Positions 1 to 64,000 of a stretch of 64,000 nt of DNA are shown here, piece by piece. Below the pieces are notes generated by a model. It had not been told where the DNA came from. It worked only from the letters and a program-made list of their open reading frames with translations, and ran no database searches. The stretch is from assembly GCA_963922205.1 (NCBI GenBank), contig CAWUHX010000279.1, positions 248,001 through 312,000 of the forward strand, in the 5' to 3' direction. The translations under genes were made by a program, and so were the position numbers. Within the stretch, counting starts at the first letter, position 1. Each line of letters starts with the position of its first letter. This stretch comes from Romanomermis culicivorax (Eukaryota; Nematoda; Enoplea; Mermithida; Mermithidae).

Positions 1-971
1 AGCTCTTACGGAAGGAAGTTACCTTCCTGTGGTCAAGGCCTCAGGAAGAGGCATTCGACGAACTCTGAAGGCTGTTGTTGAACCCTCCTGACCTGCGCCA
101 TCCCGAATTTTCAAAATCCTTCATACTTCAAACTGATGCAAGTATTTCGGGGATAGGAGCAGTTCTGAGCCAGTCAGACGAAGATGGATAGGACCATCCT
201 GTTGCGTACACCAGTAGAGGGTTAACAGCAGATGAGAAGAACTACACTATTACGGAGTTAGAGACTCTCACTGTTGTCCATTTCGTCAAGCACTTTTGGC
301 CTTACCTCTTTCAACATGAGGTGGTCGTTCAGACGGATCACACTGCTGTTAAGGCTGTGTTAGAGAAACCAAACCCTTCGTCCCGGATAGCTCGGTGGGG
401 CCTCGCGTTAGCTGAATTCAAACTGACTATTCGGCCGCAAAAAGGTCGGTCTAATGGTAATGCCGACGCATTATCACACCTTCCTGATCCTAATTCCCTT
501 GCCGGGGAGAGTATCGACGATACTCCCCTATACAGACCCGAGGGAGAGGTTATGATGATCTCCGATGGTGCGCAGCACCTTGCGAATTCGTCCCATAAGA
601 CCACCAATGGTGCGCAGCGCCTGGCCAGGTCTGAGTCTTATGCAGATGCGCAGCACCATGACCTTCTCGCAACTCAATTTGAGGATCCAGAATTAGCCTC
701 CATTCTTAGATCACTAAAACCCTACGGTGATCAGAAGGATGTTAATGGCTACCACCTGTTGGATAACATCCTTCAGCAGTGGACAGGCGAGTCCAACAAG
801 ATTGTTGTCCCTCGGTCAATGGTTACTACCATTATTGAGGCTCACCATAACGACATTCTTGCTGGACACTTTGGTGCAAAACGTACCGCGAGGCTTATAG
901 CCCCTAGGTACCACTGGCCTTCCCTCAGTACAGACGTCAAGTCGTATGTATGTCCACCAAGGTCATACTGA
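1..971 (+). pseudogene. Ty3/gypsy pol remnant: RNase H and integrase zinc-binding end
   Basis: The third forward frame reads the end of a reverse transcriptase/RNase H polyprotein that begins before the window. RNase H acidic motifs are visible as LQTDAS (about 134-151), TELE (about 256-267) and VQTDH (about 327-341), followed by the ADALSHL end motif near 467-484. In-frame stops lie near 66 and 189, so the copy is dead. Downstream the integrase H2C2 zinc finger begins (H..H near 840-870) but is cut after its first cysteine, and the frame ends at 971. In an intact element this protein degrades the RNA strand of the RNA:DNA hybrid and then integrates the cDNA. The Ty3/gypsy assignment rests on these motifs and on the GPY/F motif downstream. 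Confidence 0.88.
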
Positions 972-1431
972 TTGGGATGAACACCTGCCGTATTCTGTGT
1001 TCGCTGTCAACATTAGCATGAATGAGTCCACAGGGTATTCACCCTTTGAGCTCATGTATGGTCAGACACCCATGCTACCTGTTGATGCAGCGCTCTCATT
1101 CAACTCTCCGGCTCATATCATAGATGTTTCTACTTATGATAAGGAGGTGAAACTGCATTTTACAAATGCCTTGGCCTTGATCCAGAGCAGAATTGAGAGA
1201 TCACAGGCGGCTTATGCTACGTCCTACGACTGCATGGCACGAGATGTCTCTTACAAAGTTGGGGATCAGGTGCTCAAACTGCGCACCACCGGAAAATGTG
1301 GTCTAACGCCCAAATTACTGCCCATTTATGATGGCCCCTACTTTGTCACGAATGTGGCATATCCCAATGTCACCATTTGACTTGACACTGACCAAGAAGA
1401 TACTGTGCATGTCAATCAGCTTAGACGCTAG
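946..1431 (+). pseudogene. Ty3/gypsy integrase C-terminal remnant
   Basis: This frame resumes in the integrase just after the catalytic core. It reads a YSVFAVN..MNESTGYSPFELMYG block, typical of the segment after the catalytic Glu, and then a GPY/F-type module (LPIYDGPYFVTNV) near 1321-1360. A stop lies at 1378-1380 and the coding pattern (VNQLRR) continues to about 1431. Compared with a complete integrase, the whole DDE core between the zinc finger and this point is missing. The frame also changes at the junction near 948. This looks like an internal deletion of the catalytic core, so the copy cannot integrate by itself. Confidence 0.85.
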
Positions 1432-2543
1432 GTGTCACCTGCTCAGCCTACAGAAGAAGAGGAGATACCTTCCACTTCACAGGTCATCGAGATGGCACCT
1501 TTGTTGATCCCGTCAACAAACAGAGATTTTACACAAGATCTCATTGACCCACATCTTGATGCAGAGGTCTCCGACCCATAATCAAATGGCTCTTCTCTTC
1601 TTTACTTACGGACGGGGTCGTCCTTTTTTCGAAGGACCGCCATGCCCCCACAGAATACCCACTCCTGTTCCATGCTGGGATAGCAGTGTAAAGAAGAGAA
1701 CAAGCAGCGATCAATGCATCTAAACTAGGGTATTGCCTCATATCACAGGCGCATCCCTGCGATTGCCTATATCTCCCCTCTAAAATTTTTCTGTTAGTCT
1801 CGTTTCAGATTTCACAAATTAATCAACAATTGGCAACTTCACCGAAGGGATCAACTGACGTCAGCAACTCAATGCATCTCCAATTGACGTCAGCAACTTC
1901 ACGCACCATTGACAAAATTCCACAAGCCAAAATGCACCGAAAAACCACTGGACCATCGACCGCTCGCCATCACCATCACCTGAACGTTTGACCTCCACAG
2001 ACATGCGCACAAGGACGAGGATGCCCTTTTTTGAAGGACCGCCGTGTCACGTGCCGATGGATTTCGTCGAACGTCACGTGATTCACATCACAATTTTTCG
2101 TTATGTTTTTCGTTACGTTTTGTGTATAGTAATTTACATCAATTTTGCGTTTCGTTTTTATACTTTTACATGCAATATGTGTGTGTACTTTTTATGTTTT
2201 GTTTCTGTTTCTGTTTGTGCACTTTTATTTCCGTTTCGATTTATCATTTTCAATCGCACACGTAGACTATGGTATGTACGCCCTAGTCAAGAATTTCGGT
2301 TAGAGATAAGCTCTCCGAGCTCATCGCTGTAATTGGAGCACAACGTGCACCTCTTATCAGTAAAAACTAGCGAGGTTTCGCAACATGAAACGACTAGTTG
2401 GAAATTCTCACTAGTGACGTTCCTATGTTAAGCATGGAGAGTGAAAACTTGCCCCAATGCTTAACCTTGTGAACTGGAAAATGTCTATGTGATCATAGGC
2501 ATCGTCTGCAACGATTTCCACTGCAGAAGTTAGCTTGGGGGAG
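1432..2543 (+). other. Non-coding 3' region of gypsy element 1, ending in a polypurine tract
   Basis: No convincing gene is seen between integrase and the 3' LTR. Two related segments (about 1609-1650 and 2005-2050) share a core reading CCTTTTTT(C/T)GAAGGACCGCC, so this part contains an imperfect direct repeat about 400 bp apart. The region ends with a purine-rich tract (TTGGGGGAG, 2535-2543) directly before the TG that starts the LTR, as expected for a plus-strand primer. Confidence 0.6.
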
Positions 2544-3127
2544 TGTTAACTCTGCCCAAGGCATACTGTAGTTTATAGAGCCCTTTAAAAGGGCATGTTT
2601 CGTCTTTTTGTCACTCATTATTGGGCCTAACTGGTTTTCGTCTTTAAGCCTTTGCGTCCGCGTTCGCCGTCGTCTGACTTTATTATATTTTGTATTGTCA
2701 ACTGCGTTTTGCCGCACGTCGAATAAAATTAGCATATTTGGCCTCCGGCCCTTTATACACGTTACCACTACAGTAACCCGATCGTAGGAACCCGTCCCCG
2801 TCGCTGTTAATCGTAGACCCCCATCGCCCTCGCTGAGGGAACGTCTGTTACCGCCGCCTGCTGATCAGCAGCTGCCGAACCCCACACCGAATCGCCCGGA
2901 TTCCCGTTCCCGTACATCCCGGTCCGTAGGACCTTAACTTGACCCCGAATCTGTCGCCTAGCGTGGAGTAATTTGAGAAGAGCTTTGGTAAGTCTTCTCA
3001 GGGATTATTAGTGTTGAGGGTATATTTGTGGGAGTCTCCCCTAAGCTAGTTTCCCTCGGAAGTACCTTCAGTTAAGAAAGCCCTCAGACCCTTAAGGTCA
3101 GGGCCAATAAGGGGATTTAGGTTAACA
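2544..3127 (+). repeat. 3' LTR of gypsy element 1
   Basis: The LTR starts TGTTAAC directly after the polypurine tract and ends GTTAACA, a perfect 7-bp inverted terminal repeat with TG...CA ends, giving 584 bp. It carries a TATA-like CTTTAAAAGG near 2581 and a poly(A) signal AATAAA near 2724, in that order, as in a working U3-R layout. The matching 5' LTR lies outside the window, so its length cannot be checked here. The 3' half (2760-3120) is clearly richer in GC than its surroundings. Confidence 0.7.
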
Positions 3128-3294
3128 ATCGGGTCCCCTACAGTACGCCATTCTTCGAATGGCACCATCCCTCATTCTGGTGAATGAGGACTAGGGATTG
3201 GCACCCCCGACCCGGCCACATTGTCCATTATTCTACAGCAATAACCCTGTTGAGGCAACCTCTTCCCGCTACTCGGGGCTTCAGTAAAAGTTAG

Positions 3295-3367
3295 GCTCGG
3301 TCTGGGACTTGAACCCAGGACCTTGCGGCTACCGTCCGCACACTCTAACCAACTGAGCTACCCGAGC
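3295..3367 (-). tRNA. tRNA-like sequence in the plus-left LTR (probably not a functional tRNA)
   Basis: A 73-nt cloverleaf with standard arm lengths: 7-bp acceptor (one mismatch), 4-bp D stem, 5-bp anticodon stem (TGCGG/CCGCA) and a 5-bp T stem. Box A is TAGCTCAGTTGG and box B is GGTTCAAGTCC. A TTTT terminator lies 6 nt after the 3' end. The anticodon loop ACGGTAG would place GGT (Thr) at the anticodon, but position 33 is C rather than the near-universal T. I therefore read it as a Pol III promoter captured from a tRNA, not as a decoding tRNA. Confidence 0.7.
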
Positions 3368-3523
3368 AGCGGGAAAGGCGCTCTCTTTTTGCAACAATTC
3401 ATAGTTGAGGTGGCTGCTTTGGCCACTCTCAACATCCCTCCGCCGTCGAGTTTGACGGACCGTCAAGGGCCACCAGTGTTGAGGCAACCTCTTCCCGCCA
3501 CCCGGGGCTTCAGTAAAAGTTAG

Positions 3524-3596
3524 GCTCGGTCTGGGACTTGAACCCAGGACCTTGAGGCTACCGTCCGCACGCTCTAACCAACTGAGCTACCCGAGC
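3524..3596 (-). tRNA. tRNA-like sequence in the plus-right LTR
   Basis: Second copy of the 73-nt tRNA-like unit. Boxes A and B and the TTTT terminator match the first copy. One anticodon-stem pair is lost (TGCGG/CCTCA). The loop is again ACGGTAG with C33. The flanks form an extended inverted repeat (CCTTTCCCGCTGCTCGGG against CCCGGGTGGCGGGAAGAGG), which could compete with the tRNA acceptor stem. Confidence 0.65.
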
Positions 3597-3667
3597 AGCG
3601 GGAAAGGCGCTCTCTTTTTGCAACAATTCGTAGTTGAGGTGGCTGCTTTGGCCACTCTCAACAACCC

Positions 3668-4652
3668 TAGGACAAGGCCAAGGTACACCATAGGTTTACC
3701 TGTGGTAGTACCAGCTGGGTTGGGTTCCCGAAACAGAGACTTATACTGGAGCCACCCCACGGGGTCACAGCATGTCACCTACCATGTCATGGCCATGTTT
3801 CCCATGGGATATGGTACAGGTTTTCCCCGTCAATGTGACTGATCACCACCCCTGTTTAATGTGACATGGCTCCAAATCTGTTTAATGTGACAGCAACATG
3901 AAAATATGGTTGTGCTTATGAAAAATTATCAAGATGGTGAAGTATAGAGAATAACCCATAATGAAGTAGAGAATAGCCCACAGTTTTAGTAGGGCAGACT
4001 GGATGAAAAAAATGTGTGGAAGAAATAATAAGGATTGTGATGAACCTGGATTGCAATAATGTGCATTAGGTTTTTCCTCTACAAAAAATATTTTTTGTTA
4101 TTTTCTGGCATAATCAAAGGTTTCTATTATTCGACCCGAAAATTTTGAGAGATCAATAGGCCAACGGATTCTTTGTCCAGGTTGAGCGACCATCAGTGGC
4201 ACCAATCGAGTGACCATTAGTGGCACCAATGGTTTTTGAAAGCTTGGCCCGAAAAAAATTTACTGGTTTATAAAAATTGTTTTTTTAAAATATCCAGCTG
4301 AACCTGGAAAAACGGCCTCATCTGAATGGAGTTCGATTCGGAACACTATTGATACTCACATGAGGCATTCTTACAAACATTTACATTAAATTTTTTTTTT
4401 GATTTTTCACCAATAAATTCGCCTGCAAACATCTTTTTTGTGTTCATTCGATAATTACTATATTTTCTGATTGATAATATAAAAAAATAAAGTATGAAGT
4501 ACACTTTGCTCAGTGGGAATTTTCAGCAGAAAACTCTCTACATTGTGTACCTATAGATATAGTAAGATGCACGGAAGTGGTTTCGAATGCTTTCCTGCCT
4601 AGGGTAAATATAAGCTTTTCCAATGATTCATGACACACAGGTGACATTTATA
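3668..4652. other. Intergenic, no gene seen
   Basis: GC-richer until about 3840, then AT-rich. The only structure noted is a short tandem duplication at about 4189-4231, two copies of a roughly 22-bp unit containing GACCATNAGTGGCACCAAT. No conserved protein frame is visible. Confidence 0.4.
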
Positions 4653-5102
4653 CACTACCAGGCGAAACTAACCGTCCATGCAGGTCGCGTCCAGGACGCG
4701 TCTGGAATGCGTCCAGAACGCGTCTGGGAGGCACCCAGGATGGGAAAAGCACACTATACCGACAATTATATTGACAGGCCATGTGCTCATGTCACACAAA
4801 GCCAAAGAATTTTGCTGAGGCTTCCTTCTTACCTCCCTATAGAAAGCACACATTATTTACCAGATATAAACGAAAGGTCAACTGTTGTCATACTGTAGAT
4901 CAAAACAAAATGCATATCCACTACACATTATGAAAGAACTATGATTGACAGTTATTGCATGAATGTCAATTACTAAGAAAGATGAAAGTTTTCTTTGTGC
5001 TGCCGAAAAAGATGCGTTCCAGACGCGACCTGGACGCCTCCAGGTCGCGTCCAGGATGCGTCCCGGACGCGAATTTTTGAGGGTTAGTTTCGCCTGGTAG
5101 TG
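4653..5102. mobile_element. Tc1/mariner-like MITE (450 bp)
   Basis: The ends are inverted: left CACTACCAGGCGAAACTAAC, with the reverse complement at the right end. TA dinucleotides flank both sides (4651-4652 and 5103-5104), the target duplication of the Tc1/mariner superfamily, and CACTACC is a common Tc1-type terminus. Just inside both ends are clustered copies of a CGCGTCCAGG/CCTGGACGCG unit, so the subterminal regions are internally repetitive and self-complementary. There is no transposase frame. Confidence 0.72.
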
Positions 5103-5127
5103 TATGCTTTTCAGCTAGACTATAAAG

Positions 5128-5310
5128 GACAAACAGTGTTTGAGAAATGTTTGTGAATTGTTTGAGCCATGACTGGGGAGTGTTTGAGAAATGTTTGCAC
5201 TTTGTTTGTGGAGTGTTTGAGAATATTTTTTCATCTTCAAACCTTTCTCAAACAAAGCTCAAACAATCCACAAACTGTTTGTGTTTGAAGTGTTTGAAGT
5301 TTGTAGGCAT
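5128..5310. repeat. Degenerate TGTTTGAG repeat tract
   Basis: About 180 bp dominated by variants of TGTTTGAG and its complement CTCAAACA. The first half is mostly in one orientation and the centre (about 5237-5270) is in the other, so the tract could fold on itself. No reading frame with coding character. Confidence 0.5.
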
Positions 5311-5337
5311 TGTTTGTGCGTCGGACTGTAGGTATTT

Positions 5338-5473
5338 TTCAGAGCTTTTTGGTGAAAAAATCGAATTTTTTTCCCCTGAGAGACCCCTCCCCCCAAAATT
5401 TTAGGAATTACTGACCCCCGGCCCAAAAAAGATCGCCCAACCCCCCAGACCTCGGAGTCCCATTACATGTATG
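5338..5473. mobile_element. Family A MITE, truncated
   Basis: Matches the right part of family A elements (compare 17957-18319 and 35549-36002): a gaaaaaatcgaattttt block, a C-rich stretch, and the terminus ATTACATGTATG. The left end is missing. Confidence 0.55.
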
Positions 5474-5660
5474 CTGTATGTGTATGATAGTCGTTGTTTT
5501 CTATCAGGTGCGGCTGACCAAATTAACCTCCAACAACAGTTTCTACCAGTTGAAATATCCCATTTCTTATTTTTATTTGCAAAAATGTGGCCTTTTGCAG
5601 CTGAGTCGCAAGAATCCCCAAAATATGTCGAAAAAACCCGAAAATTTCGAAAGTTATTTC

Positions 5661-5941
5661 TGTCGTGCGTGAAAAATAAAAGACGACGATGAAAATGGAT
5701 GCTTTTAAGCTGTGAAGCTTGACGATTTATCGCGCCTTTTAGGAAGAGACGTACAGAACGTAGTAGAGCGTGTGGAACGCTAGAAACGGAACACTCGGAG
5801 TGTTAGATGAAATTAACGCAACGATAATTGTACGCAGGAGATTGACGGGCTCGTAGAGAGCCCTGTGTCAATTTATCCAGGGATCTTCGCTCAGGTCGTC
5901 AAAGGTTTTCGGATGCCGAAACTCGGGCCGTACTTTCTTAA
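5661..5941 (-). repeat. LTR of gag-only element (3' copy on the minus strand)
   Basis: A 281-bp direct repeat of 7582-7862. On the plus strand both copies begin TGTCGTGCGTG and end GTACTTTCTTAA. Read on the minus strand the repeat ends CGACA, directly before a primer-binding-like site in the other copy, so 7582-7862 is the 5' LTR and this is the 3' LTR. The minus-strand start TTAAG is not the usual TG, which lowers certainty about that boundary. Confidence 0.65.
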
Positions 5942-6068
5942 ATTCTTAGGAATGTTTTCTCTATTCCGGAAATTCGGACTTGTTCCTCGATCAAATCGTG
6001 ATCTTCAATTTTCGAAATTATTAGCGTTTGCGAATTTTCTCCGATTCAGAACTTTTCTAGGACTTGTT

Positions 6069-7508
6069 TCACGCTTTTCGGAACTCTTTTGTCTTCATTA
6101 GAGTCGAATTTTCTTGAAACCTCACGCTATTTCGCTGTCTAGAGTCATCTCTGTTTCGGGATTGAGAGTTATCTCTGAAACGAGGTTTCGAATCATCTCT
6201 TAAAGGGGATTGAGCTGGTTGCTCTTCCGACAGATTTTCGAGTTTGTTAACCAGTATAGGTTGTTCTACTCTCACAGTTGAATGTTTATTCGCTCGCTGG
6301 ATTTTCTGAACTTTCGCGACAGCTATAGCTAAGTCAGTAATCGTTTTTAGAGTACTCGCGTCAATTGAGACTCTGTAAATTTCCAGCATTTTCCAAAGAA
6401 AAGTTGTGATAACTTTTCTATGGCGATACTGAGCGCTCCTGTCATAATACTGTAGATGTACGTAGGTACTGATTCGATTTAAGAAAGCTGACGGATCTTC
6501 AGTTTCAAATGGAGGGATAGACTGGAGCTCGCATTGGAGCCTATCTTGGTCGCAATTCCGTGCATTCATACACATTAGAATCTGTATCGCTTCATCATAG
6601 GATCCGACATCTCTTATGGTGTTCAGGGCACCATCGCAAGTCAAATGACGCAACGTGTGAAGTTTCACATATTCAGACGCATCGAGACCAAACTCATTTT
6701 CGAGGGCAATGAAGAATTTCAATACTTGTTGATTTCGAGTCGAATTATCTAATTTTTGCGGCGCTATTTTTTTACAGATAGTTTTAATTCTCGTTTCATC
6801 ATCGGCAAAAGATCTATGCAGCTGAGAAGGTGGGATAGATGGAAAATTTATCTGAGAGTTTAGCGCGTTAGAGGGGTCAAACGTTTGTGTCGGGATGATC
6901 AGATCATCAGCATCATCCGTTATACCTCGAAAACTAAGTTGACTTTTTTGATCGCTAATGACGTTTTTCGGTTTACTCGATTTCAGAGACTGAGCGTAAG
7001 AGCTCGTAGGTCTCGTGATATTTCCGATTTCAGGAGCGTTCGGTGTCGATAGCTCTTCTTTCTGAGCTCTCATCGCTTCGATTTCGGTTTTGAACTCATT
7101 GAGAAGTTTTCGTTGTTGAGTCCCTATCGTCACAATTTCGCTTAAGGCGTTAGTAGCGTCACTACAAAACTTTATCATTTCGGCATCACATTTTTGCATT
7201 ACGTTGATATACACATCATTATCAAAGATTTTTCGAGCATCGGTCTCCTTCGGTTTCAGTTTTAGAAAGTTGAATTTCTGATTTTCGATAATTTTTGGAG
7301 ATAGAGATCGTGAAGTTTTTTGTGTTTTTTGTGGAGCGGATGTTTCCAGTAAATCGAAATTACGCTTATCTGCTTCGTAGAGAAGCGGTAGATTTGCGTT
7401 TTCGCAGTCGAAATTTTCGATTTCTCGATCATCGGGATTCACTAGTTTCTTGTAGAAACCTTTTTTGTAACCTAGCTCAGTAGAGCGACGCATGCAGTTT
7501 TCTTCCAT
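6069..7508 (-). CDS. Gag-like protein of an LTR retrotransposon
   Basis: A 479-codon open frame without stops lies between two 281-bp direct repeats in the same orientation. The N-terminal third is charged and polar. The middle (about residues 240-400) looks like a retrotransposon capsid: a helical, Leu/Phe-rich stretch with a KFFIALENEFGL segment and ETEDPSAFLNRISTYVHLQYYD, similar in character to the pre-C-terminal capsid segment of Ty3/gypsy or BEL Gag. The C-terminus is a basic Arg/Asp/Ser/Gln-rich tail (about 430-470) in place of a CCHC zinc knuckle, which I do not see. A 5' primer-binding-like site sits between the start codon and the 5' LTR. No protease, RT or integrase follows, so the element has either lost pol or is a gag-only derivative. 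The long open frame suggests fairly recent activity or selection. Family assignment is uncertain. Confidence 0.6.
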   Translation of the reverse strand: MEENCMRRSTELGYKKGFYKKLVNPDDREIENFDCENANLPLLYEADKRNFDLLETSAPQKTQKTSRSLSPKIIENQKFNFLKLKPKETDARKIFDNDVYINVMQKCDAEMIKFCSDATNALSEIVTIGTQQRKLLNEFKTEIEAMRAQKEELSTPNAPEIGNITRPTSSYAQSLKSSKPKNVISDQKSQLSFRGITDDADDLIIPTQTFDPSNALNSQINFPSIPPSQLHRSFADDETRIKTICKKIAPQKLDNSTRNQQVLKFFIALENEFGLDASEYVKLHTLRHLTCDGALNTIRDVGSYDEAIQILMCMNARNCDQDRLQCELQSIPPFETEDPSAFLNRISTYVHLQYYDRSAQYRHRKVITTFLWKMLEIYRVSIDASTLKTITDLAIAVAKVQKIQRANKHSTVRVEQPILVNKLENLSEEQPAQSPLRDDSKPRFRDNSQSRNRDDSRQRNSVRFQENSTLMKTKEFRKA

Positions 7509-7564
7509 TTTTCCGATTTTCGATTTTTCGCAAATTTCAGCGTTTCCTCAACCTTTGAACGAGC

Positions 7565-7581
7565 TGGTACGGTCACCAAAA
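7565..7581 (-). promoter_or_regulatory. Primer-binding-like site of gag-only element
   Basis: On the minus strand, just after the 5' LTR end CGACA, the sequence reads TTTTGGTGACCGTACCAG. TGG matches the complement of a tRNA CCA end. The same 15-mer, TGGTGACCGTACCAG, follows the TRIM LTR at 15555. The primer tRNA is not identified. Confidence 0.5.
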
Positions 7582-7862
7582 TGTCGTGCGTGAAAAATAA
7601 AAGACGACGACGAAAATGGACGCTTTTAAACTGTGTAGCTTGATGATTTATCGCATGTTTTAAGAAGAGATGTACGGAACGTAGTAGAGCGTGCGGAACG
7701 CTTGGAACGGAACACTCGGAGTGTTAGACGAAATTAACGCAACATTAATCGTACGCAGGAGATAGATGGGCTCATAGAGAGCACTGTGTCAATTTATCCA
7801 GGGATCTTCGCTCAGGTCGTCAAAGGTGTTCAGATGCCGAAACTCTGGCCGTACTTTCTTAA
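7582..7862 (-). repeat. LTR of gag-only element (5' copy on the minus strand)
   Basis: Direct repeat partner of 5661-5941, the same length (281 bp), with scattered substitutions. No matching short duplication was seen outside the two repeats (ATTTC on the left, CCGAT on the right), so the element may be rearranged. Confidence 0.62.
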
Positions 7863-8234
7863 CCGATTCGGAGTTTCACCCGCTTACTCAAACTATTTTC
7901 CAAATAGTTTGACTCAACCTAGAACACACGCTCGGTTTTCGATTTACTAGCGATCCTCAGAGCCTCTCACAAAACCGACTGCTCACTAAGACATACGAAA
8001 CAACAACTAACTTTTTCAGCTACGAGTGTAATCTTTGATGTTGTGAACCTTCGGACAACTTTGAGCTCCGAAACGATGCATTCCTGCGAATCACCTTGAA
8101 AAGCTGACGAGCTTACTGTAGTCGATCGGCGCCCCACAACATTTCAAGTCTGTTGTAGCATTGATTCATTTTCCAGCGTTTTAGAATACAAAAGTTCGAA
8201 AGTTTTTCCAGCGAAATGAGAAGCGATTTACAAT
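7863..8234. other. Intergenic, no gene seen
   Basis: No conserved frame. Near 8170-8210 there is a degenerate TTTTCCAGCGTTTTAGAA phrase that recurs next to the GC hairpins elsewhere in the window. Confidence 0.35.
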
Positions 8235-8448
8235 CATACATGTATATAGGGGTATACCTGAGACCCTGGCTACCGCCTCCGACCAAAAAAATCGTCAAAC
8301 ACCCCCTGATTTTTTCCAATACAGGTTTTTTAATGATTTTTGTGCATATTTCGTATGAAAAACAGGCTTGCAGAACTGTTTTTTTGCACTCACATCCCCC
8401 TACCCCCCTGGACCCTCCTCCCTGGAAAATTCTTGCCGTGCATGTCTG
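8235..8448. mobile_element. Family J MITE, copy 1
   Basis: The ends are CATACATG and CATGTCTG (inverted, one mismatch). An 8-bp duplication flanks it: TTTACAAT (8227-8234) and TTTACCAT (8449-8456). The body matches 18784-19017 in opposite orientation, including a run of C near 8398-8430. No coding capacity. Confidence 0.72.
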
Positions 8449-8763
8449 TTTACCATCTATTAGTCGGATTTAAATCTATATTTAGATGTTGCGGAAACTC
8501 ATTTTCCAGCGTCCCAAAATTTGTTCTGGCGTTTCAGAAAAAGAAATGAATAAACTTCGATGTTCTTAATTTGAATCACAGAAAGGTTAATGGCGGTTCA
8601 ATTTATGGGAAATCCATCATTAATATGCTTTCAATTGTTGTTGAATACCAATGTTTTGTTTACTACCAGACTCGTATTTTCCTCAGTTTATCAGAAGTAT
8701 TTTGTATAAAAAATCAGAATTAGAGGAGAGACATGAGTCGCCCTATGAGGAATACAACGCAGC

Positions 8764-8769
8764 TTTATT
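8764..8769 (-). terminator. Poly(A) signal of SF3A2
   Basis: AATAAA on the minus strand, 43 nt after the TAA stop at 8812-8814. This is the only such signal in the first 60 nt of the 3' UTR. Confidence 0.7.
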
Positions 8770-8811
8770 TTTTCTGCACGAAAATTCTAGCCAGAGAAAT
8801 CGAACGGATCT

Positions 8812-9021
8812 TTAATTAAAATTAGGCGGTTGCGGAACGGAAAACGGCGGCGGTACGCCTGACGGCGGAGGTGGCACAGGCCCAGGCGCTGAGGTGATGT
8901 TGTTCACGCCGGCCGACATCAGCGGCACGGGCGGTCCAGTCGAACGAGCCAACAAGTCTTGGATTGCCGAACCGCTTCCTCCTAAGCGCGAATCTGTGCG
9001 GAATGCGAATTGAAGGAAAAA
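8812..9021 (-). CDS. SF3A2: SF3A2 exon 5 (last exon, 18.5 kb from exon 4)
   Basis: 210 nt after acceptor TTTTTTCAG, phase 0. It opens FFLQFAFRTDSR, matching the FFLQF that follows NKETKQ in other SF3A2 proteins. It continues through STGPPVPLM and a Pro-rich tail (VPPPPSGVPPPF) to TAA at 8812-8814. The exon is GC-rich against an AT-rich background. The forward strand also has an open frame here, but only the minus strand matches a known protein and has splice and poly(A) signals. Confidence 0.88.
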   Translation of the reverse strand, partial: FFLQFAFRTDSRLGGSGSAIQDLLARSTGPPVPLMSAGVNNITSAPGPVPPPPSGVPPPFSVPQPPNFN

Positions 9022-12000
9022 CTGAAAAAATAAATTTTTTAAGACAAGCCAAAATCAATTACATTGCAGCCAGCGCATGTGGCTAAATATCTACTAAGTT
9101 TCATCATAATATCGGTCGGTATTGACCTTTTATATACAAAACTATAATCCATCCATACACTCCCCTACTTTCAATTCATTCTGAAATGGTAGATGCAGCA
9201 GGCGGAGTTGAGGCAAACGCAGTCTTACGAGACAATGTCTGAGAGAATTCAGCTTCTTAAACAGAGAGTTGTGATAAGTAAAAAATTGACCCCACCTGAA
9301 AATCACATATTTGGTATAACTTGATGCGCTGGGAACGAAAATGATATTCATTTCGTCTGAAAATCAAAACTCGCATCGCTACAGTGAGACGAAAGTTGAA
9401 AATTTTAGATTTTTGACATACACTTCTTTTAACTTTTGCAAGTCTAGGTACGTCAGATATCGTGTTCTGAAATTTACCCAATATTAGGTCAATGTATGGG
9501 CCACAATTTACTGTAGGATTCATTAGTGTGAAGTGCTTATTAGGAATACAGTGGTGCTTGAAAACTTTGAGAGCAAAAATTATCATTTTTTTCACAAAAA
9601 CCACCATGTATTCTGCTAGAGCTCGGAAGGACCAAAAAAATTCCTATACAATAGATAACTTACGATGTCTTCTACCTGCTGACAAAAAACTAAGGAAATT
9701 CATGCACTGCTAGAGGTTTGCACAACCTGAAGTTTGAACACTATCTTATAATTGTATTTTCTGGAAGTTCCGACCTCCACTGTGGAACTACTAGAGCTTG
9801 ATAAATTTCAAAAATGAGAGTAATACAAGTTTCGTATGGTGAATATTGATATAATTCTCAAACTCATAATTAAAAAAATTCGCGGGGCTACAGTATCCCA
9901 AAGTTTGGGATTTTATCTTCTTCATACAAACTGTCTGCCTCAGTAGGATCATAGATGTTATTTGGTCTTCACAATGGCGACTTGCTTCCTGTGACTAGAA
10001 GCTTGCAATTTTTTCGCCTCTTAGAAATTCATCCTTGGAAAACTGTCCATTTTTGGGCATCAGCCTGGATATCATTTCAGCATCAAACTTTTGTTTGAGA
10101 TGGATTCCTTCATCAAATTTGCTCAGTAGAAACTGATTCTGCTTTGCTGTGAGCATTTTACATCTTCCTTAACTTTTGAGTGCCCATCCTTCTTCTACAA
10201 TTTGTTTTATTTGCAGAGTAGAAAGCTTGTAATGCTTCTTGAAAATCTGGAAGAAATGGCATCAAACGGGCTGCTTCCAGTTTCCTGCTATATGCATTTA
10301 AAGCAATGTCTCTCGAACTGACTCTGTGGTATCAGTTGATGATTACTTATAAGTAGATGCCGGAGTAAGTTACCATGTTTGAGGAAAGACTTGACATATC
10401 TGTTGAAACGAGACTTGGGGTTAGACTGAGAAATATAATAAAGAGATTGGTATCAAAAGTAGATCTAATCAGTTACTAGCTAGTTCACCTAATCAGGCTG
10501 AAACCTTAGGTAGAAGTAGTTCGCAACAGTTCGATCAGTCTCAAGTTCAACAAAGATCACCTGCTTTTGTTCCCAAGAACTGCAGAAGATCAAATAACTC
10601 CCTGAGCTCAAGTAACTTCAAATCAGGGACAAACCCAGAGGTAAGGCCGAGAATTAGTTGCAAATGTAGACTTGCATGCTAGGTGGCACTCCAGAAATCC
10701 AGGGTCTAACCTGCGTTCCCTCTGCTGCGAGATGTCGAATAAATGTCCAGACAAGGGATGTTGTATTTTGATGAAATACTCCACAAATACTAATAACAAT
10801 ATTATTATAAATAATTAACTGTGTAGCTGCCGATTTCTTTAATAATAAAAAACACAAAATCACCAATGACCAAAAATATAAACAACCCGCACTTTTATGC
10901 ACGGTGTCTATGCAAATCGGCATCGACACAAATTGCGTCGACTTTGGCTATTTCTTCACAACTATGTCCATCCCCGACATATCTTCCTTCTGGGACATTG
11001 TCATAGGGACCCCCATACTTTTGGCTGAAAAATATTGAAAAATGCCCATTTTTTGATGAAAACTGTCAATTTTTGAACAAAAAATAGCAGGCAAGTTGCC
11101 TATTCTTTTGAATAATAATTCTTCAAGGGTGGTCCTAAAGTGTTGGTACCGAAAGATTTGTTGGCAGAGGAATGGACTAACTTCAATTTATGAATTGAAA
11201 TTTCTCAGGCTTCTCTGGATTCTGTATATTCAACTCGTTCATGATGATTTTGCTCACACGCAATCACAAGTTCAGCAATATGCCTATTAGGAGTGGAAAC
11301 AACTTATTAAGTAAATAATTGGGCATTATGGAGCAACGTGAAGACGAAGTTATCAGCAGAGACAGCGTGCTGCACATATTTTTTAAAAACAATCAATTTG
11401 TGTTTAGAATTTGAGAAATGACCAAAAATCGATGTTTCCAGCTCAAGGGGGGATATTTTTTTGCATCCATTCGCACCTGTTTCACTTATCTAGCACTGCA
11501 CTTATTTTGTAGATTTAAGACAATTTGCACCAATTTCGACAAAAAACAGCTCAACAACATTCAAAACTGCTGATATGCAATCATAGTTTTTTTAGCATTT
11601 TACAAGCCATGGCTTGTTGGACTGACAAAATGGCTTGTAGAATTTTAGTCCAACAAGCCAAAATAGCTAGTCAGAATTTTTTGAGTCATGTGTTTGATCA
11701 TATCGGATACAGAAAAGATGCATTTTGGTGCATTTTAGAAGGTCATAATCTAAAAATTTTCCCGCGCTTCACGCCGGTTATAACTTAAATAAGCATTATT
11801 ATTTATTTCCTAGCTCAGGCACTACTTCTAACATCTCTACCTTCGCTTATCATTTAATCTTTAATAGTTTTAATCATCTTAAACGTATTATCTCATGTTT
11901 TAATTGGTAATATTCAATATTTCATCTTGATATTTAATGAAGATTCACATTTTTCACGACACATTTTTTGAGAAAGATCAATACGTCAAGTCTGTAAACT

Positions 12001-15000
12001 TTTTGAAGTGATTATTCCTTTCTTAACGTCAAATGAATCCCAAAGCTTCATGGAAGTAGTTTCCAGAAATTTCTACTCTTCTTACTCATATCTTTTCTGC
12101 CAAGTTCATGAGAGTGTGTGAATAAATTAATGGTTTTAAAATTTTTCAAACATAAAATTCTAGAAGTTACGACTTTGGAACAGAAAATTCGAATCTAATT
12201 CTTCAAATAAGTGTTTGGAAAATTGATTTCCCAGCATCACAGAATGTCAATACCCCCAAAATTTTTCCGGCGTTTCAGGCAGGAAAGATTAATAGTTTTT
12301 TTGGGCTCTCATTTGTCATCACAGAGGACTTAACCGTCGATTTCTCATGTAATTCAAAGTCATTATGTTCTTGGATAGTTTGCTGGAAAATTTGTTCCAC
12401 AATGCTTGTAGATTAGACTTCGATCAAACTCAAAAATTTCAAATGTTTCCTGAATTTTAATGAATTAATGGCTCTAAAATGTTATTGAATAATGTTGAAT
12501 GACATCTCTTTTTTGATCGATTGCCGTGATGCCCAATATATACATTTTCTTTAAAGAATAACCTAGCATTGGAATTTATTCACGTATACTGATATTATAA
12601 AATTGGCTTGGAAAATTTTAGGTCAACAAGCCACTTGGCTTGTGACTCCTAAGTAAAAAAAACCCTGAACCATTACATAATGTAATGCGTAAAATAGGTC
12701 TGAATCGAAAATTTTAGGTTTTTAGGATTATTTTCGTAAACTTTAAAACACTAATTGTTTCAGAGTTTTATTAAAATGTCGAAACTTACATCTTCGAAAC
12801 TAAAATCACTCCCTAAAGAGTTTGCTGGTGATGACATTGTGTTGTGACACATGGAAAAATTTTTATGTGTGATTTATGTGATGCAACTATACTGGTGGAT
12901 GACAAACATCAAAAAGGTTGGGTGCAACAACACATTAAAAGTGCACCAGATCAAAGTTTGGTCAATAAATCCGAAAGTAGGCCGACACAATCATTCATTG
13001 GTGATGCATTGGCCAACGCAGAAGCCAAAACAAGAGCTTCGAAAGAATTTGAACTGAATTTAACGCAAGTATTATTTCAGGCAGGCATACCTATTTTCGA
13101 ATTGTACGTAATTATTTCATACAAACTAATTTTAAGATGTACGAGCTAGAGAAAACAAACAGCACTACAATCATGTAAAATTTCAACGATGCATGCACAT
13201 TCTTATGAGATAGGAAAATTGAATATCATTAAGTCAAAAGTTTTTATATTTTTAACTCTGGTGTTTATTTTACTTACAAATATGTTTCAAAGATGTGGTT
13301 AGTTGTCACTAACTATTCAACATATATGGTTCTGACATTCAGTAATTTAAAAGCATTGTACATTGATTTGAAACATGTTTCTTGCCTGGCGCGCAGGATA
13401 CACTTAGTGTGTGAAACTGTTCGGGATGGATACGCGATGACTAATGACTTCATCAACAATATGCGCAAATTGATTCGTAAAGCTCCAGCTCGAATCAATC
13501 TTTTCAAGGAACGCACTGACAGTTTGTGAAAACATTCTTCAAATATGAATATTCTCAAATTTTATAACTTTTCAGGCCTGCCCCTACCGCCTGATGCCAT
13601 TGTAACAAGATGGGAAACGTGGATACAAACTGGCGTTTTCTACTGCAACAACTACAATAAAATTGTCGATTTTGTGAATGCATTGCCAGATGAAAATACT
13701 GCGGCCTCTGTCAAAGTTGCAAAAAAGTTGGTTGAGAACAACATTTTGAAGAATGAGCTGGTCAATGTTGCTACATTTTCCGTTTTAGCTGAAGTGATTC
13801 AAAAGCTCGAAAAACGTGGCTGGTCCAAAGATGAACAATTTACAATGATGTTTTTGGACGGCTTCGTTTTTGGATGGCTTTGCCAAAGCAAAATTCACCA
13901 CTAGTTTGGGACGCAATCCAGACGTATTGGCATTTGTTACAGAAAAAAAATCAGGGAATACGATTGAAATCAATGTTTGCCCCTCTAGTTTCTACTGATG
14001 TAGGGCGCTCATTTTCCAGTAGAAAATGATTTTGTCTGACCGCAGATGAAATTTGACTTTTGATAACATTTACATGATGAATGTTATCATGTTCAACATG
14101 TTTTTGTTGGAATAATCCACTATCTACCCATGCATTACAATACACATTTCATCAGAACTCGTTTTTATGCACATATTTTGTGAAAATTCTGCTCCTATTT
14201 TTGCACTTAATTCATGCAAAATTTGCACCTATTTTTGACTTTTTATCACCTAAAAACCCGGTCTCTAGTTATCAGGAGTAAATTTAAATGGAAAAAAGAT
14301 AAACAACAGATAAATACTCAATGCAAATAGGATATCATGCTCACTTTAAAAAAGAATTTAGTGTGACCTAATGATCTAAAAAGATTTTTTTGCTGTTATA
14401 TCAAATATTGTGAGACGGATTCCTTTGAATGACATTCAGTCCAGAAAAAGTCGTTCACTGAACATAATAAACCTTGATACAGGACACAAGTTTGCAAATA
14501 TCAGTCTTCATATAGGAGCAAAAGTAGGTCATGGAAGTTCATTGACATGATTTTTCACATGCATGAGTTCTTTATTATTCTCCAAGAAGAGAACTCCAAA
14601 TTTTTTATGGAAGCCACTTTTGTTGATCAAGAATTGAAAACTAAAATTTATCGACTACAGTAGTTTTTTTGCAGATTTAATGCCCTAGCAGTACACAAAC
14701 TTTGAAAATTTTGTATGCAACTAGCAGACATTGTAATATATCCACTGTATAGGGAAATTTTGGGTGCTTTGGGCTTTAGCAATACACGTAGTCATTTTCG
14801 TGGAGAATAACCTGCATTTTCACCATTTTTACAGTCTGATTTCTGACATTTTAAAACTGCCTAAAAAGTGTGAAATGTGCAATTCGAAAAACATTTTCAT
14901 ACCACATTATAGAGCATTGTATTCTGTATCAAATACACAGTCGAGAATAAAATTAATAAATGAGTAGGCGGATATATCTCAAGTTAGGTAAATATAGACA

Positions 15001-18000
15001 GAAAAATGCTACCAAATGTGAAAATTCCAAATTTTGGGATACTGTAGCCCCACGAATTTTATTTTTATGAGTTTAGGAATTATATTTATATTCACCATAT
15101 GAAACTTGTATTACTGTCTTACTTTTAAAATTTATTAAGCTCTAGTAGTTCCACAGTGGAGGTCGGAACTTCCATAAAATACAATTATAAGATAGTGTTC
15201 AAACTTCAGGTTGTGCAAACCTCTAGCAGTACATGAATTTCCGTAATTTTTTGTCAGTAGGTAGAAAACATCGTAAGCTGTCTATTGCATAGGGAATTTT
15301 TCGGTCTATCATCTGAGCTTTAGCAGTATATATGGTGATTTTTGTGAAAAGTGACAATTTTTGCTCTTGTTGAGAGTGGCCAAAGTAGCCACCTCAACTA
15401 CGAATTGTTGCAAAAAGAGAGCGCCTTTCCCGCTGCTTGGTTGGCTCAGTTGGTTAGAGCGTGCAGACGGTAGACGCAAGGTCCTGGGTTCAAGTCCCGG
15501 ACCGAGCCTAACTTTTACTGAAGCCCCGAGTAGCGGGAAAAGGTTGCTTCAACACTGGTGACCGTACCAGGGGCCCCCCTGTTGCTCCAAGGGGGGAGGG
15601 TGGTTGAATGGTATCATACAACATTCCACCCGTAGGATTGATGTTTTAGCCAATTCACAGGTTCCAAACTCGGCCATTTTTGTTGAGCCCTGGTCGGGAT
15701 GGTTACACCTACCCCGACATTGGCCAATGGTGGGACAGCTACGGCGCCACCCAGGAAGCCCTTCAACACTCTCAAAATTTGATGTTTCAAGCACTACTCT
15801 ATTCCTAATAAGCACTTTACACTAATGAATCCTAAAAATCAAAAAAATCGAAAATTGAAAATTTTCGTCTTACTGTAGCTATGCGAGTTTCGATTTTCAA
15901 ATGAAATGAATATCATTTCCGTTCCTAGCGCATCAAGTTACACCAAATATGTGATTTTCAGGTAGGGTTAATTTTTTACTTATCGCAACAAAGCTCCTCT
16001 CAGAAATTGTGAGTTACTAGATCAGGCAATCAATTTCGATGATCTTGAAATGGTTGAAAAGAGTGATCATCAAAAATACTATTTTATGAAGGACAAATTT
16101 ATTGGTTAGAGTCAAAAAGCTTTATATTGTTTTGAGTAAAAACTTGGCTGCAACTTCGCCGCATGAATCATTTCACAATGAATGGAGTATAATAATCATA
16201 TATGAAAATTAGAGCTTGAAAATATTTGGTACCTGCACTGCATTTTAAGAACTAGGTACACCTCATTAAATTTATTCAATTAGTGTAAAATTTCATTTAC
16301 CTATATTTACCTATTTAGTTTTTTTACAAAATCCTTCTAAATAGGAAAACGACGAAAATAAAGATTGGGTAAACAAAGCTTTTACAGTAAGATTTTTCAT
16401 TCAACAAATTATTAAAGAATGATTGAATAAGCGCATACATTTTCAGTCTCAGTTGACGAACGGTTCAGCATCAAATTGTAAAAATCTAAAATAGTACTTG
16501 CTTTCCACTTTTATAATTTGGAAACACTTCAAGAAAAGCAGACTATAAAGAACTATTTTGCGCATAAAATGATGAATAAGGTCATCAGTGAAAATGTAAA
16601 AAATAATTCGTCAGATTTCAATTCTAGTGGATCGAATACCCAATATTCTTTTGTAAGGAAGCAAATCTATCCCTCAGGATTATATCATTTTCGTTGCAAA
16701 ATGGGTAACATAACAATTTTTCCCGTGTTTCTAGGGACTTGTGTGAAAACCCCCAATTTTTCATAGTTGAATTGTAGTATATTGTACCAGAAAACTCTCG
16801 AATAAAGACTTTTGTTTTAATAAGACAAAAGAGCAATCAATAATTTGCACGCAGCCTGTTTTGAGAAGTTCACAGAGTTAAAACAGACCTCAATAAAGTA
16901 CTTTTTTGTGTTGAAAATATAAAAATTTAGTAAAATGTGTCAAGGTAATGAATACATTTGCTCTAAGGCAAATGGCAGTCTTTAAAATCCGATCTACTCA
17001 CTGATTACTGTCACAGTTATCAAAAACGATCTGTTTTCACTTTCATACTATAAATGAGGATCAAAATAGGCGGACCTTTATGGTTCTTTTTTAATCATCA
17101 CCATTACATTCTTTTTCTGAGTTGCCACTATACATGTACAGCATAGAAATTAAGGGACGTCATATCCTAATTTTTCAAAAGTGCTCAAAAACAGTCAAAA
17201 TTAAGCTGTAAAACTTTAGGTGTACATATCTCAAAGTGCTCCTCCAATTCCAACAAAAAACTTTTTTCCTAATAATTTTCAACATTTTTGTATGAAATTT
17301 TCAACTGTTGATATGATCAAGTTTTCAAAGATCATTGAACTTTGTTAAAATCATATTTATTTTATGCTTAATATATGATTTTGTAGTATTTATTCGAACA
17401 AAATTACTTCTGTATATCATGATGTAAAAAAAATATTCCAGGGAGGTCAGCCAGGATTCTGCCCAGGGTGAGCCAGAGTTCAGCCCAGTGTCAGAACCTC
17501 AGTAAACTCCATCAGGAATATGTATGGGTGGTACCAGAGTGTAGTAATCTCTTTGCGACAATGACTAGCTTCCTAAGCCATGAATTCAGAACTTTGTTGA
17601 GGTATGAGGAAGTTAGTTCTGACCAATGACGGATTTTCCTCATTTCTAGTCACCATACATGTGCATGGCACTGGTTTCAGGCTGGGGATAAATCCTAAAA
17701 TCGCTGCGCAGCGAATTTTTTTTCATAATTTTATAAAAGTAGAGTTTATTTAGGATACCAACATGATGTTCAGTTATTTCTACTGACGGGCACTTTTAAT
17801 GTTCAGTGTGAATATCGATTTGTCAATAATGGAGCTGTCTAATAAACAGGTTGTTATTTGTCAACAAGAACCTGTTTATTAGACGACCACAAAACACTTG
17901 CAACCACTCATATACATGCACACAGAGTATGGTCAGGGTATGGATTTACCCTACCTCACACATGTAATTGGGGTGGAGTGCTATAGGAACCCCCCCCCCC

Positions 18001-21000
18001 AGAAATCGTCTGCCATATGGCTACCCATTGGGCGACTCCCCCCGGGAATTTTCCAATCCTATGGCTAGCCATATGGTAGCCGTAGAGACCTCCATACTTT
18101 TGGTCGGAAAAATACTGAAAAATATCAATTTTTGAACAAAAAATGGTCAAAAACGTCAATTTTCTCGGCGCTTACCGCCATGAATACATTTTTTCGGTCT
18201 TTTTAGGAATAATTACTATTTATTGAACTATTTTTCGGACTTTTTTCGTGAAAAAATCGAATTTTTTTTCTTCAGAGACACGCCCCCCCCCCAGACCTCT
18301 GGGCCCCGTTACATGTATGCCCTACCCTAAAAAATTTGGCAAAGTAAAATGCAACAAACATTTTTAAAAGATTAGATTACAAAAAACAATCAGTTTAAAA
18401 CAGTTTATGATTAATGTCAGCAAACAACTTTGTTGAGTAATTATTGATACAAAAGGCAATAAAATTTCATTTTAAAATAAAAAAATACTACATACCTGAT
18501 TTCTGGAAAAAATTACTATAGGACCAAGTTTGGTCATTTTCATTACCCTGGGACCCCTGACCGTGTGCATGTATACAACCACTGATCGTAAGCTGAAGAC
18601 TGGATGCCCAATTTAATTCACAGTAAATCCCTGACCCAAGGCCCAGCCCAGGGATAATCCCTGAGCTCCCCCCTATGCGCATGTATGCTAGTGACACTGA
18701 ATTTTTTCATGGTAGGCAATTCCACTGTTGATTGATGTTTGTTTTCCGGTCAAGGAGCAACATGTTTTATACGTCTTTAAAGCCAGACATGCACGGCAAG
18801 AATTTTCCAGGGGGGAGTGTCCTTGGACTTTTTATCTAGGGGGGTAGGGGGGTAGGCGAGCAAATAAAACAAAAAAAATCTGCGAGCCTATTATTCATAC
18901 AAAATATGCACAAAAATCATCAAAAAAGCTGCCTTGAAAAAAGTTCAGGGGAGTCTTTGACGATTTTTTTGGGCCAGGGTCTCAGGTAAGGAGGTTTACC
19001 CCCTACGTGCATGTATGTTTAAAGCACAGTGTAATTTCATAACATTAAATTAGTCATCTTCACATAATATCGACATTCTCGAACCTCAGGAAAGCCTGGG
19101 ATCAATCGAACACTTTCTAGTTCCTGCTTAGCTTTGTATTGCCATATCACCTAAACTTACTCTGTAGAATTCACTTGAGGTTACCAAAATAAGATGCTGC
19201 AGCAACTTGGGATGAAGTACAAGGGCCTTTTTACTGCTCTTGTACTTCTACAAGATCTTCAAGCTCCTCTGGTCTGGGCAGAGGTCACCAAGGTCAGGTT
19301 TTTCAGGTAGGGGTACAGTTGAAAATTTGTGGGGGTAGTGTAGCTCAATGTTCATTAACGCGTCATTTTGTCCCAAAATAGGCACCAGTGATCAATTTTA
19401 AGGGTTTAGGTAGGTGTAATACCCCCTCATACCCCTCCCTATGGGGCATTCTGGGTCTGATGGTGATTTTTGAATCAATAGCGATCCAAAATTTTGATGT
19501 TTGAAGGGGTGTAACCTCTGTCGACATGAGAGATTCTACGCTGTGGTAACTGTCAATCTTTTCAGCTTAAATATGCTTCCAGTACCAACCTTATGAACGC
19601 ACATGTAACGGGGCCCAGTGGTCTGGGTGGGGGGTCGGGCAATTTTTTTTTGGGCCGGGGGTCAGTAATTGCCAAAATTTTGGGAGGAAGGGTATCTCAA
19701 GGAAAGAAATTCGATTTTTTCACGAAAGAAGTTCGAAAAATAGTTCAAAAAATTGTAATTTTTTTCTAAAAAGACCGAAAAAATGTATTGATGACCATTT
19801 TTCATCAAAAAATTGACATTTTTCAGTATTTTTCCGACCAAAACTATGGGGGTCCCTAGGGCTATCATATGGCTAGCCATACGATTGGAAAATCCTGAGG
19901 GGCGGTCGCCCAATGGCTAGCCATATGGTCGACGATTTCTGGCGGGGGGTTCCCATAGCACTCCCATCAGAGGTCCCCAAGGTCGAAAATTTAGGTAGGG
20001 GTAAAATCGTAAATTTTAAAAGTAGTACTTGCAATATGCCGTGACCTTTTTTTTTTGCTCTCAACTTTTTGCTAAGGAGGGGGGAGTTGTAGTTTCACGA
20101 ACTTACGAAAATGATTAATGCCCCTACTTTATGCTTTTTACAGTCAAAAAAACATTTACTATTTCAACTCCATTTTCCAGCTCCCAATCATGCAACTTTA
20201 ATGCACTAATTATACGTACAGAATAGTCACACTTTGAAGACTGTTGTGCCAACTGATTCCTGCACATTTCAAGAATCGGGCACAACATACGTTTGGAAAC
20301 ATTGTTTCAACCAGCATCTTCAACAGTATGGGCTTATCCCATCATGTCTCAACTCATAGCAGGAAAGTATGCCACAGCTTGGGTAACCATATGCGCACAG
20401 AAGACCCAACGCAGAAGCGGGGAAAAGGAAAGGAGAGCATGAAGAGGCAGAATTTTAAGAACATAATGTTTTTCTTCCCAAGGGGCGATTTTTTGATTAA
20501 TCACATGTACATAAGTCATTATTTCATCTCCCAATTATATTTATAAAGATTTCCTACAAGTAGTATATATTAATGCGCTGATATCCTTTCCTAAAAATCG
20601 CTGTATGGCACAGAAGTTGCATACTTTCCCATTATCATTTGCTCAGTAAATGTGTCAAAAAGAGCAGTGAGTAATTCCTCAGAATCACACATTCTGCAAT
20701 TTTTATCGAATTGGGGAGAGAATGAAGTCTACCAAAATTTTTTGCTATAGTGAACTGTTTTTATGGGGGTAGTAAATGAATTTCCAAATCTAAGACGGGG
20801 GTAATACCCCCCATACCTCCCCCATGGGGTGCTCTGACTCCCATCAATTACATGTATCCTTGTGAACTATGGTCGCCCTGATTTCAGTAGATGCGAACTG
20901 CGCATACCAACAGCTTTAAACTCCATATTCTTGCCATAATTCGAGCACGTATATCATTTATAAAGATAAGAAAAAGTGAAGCCCAAGCCAGTGTTTTTTC

Positions 21001-24000
21001 TGCACCGCTCTGTCTGCTCAGTGCAGAAAAGTCAAAAAAAAAAATTTTCTGCACTGCAGTTTGCTCCTGTTACTACTGTTTTTTTAAACGTCTTTGTGGT
21101 TCATGTGTCACATATGTCGTTGATTTTGTTTCTCAATACCGAATAGTTAATGAAGAAAGTATAGGAAATTTACAATCAATACGGTTTTAAGATTAGCGTT
21201 ATTTTTCATTGCACAGGGAGAATGGGACTAATTTGGTTGTAGAACAAAGATTTTGATAAACATCAACAAATGACGACAAAAAAGATATGAGGCCTTATTA
21301 TCTGACAAGGATCCCCAAAGTTTATGCTGATGCACTATTATATCACTTTTATTATAAATTTAAACTACCTTTTGTCGTAGCTCACCAATATAATTTTTAT
21401 AGTTATTTATAATGGATGCCGATATTTTCATGCAACTTGGCAAGTATGTGGCTGCATGTTTTGACTGAAATTTAATCGATTTTAACTTGATTTATTAATA
21501 TTTTGACTAAATGGCACACGAATTTCTATTTGAAGTTTTTTCAACAACATCGAAAATGTGCTTCACATTGTATAGTTCCCCATACAGGGGATGACCACAT
21601 TCTACCAAACCATATGGATACATAGTCAGATGGTCGGCCTGCAAAGCGCAAATGCTTTGATTAAATTATAACAATTTTGAGAGAATGGATGCAATTAGTG
21701 CTTCATACGACGAAAATTTCCTACCCGGGTACCTGTTTGTCCGTTACCCCGGTACGTATTATAATAGTAACATTTAATTAAGCATTTAATAGTATGTGAG
21801 TAGTAACGTATACTTTGAGCTGAAACACATAAAACTCAAATTTTCATCAATTTAAAGAATACATGACTAGATTAATAATCAAAATGAGCATTAAGAAGAT
21901 CAACCAAATTAATAATGCACCTCGTTTGGGCCTGCTCCCAATTTTCTTACACAGAGCAGGTTGCAATGTGAAACTTGGGGGAAAAATTTGGTCGCACAGA
22001 TACATATTAGCTGTTCGCTCTAAAATGATAAATTCGCTTAACTTCATTAGAGAAATGATTAAAATCTATTTCCCTTGTATTTCATTCAATTCGTGTCAGT
22101 TTTAGACTTTTAAAGGTGAACTTTCGGAGTTTTGGAGGAGAAATGAAAGGTTGACAAAAGTGACGTGATTGGTACATAGCACCGAGAAATTCTGATTTCA
22201 GGGGCTCTAAAACGACAATATCATTTTTTCAACACACTCTTGTGCAACTATCGATGATCGATCGTGTTCTTTACGCCATTCACGCCATGTAAAAGATTTT
22301 TTCTCCATTATCGATTTAATATATCTTGGGTCAGTAATTTACCAATCATAATTATTCATCAAAAAAGATTGTTTTCAAATAATCTGAAGCATAAAAAAGC
22401 GCCATAGGTAATTTTACCTCTGATTTGAATATTTTGGATTTCATATCCAATAAAGCTGGAGAATGAATAAAGGAATGAAAAATGAATGAACTTCCATCTT
22501 TTCTTTCTTTTTCATTATCTTTTTTATCTTTTCAATATCTATTTCCTGGTTGAAAGGTCAAATTTTTCAGTGAATTCAATGAGTTTTCAGCTGAGCAAAC
22601 TAAAATTCAAAAATTAGGCAAGCAATCAAGAATTCGGATTCTTCAGTCGACAAGAACTTCTGCTATGCTGATGATGTTCTAATCAGTCTTTAAATACAAA
22701 AAGTTTACGTTCACGGAAGCCGAAAATTCTAAAGGACCGCAAAACGAATTTCTAAGAAAAATCTTGATTTTCGTCAAATACGTCAAAAAACAATAAAAAA
22801 TCAAATTATTCATAGAATTCTGAAGTTTAAAAGCCATAAGCATAAGCTAGGCCGACATTTTCTAACTGTGCAATATTTTCCATTTTGAAACGCATAGAAA
22901 TGCATTTCTGGGCAGGAAACCCTGTAACTGATCAAAACGGTTGTCAAGCTCTCGGTTGCACAGTGGAACTTGCTGAAAAAATTTGGTTGCACAATCCGAA
23001 AATTGGTTTTTGTATGCGAAAAACGCTGCATGTTCCTTCTTGTTTCTAAAACAGGTATACATATGTATATAGCCTACACAAACTGATGTGTATTGTTTGA
23101 TGCTTGTATACGTATAGTGTAAACGCGGAGACGACACATTATTGTTCAGATTGTAAACCGTTAGTTCAAATGTCTTGTTACCTCAAGTGTCTCGCTACTC
23201 CAAGTAATGCTATAAATCCCTTTATTCCAAGTAAAGCAATTTTTTGAAAAAAATGCTGTCCCGTCAAAAACTCTATATGAATCTTCTAAAATTTTGCGTA
23301 CAGGTACTCTAACACTTAAACAAGGTTAAACACACCCTTAAACAAGATACAAAAAACGAAAGAAAAATAAATACAAAGAAGAGTATATAAAACAAAAAAG
23401 AACAGCATGAAAATGAACCAAAACATAAACAAAGACAAAGAAAACAAAAGGAAAATAAATAAAAAAATAAAGAAAACTACGGAAAAAATATAACGAAAAG
23501 AAAAGCAGTTTGGCGCCGAAACAGCCTCCGGCAAAATAGCGGACACTGAAATAGCGAGTGCCGAACTGGCTAGCGCCCAAACGACGGCGTCGGAATGACG
23601 CCACCGGAATGTGCCTTTCCGTACTTTGCAGGACCTTTACATTAGTCTGCCTTTAGAGAAATCGTTGTATGATGATAAAAATTGAGAACCAATAATATAT
23701 GTCGGTCCCTTATTTGATTCTATAACTTAACTTTTACACACTGCGTTGAAAAAACAAAAGAACCTGATTTTTTGATGCAACTTCGATACACGAGTTTCCC
23801 CTGTAGTGCACTATACAACATAAATTTTCTATACACGATAACTACTTGGATACGCTATCGAACCATGCATATTGTTTTTACGTCACTTGCGCACTATGTT
23901 TACATCACAGTGTAAACTGAAAAAAATCATTTTTTGAGGATGGTTCCGAACGTTGTCAAAATCTTTTGATTGATGTATTCTACAATCTTACGGTTTGGCG

Positions 24001-27000
24001 CAAAGCAAAGTGGGTGGGCTATAATGTGGTGCGTTAAAGTCTGTAAGGAACCAAGGGATGCAAAAGTGCTGGAAGTTTTGTGGAATAGAAGCTTCCAACT
24101 TTTCTTAAATATCAAAAAATTATTTTTACAATCAGCTATAGATTCAGTGAGAATAATTATACATATAGTTACCGTATAAAGTTCATTACAGGTCGTTTAA
24201 ATAAAGAATAAAAATTTTAACTATGAGTTGAAAAATTTTCATAATCTTATAGTTTTTTCGGTAAAAAACTGCAACAACTTTTGAACACCTGCGTCCTTGT
24301 TGATTGAATAAACGTACCTGTTAGAGGAAGTTTTAGAATAGAAATGTATAAATTATTCAGACGGGCTATTGCACCATACAGCCAAATTTGCATATTGAAA
24401 TATTTTTAAAATGATTAGCTGCAAAGGATTTTTTCAATCTTATTGCAATTTTAAGAATTTATAGCATTTTTGGAGTAACGAGACACTTGGAGTAATGGGA
24501 ATTTGACAAATAGATTTATAACATTTTTGGGGCAATGGGACACTTGGAATAAAGCAACACAACGATTGTTCAATATGCGCTCCATACGTTTCCACACATT
24601 GAACATTCAACACTATCTACTTGACTTTTTTAATACAATCAATTACCGGAATTCCCCCGCGGGTGCCGGATAGGGTTTCTCTGATTCTACGCGGGTACCC
24701 GGGTAATTCGGGTACCCGGTGTGAAGCTCTAGATGCAATTTGAAACAATAATTTTTTTAATTTAATGGAAAGATGACTTTTACCCGTTTTTAGCGGCACG
24801 CTCGAGGGTTCTCAAATTTTGATGAAATCTTGCGGGTATGTATCGAAGGCATATATACATGTAACAAGGCAATGAGGTCTGGGGGGTGATAGGGCGATCT
24901 CTTTGGAGCCGGTGGTTACTGATTCCCAAAATCTTAGGGGTAGGGGTCTCTTAAGGGAAAAAAATTGATTTTTTTCACCAAAAAAATTCGAAAAAAACGG
25001 TTCAAAAAGTAATAATTTTTGTTTAAAAAGCTGCAAAAAAAGTTTTCATGGTGCGGAGCGCCAGGAAAATTGACATTTTTGACCTTTTTTTGTTCAAAAA
25101 TTGACATTTTTCAGTATTTTACCTACAAAAAGTACGGGGGTCCCTATGACTACCATATGGATAGCCATAGGATTAGAAAATTCTATGGGGAAAGGGTCGG
25201 TCAATGGCTAGTCATATGACCAACGATTTCTGGGGGGAGGGTCAGCACTTCGCTTCCAATTACATGTATGGTCCAAAAGGTCCAGCCATAACATAGTGGA
25301 GTTGGATCAATGAAATTCATATTTTGGCTTTACTAGTGGATATACAATAAACATTGTTACATACATGTGCTGACTAAATATTATTGGTCTTCATTGCATA
25401 CCCGATTACTTGCAGTCGTTTAATGATTGTGAAAATCGCAAAAATATGAACCTTTTGATTGATTTTACAACGCGAATTTCAATTTCCAGATCAAATAAAT
25501 ATTGGATTGTGGCTTAGTGCAAAAAACTGTACAGAATATGTATTTTTGTGGTATAATTAATTTTCCTCTTTATCACAACCCTGGTCGAATCTTAGAGAAA
25601 TTGTATATTAAATATTATTTTGAAACATGTATAACATGTGCATATATGATTAAAATTGTACAGTGTGTTTCATAACGCGACAAACGCGAATTTTTTTAGC
25701 GCAACACTATAGAACTCATTTTTTACTTCATGCGTGTATAACTTCACCAAAAACCTATAAACACTGTTCAATTTGACGTCTTCAAATGGCTCTCAAATTT
25801 TGCAGGACAATTTTTTTCGCCGGGAAGCGCATCAAGAATCGACACATTTTTTTACAAAAACGCTCAAAAATTTGACACTAATCGATAGATTTTCATATCT
25901 ACTATTCAAAGACACTAATTTGAAAGCTTTATGCTTATTTTTAATGGAGCTATATGCCTATAAAGTGAGGAAGAGTTGATCAGTGTTGCACTAAAAAATT
26001 CGTATGTGTCCCATTATAAAACATAAACTTAACGGATTTATTCAAATATCATTTATATCATGCATTGAGATTTCTTGTGCGACGCACTGTTTTTTTTAGC
26101 GCGGCGCTAATAAAACATGGGCTAATAAAAAATTTTGGTCATTAGCGCTCCGCGAAATTTCTGTTTCAGAATTTACAATGATGAATATACAAGGCCGTTG
26201 GGACTTTGTCGTTGATTTCGTGTCTCTCACAGAGAAAAATCTCGAAATTTTCCGGCGCTTCGCGCCGGTCAGTGAGTATAACAGTCATTATTTTTATTCC
26301 ACTTACTACTTAACATTCAGCAGTTTCAATCAACTGAATTGTACCTCATCTCTTTTCGATTAGTTACAAGAAAACATTTCGCCGATTAATGAGATTTTCC
26401 ATCAATTTTTACAATTTTTTCTCTCGTGTCGTTTGAAGCCCCGTTTTTCTCCTCAATGCGATCTTTTAGGGAATAAAATTTCGAAATAAGGAAAAGCTTT
26501 GGGCATTTTTTTTCATAAGAAAATATTTTTTTTTCACTTCAAAACCGAAAAGATTCATTTTTGTGAATTTCAGAAAGTCAAAACCTCAAAATTTTCCGCC
26601 GGTCGAACAGTCATTGCTTTCTATCAAACGCGGTCGTTAGCATATCTACTTCCACTTACTAATTAACCTTCATCAGTTCCTATCAATTGAATTACTTCAT
26701 CTCTTTTTTACTAATTCAGTCAAGAGTCAATAATTTTCTGATAATTGAGATTTTTCATCACTTCTCAGAATTTTATCCTCTCGCTTCGTTTGGAGTTTTC
26801 CAAGGTTTTGAAACCTGAACCTTCTCAATCTGCGATTGAAAGACGATAAAAACATCATTACGAGACTGTAAATTTAGAGCATCTATCCAGGAATAATTGT
26901 TGGGAACATACATTTTCCAGCATTTTGCAACACAAAAATCCGACCCGGCGCTGGGCGCCGGGATAAGAAAGGTATTACGATGCATTAATTTCATTCCGAT

Positions 27001-28556
27001 TTATTTTCATTGTTATGAAGATTCATTTTTCCAGCCTTTTAGAATGTAAAAACCTGAAAATTTTCCGGCGCCTATCCGGTTACGAGCCTGTGAATATAGG
27101 TAGGTACGTTTTAAAGAACGCTGTCGAAATATACGTTTACAATAACACATTTCTCAATAATGCTCAATACAATCACGAATAACTTGATCACTATTGTAAA
27201 AATAAATGTTACTGCGCGCTAATAAATTTTTTTTGCGCTAATGAAGTCGAACTGACATTAGCGGCACTGCTAATGGGTGTGCCGCTAAAAAAACAGGTAA
27301 TGTGCGCTCTTTGGTCGAAGTTCAGAAAGTGTGTCTTGAAATTGCAAATATATTCGGGTATATGACTTCTCTCAAAAACTAATTTTTTGAAGTCGAGCAC
27401 ATAAAAGCTGCAAGTTTTTTTGATAAACTATTTCTTGTATGTGTAAACTAATCAGGAAGAAGTCGGTTTTAGTCCAAAACAAGAAATTCATCAATAAAAA
27501 AATTTCTAACCTGCTTAGTTTCTTTATTCCACAGTGTCCAAAATTTAGTTTCGGCTTTGTCCACTTCACGACTAGGGATTTTAAAGGCTATGGTTTCGTA
27601 GGGTTCCGCGGCGAACAACAGATATTGCCAGCGTTTGTCCGGCGGTTCAATTTTCTGTTCGTAAGCCGACATGAATCTGTGTCGCGGATTGACGCCGTCG
27701 CCGATTTCAGGGTAATCGATTTGAAAAAGTAGACTTTGCTGATTGTTGGACGGATCTCGTTGCTTCGTCACTATGAGAAGTAACACAATTTTTCGGTAAA
27801 AATGGTATTTTTTGAAAACCCTAACCTTTATAACCCGGACGACCGATTTTGACGAATTTTCTCGTTTCGACACGTGGCTTATCCATCGCGGGCATTCCTG
27901 CCGGTTGATCGCGGGCATCTTGAGCGGCTCGACGGGCTCTGCGATTTTTTTTCGAATAATTAAAAACACGTAGGAAATTTTTAAGGAAGGAAATTTTAGG
28001 TGAACTTTAACCACTCATAAGTCTGTTCAAAACGAAGGTACGCAAACGCAAATGTTTTTGAATATATCTCAGCGAGATCTATCGATCGATGCCCGATTTA
28101 TTACGTTTTGGAAGGAAGAATTCTTTCTAAAGCCGTATCATTAATATAAAATCATCACTCTAATTTTCATAGGTACATAACACACGGATGCGTCTTTTTT
28201 TTGAAGTTACTAAAAATTCTCAAATTTTGAAGACATTTCGTTCTAAAACTTACAAATTAGCCTGATGCTTTTTCCCCTGCGTATGAGCCAAATAACTGCC
28301 TTCGTTATTGTGCAAGGTTAAACATAATTTGCATTCGTAACCGCCCAAATGATTTTTCATAAAATAAGGATCCTGAATGATGAACCGAGTAACATTATGA
28401 AAAAGAGTTTTGTAAGTTACTGAACGTCACTTTATTTAAATCAATAGTTTCTAAAGCTAATTGACGTAAGCGTTCGCGTCGGTCGCGGTTGGCATCCGAC
28501 CAGGACGCAACGCCGCCTGTGCCAGTCTTTCCGCCGGGCCGATGTTGAAAATCCAT
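8812..28556 (-). CDS. SF3A2: SF3A2, U2 snRNP splicing factor 3a subunit 2 (five exons)
   Basis: The protein is the SF3a66 subunit of the U2 snRNP, needed to form the 17S U2 particle and the prespliceosome in the nucleus. Joining five exons gives 828 nt, 275 residues plus stop, in frame at every junction. Residues 1-42 are the conserved N-terminus (MDFQHRPGGKTG, RRERLRQLALETI). Residues 54-78 are the C2H2 zinc finger (C56, C59, H72, H78). Residues 112-206 are the conserved core, including VKIGRPGYK, VTKQRD, QQSLLFQIDYPEI, RHRFMSAYEQ, RWQYLLFAAEPYETIAFK and NKETKQ. Residues 207-275 start FFLQFAFR and end in a short Pro-rich tail. That tail is much shorter than in vertebrate SF3A2. The last intron is 18.5 kb against 55-315 nt for the others. 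No frameshift or premature stop is seen, so the gene looks functional. Confidence 0.93.
9225..9920. repeat. Long inverted repeat K, left arm
   Basis: The reverse complement of this segment matches 15030-16010 over its length, apart from a 400-bp insertion in the right arm and scattered changes. Shared landmarks are the phrase around GGGGCTACAGTATCCCAAA (about 9894-9912 here, reverse complement at about 15037), TTCCACAGTGGAGGTCGGA on the right arm, and GCACTT..ACACTAATGAATCC. The arms could be two independent copies in opposite orientation or the ends of one 6.8-kb unit. Confidence 0.6.
11583..12668. mobile_element. Family L/O element, decayed copy (L1)
   Basis: Positions 11690-12405 match 28695-29402 in the same orientation (TTTGATCA(T/C)ATCGGATACAG onward). 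It is flanked by blocks rich in GGCTTGT/ACAAGCC, and the outer ends (CATAGTTTTTTTAGC; right end AAAAAAAACCCTG) are hAT-like inverted termini. No clean 8-bp duplication was found. A degenerate GC hairpin lies near 11760. Confidence 0.5.
12776..13904 (+). pseudogene. hAT transposase relic (BED-finger, CGGBP1-like hAT group)
   Basis: Three fragments in order match one hAT transposase. The first (12844-13103) has a BED-type finger (GKIFMCDLCD..., with a downstream HIKS) and then ...QVLFQAGIPIFEL, the layout shared by CGGBP1 and related hAT proteins. The second (about 13320-13521) reads STYMVLTFSNLKALY..LKHVSCLARRIHLVCE, the hAT segment with conserved Cys and His, then KLIRKAPARINLFKERTD. The third (13576-13904) continues LPLPPDAIVTRWETWI, the hAT TRW motif. 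A 54-nt intron (13522-13575, GTTTGT...TTTCAG) joins the last two in frame. The catalytic segment between the first two fragments is missing, and a stop lies at 12848. It sits inside the SF3A2 intron on the opposite strand. Confidence 0.72.
15368..15768 (+). mobile_element. TRIM-family element, second insertion
   Basis: Starts TGTTGAG and ends TTCAACA, flanked by a perfect CTCT duplication (15364-15367 and 15769-15772), inserted in repeat K. The first 187 bp (15368-15554) match the LTR of the element at 3248-3663, including the tRNA-like unit. They are followed by CTGGTGACCGTACCAG, a primer-binding-like site identical over 15 nt to that of the gag element at 7582. The remaining 214 bp include a purine tract (AAGGGGGGAGGG, about 15591-15602), but a second full LTR is missing. 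It may be a truncated or recombined copy. Confidence 0.65.
15435..15507 (+). tRNA. tRNA-like sequence in TRIM LTR (degenerate)
   Basis: A 73-nt unit with box A TGGCTCAGTTGG, box B GGTTCAAGTCC, and TTTT 6 nt after the end. The T and D arms are kept. The anticodon stem has two mismatches (TGCAG/ACGCA) and the loop again reads ACGGTAG. It is better explained as a Pol III promoter than as a working tRNA. Confidence 0.62.
17837..17884. repeat. Perfect 16-bp hairpin
   Basis: GTCTAATAAACAGGTT (17837-17852) is followed by its exact reverse complement (17869-17884) with a 16-nt loop. Not part of any element I recognised. Confidence 0.7.
17957..18319. mobile_element. Family A MITE, copy 2
   Basis: 363 bp. 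The ends CACACATGTAATTGGGG and CCCCGTTACATGTATG are inverted. The flanks are CCCTACCT (17949-17956) and CCCTACCC (18320-18327), 7 of 8 identical. Inside are a C run, CCATATGGCTA repeats in both orientations, and a GAAAAAATCGAATTTTTT block shared with all family A copies. Confidence 0.75.
18784..19017. mobile_element. Family J MITE, copy 2
   Basis: 234 bp with ends CAGACATG and CATGTATG, flanked by a perfect 8-bp duplication TTTAAAGC (18776-18783 and 19018-19025). Opposite orientation to the copy at 8235-8448. Confidence 0.78.
19279..19453. mobile_element. Family G hAT-like MITE, short form
   Basis: 175 bp, starting CAGAGGTCACC and ending GGGGCATTCTG (inverted CAGA ends). The flanks GGTCTGGG (19271-19278) and GGTCTGAT (19454-19461) share 6 of 8 bases. 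Nearly the same length as the copy at 59142-59317. Confidence 0.65.
19598..20858. mobile_element. Family A MITE, copy 3, split by a family G element
   Basis: The left end CGCACATGTAACGGGG is at 19598 and the right end AATTACATGTATC at 20858. The outer flanks CTTATGAA (19590-19597) and CTTGTGAA (20859-20866) match at 7 of 8. The element is interrupted by G2 at 19968-20836. Removing G2 and one duplication leaves about 384 bp, a normal family A length. Confidence 0.75.
19968..20836. mobile_element. Family G hAT-like element, long form (869 bp)
   Basis: Begins CAGAGGTCCCCAAGG and ends GGGGTGCTCTG, flanked by a perfect 8-bp duplication ACTCCCAT (19960-19967 and 20837-20844). Its ends match the 175-bp G copies, so the short forms look like internal-deletion derivatives of this longer form. 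No transposase frame is kept. A short CAGTG...CTACTG segment lies outside it at 20989-21078. Confidence 0.78.
21925..23027. mobile_element. Family N element, decayed copy
   Basis: Shares with N1 (31773-32622) the phrases GTGAAACTTGGGGGAAAAAT near 21968, a TTGGTTGCACA-type phrase near 22983, and the right end GTATGCGAAAAACGCTG. The left boundary is approximate and no target duplication was found. Confidence 0.45.
23160..24565. repeat. Inverted repeats Q with A-rich and GC-rich centre
   Basis: A CAAGTGTCTCGCTACTCCAA phrase near 23185-23210 is repeated in inverted orientation near 24475-24500 (GTAACGAGACACTTGGAG), with a further related copy near 24530. Between them lie an A-rich tract (about 23330-23500) and a GC-rich stretch (about 23510-23605) of alternating GCGCC-GAA-type words. 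Probably the ends of an old DNA element; the superfamily is not known. Confidence 0.45.
24854..25270. mobile_element. Family A MITE, copy 4
   Basis: Ends TATACATGTAAC and CCAATTACATGTATG enclose the full family A body in the orientation of copy 3. No matching 8-bp flanks (AAGGCATA against GTCCAAAA), so one boundary may be rearranged. Confidence 0.65.
25661..26029. mobile_element. Tc1/mariner-like MITE (369 bp)
   Basis: Imperfect inverted ends of about 48 bp. The left end starts CAGTGTGTTTCATAACGCGA and includes CGAATTTTTTTAGCGCAACAC; the right end is its reverse complement with about ten changes. TA flanks both sides (25659-25660 and 26030-26031). No transposase frame. Confidence 0.62.
26085..27296. 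mobile_element. hAT-like element with AGCGC-rich ends
   Basis: The left end CACTGTTTTTTTTAGCGCGG resembles the reverse complement of the right end (CCTGTTTTTTTAGCGGCAC). Both subterminal regions are rich in GCGCTAAT words. The flank match is weak (GTGCGACG against GTGCGCTC, a few bases offset). Inside are hairpins at 26252-26268 and 26944-26962. It lies 215 bp from the exon 4 donor. Confidence 0.45.
27511..27770 (-). CDS. SF3A2: SF3A2 exon 4
   Basis: 260 nt, from acceptor CTCATAG to donor GTTAGA. Encodes the most conserved block (VTKQRD through WNKETKQ). It ends on a codon boundary, so exon 5 must start in phase 0; the exon at 9021 does. Confidence 0.93.
27826..27938 (-). CDS. SF3A2: SF3A2 exon 3
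   Basis: 113 nt, completing the Leu codon and encoding ARRAAQDARD...KFVKIGRPGYK, then one base of the next Val codon. The acceptor is AAATCGCAG and the donor GTTAGG. Intron 2 (27939-28253) is 315 nt and intron 3 (27771-27825) is 55 nt. Confidence 0.92.
28254..28372 (-). CDS. SF3A2: SF3A2 exon 2 (zinc finger)
   Basis: 119 nt, from acceptor TTCATCATTCAG to donor GTAAGT. Encodes DPYFMKNHLGGYECKLC and the rest of the C2H2 finger through GKKHQANL, close to the metazoan consensus. The final Leu codon is split (phase 2) with exon 3. Confidence 0.93.
28431..28556 (-). CDS. SF3A2: SF3A2 exon 1
   Basis: 126 nt, residues 1-42, from ATG at 28556 to the donor K|GTGACG. The start is chosen because MDFQHRPGGKTG is the conserved SF3A2 N-terminus. 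Intron 1 is 28373-28430 (58 nt). Confidence 0.93.
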
Positions 28557-28660
28557 AAATCAGACAAAAGAGCTGAGAGAAAAAAAGGAGATTGTATAGA
28601 TTATATTTCAATGAAACCTCGAAATGCACATTGGTGTTGATTATTGATTTTGCTTCGGAG
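28557..28660 (-). promoter_or_regulatory. SF3A2 5' flank, shortened by an insertion
   Basis: Only 104 bp separate the ATG from the start of the L2 element. The 5' UTR and core promoter must therefore lie here or use sequence from the element. I see no clear TATA box at a usual distance on the minus strand. Confidence 0.4.
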
Positions 28661-30241
28661 CACTGTTTTTCTGCACAGTGCAGACTTTTTTGAGTCGTGT
28701 GTTTGATCACATCGGATACAGAAAAGATGCATTTTGGTGCATTTTAGAAGGCCATAATCTCAAAATTTTCCGGCGCAACGCGCCGGTTATAGCTTTAATA
28801 AGCATTATTATTTTTTCTTAGCTCAGGTGCAGCTTCTAGCATGTCTATTGTCTACCTTCACTTATCATTTAATCTTTAACAGTTTTCACCATCTTAAGCG
28901 TATTATCTCATGTTTTAATTGGTAATCTTCAATATTTTATCTTGATATTTAATGAAGATTCACATTTTTTCCTTGATATATTTTTTGACAAAGATCAATA
29001 CGTCAAGTCTGTAAACTTTTTGAAACGATTATTCCATTCTTAACGTAAAATCAATCGAAAAGCTTCATGGGGGTAGTTTTTGGAAATTTCTACTCTTCTC
29101 AATCATATATCTTTTCAGCCAAGTTCATGAGAGTTTGCGAATAAATTACTGGTTTAAAAATTTTTCAAATATAAATTCTAGAAATTACGACTTTTGAACA
29201 CAAAATTTGAATCTAATTCTTGAAATAAATGTTTGGAAAATTGATTTTCCAGCGTCGCAGATACCCAAAAAAATTTTCCGGCGCTGTGCGCCGGATAAAT
29301 CAGTATCTTTTCTGGGCTGTCACTTGTCATCATAAGGAACTTGTCCGTCGATTTCTCGTGTAATTCAAAGTCATTATGCTCTTAGATAGTTTGCTGGAAA
29401 ATTTAAAAATTTTCACCTCCCGTCGGTCGGTTTTGAGGGCCGAGGGATGTCGGGGTTACTGTGGGTGCACGTGTTCAGCTTCCGGCGTCAGTGCGCAGGT
29501 GGTGGACGCGGCGAAAAGTGGCGGAAAGAAAATATAAATTTACATAGATTTATGTAGCCACTGTTTCGCGTATTTTTGGTTATATTTTTATTATTGAAAA
29601 TTGTTATGGAAGCGTCGCCGTCAATCGTTCAATATTGTATTTTTTGTTTTATTTTATTGGCGACATCGCTTTGTTTTCCCAATACAACGCTTATAAGGTA
29701 ATTTGCATTGTTTTGTGAGCGCAGTGGAACGTTCATTAAGCTTAGGAGTGGAGACATGGGTAGGAGCTCCTGAGGTACGTGCCAAGGTGTTCTGCCTGAG
29801 GTTTGGTGAAGTACTGGAGCGTATCTGGTGAATCGAGTGAGAGAGTTTCGGTTTATTGTATTTTGTTAGCCTATGGTCAGAACTGTTGCAGCTTCCTTTA
29901 TATAAATCCAAAGGTCAGTTACATCATCTGAACCCACGGCAGCCTAACACCACAATGGTTGTAGATTAGACTTCGATCAAACTCAAAAATTTCAATGTTT
30001 CCTCAATTTTAATGAATTGAAGGCCCTAAAAACAGCAAAAGGTTTGAAAAAGCTCAAAAATACATAAAGAAAGCATCTAAGATCATTTTTAAGCAAAAAA
30101 CTACTTCGACTTTGACCCCTTCCCTCTTTTGGAGAAAAGGCCCGGAGGAAAAAACAGTGGTAACAGGAGAAAACCACAGTGCAGAAACTTTTTTTTAACT
30201 TTTCTGCACTGAGCAGAAAGCCCGGTGCAGAAAAAACACTG
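28661..30241. mobile_element. Family L hAT-like element (L2, 1581 bp)
   Basis: The left end is CACTGTTTTTCTGCACAGTG, and the right end read inward is CAGTGTTTTTTCTGCACCGG. A perfect 8-bp duplication CTTCGGAG flanks it (28653-28660 and 30242-30249). It contains two GC hairpins (28770-28786 and 29278-29294) and is itself interrupted at about 29405-29951. No transposase frame is recognised. Confidence 0.8.
29405..29951 (-). mobile_element. Insertion in L2, possibly a solo LTR
   Basis: The L1 copy reads straight through at 12405-12440 where L2 has about 545 extra bp that are richer in GC. On the minus strand the insert begins TGTTAGGCTGCC and has a strong TATA box (TTATATAAAGG, about 29900) and a poly(A)-type AATAAA near 29655, the order expected in an LTR. 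Clear CA end and target duplication were not found. A 5' exon or UTR of a retrogene is another possibility. Confidence 0.4.
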
Positions 30242-30249
30242 CTTCGGAG

Positions 30250-31764
30250 ATACTGTGCATTCTAGATCCAGAAATGTAAATTTTATCGGTGCTTCGGGTC
30301 GATAATGATTACAATCAAGCCCGTAACCAGGGGGGCATGGAGGAATTCCCCCTGAAATGAAATCAAACAAAAGTTTTTAGGCTGTCTGATAATGCAGCTT
30401 CAACAGAAAGGATAGATTTTGGCGAACTTTAGAAGGCCAAAATCTGAAAATTTTTCGGCGCTTGGCACCGGTCATGATTCAAAATAATAATTTTCTACCA
30501 GGCGCAGCCGTTAGCATATCTGCTTCCACTTACAAACTAACCTTCAACAGTTTCTCTCAATTGAATAACCTTATCTCTTTTCAATTCGTTGTCAGTATTT
30601 TGCTGAAAATTGAGCTTTAAGATCAATCCTCTCGCTGGCTAGTAACATTTCAAACGTTTTCAACGTGAACTTTTGCATTTATAAACGATGAAGATTGAAG
30701 GCATCATTCAACACTGTAAATTTAGGACTGTATATAATTTTTTCGCTTAAAAATAACACTATATTTTTTATGCATTTTTGAGCTTTTTAGAACATAATTC
30801 ATGCTTCTGCAGTCAGTAATTTACCAAAAATAACGAAAAATATCAAGTTTTGAGTCAGATTATGATAAGCAAAACGTAAATTGCATACTCGACTACTGAC
30901 ATATCTGTGCTTTCTCAAAATGGAGAATCTTCTTCCTTCGACGCGAAGCGTCGGAATAATTTTCGGATCCCAATACTTTAGAACGTTAGAGAATGAATCT
31001 TTCCAACACTTCTCATGATTTAAAATTTGATTTTTCCGGCTTGATGATGTTCAGGCTTGAATAATGTGGCTTTAAGTTAAAATCCGTACCGTAGACAAAA
31101 CTCGGCAAGTTTTCCGTACCAGCCCAAAAAAACCGTCTTGTAGTACGGAAAAAAATCCTGATCGGGAGCTAAAATGTTCCAAGTTCTGGCACATCTGTTT
31201 GAAAAATCGTTATACCTACAGTTTAATTTACATTTTTCAACAACAAAACTATTTTGTTTGAAAGCTCTAGTATTTGTAGAATGAGGATGCGTGAAAAAAT
31301 CACTACATGGTAAAGCTTGACTATTTGCAATTTTATACATTAAACATATCGATGTGTATTCTCCTTACTTCTAATAGTTCTAAATTAAGATGTTTTAACT
31401 AAGCGATCTTCATATGTTAAATCGAGATTCCAAAAAATTTGTTTATTAAAATGACGTTTAACTTTTTCAGGTTTATTAATATGGGCAATTTGATGAGCAT
31501 TCTAAACAGGAGAGCAATAGTCAAGGATAGCTCAAACACAATTTTTAAATGCTTCGACCAACAGGCAGGTATTTTTGGAGAAAAATGTTCTACGTAATAA
31601 GATCTACAATAAATATTCCTAATGTTCAATGTTCAATCTTCATCGTCTATGAATCGAAAATTTCACGTTGAAAACGCTTGAAAAATTCAAAGCCCCGAGA
31701 GAAAAAATTGAGAGGATTGATGAAAAATCTCAACTTTCGGCAAAATACTATAAACTTATTAACG
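30250..31764. other. Decayed repeat sequence with hairpin modules
   Basis: No coding frame. Contains hairpin modules near 30451-30468 and at 30939-30953 (CGACGCGAAGCGTCG) with the usual flanking phrases. Confidence 0.45.
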
Positions 31765-31772
31765 ATTACAAT

Positions 31773-32622
31773 CAGGGTTTTTTTTGCACAGGTCATGTTG
31801 AAATGTGCAACTTGGGGAAAAATTTTGGTTACACAAATAAATTTTTGGTTGCTCACTCTAAAATCGATAAATTTGCTTGAATTTTGCGGAAAAACCATTG
31901 AAAATTAGTTTTCTTGTATTTCGTTCGATCCGCGTCGGTTGTAGGTATTTAAAACCCAATTTTTTGAGTTTACAGAGAAAATGAAAAGATTAATATGAGT
32001 AGACTAGAGTAATGTGTTCGGCGCATAGCGCCGAAATTTTTTCCTGAATTATAATATTCTAGAACGCTTGAGAATGAATCTTCCTACCTTTTATTTCCCA
32101 GATAGAAGGTTTGAACTCTCAGTGAATTTAATGAATTTTCAGTCGGACAAACTAAAATTAAAAAACTAGGCAAGCGACCAAGAATTTGGATCTTTCAACC
32201 GGGAAGAATTTCTAGCGCTGCCTTACACTCAAAATGTTTTAATCATAGGAAACTCAGAATTTTTATGAAGATCGCAAAAACTTTTGGGAAAATGACCAAT
32301 AAAATGTTAGTTTTCATCAAATTCGTCAAAAAACAATAGAGGATCAAACATTTATCCACAATATATTGATAATTAGAACCTATAAGCACTAACTAGAATG
32401 ACATTTGCTAACCGCGCGCTAGAATAATATAAAAAATTATAAATGAATTAAAACCCGGCGCGAAGCGCCAGAAAATTCAGAACGCATAAAAATGCATCTC
32501 CGTACAGAAAAGCCTATAACCTAATCAAAGGGCAGCCAGGCCTCAAGTTTCACTGTGCAACTTGGTAGAAAAAAATTGGTTGCACAGCCCACAATTTGTT
32601 TGCTGTATGCAAAAAAAGCCTG
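31773..32622. mobile_element. Family N hAT-like element (N1, 850 bp)
   Basis: Starts CAGGGTTTTTTTTGCACAGG and ends GCATACA-type sequence before AAAAAAAGCCTG. Flanked by a perfect 8-bp duplication ATTACAAT (31765-31772 and 32623-32630). Hairpins are at 32019-32033 and 32455-32470. Repeated GGTTGCACA phrases lie near both ends. Confidence 0.8.
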
Positions 32623-32631
32623 ATTACAATA

Positions 32632-32839
32632 CATACCTGTAAGAGATCCAGTTGGGGGGAGGGTGGGGGGGGGGGGTAAATCCGAAATTTGGGGGGAGAG
32701 GGTCGAAAAAATTCGAAATTTTTCCCAAAAAACATACAATTTTTTGCAAATTTTTTCAATTTTTCCCAAACTGGGGGGCGGGTTGGGTATATGGTTGGCC
32801 AAGTTGGGGGGGGGGGGGGGTCCCCCAAGTACAGGTATG
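32632..32839. mobile_element. Family B MITE, copy 1
   Basis: 208 bp with ends CATACCTGTA and TACAGGTATG, flanked by a perfect 8-bp duplication TTACAATA (32624-32631 and 32840-32847). Its left target overlaps the right target duplication of N1. Long G runs are present on the plus strand. Confidence 0.85.
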
Positions 32840-32847
32840 TTACAATA

Positions 32848-33228
32848 TAAGACAACGTAGTAGGAGAAGTTGAAAATTTGGAATTTTTACGGATGGCGGT
32901 GGCCATCCCGAAATTTCTCTGACGCCGGTTTTTGGGGGTTTTCATGATGAAGGGAAGAGCATGGGAAAAGCGCCGAAATTTTTAAAGCCTCAACAGCGCT
33001 GCGCCCTTGGGGCGCAGCTGCTGTACCCTAAGCGTAAAGCCTAAGGAAAGTTTTAAAGGAAAAATAAACTCAAATTAGATTTCCAAATTCGTTGACTTTC
33101 GACAATAAAGCGCGTCCCTAATCAGTGTTTTTTTTGTGCCAAAACATGGTTTTTGGCACAAAAAAATTTGCAGCGGCCACTGCCATCTGTAATTTACCCG
33201 AAAATTTTTATCCATTTATCATTCCATT
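32848..33228. other. Repeat-derived stretch, no gene seen
   Basis: Contains a GC-rich inverted phrase (GCGCTGCGCCCTTGGGGCGC, about 32996) and the left end of an F-like element (CAGTGTTTTTTTTGTGCC, about 33124). No coding frame. Confidence 0.4.
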
Positions 33229-33385
33229 TCGGCAGTGGCTAGATGGACTCGAGTCCGTCTAGCCAAAACCCACAAAATGGCTAAATGGACTCGAGTTCAT
33301 CTAGCCAAAACCCACAGAATGGCTACGTGGACCCGAGTCCATCTAGTCAAAACCCACATAATGACTAGATGGACTCGAGTCCACC
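33229..33385. repeat. GACTCGAGTC palindrome array, copy 1
   Basis: Four units of about 43 bp, each holding the palindrome (T)GGACTCGAGTCCA (or a one-base variant) followed by TCTAGCCAAAACCCACA. Flanked on the left by GGCAGTGGCT. Confidence 0.7.
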
Positions 33386-33388
33386 AAT

Positions 33389-34190
33389 CAGTGTTTTTTT
33401 TTTGTGCCAAAACATGGTTTTTGGCACTAAAAAATTTGGAATGGCACAAAAAATTTTGAGCGTTTGTGCCAATTGACACCAATTTTTTGGCTGGTCAAAA
33501 ATTAAATTTCCTTTATTTTTAGACGTTTAGGGCTGAAAATGCAGAAATTTTTCGGCGCTTCGCGCCGAATCAATGAATATAATATTTTCTATTCGTATAT
33601 TTGACCCGAAAGCGAACGATTTCTCTTTGAACAGTGTATTAGTATAGTTGCAGCAAACTTTATAGGCTGTCAAGACTGATGAGTAAAAAGAAATTCTGAA
33701 TATTCCCTGTTCATTCAGTCAGATTCGGATTTTAAACCGAAATTCTTTCTTTTTGTGTTTGATTGATTCAAACAGAAAACTCGATATCGTTGATAATGGT
33801 ACAATGTTTGGATCGAAAATTTACACGATTCTCGACTTTATTTTTCCTAGTCTTTACATTGTTGTTAAATAACACAGATATTCGTAGTCGAGAATTGAAT
33901 CAATTTGAACTTCCTGAACAAAACCTATTTAAATTTTATCAGCATTATATTTCTTTTAGGATTTTCGTGAACTATTTTGTTGCACTGTTTTTTCTTATCT
34001 CACTGACATCATGGTGAGCTGAAAAATAGATTTGGGCACGATTTTTACAAAAAAATTAATGCGTTAAACGTTGAACGTTAAAGTTTTCAGTTATGTTTCT
34101 AATTTAAAAATTTTTTTGTGCCATTGGCACAAATTCTTTTCGCCTCTTGCGCCAATTGGCACAAATGTCCGTGCACAAAAAAAAACGCTG
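33389..34190. mobile_element. Family F hAT-like element (F1, 802 bp)
   Basis: Ends CAGTGTTTTTTTTTGTGCC and, inverted, CAGCGTTTTTTTTTGTGCA. The flanks CCACCAAT (33381-33388) and TCACCAAG (34191-34198) share 6 of 8. Subterminal palindromes GTGCCAATTGGCAC recur near both ends, and a hairpin is at 33553-33567. No transposase frame. Confidence 0.72.
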
Positions 34191-34414
34191 TCACCAAGTC
34201 AAAAACACGCAAAATGGCAAAATATGGACTCGAGTTTTCCCGTAGTACAGTAAATGTCTGAATATTGGAAGGTGTGAGCCAAATTTCCAAACGTGCAGAA
34301 CTGGGGGTTCAAGTTACAAATAAATATACGAACCGAACATGTGAGTAAATTTTCATAACGTTCGCGAGTGTCTACACAATGATGCACGCGTTGCATGTAA
34401 GTTGTTCATTAATT

Positions 34415-35145
34415 GAAAATAATTTTTGAATTTAAAATTGGAAAATTTCGAAACTGAAAATCAAAAAAATTTAAAAATTTACAACTGAAAGTTTTCAAAA
34501 TTTAGAATGAACAAATTTAAAAAATTTTACACTTAAAATTTATAATCAACAAATTTTACAATAATTGAAAAATCTTAAAATTTAAAATTTTCAAAATTTA
34601 AAATGAATCAATTTGAAACTTAAAATGAGCAAATTTTAAAAATTTTGAAAATTCAAAAACTTTGAAATTGAAAAAATTCAAAATCATAAAATTTAAACTT
34701 GAAAAATTTTAAAATTGAAAAAATTTAAGAGTTTAAAAATTTAAATTTTAAAAAAATTTAGACTTGAAAAAAAACTCAAAATTTAAAATTTATTCGAAAA
34801 ATTTAAAATTTAAATTAATGAGTTAAAAATTGTAAAACTTATAATTGGAAAAATTAAAATTTAAAATAAGAAAAGTTTTAAATTTTAAATTGGAAAATTT
34901 TCAAATTAAAAAATTCAAAATTTAAAAGTTAAAAAAATTGTGAAAAATTTGAGATAAAAAAATTTAAAATGAAAGAATTTAGGAATAAAAAATTTAATCT
35001 TGGAAAATTTTAAAATTTAAAATTACAAAATTTTAAAATATATAATTATAACATTTTAAGATTTCAAATAAACAAAAGTCAAAAAAATTGAAATTTTAAA
35101 TTAGAAAATTTTAAAATTTAAAATAAAAAAATTAAGGGGAACTTA
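34415..35145. repeat. AT-rich AAAATTTAAAATT low-complexity tract
   Basis: About 730 bp of irregular AAAATTTAAAATTTTGAAAATT-like words with few G or C. No fixed period. It probably grew from short slippage units. Confidence 0.6.
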
Positions 35146-35548
35146 AAATATGACAAATAAACAAAAACGATAACAAAATGATGTAAACACATGTACGTAA
35201 ACATGTGCAATTTAAGCGCAAACATAAAAATAATCAATATAGTGTACAAGATCAATAAAATGTATAAAATCTACTGTCTGGTTGTCTTTCTATATACAAC
35301 TTACTCATCTCAATATCTAATCTTACTGTAAAATATTTGTAATGTAATCTTCCCAATCCTTGAATTTAGGGATATGGTCTTTTCCTTTCCTGACCCTTAT
35401 TGAGTCAGGAACTGATGATTAAGGATCAGGATTACTGATTACTAAACATCGCCCTTAACATTGTTGTAGTACAATGATATTTATAACATTATCTCTACAG
35501 GCCCTCACATTAGTGCAAATCTCAGCAGTGTAAACCCTCCCTGTATAT
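35146..35548. other. Unassigned AT-rich sequence
   Basis: No gene or repeat recognised. Confidence 0.3.
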
Positions 35549-36002
35549 CATACATGTAATTGGGGGGGGGGGGGGAAGTGCTATGGGAACCCCCCCCCCA
35601 GAAATCGTCGACCATATGGCTAAATTGGGCGACCCCCCCCAGGATTTTCCAATCCTATGGCTAGCCATATGGTAGCCCTAGGGACCCCCATAGTTTTAGT
35701 CGGGAAAATACTGAAAAATGTCATTTTTTCCATGAAAAATGTCAATTTTTGAACAAAAAAATGGTCAAAAACATCAATTTTCTCGGCGCTTCGCGCCATA
35801 AATACATATTTTATCATTTTTCAGACAAAAATTACTACTTTTTAAACCGTTTTTCGGACATTTTTCATGGAAAAAATCGAATTTTTTTTCCTTCAGGGAC
35901 CCCTCCCCCCCAAAATTTTGGGAATTACTGACCCCCCGGCCCCAAAAAAGTGCTCCAACCCCCCCCCCCCCCCCCAGACCTCGGAGCTCCGTTACATGTA
36001 TG
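35549..36002. mobile_element. Family A MITE, copy 5
   Basis: 454 bp with ends CATACATGTAATTGGGG and CTCCGTTACATGTATG, flanked by a perfect 8-bp duplication CTGTATAT (35541-35548 and 36003-36010). The most complete family A copy. It includes an internal CGGCGCTTCGCGCC hairpin near 35785 and two long G/C runs. Confidence 0.85.
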
Positions 36003-36357
36003 CTGTATATTACATATTAATATATCATTTTATTGTTTTTATCGTATTGATTAATGCATACCTTTTGTAATGCTGTCGATATGTATCACAGAAATAATAT
36101 CACATAAATATCATCATTTTCTTCCAATCAAGATTGATTGATCCACTATAGTCATGAACGTCCCACTGTAAATGAGTATAAGTGGTGCTGAAAAAATATA
36201 ATATAATATATTGCAAACGTATCAGAAATACCTCAAACCGCATAGTCTGACTGGAGTCCCATTCAATTCGTAGTTTATCGTTAACTTATCTGTTCATCGT
36301 CAGGTTTATCATTTTACCTCAAAACTACAGTCGATTGATCTGATTACTGTATTTCCA

Positions 36358-36522
36358 TAACTCGAGTCTTTTCAGCCATTTTCTATGTTTTTGACTTGAT
36401 GGACTCGAGTCCATCTATGCGTTGTGTGAGTTTTGACTAGATGGACTCGAGTCCATTTAACCAATTGTGGGTTTTGGCTAGATGGACTCGAGTCTATTTT
36501 GCCACTGCCTTCTATTTCCTTT
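36358..36522. repeat. GACTCGAGTC palindrome array, copy 2
   Basis: Same units as 33229-33385 but in the opposite order: GATGGACTCGAGTCCAT spaced by about 50 bp with GTTTTGGCTAGAT linkers. It ends at TGCCACTGCC, the complement of the first array's left flank. Confidence 0.65.
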
Positions 36523-37439
36523 CCAACCTATAATTTGGCTGGGCAGGGCTATGCAGCGCCCGGCGCTCTATAACAGTATTTCATTATTTTTCTATTCAGC
36601 GCTTGGCGCTGCATAACCAAGCGTTATTATTTTTTTTATTCAGCGCCGGGAGCTGAATAACCAGTGGCATGCACCGTTTTTTTTTCCTCGAAGATTTTTT
36701 CCACATGAGAACCGGATCCAATATTTTTTTCCTCATTTTGCAAAAATTTTCCACATTTTTAAAAACGCTTATAATGTGGCTACGGATGCTTTTTTATGCA
36801 TTTTAGGAGCATACCCATGCATTTTGTTGTATTTGGTGTCAGAAACCTGCAAAAATGAGAAAAAAATTGAGAAAATTCTAGTTATATATTAGCAAAAATG
36901 AGCTAATGAAGAATATATTGGTGTTTTACAGGAGCGGGTGAGCATGTTAACGAATAACGATAGAGTTCTCAGGAATTTATCCGCTTTTATCATTTCTATG
37001 GCTCTCTTTAGAATCATCTAATTTTATTTAGTTCTTGGTCCGGCGCGCAGCGCCGGAAAAATTTTTGGATTTTCCCTTTCTACAACGCTGGAAATTGAAC
37101 CTTCACACACGTTGGGAAATAAATTAAAATCCGACTGATGAAGTATAATTTGTTTCCCATTCCGGCGCCAAGCGCCGGGAAAATTTTTCAGTTTTTATAT
37201 TCTAAAACGCTGAAAAATGAACCTCTCTCCAACAGATATTCATAAACAGAAGTTCTAAAATCGTAGTCTAGAATGATGTCTTCAATTTCTATCTTCAGTA
37301 AACGCAAAAGTTCAGGTTGCAGACGTTGAAAAAATTTCAAACATCGAGAGAAAAAATTGAGAAAATTGATGAAAAATCTCAATATTGGGCGACATAATTG
37401 ACTGTTAACGATTAGAAAATGAAACCAGCTAACTTGATT
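36523..37439. other. Hairpin-rich decayed repeats
   Basis: Contains three AGCGC(T/C)...GCGCT-type hairpins at about 36556-36655, and two full hairpin modules at 37040-37056 and 37162-37178, each followed by AAAATTTTT and a degenerate TCTA(A/C)AACGCTGAAAA phrase. No gene. Confidence 0.5.
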
Positions 37440-37447
37440 GATAGAAA

Positions 37448-37695
37448 CATACCTGTACTTGGGGGGGGGGGGGTTGGGGGAGGGGACCCCCCCCCAACTC
37501 GGCCAACCCTATACCCCAAAATCATTTCCCCCCCCCAACCCCCCCCCCCAGTTTGGAAAAAAAAAAAAATTTTTCAAAAAAGTGTATGTTTTTTGGCCTT
37601 TTTTGGGAAAAATTTCGACTTTTTCCTACCCCCCCCCCCCCCAAAATTTCGGATTTACCCCCCCCCCCCAACTGGTCGGAGGTCTTACAGGTATG
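37448..37695. mobile_element. Family B MITE, copy 2
   Basis: 248 bp with ends CATACCTGTA and TACAGGTATG, flanked by a perfect 8-bp duplication GATAGAAA (37440-37447 and 37696-37703). Very long G and C runs. Confidence 0.86.
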
Positions 37696-37784
37696 GATAG
37701 AAACTGTTGAGCATTAATTAGTAAGTCGAAGTAGATATGCTAATAGCCGCGCCTGATAGAAAATAGTCAAGATTGTACCTGTGA

Positions 37785-37801
37785 CCGGCGCGAAGCGCCG
37801 G
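37785..37801. repeat. GC hairpin module (example)
   Basis: CCGGCGCGAAGCGCCGG followed by AAAATTTTGAG. Similar hairpins occur at 26252-26268, 26944-26962, 28770-28786, 29278-29294, 30939-30953, 32019-32033, 32455-32470, 33553-33567, 37040-37056, 37162-37178, 38864-38878 and 44306-44320. In most of the copies the AT-rich side reads AAA(A)TTTT next to one arm of the hairpin. Confidence 0.8.
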
Positions 37802-38100
37802 AAAATTTTGAGATTTTGACCCTTTCAAGTCCACCAAAATGCATTTTTTCGGTTTGGAATTCCCCAAAATTTTTTTCCTCATTTCGAAATTTTTTTCCTC
37901 AAAAGACCACATTTGAGGAAAAAAAACGGTGGTGGCATGACACCAGCGTTTTTTTTTGTGCACGGACATTTGTGCCAATTGGCACAAGAGGCCAAAAAAA
38001 ATTTGTGCCAATGGCACAAAAAAATTTTTTTTACTAGAGACGTACTGAAAACTGCGGAAAAATTTTAGGCCAAAAGTTTGATAAAAAGTTATTGTTTAAC

Positions 38101-38367
38101 CATACCTGCAAGACCCATACCTGTGAGACCTCCGACCAGTTGGGGGGGGGGGGGGGGGGGTAAATCCGAAATTTTAGGGAGGGTGGGCAGGAAAAAGTCG
38201 ACATTTTTCCCAAAAAAGGCCAAAAAACATACACTTTTTTGAAAATTTTTTTAATTTTTTCCAAACTGGGGGGTGGTTGGGGAGGGAAATGATTTTGGGT
38301 ACAGGGTTGGCCAAGTTGGGAGGGGGGGGGTCCCCTCCAACCCCCCCCCCCCCCAAGTACAGGTATA
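38101..38367. mobile_element. Family B MITE, copy 3 (inside F2)
   Basis: 267 bp with a perfect 8-bp duplication TGTTTAAC (38093-38100 and 38368-38375). The left end is locally duplicated: CATACCTGCAAGAC is followed by another CATACCTG. Confidence 0.83.
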
Positions 38368-39025
38368 TGTTTAACGCATTAATTTTTTGTAAAAATCGTG
38401 CCCAACCTATTTTTCAGCTAACCATGTCAGGGAGAAGAGAAACAACTGTGCAACAAAATATTTCAAGAAATTCCAAAAAGAAATGGAGTGCTGAGATAAT
38501 TTAAATAGCTCTAGAATTGTTCAGGAAGTTCAAATTGATTCGAATATCTATGTTATGTATATTTAACAACCATGTAAAGACTAGCGAAAATAAAGTCGAA
38601 AATCGCGTTAATTTTCGATCGAAACATTGTGCCATTATCAACGATACCGATTTTTCTGTTCGAATCAATGAAACACAAAAAGTAACAATTTCAGTTTTAA
38701 ATCCGAATCTGACTGAATGAAGAGAGAATATTCAGAATTTCTTTTCACTCATCAGTCTTGACAGCCTATAAAGTTTGCTGCAACGATACTAATACACTGT
38801 TCAAAGAGAAATCGTTCGCGTTCGGGTCAAATATACGAATAGAAAATATTATATTCATTGATTCGGCGCGAAGCGCCGAAAAATTTCTGCATTTTCAGCC
38901 CTAAACGTCTAAAAATAAAGGAAATTTAATTTTTGACCAGCCAAAAAATTTGTGCCAATTGGCACAAACGCTCAAAATTTTTTGTGCCATTCCAAATTTT
39001 TTAGTGCAAAAAACCATGTTTTGGC

Positions 39026-40312
39026 CAGGGTTGGCAAGACCTGGGTTTTTGGGTTTTTGGGTTTTTCTGGGTGCATTTTCTTGACAAAATTTGGGTTTTT
39101 GGGTTTTTCTTAATTCTTTCAAATTTTCAGATAGTATTGTTTTCAGAAAAAGAATTTAGTTTTTAGTTTTTTTTAAATTTTAAACTTTTTTTATATTTAA
39201 AATTTTTTTATGTTTCCTAAAATTTTTTGTTTTCGTTTTATTTTTTTCATTAAAAAAATTTTTTTTTTAATTTTTTTTTATTTTTTCAAAATTAAAAAAA
39301 AATTTTCATAGGAAACACGAATGGGAAAAACACGGTTCCTGCGCTACGGAAGTCAAATCTTTGCCCGATGAATCGGCCTATTTTAATCGTGGATTGAAAA
39401 TACACGATTCCTATAATTTGATAAGGTAAAAAATGACGTCATCAATTTTTTTGATAAGAAAATTTGTTTATTCTTCAAAGTTTCAAAGTTAATTTTAAAA
39501 AATCAATATTCTGCATTATTTTCGGTATTTATCACTTAAATTTTAAATTTTTAAATGTTTTCAAAAATTTTAAATTTTTTTTCTTTTTTTGTTTCATTTT
39601 TTCGTTTTTTCCTGTTTGTTTTTTGTTTATCTTTTTTTGTTTTTTGTTGTTTTCTGTATTGTATTTTTTTATGTTTTCATTTTTTTCTTTCTTTTTTTGT
39701 TTCTGGTTCGTTGTTTTTTGTTTTTTTTTAAATTTTTTTCTGTTTATTTTTTGTTTGTGGTTCGTTAGTTTTTCTTTTTTTTGTTTTTTCCTGTTTGTTT
39801 TTCGTTTTTTCCCTTTGGTTTTTTTTGTTTTCTGTATGGTATTGATTTTTATGTTTTTTTTTCTTTCTTTTTTTTTTGTTTCTGGTTCGTTGTTTTTTCT
39901 TTTTTTTTGATTTTTTTCTGTTTGTTTTTTGTTTTTCTTTTCTTTCTTTGTTTTTTGTTGTTTTCTGTATTGAATTTTTTTATGTTTTCATTTTTTTCTT
40001 TCTTTTTTTGTTTCTGGTTCGCTGTTTTAATGAGCCAATTCGATAAAATCGTTGTGCAATGTGCAGTCGTGACTCGTGTAAATATGTTACAACCAAATGT
40101 ATAGTCAGTCTTGAACACTGTTCAGCAATTTAATACACTTTATACATTAAAAATAACATTCTCATATATATTTTAAGTAAAATGATCATTCATTAGTACA
40201 AAACTGGAACAAAAACCCACCGAAAACCCAGAAAAACCCACCAAAAACCCAGAAAAACCCACCAAAAAACCCAAAAATGAAGATTTCAAAAACTGGGTTT
40301 TTGCCAACCCTG
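39026..40312. mobile_element. Family H hAT-like element (H1, 1287 bp, inside F2)
   Basis: Ends CAGGGTTGGCAA and TTGCCAACCCTG are perfect 12-bp inverted repeats of a known hAT type. A perfect 8-bp duplication GTTTTGGC flanks it (39018-39025 and 40313-40320). Next to both ends are GGGTTTTT/AAAAACCC arrays. The core (about 39540-40020) is a T-rich TTTTTTGTTTTCTGT low-complexity tract that gives long Phe-rich frames of no likely coding value. Confidence 0.85.
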
Positions 40313-40476
40313 GTTTTGGCACAAAAAAAACACTGCATGACACACGGTTATTCAGCGCCCGGCGACGATAACTACAGTAATCGAGACTTCAATCATTATA
40401 TGCTGAAAATACTAACCTAATCGGCGATATTAGTGAACGGAAGTCAAAAGTAATAGGGACTGCTTGCACCAGTGAT

Positions 40477-40678
40477 CATACCTGTAAGAGGTTCGACCCG
40501 TTGGGGGGATCCCAAAATTTGGGTGTGGGGGTCGAAAAAATGCAAAAAATTTCGAAAATTTTCCCAAAAAGCCACTTTTTTTCCCAATTTTTTCCAAGTG
40601 TGCGGGGGGAGTTGGGTATAGGGTTCGACCAAGTTGAGGGTGGATGTACCCCCCAGCCCTCCCACAAGCACTGGTATG
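40477..40678. mobile_element. Family B MITE, copy 4
   Basis: 202 bp, ends CATACCTGTA and CACTGGTATG, flanked by a perfect 8-bp duplication CCAGTGAT (40469-40476 and 40679-40686). Confidence 0.84.
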
Positions 40679-40686
40679 CCAGTGAT

Positions 40687-41345
40687 TCCTGAACTATTCT
40701 AGGAGTTGCCTATGGATTTCCGTATTCATGAAACTTTGACATGAGTGATTATAAGACGTAACAACATAATTCTCAAGGCTGAAGTTCAAGGAAGAGGCTT
40801 AATTCGATAATTTAATTTTGTGGATTTTCATGTGTGAGCTTTGAATATTGTATGTCATAATGAACTGAGATGACCATGTAGCAAATGACTAGGCATGGGC
40901 GATGTACTGATGTTTTCAATCAGCCAGACACTGCAGACAACCAATTGGATAACAAAAAAATGAGCTAGAAATGGGCAAAACGGTAGAAATCACATTTATT
41001 TTGAATTGATGACAGACAACCGAAGATTAGAGATCTAGCACCCAACCAAAAATCTGTATTCTTCAACCAGCATGAATTTCTCACATTGTCTAACACTGCG
41101 CATGACTCTAACATGAAAGAGCATGCTACCATAACAATCGCATATACTTGCAAAAACAATATGGGTTTATCTGTAGTCAGTCCATACAGAAATTCGGTTG
41201 GTTCTCAAATCCTCTCCGTCTTTGCCAAGCCAAATCAGGTTAGAAAACCGGCTGTAGTACCTAGTAGCACCCAACCGGCTGTACTACCTTAGAAAATAGA
41301 AAAAATACAATCAAAGTTGATTGTCGGGCTTATTTCAGAGTCTAT
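40687..41345. other. Unassigned sequence, no gene seen
   Basis: No recognisable gene or repeat apart from short duplicated words (GGCTGTA(G/C)TACCT near 41250-41290). Confidence 0.3.
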
Positions 41346-41526
41346 CAAGAGCTCCCAAGGTCAGATTTTCAAATAGTAGTAAATTTAATAATTTGCCGCG
41401 GCAATGTATAGCTAAATGTCCAATATAAATGCACCAGTTTTGACAAAACTAGCAACCCAGTGATTAATTCTTAGGACTTCGGGTAGGGGTAATACCCCCT
41501 CGTACCCCTCCCTATGGGACAGTCTG
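41346..41526. mobile_element. Family G MITE, decayed copy
   Basis: Matches G elements over AGCTCCCAAGGTCAGATTTTC, GTGATTAATTCTTAGGACTT and TACCCCTCCCTATGGGACAG. The ends are roughly CAAGAGCTCCC and GGGACAGTCTG. No clear target duplication. Confidence 0.55.
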
Positions 41527-43221
41527 GACACTTTTGAACAAAATAAAAATGAAATTATCATGTTGAACATAATTTTTTTCTCTGTACTGTTAGCCAGTTT
41601 TCCAATCAAACTGGCCCTGACTCAATTTTTGATCTGGGGCTACTTTCACTATTCACAAGTTCGATGGTTGAGTCGTACCTCTCACATGCTCAGTGGTGTC
41701 AAGCAGAAATACAGTTAGTCAAAATTACAGTTTTCTGGCGCCTAGTGCAAGAATCTATGTTGTAATTCTTGGGATTGGCAAACTCGCTGTTTTTTTCCAA
41801 ATTATGCTTATTTGGGAAAAATGTTTAAAAAGCTGAAAATGTTAATTATCGACGCATGAAAAACAATATTGGTGCGCTTTCTAACGTGAGCATCTGAAAT
41901 TGGCCAACGTAGTGGAAAATAGTGAGTTGTTTTTCGAACATTGCTTTACACGTACTCTGGTTGTTAGTGCATGAATTGTGAAATTTCTATAGCTCATTGG
42001 CTTGGGTACATGAAAACAATTATCTAAGTGCAACTGGAAATTGGCACAATAAAGTATCACTGTACCGCTACATTTTGGTGCAAGCGAAACCTTTATAGAG
42101 GTGCCCTGAACTCTTCTAAAGGTCCAGTGGTACCTAAATAGAGGTAGGTGCAAGAGAAAACGCCATTCAATTAGTTCAGTTAATTATTATTTTCTGTGGT
42201 GTAGTGTGTGTCAGTTCTGTGGTGCAGAGTTTGGTACAGGTCAATTTTTACGCCCCTGAATCAATAGAAAGGCTCAGATGCGTTTGGTACATCTAGCCCC
42301 TTGTCTAATGCTGAGAACTAGTCCGTCTGGTAGTTGCCAGTTGAGCCATTTTCCATGGATATGATACATTGACCACTTTTTCTAGTGGTTACTTCATGTG
42401 ATTGTTAAGAATCTAATGTTTCCGTCATGTGAACAAAATATTCGTATTCGAGACATAAAACACAAAAAGCGAAAAAACCTAAAAGTAATCGGCTCCGTTG
42501 GTAATATATATGGAATAAAGTTAATCCTGAACCTGTTGAAAAAGAACTACTCTAGGAGTATTTTGTGCAAGTGAACAAGCAAGTAATCCTCAACTCTTGA
42601 CCTCCTAATACAGTGCAAAATAACGCTGGTGAACTTCTAGGTTGCTGCTAGCAGAACTTGATGAATAGAAAGATCACCACCACTAGTAATGTGTGCTCTG
42701 TTAAATTTTTCCATGACTTGTTTCACGATTTTCAAGCTTCGCTGTACATCCACCGAATAATAAAAATCGTATGCTTGATGAGAAACTGTTTTTGACTAGC
42801 CAATTCTTTATTTCTAAGCAGATTGCAATTCGTGTTCAATCATTTTCGAGACTCCAGTAAAAGTCCAAAGACCTAATAGGGGTGAAGACTTTGCGAGTTA
42901 TAGTCACAGTAGTGGAGAAACGTTATATTAAAGTCTGGTTTTTAGAAATAGACTGGCGTTGTATATATTGCAACGAAACTCATGAGGATTAGATTAAGAT
43001 CATATTCCTTAACCGAAAAAATCCAATTGTAATGGTAAACAATTGTAAGCTGTCAAAATTCATCCTTAACCGGACCGACTGCAAGTGATCGGCCGTATTT
43101 TTAATGGCAGTTCAGAGGGGTTTACCCGAAAGACGCGTACGTACTTCCCATCATGGATGATGGAACTCATATTTTGATGAAACATAAACTGTACGGGTGC
43201 AACGCGAGAAGTATATTGTAA
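41527..43221. other. Unassigned sequence, no gene seen
   Basis: About 1.7 kb with no recognised repeat family, conserved frame or RNA gene. It is the least repetitive long stretch in the right half of the window. Confidence 0.35.
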
Positions 43222-43527
43222 AGGCCCTGTCATACTTCGCCGCGCGGTACCGCGTGGTGCCGGTTGTCCTATTCATATTAACAGGCGGCGCCGCTTTTTT
43301 ACTTTTGGATTTTGCTCTTTTCAAAAAATGTGTATTGATTCAGTTGAAGCCTGATGGGGCGCCGCGCGGCGCCGCAGAAATACAAAAACCTATTCGGTCT
43401 TCAAAGGCGGTACCGCGCGGCGCCGGCCGTTTTTTCCAAACTGGGGGGGGGGGGGGGGGTGGGTGATGTTGGGTACATGGTTGGCCAAGTTGGGGGGTTC
43501 CCCCCCAACCCCCCAAGTATAGGTATG
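43222..43527. mobile_element. Chimeric C/B element
   Basis: Begins with the family C end AGGCCCTGTCATACTTC and about 210 bp of C body. Near 43432 it changes into the right part of a family B element (CCAAACTGGGGG onward) ending TATAGGTATG at 43527. An intact C-in-B arrangement is seen at 45787-46285; here a deletion appears to have joined the two. Confidence 0.55.
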
Positions 43528-45778
43528 ATTTTGGCATAAAAAAACAACGATACGAACGAAGGAAGAAAGGATAGGAAAAGCGTGAGTAAAAGCTGATTTC
43601 TTGCATCCTACAGTAACAGAATACTTGTTGGGGAAGAATTAGCATCGTTAAAAACTTGTAGACTGAAAGTCATTTCAAGAGTTAGAGGCACTGTGCAACT
43701 TAGCCTCAAAAATTTGGTTGCACAGCTCGAAATTTGGTTGCTGTGTGCGAAAAAACCCTGCTAACAGCGATATAAAGATTAAATTAAGGATGTCTGTCGC
43801 GCCGCGGAAATTTTGGTTGAAAAATTGTGCCAACAATGTCAATTTTTAGTGTTCTAATCAAAAAACAATAATAAAAAGTTCGGTTCCAAATCCCACTTAA
43901 TGAAAAGGAGAAGTTAACAATTCCATTCACTCACAAATTGTTGACAATCTCAATGTCTGTTGCGAAAATAAAAATATACTATTTTAATGGAATTTCGCTC
44001 GCATTTGATACAAATAAAAGTAGTCAACATCATACTTACTGACTCGGGACGGAAAATTTGGCTTTTTCAGCCCCTAAACTTTCTAAAATTAAGGAAATTT
44101 TAAGAAAAAAAAATTAAGAAAAATTAAGGAAAACAGTTTTAAATCCGAATCTGACTGAATGAAGAGAGAATATTCAGAATTTCTTTTCACTCATCAGTCT
44201 TGACAGCCTATAAAGTTTGCTGCAACGATACTAATACACTGTTCAAAGAGAAATCGTTCGCGTTCGGGTCAAATATACGAATAGAAAATATTATATTCAT
44301 TGATTCGGCGCGAAGCGCCGAAAAATTTCTGCATTTTCAGCCCTAAACGTCTAAAAATAAAGGAAATTTAATTTTTGACCAGCCAAAAAATTTGTGCCAA
44401 TTGGCACAAACGCTCAAAATTTTTTGTGCCATTCCAAATTTTTTAGTGCCAAAAACCATGTTTTGGGAAACCTGGGAAACTCAGGGGATTTTTTTCTTGG
44501 GCCGCATGTTGATACAAAAGGCCCAGCGCTTGGTGTATGACTACTTGTAAGGTCGGAGAGCGGCTTGTTAAAAATAGTTATTTTTGATTTTTTCATTTAA
44601 GTTTTATATCTTTGCTGCTTATAAATTGTGGAACAGCAGTTGAAAAAACTTGATTAAAACGTTAATAATAAAGCGGTAATAAAAAAGATCGTTAATCAGC
44701 AGTTTCAGTGGAATGTGCTGAAAAATGAATTTTCCGACATTCTAGAAGCCTCAAAATCAAAATTTTTCAGCGCTAGGCACCGAACAAGTTACTCTAGCCA
44801 GACTTTTGATTCCTCACCCAAAACTCTTTAATTTAAAAGTCAGGAACTGACACGGAGTGAATGAAATACAAGGAAAGTAACTTTTGATCATTTTTCTGAT
44901 GGAATTAAGCAAATTTATCAATTTTAGAGTGAGCGACCAAAAATTAATCTGTGCAACCAAACTCTTCCCCAAGTTACAGATCAACCTGGCTTGTGTGAAA
45001 AAATCCTGATGATTGATTCAAATAATGACTGATCTACTTTGTGAGCCTTATTATTCTGTGTGTGATTAAGAATGTATTCAAAAGGATTTGCGGTTTTTTT
45101 CCTGTGATTTTGGAGAGTGTTTTTGATTAAATTTTTTTGCAAAAAACTTTGTTTTTCACTACCACATTTATTTACAAACTTTTTAGTTTTGGCTTGTTGA
45201 AATTCCTATTGGCCTGTAAAATTTTGACCTTAGGACCCAAATGGCCTTTCGAGAAAAAACCAAAAGAAACCCTGTAATACACACTCTAAGAGTATATAGT
45301 GTAAAAAACAAAAATTGTGTCTCAATTGTCTATGTCAAAAACCTGGGAAATTATTAATGGATACTTCGGAAATTCAGAGGATTTTTTTGGCCAGTAGTGT
45401 AGGAACCCTGTAAAATATTATATATTTGACCCGAATGCGAACGACTCCTCTTGGAGCTTTGTATTAGTATAGTTGCGGTTGCAGCAAACCTTATAGGCTG
45501 TCAATGATTGATGAATGAAAAGAAATTCTGAATATTTTCCGTTGTTATATTCGGATTAAAAGGAAACATAAATGTCTACTCACTAGTCGCATAAATCCAT
45601 GCTCAAACTTAACAACTCATATACAGTAATTAGCATCTTGAAATTATGAAGATACCAACCCCAAATTAGATTTCCAAATTCATCGACTTCATCCAGGCTA
45701 TCGTCCATGGCAATGCGCCTTACTGGCTGATTGTCACCCTATTTCAATCATAATGCCATGATTGTGTTGTAAAGCTGC
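43528..45778. other. Decayed repeats, including N and O fragments
   Basis: Contains N-like termini (about 43690-43757, and inverted at about 44925-45011), the near-identical F fragment at 44134-44466 listed separately, a degenerate hairpin near 44757, and a GGCTTGTTG/GGCCTGTAAAATTTTG block near 45190-45290. No host gene is visible. Confidence 0.4.
44134..44466. mobile_element. Family F fragment (F3), near-identical to F2
   Basis: 333 bp matching 38692-39024 almost base for base by eye (one difference noted near the right end), including the hairpin at 44306-44320. Both element ends are missing. Confidence 0.75.
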
Positions 45779-45786
45779 CCTGCAAA

Positions 45787-46285
45787 CATACCTGTACTTG
45801 GGGGGCTTGGGGGAAGACCCCCCCCCAACTTGGCCAACCATGTACCCAACCCCCCAGTTTGGAAAAAATTAAAAGATTTTGCAAAAAAGTGTATGTTTTT
45901 TGGCCTTTTTTGGGAAAAATTTCGACTTTTTTCGACCCCCCCCCAAATTTCGGATTTACCCCCCCCCAACTGGTCGGAGGTCTTAAGGCCCTGTCATACT
46001 TCAACGCGCGGCGCCAGTTGTTCTATTCATACTAAAAAGCGGCGCCGGCCGGCGCTGCGCGGTGCTGCGCGGTACCGCCTTTGAAGTATGAATAGGTTTT
46101 TGTAGTTTTTGTGGCGCCGCGCGGCGCCCCATCAGGTTTCAACTGAATCAATACACATTTTTTGAAAAGAGCAAAATCCAAAAGTAAAAAAGCGGCGCCG
46201 CGCGGCGCCGCCCATTAGTATGAATAGGACAACCGGCACCGCGCGGTGCCGCGTGGTGAAGTATGACAGGGCCTTTACAGGTATG
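45787..46285. mobile_element. Family B MITE, copy 6, split by family C element
   Basis: Ends CATACCTGTA and TACAGGTATG. The flanks CCTGCAAA (45779-45786) and CCTGCCAA (46286-46293) match at 7 of 8. C1 is inserted at 45986-46274. Confidence 0.82.
45986..46274. mobile_element. Family C element with TTA target duplication (PIF/Harbinger-like)
   Basis: 289 bp with perfect 17-bp inverted ends AGGCCCTGTCATACTTC, flanked by TTA on both sides (45983-45985 and 46275-46277), the target type of PIF/Harbinger elements. The body is dense in GGCGCCGCGCGGCGCC-like palindromes, very unlike the AT-rich surroundings. Confidence 0.75.
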
Positions 46286-46489
46286 CCTGCCAACTAGAAG
46301 AATTCCAACGTCAGATCCAATTCCAACTCACAACATTGATGCAAAAATATATATTGTGAAAGGTTACCAGCCATGTGCTCCTTCACATGACCAGCTGATG
46401 ACATAGATGCCTTCAGTGCCTGCAATAATGACTCAATTGAATTCATGTGCACACCAGTTTCTGGAGCTGTAAAATTGATCGAGTGGTTT

Positions 46490-47235
46490 ACTGTGTAGTG
46501 AACACTTAAGAATATCGGGTCGGAGTCCAGGTCTAAAATTTTAAGAATATTAGGTCTGGGTCCAGCAAAATGGTCAGGTAATTTCAGGTCCTGTTTCGGG
46601 TCCGGGTCCGTTATATTTTTACACATGCTGCGCTTTTTTGTGTGACATACATATGTGTATATTTTTGTATATTTTCATATATGTACCTTTGTGTATATTT
46701 TCATATATACATTTTATACATTTTAAATCTAAGTCAGTCTCATAGTGATCTAAACAACAGAGTTTTATTTGTTACTTTTCATATTATAACAAATAATTGA
46801 TGTGTCATTACATTATTCAATGTGAGTGTTTGATTTCAGCTGAATACTATAGTTTTTTTAATAAACTACTTCTAAATTCAAAAATGACAAAAAACCAATA
46901 CTGTTGTCAAAATTGTTCACAGGAAGGTTTTACTGTATGATTTTTCATTCAGAAAATTGTTGAATGCTAGTTGTATAAATCCACAAATTTTTAGCGCTAT
47001 GTGAGTTATGGTTTGGCAAAAGCCAAAAAGTTCCATTTTTCTAATTCAGAAGCCGGAAAAACAGACCATAAATTATACATCAGACCCGAATCGAAATTGT
47101 GACAATTTTTTCGGGTCCGGGTCCAAAATTTTGGAAATATCGGGTTCGGGGTCCAAAATTTCGAGAATATCGGGTCTGGGTCCAGCAAAATGGTCGGGTA
47201 ATTTTGGGTCCTATTTCGGGTCCAGGTACCCGCTA
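46490..47235. repeat. Direct repeats rich in CGGGTCCGGGTCC
   Basis: Two related stretches (about 46510-46615 and 47095-47232) share GTCTGGGTCCAGCAAAATGGTC, AGGTCCTGTTTCGGGTCC-like words and repeated TCGGGTC(T/C)GG. Same orientation, about 590 bp apart. They may be the ends of an old element; no class is assigned. Confidence 0.45.
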
Positions 47236-47716
47236 CATCTTTAGTGAACATACCCCTGATCCTACAAATTCTCTATATATTTCACTAAACCCATATACAG
47301 TAATATTGCTTACACTCAAACGATTATAGACTTTCCATAAGTTGCTGTGGATAGTTGTTAGATATCCATTCTTTTATAGTCATTAGTAACATCTCCTTCG
47401 AACAATTTTCTACGGGCACCATAAATATCCACCCACTACCAGGTGCATACCCATCAAGAACCCAAAGCCCGTCCATATGATATCCTTAAAAAACAGACCC
47501 TAAGTCCCATCCAAGCCCATATATGTAACTGGAGGGGAAAGTGCTATGGGAACCCCCCCCCAGAAATTGAGGACCATATGGCTAGCCATTGGGCGACCGC
47601 CCCCCAGGATTTTCCAACCCTATGGCTAGCCATATGGTAGCTGTAGAAACTCCCATACTTTTGGTCGGAAAAATACTGAAAAATGGCAATTTTTTGAACA
47701 AAAAATGGTCAAAAAG

Positions 47717-49403
47717 GGTGACCGGACATTCGAGCGCAGGACAATAGGGCGTGGACATTAGAGTGCAGACATTAGGGCACAGGGACATTAGAGTGCGGAC
47801 ATTAGAGTGCAGAGACATTAGAGTGCAGGACAATAGAGCGCAGGGACATTAGAGCGCAGGACCATAGAGCGCAGGGACATTAGAGCACATGACAATAGAG
47901 CACAGGGACATTAGAGCGCAGGACAAAAGAGTGCAGACATTAGACTGCAGGGATATTAGAGCACGGACATTAGGGTGCAGGACAAAAGAGTGCAAGGACA
48001 ATAGATTGCATCTATTGGTTCGAAAAAATTTTAACAAACTTTCCGTGGTCTGCAATGAACGCGAATTTTAAATTGCTTTTGAACATGAAAAAAGAATACT
48101 GAGCAAGCAGCTTTATTTCAAAAGCTGACAAAAAATTGTGTGACTGATTCTGTATGCAGGTTAGAAATTCAAGATGCATTCATACCTGTAAGACCTCCGA
48201 CCAGTTGGGAGGGGGTAGAAAAAAATCGAAATTTTTCCCAAAAAAGGCCAAAAAACATACACTTTTTTGAAAATTTTTTCAATTTTTTTCCAAACTGGGG
48301 GGATCTGGGGGGGGGGGAAATGATTTTGGGTACAGGGTTGGCCAAGTTGGGGGGGGGTCCCCCCAACCCCCCCCAAGTACAGGTATGGATGCATTCGAAA
48401 ATAACAAAATGAAACAATGTTATTCGAAGGTTCAAAGGTCAAATATGTGCGAATTTTTTTGCAACTTTTGACAAGTATTCCATGGTGGAAAAATGCTTTG
48501 GCTTTGACCTGAACTTCAGAGACACGAAAAAATTAAAGAATGTATTTTTGGGCTGAAAGGTAGTTATTTTCAATTATTTTATTTTCGTTTTTTTGTTTTG
48601 CTCTGATCTAATTTTCCTGTGCTCTATTGTCCTGCGCTTTAATGTCTCTGTGCACTACTCCATGCTCTTTCGTCCTGCGCTCTAATGTTCTTGCGCTCTA
48701 TTGCGCCTATCCGTTATTGTCCTGTGCTCTATTGTCTCAATAACCGACACAGAATTTGTTTTGGGGGAGGGACGGAAATTTTTTATTTACAATTTTTATA
48801 TTTTTGTTAAATTATTTGCTTCGATATGCACACGATTTTTTCTTTTTTTGTTAATTTTTTCTAAATAAGACAAAACGAAAAAAAAGATGAAACAATGAAA
48901 CAACTGGCAAGAAAATAGAGGATAGATGAATGGAGAAAAAATTCGAAAAAAGTTAATTTTGGCTGAAGTATTTAATTAAGTTTTGTAGATTTCTACATTT
49001 AACCATTATCTTGATAATTTTAATTTTTATACAATGAGTTTAGGAGGCGCAGCCGCTCCCCCCTGCAACCACTACTGTATTGTCTCCAATGTCCGTGCTC
49101 TATTGTCCCTGCACTCTATTGTCCTGCGTCTAATGTCCGTGCTCTAATGTCCCTGCGCTCTAATGTCCGCGCTCTAATGCCCGCGCTCTATTGTCCTGCG
49201 CTCTATTGTCCTTGCGCTCTATTGTCCTTGCGCTCTATTGTCCCTGCGCTCTATTGTCCCACGCTCTAATGTCCCTGCACTCTAATGTCCTTGTGCTCTA
49301 TTGTCCTGTGCTCTAATGTCTTTGCGCTCTAATGTCCATGCTCTAATGTCCCGGCGCTCTAATGTCCGCACTCTATTGTCCTGTGCTCTAATGTCTCGGT
49401 ACC
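47717..49403. mobile_element. Element D: inverted termini made of a 15-17 bp minisatellite
   Basis: The left end (47717-48013) is an array of ACATTAGAGCGCAGG and ACAATAGAGCGCAGG variants. The right end (49074-49403) is the same unit inverted (CTCTAATGTCCCTGCG), with a further inverted block at 48597-48740. The outermost bases (GGGTGACCGGACATT; inverted right end GGTACCGAGACATT) are related. TCAAAA occurs at both junctions, a possible short target duplication. It contains B7 and no transposase frame. Confidence 0.6.
48181..48387. mobile_element. Family B MITE, copy 7 (inside element D)
   Basis: 207 bp, ends CATACCTGTA and TACAGGTATG, with a perfect 8-bp duplication GATGCATT (48173-48180 and 48388-48395). 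Confidence 0.85.
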
Positions 49404-49624
49404 ATCAAAATGTCCATCTTCCCGGCCCTTTGCACCAGGAATACATTTTTTGGTATTTTTAGAAAAAAATACGATTTTTTGAACTATTTTTCGGACCCTT
49501 TTTGTTCTATTTTCTTTCTTTTAGAGACCCTCCCCCCAAAATTTTGTAAATTACTGACCCCCGGCCCAAAAAGGTGGCCCGACCCCCCTTGATCTCAGGG
49601 CCCCGTTACATGTATGTCCAAGCC

Positions 49625-50883
49625 TCATCCTTTCAACTTTCCCAAAATTTTACTACCACCTCGTTTTATTGATTTTCCATTACTAACACTAAGCAAACCC
49701 TCAGCCTAAGCCTTGAAACTGTACAAGAAATTCAAACTTAACACTCACCACAGTGGTACTTTCATTTCCCAAACTTTGACTCATCAATGTCGACAACCTT
49801 GTTTTTTCCACCAAGTTTTTAACCATGATTAATCAAGGCGTCAAATACCACTTCAGAACAAAATGACAGCCAATCCACCAATGTTTTTGAACTTTCAAAT
49901 CAACATTAATTGCCAATCACTAGCAGACTGATACATACTGCCCAAAAATGGGCAAAACCCAATTTTATGCATATTGGCAGATTAGCTCCTTCAAAAAATG
50001 TTCCAAACCTAAAATCAGCATCCTTCTTTTTACCAATCACTGCAGTAACCCACCATAATAAAAACCTGAGTCCGATTCCCGTGTCGCATCGTTGACCCTT
50101 CTTCATCTTTCTCAAAATTTTTTGCACACTGCCCCATCTCAACCCATCATTTCTAAAAATGTAAAAATCACGATCATCATGAATCATGATCATCAAAAAT
50201 CACTTCTTCACAACTTACCAACTGCTGTCATTCCTCTAAGTCATTATGCTGCCACAGTTTGGGCATTCCAACGTTCCTGCAATTGGCACAAGTCCCCACT
50301 CACCCAATTTTTCGGCTGTTCTTTGAGGATCTTGATCAGGGCCACAAGCCAACAAAATATCCAGAAAATTGATCTGTAAAACACTCCTCATCAAAATCAA
50401 CTTTTCAGAATTTTCTAAGAATCAACTACAGCAATTTATCACCAATCGCTCACTTGTGCCAATTGGCACAAACGCTTAAAGGTTTTTGCACCATTCCAAA
50501 TTTTTTTATGCCAAAATCCATGTTTTTTTGTGCCAAAACCCAAACTTTAAGTATGAGTGAAAAGTTGAATGAAAAAAGAGCACATTTCCATATGACATAC
50601 AATAAGATTGCATAAAAGGTTTATAACACAGTTTTATATAGGACATATTCTTTCAAAACTTAATATTTGTAAAAATTTGCATTGGCAAGTTTTGGTCAGT
50701 TTTCATTTTCCAATCTGACAGCACCGCTGCCACGGCATTACCAAGCAGCTATTTTTTGGTGCCATAACATAGTTTTTTGCACAAAAACATTTTGGAACAG
50801 TGCAGAAAAATTTGAGCATTTGTGCCAATTGGTACAAAATGTTTGGCTGCTCAAACACTAAATTTCATCGATTTTTAGATGTA
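49625..50883. other. Unassigned sequence with F-like fragments
   Basis: 49625-50445 shows no recognisable gene. F-like palindromes (TTGTGCCAATTGGCACAA and variants) appear near 50455-50475 and 50815-50840. Confidence 0.35.
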
Positions 50884-52284
50884 GGGGGGTTGGGAAAAAC
50901 CCATTTTCAAAATTTCGAATTTAAGTTTTTAGGGTTTTTTTGAGTTTTTTAGGGATTTTGATGGGTTTTTCTGGGTTTTATCAGGGGTTTTTTCAAATTT
51001 CACAATACTGGATCTGAACCAAGTAAAATTAAAGCAAATGCAACACCAGTAAAGTTTTATTCTTCATAAAGCAAAAGATTTTGATATCATTTTACCTGAT
51101 TTTAAAACAAAAATATTCAAATTACTCATCGTAACAAATGAAATCCTCGACCTCCGCATCATCGAAAAAATTGTGGGCATTGAATTTTATGAAGACTAGT
51201 TTATTGACTGACACAGATGATTATGCAACCTGGTGTGAACAAAGCCAGATGTTGAAAAAATATGCTTCGATGACGCAATGGACATCACCGAGGGAAACAC
51301 CTGATTATAACATGACAAAATAAATTATGCCTGTTTGTCTAGTCATAAAAACGTACTCTCAAAGCAATTTTTACAACACAGGCTACGTTTTGCCTTGAAT
51401 CAACCAATATGCATAGCAGATTTATGGCCCCTCACAAAACGTATTCTTTTTTTCAATTTCACTTGCCAAAATCATATATTCAGTGAGTGGTTTGTAAATC
51501 GTGACTTTTCGGGCCGAAAAAAGTTTGATGTTTCTTCAACATTCATATTGCTTGTAGACAGTCAACCAGCATACTTAGTGACACTGAAAGGGGTGTTAAG
51601 GGGTTCGCATTTCACCAATAGACTCAGCTGCCTGCTGCCGCCGAGAATGGCAAAATCCTTCATTTTCAGCCCATTTTTGAACCCGGAAAGCTGCCAGCTG
51701 CTTCTCTCTCCAAGGGTCTGCCGTCTCCATCAAAACTTTGGGGCTGCTCAAGTCAGCTCTCGAGCTGCTGATGACTGTGAGCCGTACGTAAACAAAAACT
51801 TTAGCAGTTACATACGATACAAGTAATGCTGTGTATTGCTCACTACTACTGCTCTTGAGTGCTTATGACTCATGAGCAGTAAAATCTGTCTAATATTCAG
51901 ATAAACTACCTGAGTGAACCAACTTTAACAAAAAAACAATTTAAACATCAGTTATATTTATTGAATATGAATCCTTAGCTTTTAGACTAGAATAACTCAA
52001 CTCAACAGAACAGTCATACAAACTGAATCAAATATTGTTGAAAGTTTCCTGAATTGAAAATTTACGAAGCATTTCATTTGTTTGTTGTGTCGTGTAATCT
52101 CATCTCAAATCTGTTGTCATGTCAGTGTCAGAAGAGACTGCATTGCAGTTACTACAGTTGACCCAACTCTCAATTTAATGTTAAATCAGGAAGAAATTCG
52201 TATTCTTGAAAACGAAATAGAAAAAAGTGAATTTTTTTCTTTGAATTTTTTCTTAAACCCAAAAATGCCTGATTTTCCAACCCT
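50884..52284. mobile_element. Family H-like relic
   Basis: The left part has GGGGTTGGGAAAAACCCA followed by GGGTTTTT words, and the right part has AAACCCAAAAATGCC...TTTTCCAACCCT, like the ends of H1. Frames such as 51138-51323 and 52160-52408 could be transposase debris but match nothing I recognise. No target duplication found. Confidence 0.4.
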
Positions 52285-54218
52285 TAAACAAAATGCGCGC
52301 CAACGCTGGGGGCTGAAAACACTGTTTTTTCCACACACTATAACGTCGAATATAATTTGGGATGTGGCAAAAAAATTTGAGATCTTTCCGCAAATGTGGA
52401 TGAAATGATCGTCAAGTGCATATTGGCTTCATCTTAGCTGTTGAGAGCACTCAGAATACTGTGAATTCCTACATGTGGAAAAATTAGACTTCTTAAAGAT
52501 TAAATTGAGGATGTATATGATTGTTCACTCCTGCATAGAATTAGAATATTCAGAATAAGAAATACTCCTGAAGGAAATTAAGTTGAAAGTTGCGTAAGTT
52601 TTTAGTCGAAGCATTATGCCAACAATATTAATTTTTCTATTTAAGTCAAATACCACAAATAAGAATTTCCGTTTTCAATCCGAATCTCTATGAATGATAT
52701 GAATGAACAGAGGAACTAGGAAGTTCAGATTTTCTGTTCGTTTATCAGTCATTGACAACCTATAAATTTTCTGCAATGACACAAATAGACATTTTAATAA
52801 AGAATTCTGATCGTATTCATTCGAGTCAAATAAAAATAGTTGTGGGAACTGGAAAGCGCCCGGAAAATTTTCCATTTTGAGCCCCTAAAATGCCTAAATC
52901 AAGGAAATTACGTATTCAATCAGTTAAAATTATTACAAACACTGATATTTTTTGTGCCAAAAACCATGTTTTAGCACAAAAAAGCTGGCCGGCACTAATG
53001 CCAACCGCGGGATTTCACCCCGAAATGCGTTTTTTTAGTTTGAGTTTTTTCAAGGGTAAGGTTTAGTGCGAAGTTTTGGTCAGAGTTTTTATTCTAATTT
53101 GAGCTTTTTCGGGGTTTTATTTAAAATCCATAATTGATGGTGGAGTATCTCAAAATTTTTCGGCGGTTCCCGCCACCATTTTTTTCCTGAAAGATTTTTT
53201 TCCACATCAGAACCATACAAAAAATTTTTTCCTAATTTTCCAAAAAATTTCCACATTTTTAAAAACGTTTACAATGTGGCAGCCCATACTTTTTTCTTAA
53301 TTTAATTGTATACGCAAACATTCTGGTGTTTTCGGAGTCACTACTTACAAAAATGAGGGAAAAATTAAGAAAATTCTAGTCAGGTAAATCACAAAGTATA
53401 TTAACGATAGATTTTCCACGAACTCATCTGCTATTAGGATTTCCGTGATTCTGATTAAAGATTTTGAAGTTTATTTCTTGTCCCAGCGTGGAACACGGAA
53501 AATTTTTTTGAGTTTTTACATTCTGAAATGCTGAAAATGATTGTTCGCAACATTGAAATGTAGATTAAAATCAGACTGAAAGATTGTTTATCGCTTCTCA
53601 TTCTAGTACGATAATTTCCGAACTTTTATGTTCTAAAACGCTGGAATTTGAATCTTTGCAACAATCATTGCTGAATAAAAGCTTCAAATTTATGTTTTAG
53701 AATGATCTCTTCAGTCTTCATCGTTTATAGATGCAAAAATTCCCATTGAAAACGTTTGAAAAGTTCCAAGCCAGCATGAGAAAAAATTGATAGGATTGAT
53801 GGAAAATTTCAATTTTTTGCAGAATACTGACTCAATGTATTAAAAAAGTGATCAGGTAATTCAATTGGTAGAAACTGTTGAAGGTTAATTAATAAGTGGG
53901 AAAAATATGCTAACGGCCACCTGATAGGAGATAATGACTACCGTACTCATGACTGGCGTGAAGCGCCAAAAAATTGTGAGATTTGGACTTTCTAAAGTTC
54001 ACCACAATCGGTTTTAAATTCCTCAAATTTTTTCGCACAATGAGAACCATGCCGAAATTTTTTTCTGTCATTTAAAAATTTTTTTTTCCATTGACCCTAT
54101 TTTAGAAAAAAGTGCTTCGTGCTTTTAAGGATTATTAATCATTACTATAATCCAACTCAGGCACGACTGTTGCAATGTCAACTTCACTTACTAGTTAACA
54201 TTTAATAGTTGTCGTCGC
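52285..54218. other. Decayed F and hairpin-module sequence
   Basis: Contains phrases shared with F (GTTTTCAATCCGAATCTCTATGA near 52672; TTTGTGCCAAAAACCATGTTTT near 52950), and degenerate hairpin modules near 53160, 53485 and 53955. No gene seen. Confidence 0.4.
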
Positions 54219-54500
54219 CGGTGTTATTTTCTTGCACAGTGTAGACTTTTTATTGTTTGTGCAGAATTTTTCTTATGATTTCTGCGCCGGTGCAGAATTT
54301 GTTGAGTCATGTGTTTGATCACATATATACTTTAATAATGTGTAAGAATAAAATTTTGATGATGTGTATATGAACTTCTGATACCTATCAATGAATTACA
54401 CATTTAATTTGCTTTTTTCCTATATTCACTATTGTATTATAACAGGAGAAAACAGTGGTGCAAAAGCCTTTCTGGCTTTTCTCCACTGTGCAGAAAGCTG

Positions 54501-55719
54501 GGGCCCTATTCATAAAAAGGCTAAAGTCTATAGACCGGTCTATAGACCGAAATCGGGAAAAAACAGTATTCATAAAAAGTCTAAAGTCTAAAAGTCGGTC
54601 TAAATCGGTCGACTTTTAGACCAAAATTTAGCCTGCTACCCTAGCAGGCTAAATATATTTAGACCAAAATGTTTAATCAAAATGACTGTTTTTTTTTTAA
54701 TTTGGGTGTTGAATATCAAAGAGCGTTGAGGCGAGAAAGAGCTTTTCGAGATATACAGGATTCCTTAGCTTTGTCTGATACAAAACTTGTGCAAAGATTT
54801 CGTTTTGATCGTCAAGGTATATTGAACATAACTGAATTGATTCCTGGAGATATTGAAAGTCCGACACATAGAAATCGAGCTATTCCTGAGATTTCGCAAG
54901 TTTGCATTGCTTTACGATACTATTCCTGTGGGACATTTCAAATGATAATGGATGTCACAGTAGTTCAAAGCCATTAATATATCGTTCCAAGCTCTATTTT
55001 TCTTTGTCTTTGTGCAAGTTGAGGAAAATTCTCCATCTGTGTTCTTTTACACATAGAAACTATTTTCAACTTAATTTATTCAAACATGAAGATGAGGCAT
55101 AGCGATGCTTATACTCTTTGTTCAGTGATCGACATAATATTTTGGTATATTTTTTACTTCTATGCTTCATTTATAGGTATAAAAGGCTGATTGAAAGCAG
55201 AATTTTTTACAAATAGCAACATTATTGTGAATACTTATCAGTGAGGAGACTTCAACAACTATTTTATTGCATATTAAAATTTTTTGGTGATATAATGACC
55301 ATAAAATTTGAGAAATTAGGAATTATTAGTATTTTCTTTATCACATTTGGATCATTTTACATATAAATTTATGGTTTGAGAAACCTTTTTTCTGGGCATT
55401 TGAGTTTTTTGTTCCAGAATGCGGCAAACTGTGCATCCATCTGTAGATCTCCCTGAGACCAACCCAAAAACGTCTTTCGAAAAGTTATATCTTAATTATT
55501 TATAGTGTTTTGGCTACTAATATTTGATTCTATCAGTAGTATCACAATTTCTACAAGTCTTTTTCTAACTGGCTAAAGTCTATAGACCTGTCTACATTTA
55601 GACAGCCAAAAAAGTCTTTTATGAATACAGACTTTAGCCCAGTCTAAATGTAGACTGGTCTATAGACTTTAGCTCAGTCTATAGACTTTAGACTTTAGAC
55701 TCCTTTATGAATACCACCC
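54501..55719 (+). mobile_element. PIF/Harbinger element remnant (1219 bp)
   Basis: The left end GGGCCCTATTCATAAAAAGG and the inverted right end GGGTGGTATTCATAAAGG share the TATTCATAAA core typical of this superfamily. It is flanked by a 3-bp duplication CTG (54498-54500 and 55720-55722). Subterminal blocks are full of GTCTATAGACC/CTTTAGAC words. It holds a transposase fragment at 54669-54977. Confidence 0.75.
54669..54977 (+). pseudogene. Harbinger (HARBI1-like) transposase, N-terminal fragment
   Basis: About 100 codons. The stretch RRERAFRDIQDSLALSDTKL, then RFRFDRQGIL, then PTHRNRAIPEISQVCIALRYYSCGTFQ, follows the N-terminal region of HARBI1-family nucleases (FRD..N.L.....L..RYRF.R..I, then T.RNHAI....QV..ALRF...G.FQ). 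The similarity stops after GTFQ and the DDE catalytic domain is not present, so the gene is truncated. The start at ATG 54669 is only the first ATG of the open frame. Confidence 0.75.
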
Positions 55720-55740
55720 CTGGGTGCAGAAAAAACACTG

Positions 55741-56513
55741 GTCATCACCTTCCTAGAATGTCCCATCTCCTTGATTAATATATTATCTTTGATATTACTT
55801 CTTATTATTTATTACTTTCATAAAATCTTTTTATGGTATTCAGAAGTTTTTGAATTTAGTGAACCCAATTTTTCTGCATTTGGCACATGATTAAAAGAAA
55901 CATGTCTCATTACCTATGTTGGGGATGTACTTATGGTAGCAGTCATCCCACATCTATGCAAAATTGGTGAAATCAACAAAGTCCCAATTGGACCAGAAAG
56001 ACAGGATGTTTATCATTCGGAAAATTGTTTGTGTTGTGAGCAAGTTGCATCCATGTACTTTTATATTTGTACTGTTTCACCCAGTAAATCAGAATGCTGA
56101 CAGCCCACAACAATTTGAATAATATTTTATTGATTACTATATTTATTATTTATTATTCTTTACTTACACACTCAGCAGAGGCGGGAGCCTTTTTACATGG
56201 GAACCATTACCAGGGACAGTCCCCACATTCCTGGATATCATTATAGTGAGTTCTTTATATTTGTGTAAACATTTTGGAAGCATATGGGAAGACCCTGATT
56301 GCCCATCAATTGCAAGAGTTAGAGTTTCCAGTTACTGATTAGTGACTGAAGGTTGTGTTTATTTCTGCTTAAAGACTGTTGCACTGTGTTTAGTTGATTG
56401 CTAATAGGAAGCTCCTTTAAGTGACCTACAGTAGTCAGTTGGATATAAGCTGATAGTATCTTGAGTTAAATTGCTGATGTCTTCTGACCTAAGCAGAGAA
56501 GTAAACATAATAA
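55741..56513. other. 5' flank of gypsy element 2
   Basis: AT-rich, with no clear LTR boundary. A TGGTGGCTTCTGAC primer-binding-like site sits near 56512, just before the gag frame. No direct repeat of this region was found after 62785, so LTRs are either lost or too diverged to see. Confidence 0.35.
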
Positions 56514-58165
56514 GTGGTGGCTTCTGACACTTGCAATACAGAAGAGCCCAGAGTCACCCGAGGTGTTACAAAACCAAAAGGTTTTTACAAAGATCTAGGA
56601 CTCAAGATATCCAGAAATACTGAGGATTTAGCCTCTGGTACAACTTTACCGAGGACTCCGCCTGGTATAAAGCATGATGAGTCAGATAAATCCTTCCCAC
56701 TGCCTGTAGTATCTAATACTATGAGCAAGCGGAAGGACTTGGATTCAAGTGCTATAAGCCAGATGGCTGAGGTAAAAATGGACCCAGTAAATGCCCCCAA
56801 TTCTGCAGCGCCTATAACGGCCCACAATAATAATAACATTGATAATATGGTCGCGGCAAAGGAACTATTAACTGCCAAAGATAGAGATGCTCAAATTAAT
56901 GCACCTATCAATAGAAGGCGGAAATTGCCCCAGGATCAAATGGATCCATTTATTGATCAAATGAAAGAGGAATGTTTGTGATGACCTCAACAATGATTGG
57001 ATACGTATCATCAGGAATATGTTAACCATAATTTTGAAATGATTCGGGACAATTACCATCACAATCCATTGAAGGAATTATGGTTTGAAATGAGCCAAAA
57101 GGATGACAAAATTTGATGGCTAAATGTCGAAATTGATAAAATAGCTGATTCAATGATTGGAGTCCAAGGGCTATTGGAAAAGTTCATCCTGGATTAAAGG
57201 GAAAAGGATATCTGAGTGAGTAGGACTACAGACAGAAAATTGCAAACTCAGAGTATAGGTGGAACTTTGCCAATGATCTCTGCAACCTGTATTGCCAATG
57301 ACCAAAGGTTATGGCAGATAGAAGTGGATGAGTCACAGCAAAAGTTCACAGTCAAACCTGCTGCGAAATCAAAGGTTTCTACGGAAAAACGTGTAACTGA
57401 ACATGCTGTTTGAGAACAAGCAAGTGATATAGTTGCTTAACTTTTCCAAGATGCTGATGAGGAAGCAGTAGGAAGTCATCGGGAAAGCAAACATACTACA
57501 TCGAAGCACAAATGATCCAAGAACTCCACATGAGGAAATTCATCAGATTCTGATGACTCCTTAGTGGATGGATTGTAGCCTACTGTGTCAGATATAGTGG
57601 AAGCCGTAAAGCCAAAGCTACTCCTAGATGAAATAAGTGAAACGCAAGTTCTCAGTTTCCTAAATGATTTAGAAGCAGAGTTCACAACAGAGACTACCCA
57701 TAAATGAAGCAGGCTGATTTCCGAGCACTTTCTAAGGGAGTACCAAAAGCTGCTCCCAAAAGGTTCAAAAGTTACAAAAAAGCCTGAAGAAAGTTACTCA
57801 AAGTGCAAGCTTCAGATTCAAATGTCGGTATGCAAACCAGGGAACTGATGAACATAAATCAGGAGTTTGATGAACCTCCAGTGAAATTCCTCAAGAAAAT
57901 TAGTGTGCTAGTAGACAGATTATACCCTAATAAGACTGAAGAGTTGAGAGATCGCTTCATAATTGATACCTTTTTGTATAAAGCATCTGAGGAGTATCAG
58001 ATGAAACTGCTCGATCAAAGAGAGAAGTATGAAACATGGCATGATCTGGCAGAGGATGTGCACAAAATAGATAAGCGGAATACAGCTGCTTACAAAAAGA
58101 GAGAAACTGCGGAATCTCCAATTGTGATAAATGAAGTGACCATCCTGGTGGAAAAGAGTTCATGA
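56514..58165 (+). pseudogene. Ty3/gypsy element 2, gag remnant
   Basis: An open frame of 155 codons (56514-56981) is followed by stop-broken sequence and then a second open stretch (57803-58165, about 120 codons). The latter has capsid character: REL.NINQEFDEPPVKFLKKISVLVDRLYPN, then DRFIIDTFLYKASEEY. The position upstream of protease and RT, and the absence of other conserved domains, support gag. No CCHC knuckle was found. Several stops and frame changes show it is inactive. Confidence 0.6.
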
Positions 58166-58552
58166 AACCATATTGTTGATAATATAGAGATAACTCTCAT
58201 GGTACGTCCAAGTGTAAAACCCTCCAATGGAAAAATGCACAAGGACGTAGTTGGGATAATCAATATGGTAGAAACAGATGTTTCAGGCAACAGTTTGGAG
58301 GCTTTAGAAGAGGATACATTGGGGGAGCAGTAGAGGAGCTCATGCCGTAGGTTATTATGGTGATAATGTGGATTATGATACTTATCAACAATTCATTGAT
58401 TACCAGAATGGATTGTGGAATGAGCAACTCTATATGGCACCACAACTGCCGGTGCCTAGCCAACAGCTGATGATCACAGCCCCCCCCCTTAAGGTCAGGT
58501 TCAAACCACTAACCCTAGCCCAAGTAGGCAAGCAGTTTCCATTAGTCAACCA

Positions 58553-59071
58553 TTGGTGTCGAGTCAGACAGAGTTGGGATCTGCTGGAAGTGTTAATAGC
58601 ATTGCCACTACGGGTCAAGGTGTTGATGAGATGAAATGGCCTGGAGTATTGAAGTGTGCCATGATGAAGGAGAATTATTCAAAGGTTACAAAGGCATTCA
58701 AGCATGGGATAATTCCAAATCGGGAGGAACGATTAAGGCTTTCTAAGTTTCCTCAAACTCTCCCATTTCACATTAATGTGACCGTATGTAATACTAACAC
58801 CAAGGCTTTACTGGATACTGGTGCTCAGTGTTCGGTGATGTCATCATGGGTTCTTAAGGAAGCTTTTGATGAAGAATATACTGGATACCCTGAGATACTA
58901 AAAGTCACTGTTGCTGATGGTGTAGTAGTACATGGACTTGGTTACATTCAATTCAAAATGCATTGTGAATTTGGAGTTTTCTTGGTAAAGGCCATAATCA
59001 TTCCAATTGCTGAGGAAAATCTTATAATTGGAATGGATTTTTTAGCACATCCAGATGTTGGAGAAGCTTAA
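58553..59071 (+). pseudogene. Ty3/gypsy element 2, aspartic protease
   Basis: Contains ALLDTGAQCSVMSS near residues 84-97, the active-site DTGA motif of retroviral-type proteases, and ENLIIGMDFLAHPDV near 155-169, the usual second conserved block (ILG-type). The frame stops at 59071, 71 bp before an inserted hAT MITE. In an intact element this protein would release Gag and Pol products from the polyprotein. Confidence 0.8.
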
Positions 59072-59141
59072 TGTAGTTGAGAAAGCTATAAGTGTTGTAC
59101 CTAAAGATCATGCAAGTCATATACAAGCTATTGATTGTATA

Positions 59142-59317
59142 CATAAGTCCCCAAGGTCAGATTTTCCAGGTAGGGGTAAAGTTGAAAATTTCTGAGGGTA
59201 GTGTAGCTAAACGTCCACTAAACACTGCTTTTTGTCTCAAAATTAGGCACCCAGTGATCAATTTTTAGGACTTTAGGTGGGGGTACCCCCCTCATACCCC
59301 TCCTATGGGGTTGTCTG
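59142..59317. mobile_element. Family G hAT-like MITE inserted in gypsy pol
   Basis: 176 bp starting CATAAGTCCCCAAGG and ending GGGGTTGTCTG, flanked by a perfect 8-bp duplication ATTGTATA (59134-59141 and 59318-59325). The pol coding pattern resumes after it. The insertion is therefore younger than the gypsy element. Confidence 0.83.
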
Positions 59318-59325
59318 ATTGTATA

Positions 59326-60636
59326 AGGGAAGCACCTATAGTACATTCAATTCCTGAAGATGATCAATACCCCAGGATACGCCAATTAGGTATAGTGGTT
59401 CCAGTGGTGTCTTGTACGAAAGTATACATACCAGGTGGAACTGATGTGCTTATTAAGGCAAGATAATGAGAATGATCTTCTAAAACAGATCTGAATTGTT
59501 TGGTCATAGAAGGAAATAAAGAGGAGAAGAAATTTAGAATTGATAGCACACTGGTTGATGTTAAATGGGAAGGTTTTGTCCTGATGATTTCGAATAATAT
59601 GGGTTCGGGATTCCAATTGCAACCTAATCAGGTCATAGGATACTATGACTCAATATTACAAGAAAATTCAGGAATATCAGAAGTACAAAGTACGAGTTGT
59701 GGGATATTTAGTGTTGAGGATAATTTTAATGCCACTCCCAGAATGTCAGTGCATGATGCATTGGCATTTAGGGAAGGGCTATATAAAATGATCTCCAAGG
59801 CTGTTATCACTGAGGAATTAAGGGAAAAAGCTGTAGCAAATTTATCTAAATACAGAGATGTTTTCAGCTTACCCAATAATCCCTTAACTATAACACTGTA
59901 TCTTATGTGCAACATTGATACTGGTAATGCAATGCCAGTGACAGAACATTATTTCAGAGCTCCCATAAACCAAAGATCAGGGATTAGAGCTCAAGTCCAG
60001 GATATGTTAGATAAAGGAGTTATTGAACCGAGCCAGTCACAGCAGGCTGCTCCACTTTTCCTAGTTGTAAAAAAGAACAGTGCTGGGAGACCAGTTGTGG
60101 ACTTCAGAGGTACAAATGAAGTTACTAAGGACAATAGGTATCCTATACTTAGAATAGATGATTATTTGGATTGTCTAGGTAATGCCAAATTTTATTCCAT
60201 CTTGGATCTAAAGTCCAGATATTGGCAAGTCCCACTTGAGAAATGTAGCAAGGAGAAAACTGCATTTATATGTCAGGAAGGCTTGTATCAGTTTAATGTT
60301 ATGCCTTCCAGACATAAGAACACACCTGCAGAGTTTCAAAGGATGATAGAAAGAGTTTTGCATGGTCTTGTGTCGAAAATTTGTTTGGTGTATATTGATG
60401 ATATTGTATTCTCCAAGACTTTTGATGAACATTTGGAGAATTTAGAGTTGGTCTTGCAAGCTCTTCAGAAAGCAAAGCTAACACTTAAACCAGAAAGTGT
60501 GAATTTCTTCCAAAAAAGCTCATTTTCTTGGACACATACTGGATGAAATCTCACCAGATCGGAAAAAAGTGAAAGCTATTATGGAATTCAAATTTCCCAA
60601 TAGGGTGAAGGGAATGCAAAGGTTTTGAGGTATATT
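59326..60636 (+). pseudogene. Ty3/gypsy element 2, reverse transcriptase
   Basis: The open frame from 59500 carries RT blocks in order: DMLDKGVIEPSQSQQAAPLFLVVKK, RPVVDFRGTNEVT, FYSILDLKSRYWQVPL, AFICQEGLYQFNVMP, the catalytic VYIDDIV (near 60389-60409), and EHLENLELVLQAL. The three catalytic aspartates (DLKS and the IDD pair) are present. A frame change near 60515-60530 moves the remaining connection region into another frame, and a stop lies at about 60627. In active elements this enzyme copies the RNA to cDNA in the particle. Confidence 0.88.
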
Positions 60637-61591
60637 GCAATGGTGTAAGAAATTTATCCCAAACCTTGCACAGCTCACTGAACCTTTGTACAAGCTTACC
60701 ACTACAGGGAAGAAGAAATTTGTAGCTACAGAGAAACATCGTAGAGTATTTGAAGAACTGAAAAAAGCACTCACCTCAGTGCCATTTCTACAGTATCCTG
60801 TTTTGGATGGAACTGGGAAGTTCATTCTCCAAACAGATGCCAGCAGAAATCCTTAAGGAAGATGAGAGGAAGTAGTGTGCTACAGAGGGAGAATGCCTAG
60901 CAGTTGTCTATGGTCTGAAAGTTTACCGGCACTATTTGTTTGGACAAAAAGTATTGATCAAAACTGATCATAAGCCACTTTTATCAATGAATGTCAATAC
61001 TCAAACCAATGATAAATTGAAAAGATGGTATTCCATTATAAATCAATTTAATCATAGATTGGAGTATGTGCCTTTTAGAGAAATGTGATGGCCTATTTCC
61101 TCTCAAGAAAAGATGGACACGAAGATGCTAAGGACAAAAACCCACCAAAATGGGAATATGTCTTAAAAATTCAATTTCGTTATTTCCGAACTCAAAACAA
61201 CAAAATTGAAAGCCAAGATTTGGTACGAGAATTTCAGAGGATAAGGGACAAAGAGGTTGAAAGTAGAGATGAAAAAGATGTCCCCAAGCAGACCAAGGAA
61301 TTGATGAATATCCAGGAGTTGACGGTAGAAAAAGAAAATATTGCACCAACTACCAGAGATATATTTCAAGTCAGAGATGATGTTCAGAAGCTTATGGTAG
61401 TTGATGCAGTCAGAACTAGAAGACAAGGGAAAATTCAGGATCGGATCCCAGCAAATCCAGAATCAAGTACATATGTACCAATTGATCCTGAAAATATTGC
61501 TTGGCTATTCACAAATAGAGAAAAGGAGTTTGAAGAGGTAAAAGAAGGAAAGAAGAAGAGACTGATGATGACAACATCAATTATCCAATAG
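60635..61591 (+). pseudogene. Ty3/gypsy element 2, RNase H and linker
   Basis: LTEPLYKLT..GKKKF and FILQTDASRNP start the RNase H (first Asp in TDAS, about 60832-60843). After stops and a frame change come ATEGECLAVVYGL (Glu) and IKTDHKPL (second Asp), then LKRWYSIINQF and a MAYFLSRKDG end motif at 61085. The following 150 codons (to 61591) are a charged linker without a recognised domain. At least three breaks are seen. Confidence 0.78.
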
Positions 61592-61750
61592 ATTTAAAGG
61601 TTATATCTCAATTGCAAAAAGAAGCCACTAATTTTACCCCTATTTGGGATAGATTAGGTGTCAAAAGCACTACGAAGTATCATAGTGGATTCTATGAGGA
61701 TAACAGAGTTCTTTATTAGGGAAACTGAGGGACGTGGCCGTGATTAGATC

Positions 61751-62785
61751 ATGGTCTCAAATTTCCTCAGAGACAGCATTCTTCACCAATATCATGGAGC
61801 CATTATAATGACACACCAAGGGTTCAAAAGAATTCTGAGTGTTGTCAAACAGTGGTTCTGGTGGCCTGGCATTGAAAAAGATGTCAGAAATTGGTTGAAG
61901 TTTTGTCCTGTCTGCCAAGTAGCTACTCCCAGTAAAAGCTCCATATCCCCATTGACTAGAGGGTCCCTTGGATATTGTGTCTGTGAACATAGTAGGGATT
62001 GCTCACTTGAGGGAATGTCACCCATATGTCATTGTCTTTCAGGATTATTTCACTAAATTGGTTGAAGCTATATTGATTCCTGATCAGACGATTGAAACCA
62101 TAGTGGATGTGTTCTTAGAGCATGTGATATTTAGGCATGGTACCCCAAGAAAGCTTCTTAGTGATTATGGATCTGGATTTAATTGGGATCTTATGAAAGC
62201 GGTCTGTAAACTGCTTGAGTGCAGAAAAATTTTCACAACAGCATACCACCCACAGGGTAATGATATGGTTGAGAGATTTAACCAAACACTAATAAAGCAG
62301 CTGGGAAAAGTAGCAATTGAGGATAACAACAAATGGCCAAGGTACCTCAGCGCAGCATTATTTGCATATAATGCCACACCTCATGCAGCAACAAAATGTT
62401 CACCATTTTCACTGCTGCGTGGGAATGAAGATAATTTTGATATCAATTTCACTGCTGCCCTTAAAATAGTCATGCCAAATGACTATGAGGCTTACAAGTA
62501 TGTTTTGGCTACCCATCTTACAAATTTGTATGAAAGTATTGCCGAAAACATACAAAAAGTCGCTAAAGACAGCAAACCTCTGGTTTTAAAAACCACGGTT
62601 GGGTGGTGTTGAAATTTGACAGACAGAAAAAACTGGGGCTACCTTGGCAGGGACCATATATCATCATCGATGATAAGAGATTGATGGAAAATGTGCTTAC
62701 AATAGCAGATTGGAATAAGCCCCTGAAAAAGCAGGTCATATTGGCAGGTAGGCTAAAACACTTTCGATATGAAGGTACCAGATAG
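61751..62785 (+). pseudogene. Ty3/gypsy element 2, integrase
   Basis: The H2C2 zinc finger is intact (HQYHGAIIMTH...WPGIEKDVRNWLKFCPVCQ, about 61771-61918). A frame change near 61965 leads to the core. It has SVNIVG where the first catalytic Asp is expected (Asn here), then LLSDYGSGF (second Asp, about 62157-62183) and MVERFNQTL (Glu). AYNATPHAATKCSPFSLLRG follows. Another frame change near 62600 leads to a GPY/F module (WQGPYIIIDD, about 62642-62671). In intact elements it inserts the cDNA into the host genome; this copy is broken. Confidence 0.85.
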
Positions 62786-64000
62786 TCTTGACACCAAAAG
62801 TCGCAAGTCTTTGGGTATACTCCAGTTACTGTAACTGGAAATCTTGTGAAGACCAAAGATCATCGGACATTATTTCACTGTCAAAAAATTTTTAGCGGAA
62901 AATGCTGTATATGTGTTTTTTGTAAATAAAATTTTTTATTTATGTGTTCTTTTAATCAGTTTATATTTGTTTAATACTTTTGGATTTTATAGCGATAGGT
63001 AAAATTTTCAGAACAATGTTGTTAATTTGTACATCCGAGGCTAAAATTTTTGGTTTACATTTTGGGAGGTTTAGGGCCAATTTTCATTCTAATTTTTCCA
63101 AAAGTCGTATTTTTCTCATGGTCCGTGCGGCACATTTTTTCCAAGTGAAATTTTTGTCCATCCCAAGAACCTGAAATATTTTTGGTTGGTATTCAGTATA
63201 TTGTATTTATATTGTAGTAACAATAAATGTTATATAATATTTTACAGAAAAATACAATGCAAAAAATTTTAGAAAAAATTTAATTTTTTTTCGAATGTGA
63301 AAGTTGGGCATTGCACGCACGCCCATCATGTGAAGGCGGGCCAACCACAAGGCTGCCAGAATAACCATTATTTTTTGACTGATGGTGAGTTTTATTTAAT
63401 TATTTCTTGGTAAGTAGGAGGAATTTGCCCCTTTAGATGTCTTAAGAATGATTTCTTCATGCTCAATTTTTGAAATGGGCCAACCAAGGGGAAAACAAGT
63501 TGGAAGAAAAGTTTCTAAAAATGTTAAGATAGGTGGAAATAAAAAACCTAATGGATTTTTGGCCCTAAAAAAGCCAAAATCTAATGGTTTTTACCTTGAA
63601 TCCAATTCCAAAGCATTTATTTTGGGTATTTATTAAAGCCCCTGTTCTACTAAATTTATTTCTTGATTAATTAAAACCTTAGTTGGTTATTTATTCATCG
63701 TTTAAGTTTGGTACTGAGGCGTGGAGTTATCGCTAGGGTAAGTGGTAAATTAATGGCCACCAATGTTGAGAAGCGAGAGGTGGTGCAAATGTGAGGTTGG
63801 TGAAAAATTGGAGTAGCATTTGCCTTAACCACAGGGCCTGCTTACTTTATGACTTTGACACCTAATCTATCTAACTAATTTATTGTTCCCCACATTAAAT
63901 CTTTTTTCCTAATTTGATGCTAGTCAATTTGGGTTATTTAATTGGTGGCAGTGGCCTAATGCTTGATTTTTAAAGGGTCAAGGGGCAGATATTTTTCTAA
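62786..64000. other. 3' flank of gypsy element 2, no gene seen
   Basis: Contains AATAAA-type signals near 62920 and 63220 and AT-rich sequence. A short GC-richer stretch near 63300-63350 has no recognised identity. No 3' LTR was identified. Confidence 0.35.

Follow-up and report, generated by a model that had tools for sequence, protein, structure and literature searches.

The name Helenus was given by Kojima in 2024 to TRIMs whose LTR includes a tRNA-like sequence; they are reported from six animal phyla and are flanked by 4-bp target site duplications (TSDs) (PMC10886601). According to the main text of that paper, they are shorter than 1 kb, each LTR contains a tRNA-like unit in which both box A and box B occur, and a primer binding site (PBS) and a polypurine tract (PPT) are present. 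Animal families combine the 4-bp TSD with a Gypsy-type primer site, tandem arrays are reported for one family, and the primer of some bivalve families is tRNA-Ile. Ajax is another animal TRIM with a Pol III-type unit, in this case derived from 5S, with a 5-bp TSD and known from two nemerteans (PMC10886601). In plants, the LTR of the Cassandra TRIMs likewise holds a Pol III-type small-RNA gene (PMC10886601), namely 5S rRNA, and the elements form long tandem arrays (PMC7215508). Retrozymes are non-autonomous LTR elements whose LTR carries a small-RNA motif of a different kind, a hammerhead ribozyme (PMC4918200, PMC9695139).

The replication of such elements can be compared with that of Ty1 and Ty3, whose PBS does not derive from the primer and in which the first plus strong-stop strand is described as a dead end (PMC5371799). 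In the Ty3/Gypsy group the primer is a tRNA, part of which is copied by the first plus strong-stop strand; the copied part is given as 12 nt for Ty3 (PMC5371799).

The element analysed here lies in a stretch of 64,000 nucleotides (the window) from the mermithid nematode Romanomermis culicivorax, class Enoplea (contig CAWUHX010000279.1, positions 248,001 to 312,000). It occupies 3248-3663 (416 bp) and consists of two 187-bp LTRs (3248-3434 and 3477-3663), 97% identical, around a 42-bp interior (3435-3476). The LTR termini are TG...CA with the inverted motifs TGTTGAG/CTCAACA, and the whole is bracketed by the TSD ACCC (3244-3247 and 3664-3667), in keeping with the 4-bp rule of the family. The sense strand is taken to be the minus strand, because the tRNA-like units fall on it. 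Read in that direction, the 5' LTR (3663-3477) is followed by CTGGTGGCCCTTGACGG, then GGCGGAGGGA, then the 3' LTR (3434-3248); the PBS is TGGTGGCCCTTGACGG (3460-3475, minus strand), and the PPT GGCGGAGGGA (3435-3444, minus strand) adjoins the 3' LTR. No ORF of at least 120 aa overlaps the element. The initial annotation had proposed the same repeats, interior and duplication, with primer-site and polypurine-like ends to the interior, and the coordinates agree throughout.

Each LTR contains a tRNA-like unit on the minus strand, called both by ARAGORN, which labels it tRNA-Thr GGT, and by Rfam (RF00005). The unit of the 3' LTR (3294-3367) scores 48.9 bits and has box A at 3349-3360, box B at 3305-3315 and a TTTT inside 3285-3290. 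The unit of the 5' LTR (3523-3596) scores 44.6 bits, with box A at 3578-3589, box B at 3534-3544 and a TTTT inside 3514-3519. Boxes and terminator are present in both LTRs, as stated in the initial annotation; its cloverleaf is recovered by two programs, but at a length of 74 nt rather than the 73 nt first given.

With two TG...CA LTRs, a length below 1000 bp and no coding region, the element has the make-up of Helenus and is a Helenus TRIM. It had initially been taken for a new type of element; tRNA-bearing TRIMs of animals with 4-bp TSDs have carried that name since 2024 (PMC10886601), and what is newly added is the nematode host, since Nematoda are missing from the hosts in Table 1 of that paper. 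The derivation from 5S, the 5-bp TSD and the nemertean hosts set Ajax apart from the present element. The likeness to Cassandra drawn in the initial annotation is a sound one with regard to the Pol III-type gene inside the LTR, here a tRNA-like unit instead of 5S rRNA. Cassandra itself and the retrozymes were rejected as identifications: an Rfam scan of the window lists tRNA only, with no 5S match and, at gathering score, no ribozyme. No report of Helenus or of any TRIM in nematodes was found in the open-licence literature. Among the other contents of the window is an exon of the splicing factor SF3A2 (27469-28011, minus strand), with several nematodes among its nearest named relatives. Elsewhere in the assembly, on the 1-Mb contig C117, a COX1-like sequence with 11 TGA codons, translated with code 5, shares 97% protein identity with Romanomermis culicivorax, although this may be a copy in the nucleus.

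The family is large. When up to two mismatches are allowed, a 22-base T-arm pattern matches the genome searched (359,112,060 bases, 595 contigs) 1073 times (512 + 561). Reversed, it matches nowhere, so the number is far beyond chance. From 60 fetched loci, L001-L030 picked by LTR likeness and L031-L060 by contig order among exact pattern matches, in each case ignoring the flanks, and from the second copy in the window, 44 independent places were drawn. One LTR or a piece of one is present at 12 of them, two LTRs at 19 and three to six at 13. An exact 4-bp TSD flanks 21 of the 31 places with both ends complete, compared with 3 of 930 control pairings of flanks from different places; at the other ten the 4-bp match is absent, and some of these have a tail, are hybrids or follow a PPT. 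The initial annotation had called for such a search for copies and flanking duplications.

Of 49 distinct LTR-interior-LTR units from L001-L060, matched by script, 48 have an interior of 42 bp, 47 have the PBS CTGGTGGCCCTTGA and 41 have the PPT GGCGGAGGGA; the 26-bp interior of L046 is below the length reach of the script and stands outside the 49. The constant PBS and PPT and the 4-bp TSDs bear out a TRIM with integrase-type ends, as first proposed. In the array at L028 a block of three units recurs with the same identity pattern, which speaks for an origin by unequal crossing-over. Three loci (L043, L047 and L048) have a PPT-like GGAGGGA or GGAGAGA before a Helenus LTR and no left LTR found upstream, and are perhaps truncated arrays. 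Tandem repetition of another sort is seen elsewhere in the window, where a 15-16 bp motif (GGACATTAGAGCGCAG) forms two arrays, opposite in orientation and about 1 kb apart (47724-49395).

The tRNA-like unit would be a Pol III promoter in use. It is also conceivable, though rather unlikely, that the element has an ordinary Pol II promoter and that the unit is a SINE-derived passenger without a role in transcription. The TTTT fits a passenger, as the 5' LTR, too, has it immediately behind the tRNA, where it should halt Pol III early; a full-length RNA must therefore read through it. In the window copies the anticodon loop reads ACGGTAG, with C at position 33, and two forms occur at tRNA positions 7 and 9 (LTR 74/76). 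The box columns of young copies are not clearly less variable than their flanks, and selection on the boxes is not evident from this measure. The consensus of both boxes is nevertheless kept in all three window copies, which argues against a passenger. So does the lack of AATAAA or ATTAAA in all 78 Helenus LTR copies, a weak point because 7 of 12 Gypsy-family LTRs are without it as well.

As RNA, the LTR at 3477-3663 (minus strand) has a very stable fold of -84.8 kcal/mol (z -5.07 against shuffles). Behind the TTTT there is an inverted repeat of the bases that precede and begin the tRNA (in the other LTR, CCCGCTGCTCGGG ... CCCCGAGTAGCGGG). Given this repeat, a long hairpin could enclose the tRNA in an RNA that reads through the TTTT, but not in one that ends there.

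The PBS points to a host tRNA as primer. All five tRNA-Ile genes fetched have the anticodon AAT, A58 and no encoded CCA. With the CCA added, tRNA-Ile(AAT) forms 16 contiguous pairs with the Helenus PBS, of which 13 are Watson-Crick and 3 are G-U, whereas the best pairing with 30 other tRNA genes compared is 6. Primer sites of tRNA-Ile type are shared with two Gypsy families of the same genome, f1 (14 contiguous pairs, at L165) and f3 (15, at 56515 in the window). Self-priming by the LTR's own tRNA was rejected, its 3' end (...ACCGAGCC) not being complementary to the PBS. Derivation of the LTR tRNA from the primer is not supported by a weak test, in which tRNA-Ile falls outside the six best of 31 genes and, for two of three queries, at least four of the six best rows are tRNA-Phe copies.

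At two loci, L014 and L002, the LTR end is followed by the complement of a CCA-tailed tRNA-Ile in place of the interior. A genome search was made with the tRNA stretch of L002, and the best 40 of 68 candidates were scored: five are tRNA genes, in which the match starts behind the CCA, 33 (L002 included) start with a copy of the CCA, and two are others. Fifteen of the 33 CCA-bearing rows were fetched and 16 stand outside the counts. The 15 lie on Helenus LTRs in two cases (L107, L109) and otherwise on LTRs of families f1 (seven), f2 (three), f3 (two) and f4 (one).

The pattern of a Helenus LTR end plus tRNA-Ile complement occurs genome-wide at 16 exact places and nine with one mismatch. All 24 of these 25 places that were read (20 newly fetched, C194:154870 left out) have a Helenus-type LTR end. 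The tRNA copy is 16-19 nt long in 17 of the 24, ending at or just before m1A58 (offset 19), in a pattern to which stops before 16 nt are invisible. It reaches 32-51 nt in six (L135, with four mismatches, L014, L157, L107, L109 and L002). The last, L151, proves to be an ordinary element whose PBS has mutated. Copies of a primer tRNA at genomic LTR ends were not recognised in any report in the open-licence literature.

The positions of m1A58 and I34 in tRNA and their effects on reverse transcriptase are established, and both positions stand out in the long copies. Eighteen of these were compared, 15 from the search with L002 (two Helenus, 13 other LTRs) together with L002, L014 and L157; L135 was excluded on account of mismatches. 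Nucleotide 34, at offset 43 counted from the CCA end, is C in all 17 that reach it, whereas all five tRNA-Ile genes have A34; this is the change expected of inosine being read. Offset 19 (A58) is altered in seven of the 18, four times to C and three times to A. The next most altered, offset 21, has four changes (three of CpG type), and seven further offsets have one each. As the query L002 itself has C at offsets 19 and 43, the hit list leans to C-bearing copies. Three observations stand against an effect of this bias: the A34 genes appear at ranks 7-11, the non-gene rows among ranks 2-21 were all read (15 of 15), and the four Helenus copies that the pattern of LTR end plus tRNA complement finds regardless of base 34 and that extend to it (L002, L107, L109 and L157) all have C. 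Because the long copies read position 34 as inosine, the primer is identified, by sequence, as mature tRNA-Ile(IAT).

What follows the tRNA copy differs between the 24 places. It is the end of a Helenus LTR at L125 and L159, a PPT and LTR at L127, an inverted Helenus LTR or its end at L107, L141, L143 and L149, and a TSD directly at L014; L151 has an ordinary interior after the LTR end. L153 and L163 run into LTR sequence of other families, and the remaining 13 tails run on into sequence given no identity. The join at L143 is palindromic, with a Helenus LTR end, an 18-nt tRNA copy, an inverted tRNA copy and an inverted LTR, and looks as if it came from a plus strand folded back on itself. At L096, an f1 LTR and a tRNA-Ile copy to about nucleotide 34 are followed by the LTR end ACAACAAG again, with its own primer site and interior, perhaps through strand transfer in the wrong register.

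These tails and the joins to Gypsy sequence might be chance neighbours or later rearrangements and not products of reverse transcription. This is very unlikely. The whole unit of LTR, tRNA copy and tail ends in ACA or CCA and is bounded by an exact 4-bp TSD at 7 of 16 places with a usable left flank, L127 and L151 included among the 16 (L125 GAAT, L139 AGGT, L149 ATCA, L153 CTAG, L163 GATC, L014 CTAC, L107 ATGA), against 3 of 238 mismatched pairs in the control; eight of the 24 places are outside this count, three being preceded by a PPT and five having no recognisable LTR start at the expected place. The modification-type changes at nucleotides 58 and 34 also speak against chance. In its favour are the nine of 16 tails with no TSD within the stretch read, the short stretches of bases shared at several joins, and the f1 part of L153, which has just 10 bases past a shared six. 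For 12 tails of the Gypsy families, a TSD is clear only at L108, where ATTG stands directly behind ATCA; a 4-base match at L101 lies at offset 57 and not behind CA. The C of the terminal ATCA of L108 is the inosine position, so that a CA present only through inosine being read as C seems to have served as an integration end.

In two of the Helenus copies, a single TSD encloses both the copy and LTR sequence from a different family. At L153 the tRNA copy is followed by 16 bases identical to the inverted start of the f1 LTR, the first six of which also match the tRNA copy, and the TSD is CTAG. At L163 it is followed by an f2-type LTR through to its end. For this locus a prediction of AACA and then GATC had been made before fetching; the sequence has TACA and then GATC. 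The LTR end thus differs from the AACA of f2 copies, but the TSD is as predicted, and this agreement is a further point against a chance join. The hybrid insertions suggest that cDNA of f1, and of f2 as a candidate partner, arose together with Helenus cDNA in one particle, and hence that Helenus may be mobilised in trans by Gypsy proteins.

Coding sequence is recognisable in two of the families in question. The f3 family is that of a decayed Gypsy element within the window, with an LTR at 55917-56512 (plus strand; 79% identical to the LTR of L108 over 608 bp), followed by AG and the tRNA-Ile-type primer site from 56515, whose 15 contiguous pairs include three G-U. Its decayed protease, reverse transcriptase and integrase ORFs (58493-62609, plus strand) are in the order PR-RT-IN, with an integrase score under the Pfam cut-off. 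The f1 family has a Gypsy-type protease downstream: on contig C141, a stretch nearly 3 kb beyond the PBS of an f1 copy matches the f3 protease with 60% identity over 88 aa. For f2, an LTR without interior is found at L061 with the 4-bp TSD ATTC, and the f2 LTR of the window is preceded by GGGCCGAGGGA, which is close to the Helenus PPT. Another Gypsy-type element, upstream of 3248-3663, is marked at 192-1377 (plus strand) by RNase H and integrase zinc-binding matches; in a self-comparison, no part of 1-3244 has a second copy in the window.

The second Helenus LTR copy of the window is itself half of a hybrid. The left half (15368-15554, plus strand) is 94% identical and has its tRNA-like unit at 15435-15508. 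The right half (15555-15768, plus strand) is the interior and LTR of a different family, TRIM-B, with an LTR of about 168 bp and a tandem period of about 215. The whole is flanked by the TSD CTCT (15364-15367 and 15769-15772), and by its sequence it unites two TRIM families in one insertion. TRIM-B is abundant and occurs in arrays (92 matches from the best 40 of 1263 candidates); Rfam finds no tRNA in it.

The same evidence bears on a reading of 3248-3663 as a tRNA-derived SINE that a LINE moved by target-primed reverse transcription and that stands in tandem by chance. A tRNA-like unit with both boxes, in many single and tandem copies, is what a SINE would offer, yet this reading is extremely improbable. 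As the signs of a SINE, the initial annotation had named units standing singly, with A-rich tails and flanking duplications of long and variable length, and this is not the picture at the 44 places. The TSDs are 4 bp and exact, the ends are TG...CA with inverted termini, and the PBS and PPT are constant between units. An A-rich tail stands directly behind none of the 44, as judged by eye from the printed flanks, and the LTR ends carry fused copies of a tRNA primer. A functional tRNA-Thr gene family expanding on a repeat, as the ARAGORN label tRNA-Thr GGT might suggest, can be dismissed with as much assurance: the top identity to 31 tRNA genes compared is 56/74, to Phe or Thr-TGT in turn, the loop ACGGTAG lacks the U33 that is the rule in tRNA anticodon loops, and the Thr anticodons among the matches listed (30 tRNA loci) are AGT, TGT and CGT, with no GGT.

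As a whole, the element is with high confidence best explained as a non-autonomous LTR retrotransposon of a mermithid nematode, a TRIM of the Helenus type, with the following life cycle. The tRNA-like unit of the LTR would act as an internal Pol III promoter, giving a short RNA that would extend from one LTR's tRNA, across R, to the TTTT of the following LTR. This RNA would enter Gypsy particles, as the two hybrid insertions suggest. Mature host tRNA-Ile(IAT) then primes the minus strand at TGGTGGCCC..., as the genomic primer copies show. The plus strand begins at GGCGGAGGGA, and the first plus strong-stop strand enters the tRNA and often halts at or just before m1A58. Normally this strand would be discarded and the PBS taken from the element RNA. 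Integrase inserts the product with a 4-bp TSD, as the insertions show, and recombination between LTRs would give rise to solo LTRs and arrays.

For the origin of the PBS the evidence is indirect. A tRNA-type PBS is found in none of the 49 ordinary LTR-interior-LTR units, which suggests that the PBS comes from the element RNA and is not renewed from the primer tRNA, in agreement with Ty1 and Ty3; repair always favouring the template strand could give the same count. The copies at LTR ends depart from Ty3 in length, with 16-19 nt or more of the primer against 12 nt, and in that the strands are found integrated (PMC5371799).

The discarded strands appear to have a second fate. By jumping to another cDNA end they too would become integrated, as insertions of an LTR, a tRNA copy and a further sequence, to judge from that sequence and from the TSD in 7 of 16 testable places. 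Taken together, the observations make it probable that plus strong-stop strands with a tRNA copy, supposed dead ends, have repeatedly been rescued by a jump to another cDNA end in the same particle, be it their own LTR, a Gypsy LTR or another TRIM, and integrated with a normal 4-bp TSD. The genome would thus hold a record of the identity of the primer, of m1A58, of the change of A34 to inosine and of the sharing of particles, the end of L108 and the building of TRIMs being part of the same account. The same route may build new TRIMs, with the LTR of one family and the body of another, as at 15368-15768 in the window. SINEs are said to have originated as strong-stop DNA, an idea attributed to Ohshima.

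As far as the open-licence literature listed tells, the nematode host and the evidence for primer and partners are new beyond the Helenus paper, in whose main text the terms 'nematod', 'chimer' and 'strong-stop' are absent and tRNA copies or hybrids are not reported under those words (PMC10886601). The known hosts of TRIMs that carry a tRNA thereby come to include Nematoda. For an element of this type, both the primer and the likely partners can be read from its insertion junctions, where the main text of the Helenus paper argued from the likeness of the PBS (PMC10886601), and the same junction search is applicable to other genomes with recent LTR elements.
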